Shown here piece after piece: positions 1-25,380 of a DNA stretch of 25,380 bases. The DNA comes from a virus, in IMG/VR virus record IMGVR_UViG_3300045777_000083, positions 1 through 25,380 of that record. One strand, 5' to 3'. The translations under genes and the position numbers were made by a program. The stretch's first letter is position 1. Each line of letters starts with the position of its first letter. Under the pieces are notes generated by a model. That model was given only the letters and a program-made list of their open reading frames with translations. It did no database searches and was not told the DNA's origin.

Positions 1-1
1 C

Positions 2-2476
2 AATAAGGACGGCTCGACCTCATATAACCTGGCGTCGAAAACCGCGATCAAGGGCTTCTCCTTCAACAACACCGAGGTTGAGCTAAACATCCCTCCCTCG
101 GCCATCTCCATTAATATCCCATTCGCGATCGGCCTTACGGCCACCAACAAGGGCGTTATCGAGGAGCACAACGGGACAGTCTTTCGCACGATCAATATCA
201 GCGGCACGACAGGAATCTATCCGCAAAAGCCAAACGCGTCCAAGCCGAAGAGCGTCCTGCCTGCGTGGGCCAGCAACTGGGCGCCGGCCGCGACGTCGGC
301 CATTAATAGCCTCGTCACAAAGGCCAGCTCGGCCGTTGATGCCTGGACGGGCGGGGGAGCCAAGAACTCCACCGGCATGACCGACAGCCAGCTTCAGGGA
401 ACTGGCTATTACCAGTTTTGGCTCCTGCACAACTTCTTCATCGAATACGTCGAGGCCAAGAAGCGTCGGGACGGGGGCCAAGTCCGCCTTGTCTTCAATA
501 ACGTCAAGGACAATATCGGCTACGTTGTCACGCCTCTCTCGTTTGACCTTCGGCGCGACACCTCAAATCCCATGATCTATCACTATTCGATTAGCCTGCG
601 GGCCTGGGACGTGGTGTCTTCTGTTTACGTCGTGCCGGACAGTATCTTGTCGGGCGCCAACAATCCGCTCTCGCTCAGGGATATCCTCAACCGCATCCGC
701 AAGACGCGAAACGCCATCCAGTCGGCCATGGGCGTGGTCCAGGGCGTTGAGGCCGATATCAACCAGGCCTTCGACGTCGTCAACCAAGGCGTTCTGGCAA
801 TCAAGGACACGCTTAGCGTGGCCGGTACCGTGGCCGACTTCCCAGGCGTCGTGGCGAGCAACCTAAACCTCATGATCCAAAACAACCTGGCGCAATTCGC
901 TGCCCTGGCCCAAGAGTATCCAGGAGTGTTCGGAACGCGATCGACAACTCAGGCGTTCGTCAGCAGCGGCCCCAACCCGCCGATCTCCGTACCGCCACCC
1001 ATTTCCCTTAATTTATCCTCCGGAACGGTGGACCCAAGCAAGCCAAGCGCGGGCGCGATTTCCGGCATCGCCAGCTCGGCCAGCTCCGTCACCGGCGCCG
1101 CGCCTGGATCTACGAGCGTGGCGAGCCCAACCGGAGCAATCGCGGCGGCAACCTCCAAGAACCTAAGCCCCACTGGCCAGGCCCCGGCTTCCTCCAACCC
1201 GAACCCGCTGGCCGCGATGGTAGTGGGAGCGATCTTGTCTAACCCCGATATCGCCGACACGATCAACATCAGCGACCTCGCTCCGCTGCCTAAGCCGATG
1301 GTTGCGCAAATCAATAGCCAGCTCAATAAGGCTGCGGCCCTCACCTCGACGTCCATCTACGACCTCGCCGATACCCTTAAGCGCACGAGCGACAGCTTCG
1401 CTACGGCCAAGGGCATGATGGACCCCGCCTACGCGCGCATTTACGGCCTATCGGCTCCAAGCCCGGCAGTGACGCCGACGATGGACGACATCCTACTCGC
1501 CGCGCAGATCAACGACGGCCGGGACGCCTTCCTGGAGACGCTTGCCACCGGCACCGTGTGGAACGAGCGCGAACCCGACCCGTTTATCGACGCCAACTCC
1601 GTAGTGGACCCCACCGAGCAAATGGCCAGCCCCACGGCCTCGTTCCCCGTCTTCGCCGAGCGCGGGCAAACGCTCGAGGACATGGCCGCCCGCTACCTAG
1701 GCGACGCCAACCGCTTCCGCGAGATCGCCATCCTTAACGAATTGCGCGCGCCCTACATCGACGAGGCCGGCTTCACGCTCCCGATTTCCAGCGCCTCCGG
1801 GCGGCAGTTTGTCGTGGCCGACCGCTCGCAGCTCATTATCGGCCAAGCGGTCACGATCATGGGCTCTGGCATCTCGCCCACCAGGCGCGAAATCCTAAAT
1901 ATTGCGGCCCTTGGCTCAAGCCAGTACCAGGTCACCGTTGACGGCGCGGCCAGCCTTGGCTTCTATGCTCCCTCCACTCTCCCCTATATCCAGGCCCGCC
2001 CGCCCGGAACGGTGGGCTCGGGCGACACGATCCTGATCCCGTCCCAAGGCACGCCCAGCGACCAAACGCGCACGACCTCGGCCCTAAGCGCGCTCAGCCA
2101 GGCCGAGCGGCTTTTTGGCATCGATATCGGCCTAGGGCCGGACGGCGACATCCTGATCGGGCCAAATAACGATGCCCAGCTCGTTACGGGCTACAAGAAT
2201 GCCGTCCAGGCGCTTCAGCTTAAGCTTGAGGTTGAGGCTGGGGAGCTTGAGCAGCACCCGCAGTTCGGGCTGATCACGTCGGTAGGGGAGAAGATATCCA
2301 CCAGCCTCGTTGGCGAGGTGAACGGTCGCATCAGGTCGTCGGTCGTCTCCGACCCCCGCTTCCAGAACGCGAGCGTACAGAGCCAGATCAACGGCAGCTC
2401 GCTCGACATCAGCATCAACGCGCAGGGCGCCAATGGCTCAGGCCTAATCCCGGTTAACTTCACCACGACGTCCTGA
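2..2476 (+). CDS. Baseplate protein with LysM-like segment and C-terminal gp25-like domain (5' partial)
   Basis: The frame is open from base 2, so the start lies upstream and 824 residues are visible. The first ATG, at 377, is internal: the preceding 125 codons read as ordinary protein. An N-terminal beta-rich part ends in a YHYSISLRAWD segment near visible residue 200, typical of tail or baseplate hub proteins. A Pro/Ala/Ser-rich linker follows at about 323-400. A LysM-like segment sits near 547-590 (FAERGQTLEDMAARYLGD, then INELRAP-like ILNELRAP). The last ~115 residues resemble the gpW/gp25 or DUF2634 wedge family, with a GDI start, a conserved AL/LQ helix and the HPQFG motif. In T4, gp53 (LysM-like) and gp25 are separate neighbouring wedge proteins, so this looks like a fusion of the two roles. 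The family calls come from reading motifs, not from a search. Confidence 0.75.
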   Translation, partial: NKDGSTSYNLASKTAIKGFSFNNTEVELNIPPSAISINIPFAIGLTATNKGVIEEHNGTVFRTINISGTTGIYPQKPNASKPKSVLPAWASNWAPAATSAINSLVTKASSAVDAWTGGGAKNSTGMTDSQLQGTGYYQFWLLHNFFIEYVEAKKRRDGGQVRLVFNNVKDNIGYVVTPLSFDLRRDTSNPMIYHYSISLRAWDVVSSVYVVPDSILSGANNPLSLRDILNRIRKTRNAIQSAMGVVQGVEADINQAFDVVNQGVLAIKDTLSVAGTVADFPGVVASNLNLMIQNNLAQFAALAQEYPGVFGTRSTTQAFVSSGPNPPISVPPPISLNLSSGTVDPSKPSAGAISGIASSASSVTGAAPGSTSVASPTGAIAAATSKNLSPTGQAPASSNPNPLAAMVVGAILSNPDIADTINISDLAPLPKPMVAQINSQLNKAAALTSTSIYDLADTLKRTSDSFATAKGMMDPAYARIYGLSAPSPAVTPTMDDILLAAQINDGRDAFLETLATGTVWNEREPDPFIDANSVVDPTEQMASPTASFPVFAERGQTLEDMAARYLGDANRFREIAILNELRAPYIDEAGFTLPISSASGRQFVVADRSQLIIGQAVTIMGSGISPTRREILNIAALGSSQYQVTVDGAASLGFYAPSTLPYIQARPPGTVGSGDTILIPSQGTPSDQTRTTSALSALSQAERLFGIDIGLGPDGDILIGPNNDAQLVTGYKNAVQALQLKLEVEAGELEQHPQFGLITSVGEKISTSLVGEVNGRIRSSVVSDPRFQNASVQSQINGSSLDISINAQGANGSGLIPVNFTTTS

Positions 2477-2479
2477 GCG

Positions 2480-2525
2480 CCTGCCCAATCGAGATTAATA
2501 TAATGCTTACGGCCGGTTCCGGCTG
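2480..2525 (+). promoter_or_regulatory. Intergenic leader before the J-like gene: shared decamer, TATAAT box, small GC hairpin
   Basis: The 76-nt gap between the first two genes is the longest in the window. Three nt after the stop it carries CCTGCCCAAT (2480-2489), which recurs at the same distance after another stop at 14916. A perfect TATAAT lies at 2499-2504, with no convincing -35 at the usual spacing. A GCCGG/CCGGC inverted repeat (2512-2523) follows. A promoter is plausible, but the evidence is only motif resemblance. Confidence 0.3.
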
Positions 2526-2552
2526 CTTATTCGCCATCTCCCTTGAGGTTTC

Positions 2553-5500
2553 ATGGCTGACCTTCAATTGCGCTCGCTGCAACAAATTATCGGCTCGATG
2601 GCCTCCCGGCTAGTGGCCGAGACCGACGTCAACGACCTCAACCCCGGAAGCGTGCTGCTGACGATCCTCGAGGCTGCCGCGTCATCCGACTTCCAGCTCG
2701 AGGCCAAGCTCATCCAGCTTATGAACCTGCGCAACATCGACAAGGCCACTGGCGCGGACCTCGAGAACCTGGCGACCGAGATGGGCGTAGTCCCCAGCCG
2801 CATCGGGGCCAGCGCCTCGCAGGCAATGCTCACCATCGGTGAGAGCGCCTTCTCGAAAGTGTATTCCACCATTTACGCGGGCTCGTCGGCCCCCGTCGCT
2901 GGCGACAGCGTCATCAATATCGTGAGCGGGGCGGGCTTTAAGGCCTCGGGCTCGATCTACATCGGCCGCAACACGCAAGCCTTCGAGCAGGCCAACTACG
3001 TCTCCATCGCGCAAAACGGCTCATACTACACCATCGCTCTCGCGGCCCCTTTGGGCAAAAACCACTTGGTTGGCGAGGAAGTGGTAATGGCCCAGGGCGG
3101 GGACCGCGCGATCGGCTCCGGCACGGTGGCTTTTGCGGCGGGCGTGGGCCTGGCCCCGTCCGTCCAGTTCGTCACCGCAGCCGACTACACTCTCCTCGAC
3201 GGCGAGGACACGATCGTCAACGTCCCCGCCAGGTGCAGCGCCCCAGGCACGAGCGGCAACGTCGGGATCGGTCAAATATCGAGCTTCGTCGGCCTCCCCT
3301 GGTCAACGGCCACCGTTACCAACCCTGCCACTGCCACGGGCGGGCAAGACCCCGAAACCGACTTTGCCCTAAGGGAGAGGGTTAAGTCCCATACCGATAG
3401 CCTCTCGGGCGCGACCGCGAACGCCATCATCTCCACCGTCATCGGCACTACGGACGACGTCGAAAACAAGACGGTCGTCACGGCCTACCTGCGCGAGCCG
3501 ACTACGGTTGGCGGCCAAGGCATACTCTTTATCGACGACGGCACGGGCTTTGAGCCCATATTCTCGGGCGTAGGCGAAGAGATCGTCGTCAGCTCCGCTA
3601 ACGGCGGGGAGACCCTCTTCCAGCTCCAGCAATGGCCACTGGTGAAGGCCCAGGCCGCTTCGGTCGCGACCGAGCCCTTCGCCCTTTATGGCGGCGAGCA
3701 GCTCTACGTCGAGGTGGACGGCGTAAGCGAGCAGCTCCCGCTCTCGAGCGCGGGCTACACCACGGCCGGCGTCGTTACGGCACAAGAGGTGGCCGAGGCA
3801 ATCAACAACACGTTTTTATCGATCGAGGCCAGGGCGAAAAGCGGGCAGTTGTTTATCACGCCCACCGCCGACGACCCGACCTACGTTCGCGTTGGCACGG
3901 CCACCACCGGCAAGGACGCCAACTCCGCCCTCGCCTTCCCGACCACCAAGGCCTATACCATCACGCTCTACAAGAACGACGAGCTTTTGGAAAAAGACGG
4001 GGCAGAGGCATCCGTCCAAACCATCCCTCGCGGCAACTGGACGGGGATCAACAGCCCTGCCGCCAGCGCCCCGACCGATACCCGCGAGACGCTGCAGCTT
4101 ACGATCGACGGCATCCTCTCGCCCGTCATCTACTTTTCCGATATCGACTTCGACACTTATACGTCGTCAGCCACGGCCTCTAGCGCCTCGGTTGCCGACT
4201 GGGTGACGATGATCAACCGAACCTTTATTGGGGTGACGGCAACCGCGCAGGACGACGGCACGTTCCTCATTACGTCCAATCGCGGCTTTTCCTCAAGGGC
4301 ATCGGTCGCTGTATCCGGTGGAAGCCTGGCCCTTAAGCTCTTTGCGGCGGGCGCCGCCGCGACTGGCTCAAACTCGCAGTTCACGCTCAATCGCCTAGCT
4401 GGGACAGTACAGCTCGCGACAGCCCTGGCTTCTGGCGACACGCTGACGGCCGGCACGACGAACACGGCCGGCTTTGTCGAGACCGGCACGGCCAGCACCT
4501 ACAACCTCGGTACGACGCTGGCGGCCCAAATCGTATTCCTCTGCAACGGCAAGTACACGGCAGTGCCCGTGGCTCAAGCGGGCTCGATCGCCTTCACCGT
4601 CCCGTCGTCGGGCATGATGCGTGTGGCCGGCGTCGCTGGCCAGTTCTCGCACGTCGAGGTTAACGACTGGTGCCACTTCTGGGGCTGCCCGGAGACCGGC
4701 GTCCTTAAGGTTTATCAGGTAGCGAGCGACGGCTCGCACGTCGATTTCTTCGACCCATCGCCCAAGACCGGGACAATCGCGCTTGATGGCGTCAATGCCA
4801 ATATCAACTTCTTTCGCACCGCGAGCTTGCCCGAGCTGGCGACGCTACCCTTGGGCGCGGCCGTTACCGCATCCGCCATCGTCACCGCCCTCAATAGCCA
4901 GCTCCTCGACGCCTACGCCCAGGTCACGGACACGGGCGCGATCAATATCCAGACGACTCGGCTCTCGGGCTCTGGAGCCCTCGCTATCCCCTCCATCACT
5001 GGCGGGGCGATTACGATGGGACTTGCCGCCGGCAACTATGCCTCAAACGACCCGCACATCGCGGCCGTCGAAAGCGCCGACCTCTCGGGCACGCCATCAG
5101 GACGAATCACGGTCTCAACCGTTGACTCGACTGCTCCCTACACTGACCTGCAAGCGGCGGGAACTCCCTTTGCCGCAGCCTCTGCCGCCAATCGCCCAAT
5201 CGTCGGCTACCTAGGAAGCGCAAGCCAAATCATCCGCCAGCCAGCCGACAAGGTTAGCTCAAGCGAGCTGACGCTAAGGCAAACGCTGCCAGCGCCCACC
5301 GTTGGCTTCGGCCCCGACTACCGTGGCACGACGCTCTCGGGCCTTGAGCTTGGCGCGGGCGATAACGTCGTTTTCCTGCTCGACAACAGTCCCTCGACTA
5401 AGACATTCGATATCCCGATGTACGTTGAGGCGACGGTTGCCGGCCCCAGCGTGCCATCGACCTCGCAGTTTGACGCCACAGACTCGACTGGAGCGCTCCT

Positions 5501-8174
5501 GGGCTCAAGCTCGCGCTGGGCCGGGTTCGCGTTTGAGGACTATCGCGCGTGGTTTCAAGCCTACGCCAACATGCCGTTCTTAGCCGCCAACTCACAGCTT
5601 AAGATGATCGCGCAGGAATTCGGGCCCAACGGGCAAAACATCCAAGTCGGCTACGCCTATCCGGCCCTGCCCTCGCAGGCGCCCCAGGCAGGCTTCACGG
5701 TTGACCCAATCAACGACGTCATCACGGTTACGGCAACCCTTGGCTCGGGCGCTGAGCGCACGCTCTTGCTTCAGCCCAACATGCCGATCGCGGTCACCAA
5801 CTCCTCCAACACCCAAAAGATCCAGTTCCTCCCGCCAGTTGACCTATCGTCGGTGTTGGTTGGCGATATCGCGGTCATCAGCGACTCGAACTCGGTAAAT
5901 AACGGGCCGCTGAAGGTGCAGGCGATCACCTCGCTCGTGAATAACGGCAACGCGTTCCAGTTCTTGCAAGAGGCCGTGACCGTAGATGTCGTAGCGAGCA
6001 CCACAATTAACCTCGATACCACGCCCTCGCAGGCTCCGCAGGTGGGCGACACGCTCACGATCGGCTCCTCCACCCTCGCGATTACGGCCCTGATCAGCTC
6101 CTCGAGCTTCACGGTCGCGGGCGCGGGCTTCACGAGCGGGTCAGGCCAGTCGGCCACTCTCAACCACCAGACGATCACGACCTCGAACACCCCTTCGTTT
6201 ACCGTGGCAGCGGGCGATAATATCGTCTGCGGCTCCTACGTCCTGACCGTAACCTCTGTGCTCTCGAGCACCAACTTTGCCGTAAATACGCCATTTGCCT
6301 TTACGGGCCTGCAGACAGGCTCGGTGAGCCGCATCACGCTTGAGGGCGCGCGCTACAACTTGGCCGCAAGCGAGACCTTCCTCTCAAGCTCGGTCCATGC
6401 CGTCCGCGTATACGACCCAGCGACCTCGTCCAATGCGGCTACGACCATTGCCGCCGTCATTAACAACACGGCAGGCGTGAAGGACCTGGTCTTTGCCGAG
6501 AACTCGGTGAACAACACGGGCGCCGGCTCGATATCATTAAGCACCCAAGACGCGCTGGGCACCGGCACGGCCTACGTCTCGCTCCTCAATGGCGAGCAGT
6601 TTGTTTACTCGACGGCGGAGACGTCTCCGGCCCTGCAGCTTAAGGCCGCCCTTCCCCAGGCCCCGCAAATTGGCGACAAGGTGCGGTTTATCCCGATGAC
6701 GGCGCAAAACGTCGCCGACCACTTTAACAAGAAGCAGATCAGCGGGCTTTCGGTCGCGGCCAATATCGAGCTTGTGGACGCGGGCAGGCGCATCCAGGTC
6801 TCAACGCTCGTCGCTGGCGGACTTGGCCAAGTGTACGCGGTGGGCGGCCGGGCCTCGGGCCAAAACATCTTAGCTATCCGGCAGAACGCCCAACAGCTAT
6901 CGAGCAGCCGCGCGCAGATCGAGCTTGACCGCTCGTCGATAGACCTCCTGGCCCCAGGCCAAGCGGTCCGCATCTCGCAGGCCGCAAGCGCCAAGAAGGC
7001 CTATCCGGGCTCAGCCCCTGTCGCCACCGACACGATCGAGATCCAGGTTCCGGCGACTGGCGAGGGCAAGGCGATCACGTCATTCTCCCTGGTCAATATC
7101 TACTCCTACTCGCAAACGGGCGCCGTGACCTGGGCCGTGAGAAAAATCGGCCGAAACCGCACGCGATTTGAGGTGCTATCTGGCGCGGCCTCGGTGCCCT
7201 CTGGCGTTACGCCCGACGATTGGGTTTTAGTCGGAAACGGCTCAAGCTATGCGGGGCTGACGACCGATACGGCCTTTGCCCCAGGCAACCAAGGCTGGTT
7301 CCAGGTCCGCGAAACTGATAACTCAACCTATTTCGACGTCGATGGGCAGGGGGTCGATGAGTTTGTGTCCACGACTGGCAGCTCCCTGGTGTTTTGCTCC
7401 TACGCCTCGGCAAGGCCTGGCGACCAGCTCGTCATCGGCTTTACGGCCCCGGTCGCGACGGCCAATAAAGGTACGTTCACGATTACCTCAGTCCCATCAA
7501 CTACTTCTGTATTGTATCAAAACGCTACAGTGGCCATCCAGGCGCCGACCGTACTTAGTGGAGGAGGGACCACGTCGATTTCTGTGCTCGATCAGGGCTA
7601 CTCCACCTACAGGACGGTTATGCTCGTAGCGCCCAAGCCAACCGACCCCACCAACCGCTCTTTGCTGGTTGTCAGCCCCGGCTACAATTTGTCTGCCGTG
7701 AGCGAGAGCCAGGGTGCCGTGATCACGCTTCCTAACCGCCTGGGCTATGGCACTGAGCCCGTCCCTGGCATGGACGGCTACGGCTACTGGGCAGGGCTTA
7801 AGCAGCGCGTACAGAGGGTCGTAGACGGTTACGCGCCCGACGCCACCTCCTTCCCTGGCATCGCCGCTGCTGGCGTAACTATCGAGGTGCGCGAGCCGAA
7901 GATATTGAATGTCGCGATTTCCCTGACGATTAAGCCAAGCCAGGGCGTGAGCCTGCAAAGCTTAAGCGACACCATCCAAAGCTCGGTTGAGGGCTATGTC
8001 AACTCGCTAGGACTGGGGCAAGACGTGATCTTATCGGAGGTGGTTTCGTTGGTGCAATCGGTTCCGGGCGTTGACGCCTGCGTACTGACGAAGCCACTGC
8101 CATCGACCGAGCGGATCTCAGTGGGCGACTCGAGCATCGCCCGCGTCACAACTAGCGACATCCTGTTGAGCTAA
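2553..8174 (+). CDS. Giant baseplate J-like wedge protein
   Basis: This 1,873-aa protein is probably the J-like (gpJ/gp6-type) baseplate wedge component. TTGAGG at 2543-2548 is a suitable ribosome binding site. Residues ~25-75 have the J-type start: NPGSVLLTILEAAA, an amphipathic helix, then GADLENLATEMGV. The signature GGQDPETDFALRERV lies near 263-280. The J-type C-terminus is at ~1745-1850 (YWAGLKQRV, PGIAAAGVTIEV, then a VxSxVxxVxGVxxC-like end). Ordinary J proteins are a few hundred residues long. Here about 1,400 residues lie between the two ends, rich in Ser/Thr/Gly/Ala. They include at least three divergent ~90-residue modules (about 381-470, 511-602, 738-833) and further beta repeats with a QAPQxGD motif (near 1040-1375). 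The insert probably decorates the baseplate surface or binds receptors; that is inference. Confidence 0.85.
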   Translation: MADLQLRSLQQIIGSMASRLVAETDVNDLNPGSVLLTILEAAASSDFQLEAKLIQLMNLRNIDKATGADLENLATEMGVVPSRIGASASQAMLTIGESAFSKVYSTIYAGSSAPVAGDSVINIVSGAGFKASGSIYIGRNTQAFEQANYVSIAQNGSYYTIALAAPLGKNHLVGEEVVMAQGGDRAIGSGTVAFAAGVGLAPSVQFVTAADYTLLDGEDTIVNVPARCSAPGTSGNVGIGQISSFVGLPWSTATVTNPATATGGQDPETDFALRERVKSHTDSLSGATANAIISTVIGTTDDVENKTVVTAYLREPTTVGGQGILFIDDGTGFEPIFSGVGEEIVVSSANGGETLFQLQQWPLVKAQAASVATEPFALYGGEQLYVEVDGVSEQLPLSSAGYTTAGVVTAQEVAEAINNTFLSIEARAKSGQLFITPTADDPTYVRVGTATTGKDANSALAFPTTKAYTITLYKNDELLEKDGAEASVQTIPRGNWTGINSPAASAPTDTRETLQLTIDGILSPVIYFSDIDFDTYTSSATASSASVADWVTMINRTFIGVTATAQDDGTFLITSNRGFSSRASVAVSGGSLALKLFAAGAAATGSNSQFTLNRLAGTVQLATALASGDTLTAGTTNTAGFVETGTASTYNLGTTLAAQIVFLCNGKYTAVPVAQAGSIAFTVPSSGMMRVAGVAGQFSHVEVNDWCHFWGCPETGVLKVYQVASDGSHVDFFDPSPKTGTIALDGVNANINFFRTASLPELATLPLGAAVTASAIVTALNSQLLDAYAQVTDTGAINIQTTRLSGSGALAIPSITGGAITMGLAAGNYASNDPHIAAVESADLSGTPSGRITVSTVDSTAPYTDLQAAGTPFAAASAANRPIVGYLGSASQIIRQPADKVSSSELTLRQTLPAPTVGFGPDYRGTTLSGLELGAGDNVVFLLDNSPSTKTFDIPMYVEATVAGPSVPSTSQFDATDSTGALLGSSSRWAGFAFEDYRAWFQAYANMPFLAANSQLKMIAQEFGPNGQNIQVGYAYPALPSQAPQAGFTVDPINDVITVTATLGSGAERTLLLQPNMPIAVTNSSNTQKIQFLPPVDLSSVLVGDIAVISDSNSVNNGPLKVQAITSLVNNGNAFQFLQEAVTVDVVASTTINLDTTPSQAPQVGDTLTIGSSTLAITALISSSSFTVAGAGFTSGSGQSATLNHQTITTSNTPSFTVAAGDNIVCGSYVLTVTSVLSSTNFAVNTPFAFTGLQTGSVSRITLEGARYNLAASETFLSSSVHAVRVYDPATSSNAATTIAAVINNTAGVKDLVFAENSVNNTGAGSISLSTQDALGTGTAYVSLLNGEQFVYSTAETSPALQLKAALPQAPQIGDKVRFIPMTAQNVADHFNKKQISGLSVAANIELVDAGRRIQVSTLVAGGLGQVYAVGGRASGQNILAIRQNAQQLSSSRAQIELDRSSIDLLAPGQAVRISQAASAKKAYPGSAPVATDTIEIQVPATGEGKAITSFSLVNIYSYSQTGAVTWAVRKIGRNRTRFEVLSGAASVPSGVTPDDWVLVGNGSSYAGLTTDTAFAPGNQGWFQVRETDNSTYFDVDGQGVDEFVSTTGSSLVFCSYASARPGDQLVIGFTAPVATANKGTFTITSVPSTTSVLYQNATVAIQAPTVLSGGGTTSISVLDQGYSTYRTVMLVAPKPTDPTNRSLLVVSPGYNLSAVSESQGAVITLPNRLGYGTEPVPGMDGYGYWAGLKQRVQRVVDGYAPDATSFPGIAAAGVTIEVREPKILNVAISLTIKPSQGVSLQSLSDTIQSSVEGYVNSLGLGQDVILSEVVSLVQSVPGVDACVLTKPLPSTERISVGDSSIARVTTSDILLS

Positions 8175-8175
8175 T

Positions 8176-8229
8176 ATGGCAACCTATAAGGCACCAAAAG
8201 CGACCTTTATGGCTACTTATAAGGCACCA
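8176..8229 (+). repeat. Tandem direct repeat, 21 nt at 33-nt period
   Basis: Bases 8176-8196 and 8209-8229 match at 19 of 21 positions, both ending TATAAGGCACCA. The two differences preserve the encoded residues (GCA/GCT for Ala, ACC/ACT for Thr). This favours selection on the peptide, though the two TATAAG cores could also be read as promoter-like boxes. Confidence 0.7.
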
Positions 8230-8244
8230 GGGGGCGGCCGATGA
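8176..8244 (+). CDS. Possible 22-aa tandem-repeat peptide
   Basis: ATG at 8176 lies one base after the J-like stop. The frame encodes 22 residues ending in TGA at 8242-8244, which overlaps the next gene's ATG as ATGA. The peptide is two 11-residue units, MATYKAPKATF and MATYKAPGGGR. ATGA coupling is used elsewhere in this window (17686), so translation is plausible. No upstream ribosome binding site is obvious, and the repeat could instead be a nucleotide-level regulatory signal. I know of no family match. Confidence 0.3.
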   Translation: MATYKAPKATFMATYKAPGGGR

Positions 8245-11200
8245 GCGATATCGCGAAGAGGGCCAAGGCGAAGCTAGAAAAGGGCGCTGCAAGGCGGCTA
8301 AAGGGCGCGTTTGACCCGATGAAGGAGCTTCCACCGGACGACGCTAAAAATATGGCGAGCTGGGTTGGGGGCAACGGGGATAAGCGGGAAAACCTTCCGG
8401 AGATGTCTCCCGCTGCTAGGCACCGCGCCACCAATAAGCTCATGAGTCGAACGAAGTGGAGAAAGAATCCCGAAACAAGCGAGAGGGAGTTCCTTCTTCA
8501 TCGGCAGATGTCGATAAAAGAGCACGACAAGTCGATCTCTGGCGGCAAGATTACACATGGCAAAACCACGTCCTGGACGCCCGACCCAGCAAGGGTGGAA
8601 GAGGGCATTTACAAGCCAGGCGACGCGGCCTCGGCCCGCGACTATGGAAGAAGGGTCTCGGCCTGGATTCCCGAGTCGAAAATCAAAAGCTACATCCCGC
8701 AATATGGAGCGCACGCCACTGCCGACACTAAGGCTAAACAGCCAGTCGAGCGTCGCGGGGCGCCCGACATGAGCGAGCAAGAAGTTATCGTTCATCCCCA
8801 TACCTCGGATATCCACGAGACGCACGCCGACCTTCGGGCCGACAAGTACAACACCGAGGAACAACACGCGCTTGAGGCCAAGACGATGGATGGCAAAGCT
8901 CCGGACATGGAAGGCGGCTGGAAGTGGACGAAGACCTACTCGACCCCAGACATGAAGAAATCCGAGCTTGCCAAGAGCCCAACCAAGCAGCCTAGCAAGG
9001 ACCCTATCCTTAGCGCCAACTACACGCCCAAGGCCCCGAGCGAGAGCTATAAGCAAAAGGCCAAGCAATATATTGAGGCTAGGGCTGCGGCGAAAAAGCC
9101 AGCGCTTGATAAGGGCGAGCGCGGTGACTGGAAGAAAGAGGGATATAAGATATCCCATACACCTGCGAAGAGCGGCATTACCGTTCATGCGCACGACAAA
9201 AACGGGAATTTGGTTGGAGAGACGGATTTCGTACATCGCGGAGACGCCATTTATCCAGATCACACCGAGGTCGATGAGGGCCACCAGCGTAAGGGCATAG
9301 CGACAGGCATGTATCATCACGCGATGAGCGTTACTGGTAAAAAGATTCAGCGGCCTGGATATCATGACCAAACTCCAGATGCCCGAGCCTTTTGGGATGA
9401 GAATTCCAACCGCCAGTTCGGGAAGAGCGAGCTTGCCAAGGCCATCACCAACAAAAAGGTGGCGAACCATTGGCACCAAAGCGCCTACCCCTACGAAGAC
9501 TACAGCAAGGAAAACCGCGAGCATTTTGAAGACATGTTGGCTAACCACCATGAGGGCCAGTGGACAAAAACCAAGATTCCCGTTGCCCAAACCGAGGGAC
9601 ATCACAGCGGGCACGACAAGACTGGCGAGTACATTAAAGAGTATGCCGACCAACGCAATACTGGCTCGGAGTTTCCTGCCATTATCGCCAAGCCCCATCC
9701 AGACAAGCCAGGGCACTTTAAGACGATCGACGGCATGCACCGGCTTGCGGCTGCAAAGGCCGTAGGGCAAACGCACATCGACGCCTACATCCCTAAGGCA
9801 GATAAGCTAGACAAGGGCGAAAAGGGCGACTGGAAGAGCGAAGGCTACACACTAAGTCACGAGCACTATAAGGACGAGCACGACGGGCACAACAAGGTAG
9901 TAGTCCGCGCCCACACCAAGACCGGCAAGCTGGCGGGCGAGGCACACGTCCACAACGACGAGCAAAATCACATTCTGCCACACATAACCGAAGTCAAGGC
10001 AGCCCACAGGCGCAAGGGCCTGGCCTCCGCGATGTACCAGCACGCAGAGCACGTGACCGGCAAGAGGGTCATCCGTCCGGAGCACGACTCGCAGTCCGCT
10101 TCGGCCAAGAAGCTATGGGACCGGCCCAACAAGCCGTTCGGCAAATCAGAAGAACTTGGTAAGAGCTGGCAGCCTAAGTTTGACCCGGCCGATATCCCGA
10201 AAGAGCACCGCGTGACCGCCTCCCGCTGGACGCAATCGGGAAGCGACCTTCAGTACACCGAAGCCGATCGCCAGAATATCCCAGAAATGCAGGGAGCCAT
10301 GCGCGCGAGGGGCCTGCAGCGCCTGCATGCGGCCACGCAAACGCGCCGGAACCCGGAGACGGGCGAGCGCGAGTTTCTCCTTCACCGGGGCATGCACGAG
10401 GACGAGTTCAATACTTACTCTAAAGACGGCCATATCGACTACAGCGGCAAGATTAGCTCGTGGACGCCCAAGGAGAAGATCGCCCAAAACTTTGGCTCCG
10501 AGGCCAACTGGCCAACCAAGGGCGATGAATACAAGCCCGAAAACAAGCATGTCTCTATCTGGGCCCCTGAGTCGGCAATTCATCATGTTCCCAAGATGCT
10601 TGGCTCCATGGATGACAAAACAGACGCCAGGGGCAAGATGGAACGCCATGGTGAGTTTGAAACGCTATTAAAGCCTGGCAAATACAAGACGCACGCAGTT
10701 GCGGCTCTTGCTCCCATGGAAGATCGCTGGGCAAAGTTTAGTCCCCGCCCGGTTGCTAAATCAGAAGACCTCGACAAAGGCATCAAAGAGGCCGCAACGG
10801 CCATCGCCCTTGGTGCCTCGGCTCTTGCCCCAACGCACCTCTCGAACGCCATGACGGCTCCGCAGAAGCCAGCGATGCAGGCCCCGGCCCGCATTGCCCT
10901 TCATCCGGACCTTGAGCACATATCGTTTATCGAATCCTCTGGCGGAAAAAATAAGAACCACGAGAAGACGACGGTTGGCGTAAACGCTGGCCACACCGCT
11001 GGCGGGGCCACAGGCCTTATGCCAATCACCATACAAGAGACGCTCAAAAAGAATCCTGCGCTTGGCAAGAAGTACGCTCACCTCGTTGGCGCCTCGCACG
11101 ATACAGTTACGTCCGAGATTAACAAAAATCCCGACATGGAAGCGGATATCGCCAATGCCCACTGGAACCGGCTCGGCAATACTCTTGGCCACGACAAGGC

Positions 11201-14200
11201 GAAGATGGCGTTTGCCTGGAGAAACGGCATTACGGCAGCCAAGCGCGCCACGCCCGAGGAGCTAAGCGGCCACCCCTACGTTCAGAAGTTTATGAAGCGC
11301 TCGGCGCAGCGGAAAGTGGCGGGGCTTGAGAAGGGCGAGAGGGGCGATTGGAAGAAAGAGGGGTACTCGTTTGAGCATCACTCTGGCGAGATTGGCGGCA
11401 CGAAGAAGCACTCGATCATAGCCAAGGACAAGGCGGGAAAGTCCGTTGGTGAATATCATTTCAACGAGCACAGTGATTATGTGCAGCCATCAATGGTTAA
11501 GACCCTTCGATCGCATAAGAGGAAGGGCCTAGCCACTCAGGCCTACAAGATGGCCGAGCAGAAAAGCGGAAAGGCTGTAAAGCCAGGCTGGTCAATGACC
11601 AACGAGGCTAAGGCACTTTGGTCGCAAGAAAGCAGGCCGTTCGGTAAGAACGAGCCTCTCGACAAAACCATGTCCTTCGGCCACTCGCCCTCTGGCGGCG
11701 CGCTGACTGGCGGCGCAGCCCTAGTGGCCGAGTCCATCGATGGCGCAAGCCGGCTCAAAGAAGCGGCGGGCAAGATCAAGAAGAAGCTTGAGAAGGCCGA
11801 CGATGGCTTCGCGCACAAGGGCTATCAGTTTAAGAGCGTAGCCCACCCCAAGACGCCAAAAGACGCAAAGGCGTTCGAACTAACCCATCCGTCTGGCGAA
11901 AAGGAAATCGTCTTCGCCAAGGACCACAACGAGATGGGCGCGCACATCGATAGCCTTGAGGCCAAGAAGATCACGAAGTCGGCAAAGGATTTTGTCGGCC
12001 GCGTGAATCTGGCAAAGGCAATCGAGGAATTGGACGAGATGGAGGAATTGGCGAAGGGCTCCAGGTATTCCGAGCACGAAGACAAGGCCGACGGATATAT
12101 CGAGAAGGCGGCTCACCACCATCGCCAGGCCGAGCTACACGCAAGCCATGCTACGCTTTGCGCGCTCCATAAGGACTTGCGCGGGCAGAACTGCGAGCTG
12201 GCGCTCCGTTGCCTTAAGAAAATCCACGGTAAAGACGCGGCCAAGGTTTTGGCCGAGAAGCTCGACAAGGCCGGGCTTCCATTAGGCAAATCCGAACTCG
12301 CCAAGGCCGCAAAGGACGACGTCTCCGAGGTTGCTTCCGTTGCCGTTCGAAACGGCCATAAAATCCTCATGGGCGCCCGTCGCGACAACGAGCGTTGGAC
12401 CCTGCCTGGCGGACACCTCAATGCTGGCGAGGAAAAAGAAGAGGGCGCTGCAAGGGAGCTGTTCGAAGAATCTGGCATCAAGGCTGACCCCAAGGACTTA
12501 AAGTATCTAGGCTCGGAGGACGTCACCACGTTCACCGGCAAGAAAAAGCGCATCCATTCTTATTCCTACGAGCACCAGGGCGAGATTCCCACTGTCGAAA
12601 ACGACCCGGATAAAGAAGTCCACCAGTGGCATTGGATTGACGCGAAGGACGGCCTGCCGAGCCATATCGCCGAGAACCTCCACAGCCCCAAGAACTCGAC
12701 GCTTCAGCGGCTTGGGCTTCAAGACGCCGAGATGGCGAAGTCCGACGTCGCCTCCCGCCTAAAGAAGGCCATTCAACGGAATAGCTTAGAAAAGGGAATC
12801 AACGGAGACTGGAAGGACGATCCAAAGTACCGCTTCAAGCACACCCACTTTAAGAGTGGCGGGAATGTCATTCGCGCCTACCACGGGCGTACTAAGGTTG
12901 GTCATTTCGCTTATTCGGAGAGCCCGGACAAAGAGGGCTACCACTTTGTACACAATGGCGACGTCAGCTCCGAGCATCAAGGCAAGGGCCTTTATCAGGA
13001 AATGATGAGGCGGGCCGGCGAGCATGTCGTCGGTGCGGGAGCAAAAGGCCTAAAATCTGAAGGCTACCAACGCAGCAAGGACGCTACTCGCGTTTGGGAT
13101 AAAGTAGCCACCCACGCCATGCCATATACGAGCAACGCAAAGGTTAGTGGCGAGCACACCCAGCGCACCACCGACTACTACTACACGCCAGAATTGAAGA
13201 AGTCCGAGCCGCTCGAGAAGATGTCCCGGCCGGCCATCGGTTTCCCCAACTTCAAGAAGCTCTCTACCCGCCCCGACCAGGAAGTGCAGACGGTCGAGAG
13301 CAACCGCCAGGCCGAGATGTTCGGCCGCAAGGCCGCTGTCGCAAACGATATGAGCACGGTGACCCGCGCCGACAAGTACAAGGCCATCTATGGCCGCGAC
13401 ATTCCTAAGCCTACGGCAAAGGACACGAAGTCGCCCCGCGACCAGGCAGCAACCATGATCACCAATAGCTTTGGCCGCAATACGCTTGGCATGGTGGTGC
13501 CGTCCAACCGTGGCCCCAAGGCCGCCGCACTCACCGGCAAGCTGCGCTCGAAGTTTGAAGATGGCGGCGACGAGTACAATACGAAGTTGAAAGAGCACAC
13601 CGAGAAGCGCAACGCCATCGTCCGCGACCATAACGAAAAGGTCGCCGCTTGGCGCACGAAAGCTTACGACCTTTCAACCAAGAGCGGCCCAGGCGCAAAA
13701 GAGGCCTACGATGCTCACGTCGCCACGCGACCGGCCAAGCCCAAGCTCCCGCGCAAGCCGTCCAAGCCGAAAGTGGAAACTAAGGCGCTTGCGCCTGATA
13801 AGCAAAAAGCCCGTGGGCAATCGATCGACTCCACCATCCACCACGAGGGGCTGCATCACTCGATGGCCGAGATGGAGAAGCATTACGGAAAGCGCGCCGC
13901 CCACAATGCGACGCAAGGAATGCTGAGCCAGTTCCACCCGGATGCTATCAGGCATGTGGCCTCCTTTATCAGCAACCGCATGGGCTACAAGACGTCGAGC
14001 CCTAAGTTTCCTGAAGAGGTCCTAACCCACTCGCGCGATATCCTAGTCAATCCGGATAAGCGGAAGAAGTTTAAGGAGCACGTCGGAACCGACAAGGCCG
14101 ACGAGACGATTAAACAGCTTAAAGTGGGCCACGAGAAGGCCTACCGCTACGCCCAGACATTGCGGCCTGAAGATGTCGGTGCAGGAAACGTGAAGAAGTC

Positions 14201-14723
14201 GGACGTTGCATCCCGCCTGAAGAAGGCCATCGACCGCAATTCGGATATCACGCTTGAGCTATCCCTCGTTGACGACGAGGCCTCCGAGCTTGAGAAGGCC
14301 GAGTTCGCACCCACCTACGAAGGCGAAATCCATCCCACGAAGGGCTACATCGCTGCGAAGCACCCGACGCTCAAGACCCTGATGTGGACGTCGGCCCCGG
14401 AAACGCAGGCTGCCCACGACCGGCACATCGGTCGGGACGACCTCAAAAACAAGCTCCTATCCAGAGTGGAACACCCCGAGCACAAGAAGATCCTCACCAG
14501 CCTGATCGGTTCGGTACAGAAGGACCCCAGACGCCATTTTATTCCAACTGAGGAGAGCGGGCGGCACGTTCTCAGGGCGAGACACTTAAAATCGTTGATG
14601 CATGGCAGCGATGATATTAGTATGGATACAAGCGACCCAAGTCGCCTCCGCATCACCCTTCATCAGAGGCACGGTAGGAATACCGCGCCTACGTCGTTTT
14701 TATACACGATGAAGAAGGGATAA
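8241..14723 (+). CDS. Giant multi-enzyme 'polyvalent' protein (ART, GNAT x4, ParB-like, SLT, Nudix, HExxH)
   Basis: This Lys-rich protein has 2,160 residues and strings together effector-type modules. ART-like 1 spans ~70-190 (R88, TSWT at 110-113, ExE at E179/E181). GNAT 1 is 289-392 (Q349xxG352xA354). A ParB-like module is ~410-520 (IDGMHR, 496-501). GNAT 2 is 523-632. ART-like 2 is ~690-820 (R716, SSWT at 739-742, E805/E807). The lytic-transglycosylase-like module is ~885-1020 (E898 in FIESSGG, GATGLMP, FAWRNG). GNAT 3 is 1029-1133. Residues 1138-1348 are unassigned. Nudix is 1359-1490, with a complete GX5EX7REUXEEXGU box at 1391-1413. GNAT 4 is 1516-1620. HEGLH is at 1868-1872. The C-terminal module is ~2025-2160. 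Nine KSE-type linkers separate the modules. This matches the polyvalent-protein concept of Iyer, Aravind and colleagues: effectors delivered with DNA. Delivery and targets are inference. It sits between two baseplate genes and may be translationally coupled to the preceding small frame. Confidence 0.85.
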   Translation: MSDIAKRAKAKLEKGAARRLKGAFDPMKELPPDDAKNMASWVGGNGDKRENLPEMSPAARHRATNKLMSRTKWRKNPETSEREFLLHRQMSIKEHDKSISGGKITHGKTTSWTPDPARVEEGIYKPGDAASARDYGRRVSAWIPESKIKSYIPQYGAHATADTKAKQPVERRGAPDMSEQEVIVHPHTSDIHETHADLRADKYNTEEQHALEAKTMDGKAPDMEGGWKWTKTYSTPDMKKSELAKSPTKQPSKDPILSANYTPKAPSESYKQKAKQYIEARAAAKKPALDKGERGDWKKEGYKISHTPAKSGITVHAHDKNGNLVGETDFVHRGDAIYPDHTEVDEGHQRKGIATGMYHHAMSVTGKKIQRPGYHDQTPDARAFWDENSNRQFGKSELAKAITNKKVANHWHQSAYPYEDYSKENREHFEDMLANHHEGQWTKTKIPVAQTEGHHSGHDKTGEYIKEYADQRNTGSEFPAIIAKPHPDKPGHFKTIDGMHRLAAAKAVGQTHIDAYIPKADKLDKGEKGDWKSEGYTLSHEHYKDEHDGHNKVVVRAHTKTGKLAGEAHVHNDEQNHILPHITEVKAAHRRKGLASAMYQHAEHVTGKRVIRPEHDSQSASAKKLWDRPNKPFGKSEELGKSWQPKFDPADIPKEHRVTASRWTQSGSDLQYTEADRQNIPEMQGAMRARGLQRLHAATQTRRNPETGEREFLLHRGMHEDEFNTYSKDGHIDYSGKISSWTPKEKIAQNFGSEANWPTKGDEYKPENKHVSIWAPESAIHHVPKMLGSMDDKTDARGKMERHGEFETLLKPGKYKTHAVAALAPMEDRWAKFSPRPVAKSEDLDKGIKEAATAIALGASALAPTHLSNAMTAPQKPAMQAPARIALHPDLEHISFIESSGGKNKNHEKTTVGVNAGHTAGGATGLMPITIQETLKKNPALGKKYAHLVGASHDTVTSEINKNPDMEADIANAHWNRLGNTLGHDKAKMAFAWRNGITAAKRATPEELSGHPYVQKFMKRSAQRKVAGLEKGERGDWKKEGYSFEHHSGEIGGTKKHSIIAKDKAGKSVGEYHFNEHSDYVQPSMVKTLRSHKRKGLATQAYKMAEQKSGKAVKPGWSMTNEAKALWSQESRPFGKNEPLDKTMSFGHSPSGGALTGGAALVAESIDGASRLKEAAGKIKKKLEKADDGFAHKGYQFKSVAHPKTPKDAKAFELTHPSGEKEIVFAKDHNEMGAHIDSLEAKKITKSAKDFVGRVNLAKAIEELDEMEELAKGSRYSEHEDKADGYIEKAAHHHRQAELHASHATLCALHKDLRGQNCELALRCLKKIHGKDAAKVLAEKLDKAGLPLGKSELAKAAKDDVSEVASVAVRNGHKILMGARRDNERWTLPGGHLNAGEEKEEGAARELFEESGIKADPKDLKYLGSEDVTTFTGKKKRIHSYSYEHQGEIPTVENDPDKEVHQWHWIDAKDGLPSHIAENLHSPKNSTLQRLGLQDAEMAKSDVASRLKKAIQRNSLEKGINGDWKDDPKYRFKHTHFKSGGNVIRAYHGRTKVGHFAYSESPDKEGYHFVHNGDVSSEHQGKGLYQEMMRRAGEHVVGAGAKGLKSEGYQRSKDATRVWDKVATHAMPYTSNAKVSGEHTQRTTDYYYTPELKKSEPLEKMSRPAIGFPNFKKLSTRPDQEVQTVESNRQAEMFGRKAAVANDMSTVTRADKYKAIYGRDIPKPTAKDTKSPRDQAATMITNSFGRNTLGMVVPSNRGPKAAALTGKLRSKFEDGGDEYNTKLKEHTEKRNAIVRDHNEKVAAWRTKAYDLSTKSGPGAKEAYDAHVATRPAKPKLPRKPSKPKVETKALAPDKQKARGQSIDSTIHHEGLHHSMAEMEKHYGKRAAHNATQGMLSQFHPDAIRHVASFISNRMGYKTSSPKFPEEVLTHSRDILVNPDKRKKFKEHVGTDKADETIKQLKVGHEKAYRYAQTLRPEDVGAGNVKKSDVASRLKKAIDRNSDITLELSLVDDEASELEKAEFAPTYEGEIHPTKGYIAAKHPTLKTLMWTSAPETQAAHDRHIGRDDLKNKLLSRVEHPEHKKILTSLIGSVQKDPRRHFIPTEESGRHVLRARHLKSLMHGSDDISMDTSDPSRLRITLHQRHGRNTAPTSFLYTMKKG

Positions 14724-14726
14724 GAG

Positions 14727-14912
14727 ATGGAAAACCGACCGCTTGCCGAATTCTCCGACGAAGAGCTTTTGGCCCTGCTCGCGCCCTATTGCGATATGTC
14801 CGATATCCTGACCGAGGAAGAGGCCGTGGAGGCCTTTCGCCGGATTGGCCACCTCCGCAAGAAAGAGGGCCTGGCCGAAGAAGTCGCGATTGAGCTTGAT
14901 CCAGAGGACTGA
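14727..14912 (+). CDS. Small acidic protein, function unknown
   Basis: This 61-residue acidic, helix-prone protein starts 3 nt after the giant gene's stop, with AAGGGATAAGAG just upstream as a ribosome binding site. It has many Glu/Asp/Leu residues and a basic patch (FRRIGHLRKKEG) near the middle, with no Cys-rich motif or membrane segment. The tight spacing suggests translation together with the giant gene. An acidic partner or chaperone for that very basic protein is one possibility, but nothing in the sequence proves it. Confidence 0.6.
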   Translation: MENRPLAEFSDEELLALLAPYCDMSDILTEEEAVEAFRRIGHLRKKEGLAEEVAIELDPED

Positions 14913-14915
14913 CCC

Positions 14916-14925
14916 CCTGCCCAAT
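14916..14925 (+). promoter_or_regulatory. Second copy of the CCTGCCCAAT decamer
   Basis: This decamer is identical to bases 2480-2489 and likewise begins 4 nt after the last base of an upstream TGA stop. Both copies precede baseplate wedge genes (2553 and 14962). Function unknown. Confidence 0.35.
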
Positions 14926-14926
14926 T

Positions 14927-14950
14927 GCCCCTAGAATCATATCTAGGGGC
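14927..14950 (+). promoter_or_regulatory. Perfect 9-bp hairpin holding the ribosome-binding site of the wedge gene
   Basis: GCCCCTAGA (14927-14935) and TCTAGGGGC (14942-14950) form a perfect 9-bp stem with a 6-nt loop. The only AGGGG-like ribosome binding site before the ATG at 14962 lies in the 3' arm (14945-14949). Folding would therefore mask it. No T-run follows, so an intrinsic terminator is unlikely. Translational control or an RNA-processing site fits better. Confidence 0.5.
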
Positions 14951-14961
14951 CGAGAACCTAA

Positions 14962-16986
14962 ATGTCCGATACTCCGCAGTTTACGCAAGCCTACGAGAAC
15001 CTCCTCGCGCGCTTCCCCAGGCGCTACCGGGCAAGGGCCTCGACATACCTTTCGGGGCTCTTAAAGGCCCTGGCAGAGGGCGACGGCCTCATGGAAACCA
15101 ACGTCGAGGCGACGCGCGACCAGCTTCTTGTCATGACGGCCTCTGGCAAGAACCTCGACCAGCTCGCCTCCCTTTACGGCGTCGTCCGCGACCAGGCAAC
15201 CGGAGTGCAGGACTCAGACTTCCGGAAGCTCGTCCCTGTCCTTGGCCTCACCACCAAGGCGATCAGCAGCACGCTTCAAAAAGTGGTCGATATCATCTAC
15301 GGCCCCTACGCCACGCACGCCAACGTCACCTGCTCCGCCCCCGAGCCCTACGCCCTTTCGGCAGGCTCCGCGCTCACCGTCCTCGTTGACGGCAGGGCCA
15401 TCAGCATCGTCTTCCAGGAGGGCGACGCGGTCAGCCTCTCGGCCGCCACCGCCCTCGAGGTGGCCACCGCCATCGGCCAGCGCACGGGCGGGCAAGTGTC
15501 CGGGTCGGTCGTCTCTAACGTCCACACGGGCGCCAACTACGTCAATATCCAAACCCCCACCATCGGCACCCAAGGCTTCATACAGGTACTTGGCGGCAGC
15601 GCCCAGACGGCCCTAAGGTTCCCCGAGATCCGCTCAACCCTCCAGGGCATCGGAACTTGGAGCGTCGCTAGGTACGCTGGCTCGGCCGAGATGGCCTTTT
15701 CAGTGGTGTCCGGCAACGGCCCAGGACTTCAAACGGCAGGCGTGAAGGTGGGAGACTACGTCACTATTCGCCCCGACTCAGGATTTCAGCCCGGCAACTG
15801 CGGCTCGTTCCCTGTCACTTTTGTCTCAGAGACCGCCTTCCGCTGCCTGAACCCCACGGGCGTACCCGAGGTGAATAACGTCGAGCAGGCGCACGTTGAC
15901 GACTTCACCTTCTTCCGCCCCGACCTCGCCAATATCCTGCTTGCGGCCAGGCCCGCGACGATCACGCAGTCAGCCCCCTCCGAGCTGACCATTACGCTCC
16001 CCGTGACCTCTCCCATCGTCAAAAGGGTCTTGCCTGGAAGCCACCACTTCCACGGCGGCATCGCCTCCGTCACCGCAACTGCGCCCACCACCATGACCTT
16101 GAGCACGGCCAACGGCTTTGCGGCCTCTGGATCAGTCCGCATGGCGACCTCGCGAGACGCCTCAATCGGCGTTATCTCGAGCGTTGGCTCGGGCGTTGCC
16201 TCTCTTATCTCGGCCGAAGGATGGCCATCGGCCGGCGCCTTCTACTCTCCCACTACCGACTCCTACTTCTACTACAGCGGCCTAAGCGGGACTCACCTTA
16301 CGGGCGTAATCCCCCAGCCGCCAACGTCGATTGTCGGATCGACGGTCAGCTTTTCGCGGAGATATTCTTACTCTGGCGTCAGCGGGAGCCAGCTTACGGG
16401 CGTCTACCCGAGCCCTTCAGAGGCCCTGGGCTTTGAGGTCGTGGCCGACGTGGCTCTCGCTGGAGCCTTTATCGGCTCCTTCCGCTATGACCTAACGGCC
16501 CCGTTCATCCCCTCGCAGTACGGCACCACGGTGACGGCGAAGGTTGAGCAGGGCTCCTCCCAAACCGTCTTGCAAGTGGCCGATATCTCGACGTGGCCCG
16601 CGAGCGGAAGCTTTTTGGTCGAGTACGGGACGGGCGCGCAAGAGGGTCCGATCAAGTATTTAGGGAAAGTGGGGACGACTGGGCTTCTCATCGACCCAGG
16701 CCACGTATTCGCCCTCGATCACCCTGCTGGCGTGTCGATTCGCTGCGTGCGCCAGGTCGGGGTCTTCGCCCCCAGCAAGGACGGCTCCGACTACCCCGTT
16801 TACATCACCGATACGTCCTTGGCCCGCAGCCTCGTCTCAACCTACTTAAGCCAGATCGCGGCAGCCGGCATCACCCTGGTGTTCAATATCCAGATGCCGC
16901 CCTACCAGTGGGACATGCTCCCGCCCCTCTACACCACCAACCCGACCGACGCCTCTCTCAGCCAGCCCCTTGCCACGGTGACGTGA
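14962..16986 (+). CDS. Second baseplate wedge protein (J/gp6-like) with beta modules
   Basis: This 674-residue protein has N-terminal ~35-75 (METNVEATRDQL, then GKNLDQLASLYGVVR) echoing the same stretch of the J-like protein (ATGADLENLATEMGV), so the two look like paralogous wedge components. Residues ~128-222 resemble the ~90-residue modules inserted in the J-like protein. Two short repeats, YYSGLSGTHLTGV (~439) and YSGVSGSQLTGV (~471), belong to a beta module seen again in the fibre protein at 17686. The C-terminus (SQIAAAGITLVFNIQMPP) looks like the J-type end. Its stop overlaps the next gene's start (TGATG at 16984-16988). The baseplate role is well supported by context; the exact family is not certain. 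Confidence 0.7.
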   Translation: MSDTPQFTQAYENLLARFPRRYRARASTYLSGLLKALAEGDGLMETNVEATRDQLLVMTASGKNLDQLASLYGVVRDQATGVQDSDFRKLVPVLGLTTKAISSTLQKVVDIIYGPYATHANVTCSAPEPYALSAGSALTVLVDGRAISIVFQEGDAVSLSAATALEVATAIGQRTGGQVSGSVVSNVHTGANYVNIQTPTIGTQGFIQVLGGSAQTALRFPEIRSTLQGIGTWSVARYAGSAEMAFSVVSGNGPGLQTAGVKVGDYVTIRPDSGFQPGNCGSFPVTFVSETAFRCLNPTGVPEVNNVEQAHVDDFTFFRPDLANILLAARPATITQSAPSELTITLPVTSPIVKRVLPGSHHFHGGIASVTATAPTTMTLSTANGFAASGSVRMATSRDASIGVISSVGSGVASLISAEGWPSAGAFYSPTTDSYFYYSGLSGTHLTGVIPQPPTSIVGSTVSFSRRYSYSGVSGSQLTGVYPSPSEALGFEVVADVALAGAFIGSFRYDLTAPFIPSQYGTTVTAKVEQGSSQTVLQVADISTWPASGSFLVEYGTGAQEGPIKYLGKVGTTGLLIDPGHVFALDHPAGVSIRCVRQVGVFAPSKDGSDYPVYITDTSLARSLVSTYLSQIAAAGITLVFNIQMPPYQWDMLPPLYTTNPTDASLSQPLATVT

Positions 16987-17303
16987 TGCTGGGCTTCGTG
17001 GCTGGAATGGCATTGTACGCCGTAGCCGTCCTAGTGGCCTATAGCGCCGGAATCAAAGGAAGTTTTTATTACCTACCGGCTGGGCTTGGGATAGCGCTCT
17101 TTACTAACCTCATCTGGCTCTGGAGCATCAAGGACGTCAACGACCAGGGCGAGATCATGGTGAAGAGCTTCACCTGGGACGGCATGCGGATGCTGATTTA
17201 CGCCTTGGTGCCGGTGCTCCTCCTGGGCGCGCCAATCACCCTCAACAAGCTGCTCGCCTGCTGCCTGATCGCGGCCGGCATGGCGCTGCTCAACTTCGGG
17301 TGA
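16986..17303 (+). CDS. Small membrane protein with four predicted helices
   Basis: I place the start at ATG 16986, which overlaps the upstream stop as TGATG. A longer frame open from 16593 would overlap the wedge gene by almost 400 nt with low-complexity Arg/Pro-rich sequence, so it is rejected. The 105-residue product has hydrophobic stretches at about 3-22, 27-47, 67-85 and 88-104, with a charged loop (KDVNDQGE) after the second. Its length and four-helix pattern resemble SMR/DMT-type small transporters as well as some holins. No catalytic or transport motif is evident. With the next gene it forms a pair of small membrane proteins in a phage late operon, which favours a lysis or envelope role; that is inference. 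Confidence 0.65.
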   Translation: MLGFVAGMALYAVAVLVAYSAGIKGSFYYLPAGLGIALFTNLIWLWSIKDVNDQGEIMVKSFTWDGMRMLIYALVPVLLLGAPITLNKLLACCLIAAGMALLNFG

Positions 17304-17306
17304 GAG

Positions 17307-17519
17307 ATGGGCTACCTCCTGCAATGGGCGCACGCATACGTCGTTCACTTTGGCGGCTGGGTGGCGATGCTCGTGGCGTTTGCGGTCTACAAGGACGGCC
17401 TGCCTGAGCCCAAGAGGCTTCCCTCGCTCTTTAAGAGCGCGGTGGCCTTGGCCTTTTTCGCTAGCTTCTTCTCGAGCCACGCGCAGCACCACCTCATAAG
17501 CCACTTCTTGGCCAAGTAG
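17307..17519 (+). CDS. Small membrane protein, candidate holin partner
   Basis: This 70-residue protein starts 3 nt after the preceding stop, with GGGTGAGAG as its ribosome binding site. It has two hydrophobic segments: about 10-28 (YVVHFGGWVAMLVAFAV) and 43-58 (SAVALAFFASFF). They are separated by a charged Pro-containing turn, and a His-rich tail (HAQHHLISHF) ends in Lys. The size and two-helix topology fit a holin, antiholin or spanin-like accessory, but no endolysin gene is next to it. The function is therefore unproven. Confidence 0.6.
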   Translation: MGYLLQWAHAYVVHFGGWVAMLVAFAVYKDGLPEPKRLPSLFKSAVALAFFASFFSSHAQHHLISHFLAK

Positions 17520-17548
17520 GTCTGCGCAAACAGGGCGAAAATGACGAA
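17519..17548 (+). promoter_or_regulatory. Conserved 30-nt leader, copy 1
   Basis: GGTCTGCGCAAA, four variable bases, then GCGAAAATGAC run up to the ATG of the 46-aa gene at 17549. The same arrangement, with the same 30-nt distance to an ATG, recurs at 20391. In this copy CAGGGC (17531-17536) can pair with GCCCTG (17554-17559), placing the ATG in the loop. No classical AGGAGG-type site is present. It may be a phage promoter or a translation-control element. Confidence 0.55.
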
Positions 17549-17689
17549 ATGAAGCCCTGCGCGCATTCGGCGAGGCGCGCCTGCAGATGTCGCTATTGCG
17601 GCCTTCGCAAGGACGAGCGCAAGCCCTCAAAGCGCCGCGCGCGCCACGAAGCCAAAAAAGAAATCAAGAATCAGAAGGAAGAGGAATGA
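17549..17689 (+). CDS. 46-aa Cys-rich basic protein, putative small zinc-binding protein
   Basis: ATG 17549 to TGA 17687-17689 encodes 46 residues. Cys4, His6, Cys12, Cys14 and Cys17 cluster at the N-terminus (a CxCxxC core, CRCRYC), followed by GLRKDERKPSKRR and a charged helical tail ending KEEE. The pattern suggests a tiny zinc-binding fold that may contact nucleic acid or a partner protein. Support for its reality: it has the conserved leader at the same distance as the 59-aa gene at 20421, its stop overlaps the next start as ATGA, and its Cys pattern is not expected by chance. I do not recognise a named family. Confidence 0.65.
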   Translation: MKPCAHSARRACRCRYCGLRKDERKPSKRRARHEAKKEIKNQKEEE

Positions 17690-20385
17690 GCGTACTTTCA
17701 AGGGTGTCCCTCTACAGCGGCGAGCGCTTTGATATCCCAGACGCACGCGCCCAAGACGCAGCAAGCCTCAACGACTGGCGCTACTTTATCTCTGGCAACC
17801 TCACCGCCAAGAGCGTCGTCATCTCCGGCTTTGACATCACCAACTACTCGAGCGTCTTCGCCGGCGCGGGCCCGAAGCTCCAGCAGAACAACGTCGCCAT
17901 GCTCCATCCAGAAGCCGCGACCCAGGCGTCGGGCTTCTACGTCTCATCCGGCACCGAGTCCGACTTCTCGGTCGTGCTCAACGCCAGCACCACCAACTAC
18001 GTCGAGCTTGACCTGTCCACATCCACCGGAACCCCTGACGTCCGGGCCTTTTGGGACCCAGGCGCGGCCGGGGGGCAGGGCGCCGAGTACACGGCCACGG
18101 TCGATACGCTGGTTAACCTTGAGCTGAATATCTTGGTCAACGTCTCTGGCTTCACCGCCGGGCGCCTGCCGCTCTATAAATTCGTCACCAATTCTTCGGG
18201 CACGATCACCTCCTTTGAGGACTGCCGCAATCCCTTCTACGACTTAGCCACCGGCGGCACGAGCCCCAACCCGAACAACAGCTACTCCTTCCCGGCCGAC
18301 GCGGGCATGTCGGCCTACGCCCGCTTCCCCGCGCCATCGACAGCCACCCCTGGATCAGTGGCCCCCTTCCTAGGCGGCGGCAAGTACATCGCGAGCCAAA
18401 AGGAGTGGATGGACGTCGTCATGACCAAGCTGAAGGAGCTTGGAGCGACGCCCTACTGGATTAGCAAGTCGGCATCGGTCGCTTCCGCCTACCAGAACGC
18501 GGCCATGACCCTCATCTCGGGCGGCACCTGGAGGCACCTTGGCCTGGCCGCGCCCATCACCAATACGACCTCAAGCACGATCACCGTGGCCGTGGGCCAG
18601 ATGTTCATGGCGTCGTCGTCTACTATCGTAGCCAATGGCGTCACCTATTCCTACAGCACCTTCAACAGCACAACTGGCCTATTCACTGGCGTGAGCCCGG
18701 CGCCCGCAGGCGGCTTGGTAGGCCAATACGCTGCGCAAGGAGCTGTTGGTCACGTTGGCCTCGCCAACGGCTCAACCCTCGTTCGCCTGGGCCAGGGAAG
18801 CTCAAGCCTGCTTCCGTTTGCGAGCATCGACCTCACGACTCTGCGCGCTCTCTTCATCTTCCTAAGCACGGACGGCTCGGCTCTCGGATACGGCATGGGG
18901 CAGGACGCGACATCCCCGGTTAAGCCCCAGGCGATTGCGTCCGCTACCAATTCGTCCATCACCGTGGCCTCAGGCGGAAACTACATCGCTGGCGGCGGCA
19001 ACGTCATGATTCGCGGCCAGCTCTTCTCTTATGCGACCTATGCGGAGAGCGGGGGGACAGGCCTGTTCTCCTCGGTTACGCCAGACGCCTCGGGCCTAGC
19101 GCAAGCGGGCGACCTTGCCTTTCAGGCGGCCTCCTCGGGCACCGGCTACTACCACGCTGCCACGGCGGCTAACCTCCCCGGAACGACTGGCGGGATATCC
19201 GAGGGCGTTGAGAGCTGCATGTGGCTTGCCTACTTCGACGGCGCCGACACGATCTTTATCAAGGACTCGGAGCTTATCCCCGGCGAGTCGGTAACGACCG
19301 GCGGGAGCGAGCCCGACCAGATTTTCACCTATATCGGCTCATCGGGCGCGGCCGACGCATCGCCCGTCTACAACGTCGCCTCTATTCCCAATGGCACCGA
19401 CCTCACCACCGCCATCTCCGACGCCTACCACATCATCGAGACCCCTATTTACGACGAGAAGGTGGCGGTCACGTCTGCCATTTCCTCTGGCGATATCGTC
19501 TACTTGCCGTCCAACTCGAAGACGTCCACGGCAGCCAACTACTCGGCCGGCACCGACGAGCTTGAGGTGTACGAAAACGGCGTGCTCTTGCAAAAAGGCT
19601 ACGACTACACCGAGAACACCTCCAACTCCATCCAGATGTCCAGGGACGTCTACGTCGGCTCGGTGATTAGGTTTAGGGTCGCCTCCATTGGCGGCGCTGG
19701 CGCGAGCAGCGGCGGAAGCAGCGGAACGAGCCTGCAGACGGCATACAACAACGGCAACACGGTCGCGGTCTCCACCGGCCAGCCACTCACTATCACGGGC
19801 TCGAGCGGTAAGCTCCTTCATGTCGCGGGCGACGTACAAATCGACGGCGTGATTGATCCGACAGCGATTGAATTTACGCCCCAGTCGTCAAGCCCACTGG
19901 CATCTGGCGTGGCCGGCTTCTGGGTTCACCCCACCGAGGGCCTCCAATACCAGCACACCGACAACACGGTCGTGGCCATAAGCCAGGCGGTAGAGGCGAT
20001 CAGCGGCAACGCGGCCAGCCTCTCGATGACGATGACCAACGGCTCGGGAGCCACGATCCCGGCCGGGAGCCCCGTTTACATCTCGGATACCAGCACGGTT
20101 AAGCTTGCCAACGCCGGGGCCGACGTCACCAGCAGGTTCTTTGGCATCGCGGCCGTATCCATCGCCGCTGGCGCCACGGGGCAGGTCATCTACCAGGGCG
20201 TCGTCCCTGGCATGCTGACGGGCCTGGGATTGCCAGCCGGGGAATACCTGTGGCTTCAGACCTCTGACGGTGGAATGAGCCCCACGGCACCGTCTACGGC
20301 CGGAGCCTACCTAATTATCCTTGGCATCACCAACGGCAACGACCTCATCCTCCAGCAGCAAACCAACGGCATCGTCGGCGTCTAG
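17686..20385 (+). CDS. Tail fibre or baseplate-associated structural protein (899 aa)
   Basis: The start is set at ATG 17686. It overlaps the 46-aa gene's stop (ATGA) and has a GGAAGAGGA ribosome binding site. The frame stays open up to an ATG at 17587, but those 33 codons are Arg/Pro-rich and lie inside the 46-aa gene. The N-terminal ~280 residues (RFDIPDARAQDAASLNDWRY, then a FLGGGKYIASQKEW segment) look like a virion-attachment part. Two beta modules follow (YSTFNSTTGLFTGV near 325, YATYAESGGTGLFSSV near 450). A carbohydrate-binding-like DELEVYENGVLLQKGYDY module is at ~620-665, then a Gly/Ser linker (~670-682). The C-terminal ~110 residues (IPAGSPVYIS onward) resemble the end of the next fibre and small decoration-type domains. 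The precise role is not settled. Confidence 0.7.
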   Translation: MSVLSRVSLYSGERFDIPDARAQDAASLNDWRYFISGNLTAKSVVISGFDITNYSSVFAGAGPKLQQNNVAMLHPEAATQASGFYVSSGTESDFSVVLNASTTNYVELDLSTSTGTPDVRAFWDPGAAGGQGAEYTATVDTLVNLELNILVNVSGFTAGRLPLYKFVTNSSGTITSFEDCRNPFYDLATGGTSPNPNNSYSFPADAGMSAYARFPAPSTATPGSVAPFLGGGKYIASQKEWMDVVMTKLKELGATPYWISKSASVASAYQNAAMTLISGGTWRHLGLAAPITNTTSSTITVAVGQMFMASSSTIVANGVTYSYSTFNSTTGLFTGVSPAPAGGLVGQYAAQGAVGHVGLANGSTLVRLGQGSSSLLPFASIDLTTLRALFIFLSTDGSALGYGMGQDATSPVKPQAIASATNSSITVASGGNYIAGGGNVMIRGQLFSYATYAESGGTGLFSSVTPDASGLAQAGDLAFQAASSGTGYYHAATAANLPGTTGGISEGVESCMWLAYFDGADTIFIKDSELIPGESVTTGGSEPDQIFTYIGSSGAADASPVYNVASIPNGTDLTTAISDAYHIIETPIYDEKVAVTSAISSGDIVYLPSNSKTSTAANYSAGTDELEVYENGVLLQKGYDYTENTSNSIQMSRDVYVGSVIRFRVASIGGAGASSGGSSGTSLQTAYNNGNTVAVSTGQPLTITGSSGKLLHVAGDVQIDGVIDPTAIEFTPQSSSPLASGVAGFWVHPTEGLQYQHTDNTVVAISQAVEAISGNAASLSMTMTNGSGATIPAGSPVYISDTSTVKLANAGADVTSRFFGIAAVSIAAGATGQVIYQGVVPGMLTGLGLPAGEYLWLQTSDGGMSPTAPSTAGAYLIILGITNGNDLILQQQTNGIVGV

Positions 20386-20390
20386 TCCCC

Positions 20391-20420
20391 GGTCTGCGCA
20401 AAGCGCGCGAAAATGACCGA
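20391..20420 (+). promoter_or_regulatory. Conserved 30-nt leader, copy 2
   Basis: GGTCTGCGCAAA, four variable bases, then GCGAAAATGAC exactly match copy 1 at 17519, again ending 3 nt before an ATG (20421). Within this copy GCGC-AAA-GCGC (20396-20406) is a short self-complementary stretch. The exact spacing in both places argues that the element is functional and tied to the start of the small genes. Confidence 0.55.
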
Positions 20421-20600
20421 ATGGAACCAAGCCCAGAGATGATCGAGATGGCCCAGTCGCTTGCCGCCCGCCTTGAGGCGGAAATCGCAGCGATTACGGC
20501 CGAGTACAACGATTTGATCCGGGCAGCGGGAGAAAGGGCGGGGGTCGCTCTCTCTACCGAGGTCGAAATCAAGATCATTAAAGGGGCAGGGGCCGAGTAA
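20421..20600 (+). CDS. 59-aa helical protein, putative fibre accessory
   Basis: ATG 20421 to TAA 20598-20600 encodes 59 residues. They are mostly amphipathic helix (MIEMAQSLAARLEAEIAAIT) with a C-terminal TEVEIKIIKG strand-like end. The stop overlaps the next fibre's ATG as TAATG, and the conserved leader precedes it. A helical protein translated just before a tail fibre could be an assembly factor or a small structural part. It has no recognisable family motif. Confidence 0.6.
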   Translation: MEPSPEMIEMAQSLAARLEAEIAAITAEYNDLIRAAGERAGVALSTEVEIKIIKGAGAE

Positions 20601-23320
20601 TGTCGAATATCGTTAAGGCAATCAAGTTCGTAAACGGGGTCGCGCAGCAGATCAGCCCCAGCACAGATTCCCTCGCAGCCGCGTCCTACTTCGTCGGCGG
20701 CACGGGCGGCACCGAGCTGACGCAAACCATCCTCAACAACCTGACGGGCGGCACGAGCACCGACGCAAGCTCGCTCCACAACCACGACACGCGCTACTAC
20801 ACCAAGGCGCAGCACCTCTCCTCGAGCGCGGGCGCGGCCTCGGCCAACCAGCCGATCCAGACCAATGCCTCCGGCTACGTCGATCCGACGTTCATCACCC
20901 AGGGCGGCATCACCCACGCCAACCTGGCGGGCTTGACCTCGTCTGACGACCATACGCAATATCATAACAACACCCGTGGCGACGCGCGCTACTTCCAGCA
21001 GTCGCAGTTCCTGGCCGTATCGGCCGGCGCCGGCTCGGCTGGAGCGCCAGTAAAGCTGAACTCGTCGGGACAAATCGACGCGACAATGATATCAAGCTCG
21101 GCCACCAACCACGAAAGCCTATCCGGCCTTCTTGGCGGCACGACGGCGCAGCACTATCACCTGACGCAGTCCGAGCACGATACCCTGCAGGGCGCAGGCG
21201 GCGTCGTTGACGCAAGCTCGCTCCATAGCCACTCAAGCCTTTATTACACCAAGTCGGCCGTCGATACGTCGCTTGCCGCGAAAGCCCCGGCCGCCACCTC
21301 CATCCAGAGCACTGGCTCGATCGCCTTCACGGCCGACCAGTCGATGGGTAGCCATAAGCTCACGAACGTGGCCGACCCCTCGGTCGCCACCGATGCAGCG
21401 ACAAAAAACTACACCGATACCCAAACTGGCCTGCTCCTTCCGAAAGCCGGCGGCACGATGTCCGGCACCCTCAACATGGGGAGCCAGTCGATCACCAACG
21501 TGGCGACGCCCGTTAGCCCGAACGACGCCGCAAACAAAGCTTATGTTGACGCCGCGCAAGCCGGCCTCTTGATTAAGGCTCCCGTTTACGCGGTCGCCAC
21601 CACCAACATCAGCCTAAGCGGCGCCACTCCCACCATCGACGGCGTCACCGTCCCGAACGGATCGCGCGTCCTGGCCGTTGGCCAAACCACCGCCTCGCAA
21701 AACGGCGTGTATATCGTCGGCTCTGGCTCGTGGGCAGCGGACGGCGACTGGGTCACCGGGCAAGTCGTAGAGGGCAACTACTATTTCGTCGATTACGGCA
21801 CCTCATGGGCGAGAAGCGCATGGGTCGTCAGCACGCAAACGGCCATCACGGTCGGAACCTCCTCTGTCGCCTTCCAGCGCTACAACGCCGCCGGCCAGCT
21901 CGTTGGCGGGGTTGGCATCACGATTACGGGCGATACGGTCGCGGTCAACTTCGGCGCTGGTACAGCGCAATTGCCCACTGGCGAGATCGGCATCGGCCTC
22001 TACGCCTCCTCTGGCCTTGATCTCGTCGATTCTGGCACTGGCCTTCCCAGCACGGCACAGGGCGCGCAACTCACGCATAAATTAGACGGGACCACCCTAT
22101 CGAAGTCCTCGACCGGCGTGAAGGTGGCGGCTGGCGGCATCACGGCAACCGAGCTGAACTCGTCGGTCGCGGGCTCCGGCCTCTCCGGCGGCGCGGGCTC
22201 GAGCCTGTCTGTCAACACTGGCCACGGCACGCAAATCTACTCTGGCGCGGTCGTGGCGAAGGCCTCCGACCTCGCGGGCACGGGCCTGCAGGCGACTGGC
22301 TCGGCCGGCTCTGATACCCTGCAAATCAACCCGTCTATCGCGGGCAACGGCCTGGCCTACTCGGCAGGCGTCGCGAGCGTAAAGACGGACGGAACGACCG
22401 TTGACCTCAACGGCTCGCAGCAGATCGAGGTGAAGGCCGGCGGCGTTGGCACTGCGCAACTTGCTTCCAACGCGGTCGATAATACAAAGATCCTCTTTAC
22501 CGTCTCCGGCAACGGCGTTCGCGCGAGCAACATTCCCCTCCTCGACACCCTCGGCACCTTCTCCTCGAACGACGTCGAATCGGCCCTTAACCAAATGGCG
22601 AAGAGCACCTTCGTCGAGAACTACACGGCAGGCGAGGCGATCGGCTCTGGCGCCCTAGTTTGCATCCGCAGGGACTCGGGAAACTTGCCCAAGCTTTACA
22701 AGGCCTCGGCAGCGGCCTCCGACAACTACCTGGCAGGCACCCTTCTCCTCCAGGACATTACCTACACGTCGGTTACGCCCTCTGGCAACTTTATCACCGT
22801 CACCTACGTTAACCCAGGCGCGGCCAGCTCGGCCCTGTCTGTGTCCGTCACCGGCAACGCCATCACCGTTTACCTCGCCACCAACTCATCAAGCTCTCTC
22901 ATCTCGACCGCTACGCAAGTGGCGCTGGCCGTCAACACCAGCACCCCGGCCTCGGCCCTGGTGACGGCGACCGTCACGGGCACGGGCTCGAACATCCAGG
23001 CCGCAGCATCGGCCGCGTCGCTTACGGGCGGGATGGACTTTAACGACAATGGACGCTGGGAAGTGGTCGGCATGACCCTCTCGGCCGTCTCGTCTGGCTC
23101 CACGGTGAACGTGCAGAAGATCGGGCGGCTCGCATGCTCGTTCGTCTCCGCGCCAACGGCCGCCAACATCGGCCAGGCGGTCTACCTCTCGATCAACCAA
23201 GGGCAGGCGGTCGTGTACACGGCGCCGTCTGTATCCAACCAGCCAGTGGTGGAGCTTGGCCGCCTGGTGAGCACGACGGAAGTGGAATTCCGCGCGCCGC
23301 AGCTCCGGTACATCAACTAA
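20600..23320 (+). CDS. Tail fibre protein (906 aa)
   Basis: ATG 20600 overlaps the upstream stop and is preceded by AGGGGC. The product has clear tail-fibre repeats. His-rich units with HxH motifs lie at ~54-70 and ~210-225 (SSLHNHDTRYYTK, SSLHSHSSLYYTK), with an LSGLLGGTTAQHYHLT unit near 174-190. GGTMSGTLNMGSQSITNV at ~284-302 leads into an NDAANKAYVDA hinge. The following domain, ~324-430 (APVYAVATTNISLSG, IDGVTV, NGVYIVGSGSW), is widespread in phage fibres. A long Ser/Thr/Gly repeat region leads to C-terminal domains at ~674-906, including an ITVTYVNPGAASSALSVSV module (~732-812). It is expected to be a trimeric receptor-binding fibre. No chaperone-type self-cleavage motif is recognised. 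Confidence 0.85.
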   Translation: MSNIVKAIKFVNGVAQQISPSTDSLAAASYFVGGTGGTELTQTILNNLTGGTSTDASSLHNHDTRYYTKAQHLSSSAGAASANQPIQTNASGYVDPTFITQGGITHANLAGLTSSDDHTQYHNNTRGDARYFQQSQFLAVSAGAGSAGAPVKLNSSGQIDATMISSSATNHESLSGLLGGTTAQHYHLTQSEHDTLQGAGGVVDASSLHSHSSLYYTKSAVDTSLAAKAPAATSIQSTGSIAFTADQSMGSHKLTNVADPSVATDAATKNYTDTQTGLLLPKAGGTMSGTLNMGSQSITNVATPVSPNDAANKAYVDAAQAGLLIKAPVYAVATTNISLSGATPTIDGVTVPNGSRVLAVGQTTASQNGVYIVGSGSWAADGDWVTGQVVEGNYYFVDYGTSWARSAWVVSTQTAITVGTSSVAFQRYNAAGQLVGGVGITITGDTVAVNFGAGTAQLPTGEIGIGLYASSGLDLVDSGTGLPSTAQGAQLTHKLDGTTLSKSSTGVKVAAGGITATELNSSVAGSGLSGGAGSSLSVNTGHGTQIYSGAVVAKASDLAGTGLQATGSAGSDTLQINPSIAGNGLAYSAGVASVKTDGTTVDLNGSQQIEVKAGGVGTAQLASNAVDNTKILFTVSGNGVRASNIPLLDTLGTFSSNDVESALNQMAKSTFVENYTAGEAIGSGALVCIRRDSGNLPKLYKASAAASDNYLAGTLLLQDITYTSVTPSGNFITVTYVNPGAASSALSVSVTGNAITVYLATNSSSSLISTATQVALAVNTSTPASALVTATVTGTGSNIQAAASAASLTGGMDFNDNGRWEVVGMTLSAVSSGSTVNVQKIGRLACSFVSAPTAANIGQAVYLSINQGQAVVYTAPSVSNQPVVELGRLVSTTEVEFRAPQLRYIN

Positions 23321-23329
23321 GGGCACTGA

Positions 23330-23599
23330 ATGAACGTACTGGCCCCGACAAACGGATACATGAAGCTGACGAGCGTCGCCTTCGGCATCGCCTACGACCA
23401 GTACCAGACGCTCACATCGTCGCTCGCGGTTTTTACGCTGCCGGGCGCCCAGACCTACAATATCGGACAGCAGGAGCTATCGGTATGGGTAGACGGCATT
23501 GGCCAGGTGCTCGGGCTCGACTATAGCGAGACGAGCACGACGACGATCACGTTTAACAAGACGATCCAGGTCGGCCAGACGATCAGGGTTCGGAGATAA
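23330..23599 (+). CDS. 89-aa beta protein related to a fibre module
   Basis: It starts 9 nt after the fibre stop with AAGGGC as ribosome binding site. Residues ~48-89 (ELSVWVDGIGQVLGLDYSET, then TTTITFNKTIQVGQTIRVRR) match the layout of a module inside the 899-aa protein (ELEVYENGVLLQKGYDY, then a strand ending IRFRV). That layout is common in phage fibre and appendage proteins. The product looks like a free-standing copy of a fibre-decorating or carbohydrate-contacting domain, possibly attached to a neighbouring fibre. Confidence 0.7.
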   Translation: MNVLAPTNGYMKLTSVAFGIAYDQYQTLTSSLAVFTLPGAQTYNIGQQELSVWVDGIGQVLGLDYSETSTTTITFNKTIQVGQTIRVRR

Positions 23600-23601
23600 C
23601 G

Positions 23602-25380
23602 ATGGGAATTTTTGCAACGAACAAGACGGTCCCACTTACCCAGGACATAGGGGTTGAGACCGCCATCTCCGCGCCGACCTCCACCTCCGCGCGCCAGGCC
23701 TTAACCGACGTCCTCGTGGCCCTCAACAGCGCCATCAACGCCTCCACCACCACGGCCTCCACCGCGCTCGCGGCCGAGGTTACCCGCGCGACGGGGGCCG
23801 AAGGCACGCTGACGACGAATCTGGCAGCCGAGGTTACCAACCGTGGGACGGCCGTCTCTGGCGAGGCTACCGCCCGCGCCGCCGCCGATACCACCATCAC
23901 CACCAACTACCAGGCGGCAGACGCGATCCTGCAGAGCGAGATCGACGGCGAGCGCGCGCCCATGCGAGCCACCGCCACGGGCTCCGACACGATAGTATCG
24001 ATATCGGCCGCGACTGGAAACCGCTTTGGCTCTAATGGATCGGCCGCAGGACAAGTTGGCGTAGCCTCTGGCGCCTTCGCCTCAACGTTTCCGGGCGCCG
24101 ACCTTAACTTTTCTTCTGGCACCATAGGATATTACGGCCACCCTCCGGCCAACTCCTCTTTCACCATACCCTCCTGGGCTGGTCAGGCTAACCAGTTTAC
24201 GAAATTCTCAGTCGTCTTGCTACCCACCGCGCCGGACACCCTGCTTGTCACCTGGGGTGGCTCATTCGCCTCACTCGCGTCTACGGTGCCCTCTCCTCCT
24301 ATCACGGGCGGGGTTCCCGTTTGCATCGTGGCCGTGCAAGTCAACTCTGGCGCGACCGGCATCAACAACACGTCTACCACTCTCATCACCCAGTTCACCG
24401 GCTCTGCCGCCTCGGGCTCGGGCTCGGGCAGCTCGCCCCTCGACCCACAGGCCGACGAGACCTTCACCTACTACACGAGAAGCGACTTCTCGGTAGACGG
24501 CACGAAGTTCTTTGGCTCGACGACCGGCACGAACAACATCCTGGGCCTTAAGAATATCGTCCTCAACTCCGGCCAGACCTTCCAGTCAACCGATTTGACA
24601 GGCCCCCAGATGCGGGCTGACGGCACGCAAATCAACGCCGTCCAGGCGCGGCTCATGTACGCCCCAGGCTACGTTGACCAGGCTCCAACGATCCAGTGCT
24701 CGATCGATGGCGGGAACACATGGACGGCTGGCTCGATCATCCTTCCTGGCACCACGGGAAGCACGACAAGCACTGCCTATGACGGCAACATCGTCACCGC
24801 CAACTTCGCCTACGCCGCCTCTTACGCGACGCCCTTGCTTGCCGGTGGCACGGCCAACGGCACGCTTACCTCTGGCGTGAAGGTTGCGGCCATTATCAAC
24901 CCGACATACAGGGTGATGATGACCGGCTTCCAGATGTACCTCTCGGCCACGGCCACGAGCGGAACGGTTGTCGGGAAGATTTATTCGGTCGCGGCCGGCA
25001 TCCCGAACGTCTTGATCGCAACATCGGCAGAAACCTATGTTGCCGGACAGGACATCACGGGCACTGCCGCATATAAGCAATTTAGCTTTAAGAACGTGGA
25101 CCTAGAGGCCGGCACGCAGTACGCGCTGGCGGTCGAGGGCACAAGCCTCGTTGGCGGGACGATCTCGGCGCAGCAGGTGACGTCTCCACCGTCGTTCTCG
25201 GTATCAAGCGCCTATGCCGCAAGCTCAAGCTACACGGCAGCGGGCACGAGCCTGGCCTTTAACCTCTTTGGCCTGGGCGCCGACCTGCGCATCAAGGTGA
25301 CATCGGCAACGGCCGGCTCTCAGCTCACCGGCTTTGGCGTCGAGTATGTGTCGGACAGCCCGCAGGCGGTTCGCGGCGAT
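23602..25380 (+). CDS. Tail fibre or appendage protein with N-terminal coiled coil (3' partial)
   Basis: ATG 23602 follows the previous stop by 2 nt, with GGAG at 23592-23595. The frame has no stop up to the window end, giving 593 residues so far. Residues ~30-115 form a trimeric-coiled-coil-like stretch with repeated AEVT-R/N and ARAAADTTITTNY units, as in fibre shafts. Beta-rich Ser/Thr/Gly domains follow, with a (SG)n linker at about 272-279. A segment near 285-390 (DFSVDGTKFFGSTT, CSIDGGNTWTAGS) is followed by a domain around 430-520 (FQMYLSATATSGTVVGKIYS, LEAGTQYALAVEG) resembling a repeat found in phage appendages and extracellular bacterial proteins. It is probably another fibre or side-fibre. 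The C-terminal, receptor-facing end is not in the window. Confidence 0.75.
   Translation, partial: MGIFATNKTVPLTQDIGVETAISAPTSTSARQALTDVLVALNSAINASTTTASTALAAEVTRATGAEGTLTTNLAAEVTNRGTAVSGEATARAAADTTITTNYQAADAILQSEIDGERAPMRATATGSDTIVSISAATGNRFGSNGSAAGQVGVASGAFASTFPGADLNFSSGTIGYYGHPPANSSFTIPSWAGQANQFTKFSVVLLPTAPDTLLVTWGGSFASLASTVPSPPITGGVPVCIVAVQVNSGATGINNTSTTLITQFTGSAASGSGSGSSPLDPQADETFTYYTRSDFSVDGTKFFGSTTGTNNILGLKNIVLNSGQTFQSTDLTGPQMRADGTQINAVQARLMYAPGYVDQAPTIQCSIDGGNTWTAGSIILPGTTGSTTSTAYDGNIVTANFAYAASYATPLLAGGTANGTLTSGVKVAAIINPTYRVMMTGFQMYLSATATSGTVVGKIYSVAAGIPNVLIATSAETYVAGQDITGTAAYKQFSFKNVDLEAGTQYALAVEGTSLVGGTISAQQVTSPPSFSVSSAYAASSSYTAAGTSLAFNLFGLGADLRIKVTSATAGSQLTGFGVEYVSDSPQAVRGD

Follow-up and report, generated by a model that had tools for sequence, protein, structure and literature searches.

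Two start codons in this viral fragment are preceded by the same leader, GGTCTGCGCAAA-N4-GCGAAAATGAC, at precisely the same distance, and each of them opens a pair made of a small ORF and a tail-fibre gene. The leader is a real repeat. Our favoured explanation, to which we give a probability of about 0.4, is that it is a phage-specific cis signal starting the two units, most likely a promoter lying next to the ATG and producing leaderless or nearly leaderless mRNA. A functional leader would mean that two different tail-fibre units have their output controlled by a single short signal, separately from the tail operon. The claim is modest, since start-site motif repeats are common in phages.

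The window, i.e. the whole stretch of DNA that was analysed, is the entire virus record: a linear fragment of 25,380 bases with 61% G+C, whose genes lie on the + strand (Table 1). The nearest isolated phage that we found is Myxococcus phage Mx1, with around 29% protein identity, and the fragment belongs to a phage lineage without close known relative.

Table 1. Genes of the window and elements of the repeated leader.
Feature	Position	Strand	Remarks
Baseplate-type genes	start 377 and 2553	+	Baseplate J match for the gene at 2553
2160-aa gene	8241-14723	+	
Baseplate-like gene, 674 aa	start 14962	+	
Small ORF, 105 aa	between 674-aa gene and 70-aa ORF	+	
70-aa ORF	17307..17519	+	gene-like coding score; last G of its stop TAG (17517-17519) is base 1 of leader copy 1
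Leader copy 1, GGTCTGCGCAAA-CAGG-GCGAAAATGAC	17519..17545	+	exact pattern match
GAAAAT, candidate weak -10 box	17537..17542	+	putative; 4/6 against TATAAT
Repeat extension across ATG of 46-aa ORF, GAAATGAAGCC	17546..17556	+	
46-aa ORF	17549..17689	+	Lys/Arg-rich, C-x-H ... C-x2-C pattern; borderline coding score
Fibre-like gene 1, 899 aa	17686..20385	+	stop TAG (20383-20385); leader copy 2 begins after five further bases
Leader copy 2, GGTCTGCGCAAA-GCGC-GCGAAAATGAC	20391..20417	+	exact pattern match
GAAAAT, candidate weak -10 box	20409..20414	+	putative; 4/6 against TATAAT
Repeat extension across ATG of 59-aa ORF, CGAATGGAACC	20418..20428	+	
59-aa ORF	20421..20600	+	gene-like coding score
Fibre-like gene 2, 906 aa	20600..23320	+	PHROG head decoration / tail fibre matches

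The 27-nt pattern occurs exactly twice in the window, both times without mismatch, and no third copy appears there when up to three mismatches are allowed. Dinucleotide shuffles of the window gave no match, i.e. none is expected by chance. Both leaders start 30 nt before the ATG (17549 and 20421), just as the original prediction had described them, four free bases included; three of these four bases differ between the copies. Aligned without gaps, the match extends to 38 nt, of which 31 are identical; it includes ATG[A/G]A[A/G]CC and ends at codon 3. Over the 30 nt upstream of the ATG the two leaders share 25/30 positions, against 13/30 for the runner-up among the 78 pairs formed by 13 gene starts and a maximum of 21/30 in 20,000 shuffled sets of 13 upstream stretches. 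A comparison of all 38-mer pairs revealed two stronger repeats, both within the repetitive 2160-aa gene. The conserved part of the leader comprises 23 invariant bases, of which roughly half are G+C; they form two blocks, one of 12 and one of 11 nt, that are identical between the copies, and the differences cluster in the 4-nt spacer and 3' of the second block. When seven differences were placed randomly in 38 nt, two such identical runs arose in about 1.3% of the trials; this clustering mildly favours selection on the two blocks.

Further copies were found neither in viral contigs at three stringencies, nor in genome contigs, nor by blastn in phage records, in public collections that may omit records very near the window. 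The leader was also absent, with up to three mismatches allowed, from 11 related records (10 behind related loci and Myxococcus phage Mx1), and our literature search returned no description of the motif. The known copies are two only, both in a 25 kb fragment.

The starts that follow the leader are unusual in the window. Almost every other start has a usable Shine-Dalgarno, but those of the two small ORFs have none. Pairing with the anti-Shine-Dalgarno is absent at 20421 and positioned too far upstream at 17549, in agreement with the prediction that neither site has a strong Shine-Dalgarno; elsewhere it ranges from -3.9 to -9.5 kcal/mol, except at 377, where the gene start may be misplaced. 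The leader keeps a second ATG 8 nt upstream of the start ATG. A mini-ORF (MTK-stop) that could serve reinitiation was considered and rejected, as it is found in copy 1 only. Each small ORF overlaps the fibre gene that follows: the TGA of the 46-aa ORF shares an ATGA at 17686 with the start of fibre gene 1, and the TAA of the 59-aa ORF forms a TAATG at 20598-20602 with the start of fibre gene 2. Small ORFs without Shine-Dalgarno and coupled to fibre genes are easily overlooked by annotation.

Both small ORFs had been taken for genes. This suits the codon use of the 59-aa ORF, which is gene-like; that of the 46-aa ORF is borderline, with a value between those of in-frame and off-frame reading, for which its unusual Lys/Arg/Cys content may be responsible. 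Their proteins had also been described as unrelated, which holds beyond codon 3. We found no convincing relatives of either protein in PHROGs, Pfam, phages or viral contigs. The leader might itself have been a coding extension (GLRKxxENDxM), an idea that we rejected as the copies have no synonymous differences, no usual start codon and no relatives.

How would the leader act? We infer that it is functional and that it acts on transcription. Present once per bicistronic unit of small ORF and fibre gene, it would start each unit apart from the upstream tail genes, as a promoter-type DNA site with GGTCTGCGCAAA and GCGAAAATGAC as its two contact blocks. The start of transcription would coincide with the ATG or lie very close to it; the small ORF would then be read from a leaderless or near-leaderless mRNA, and the fibre gene would be translated next, through stop/start coupling to the small ORF. 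The GAAAAT hexamer ends 7 nt 5' of the ATG in both copies and would put the +1 near the A of the ATG. Its position, taken with the absence of a Shine-Dalgarno and the constant spacing, agrees with a promoter that starts its transcripts at the ATG; the missing Shine-Dalgarno and constant distance at both starts are what one might expect of leaderless initiation.

The homologous region of related viruses is informative in this respect. Fibre gene 1 has 41 relatives in viral contigs, with 30-38% identity in the best segment, and a weak similarity to Phage_cement_2 that is under the curated cutoff. Many of these relatives (among L003-L041) have a promoter-like TATAAT box, often GGTATAATTTAAGT, around 20-50 nt before the ATG of the first fibre gene and usually followed by a Shine-Dalgarno. 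Hence, the clade plausibly starts transcription at this junction between baseplate and fibre genes, which speaks for the promoter reading. The two elements are alike in their place upstream of a homologous fibre gene. Yet, the box of the relatives is AT-rich and made of a single part, and it is absent from the window leader: there is no TATAA near either copy, and fibre gene 1 is not preceded by a box of the GGTATAATTTAAGT type.

Four of the relatives (L003, L006, L010 and L035) carry an extra gene at this junction, upstream of the fibre gene, and the four encoded proteins have a similar C-terminal HNH-like region. One of the three inserted genes tested had a sub-threshold match to a Pfam HNH family. 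Taken together, the box and the inserted genes make the junction an insertion point of the clade and, probably, a site of transcription initiation as well. We also considered the 46-aa ORF as an HNH remnant, given that the inserted genes of some relatives lie at its junction, and rejected the idea as it shows no similarity to them.

Several observations go against the promoter. The leader motif differs from the TATAAT box of the relatives and is missing from the related records searched, only two copies are known and the coding score of the 46-aa ORF is borderline. Sigma-70 promoters have -35 and -10 hexamers spaced by 16-18 nt, and a scan for them called neither leader: there is no match to a -35 box, and the putative -10 box, GAAAAT, has only 4/6 matches. 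The sigma-54 pattern GG-N10-GC was rejected because it fits copy 2 only. Finally, 5' UTRs in the jumbo phage AR9 measure 26-491 nt (PMC5312081), which counts against leaderless transcripts. The interpretation given in the original prediction is partly supported. Its phage-specific promoter is possible. Its broader proposal, a regulatory similarity heading two fibre sub-operons, is plausible: the position of the leader, the lack of Shine-Dalgarno, the stop/start coupling and the TATAAT box of the relatives fit it.

The leader resembles phage-specific late promoters, such as those of T4 or those used by the non-virion RNA polymerases of phiKZ and AR9, in that a short motif is repeated before late structural units. 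In phiKZ, a TATG motif overlaps the transcription start of late promoters (PMC7598289). However, the conserved blocks of the leader include neither TATG nor AACA-N6 nor TATAAATA, and the leader is longer and in two parts. It might represent a new class of two-part phage late promoters abutting start codons, producing leaderless bicistronic mRNAs for a small ORF and a fibre protein and recognised by a polymerase that the phage encodes or modifies, a more specific proposal that we regard as unlikely. No polymerase gene is visible in the window, because the genome is incomplete.

The leader might instead work in translation, with the A-rich mRNA around the start, with its two AUGs 8 nt apart, being bound by a phage protein or allowing ribosomes to load independently of a Shine-Dalgarno. 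The mRNA of the start region would then set the output of both pairs of small ORF and fibre gene. The repeat does cover the start codon and retain the extra ATG, and neither start has a usable Shine-Dalgarno. RegA operators of T4 likewise overlap or adjoin the AUG, with a 5' A tract and no structure (PMC3014915). But RegA sites, rich in A+U, show weak conservation, unlike the leader with its 23 invariant bases. The 5' block GGTCTGCGCAAA of the leader, moreover, extends 30 nt upstream, past the usual ribosome footprint. Given also the two copies and the lack of a known regulator, we consider such an operator rather improbable.

A fairly recent duplication of the start region, as modules were shuffled at two junctions between genes, would explain the repeat with no dedicated regulator beyond a role as start site. 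Under this hypothesis one understands why the similarity continues past the ATG as far as codon 3, where it abruptly ends, and why the leader is open in the frame of the ORF (GLRKxxENDxM[K/E]P); the genes inserted at the same junction in the relatives therefore mark a module boundary. But the differences between copies are clustered rather than spread, and since the flanks are unrelated on both sides the leader alone would have been copied. This history, too, strikes us as somewhat unlikely.

The RNA switch that had been suggested as the alternative to a promoter fares poorly. Weak pairing between the blocks is possible (GUC..GAC, CGC..GCG), and most shuffles fold less well than copy 2 (z -2.1). 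However, copy 1 has no advantage over shuffles (z -0.5) and forms other pairs when placed in its context, while the shared fold reaches just -4.4 to -4.9 kcal/mol. Because this fold is weak and the copies favour different ones, a switch or conserved regulatory hairpin is highly improbable; Rfam gave no match at gathering thresholds and otherwise one chance-level match. Chance or codon-driven similarity can practically be discarded: the window does contain further repeats that are about as strong, located in repetitive genes, but the leaders lie outside the long genes, at equal distance to two ATGs, no shuffle equalled their match and the position-matched test makes such similarity very unlikely.

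Other elements of the window deserve mention. The 2160-aa protein has a NUDIX-type match around residues 1305-1505, and its gene contains several spaced repeated segments of around 34-54 nt each. A micro-ORF of 22 aa at 8176-8244, MATYKAPKATFMATYKAPGGGR, includes MATYKAP twice as an internal repeat, the DNA copies of which differ by synonymous changes only; the micro-ORF ends in a TGA overlapping the start codon (ATG at 8241) of the 2160-aa gene. In the gap 5' of the baseplate-like gene at 14962, positions 14928-14949 form a perfect 8-bp inverted repeat, CCCCTAGA-ATCATA-TCTAGGGG, which overlaps a TAGAAT box.
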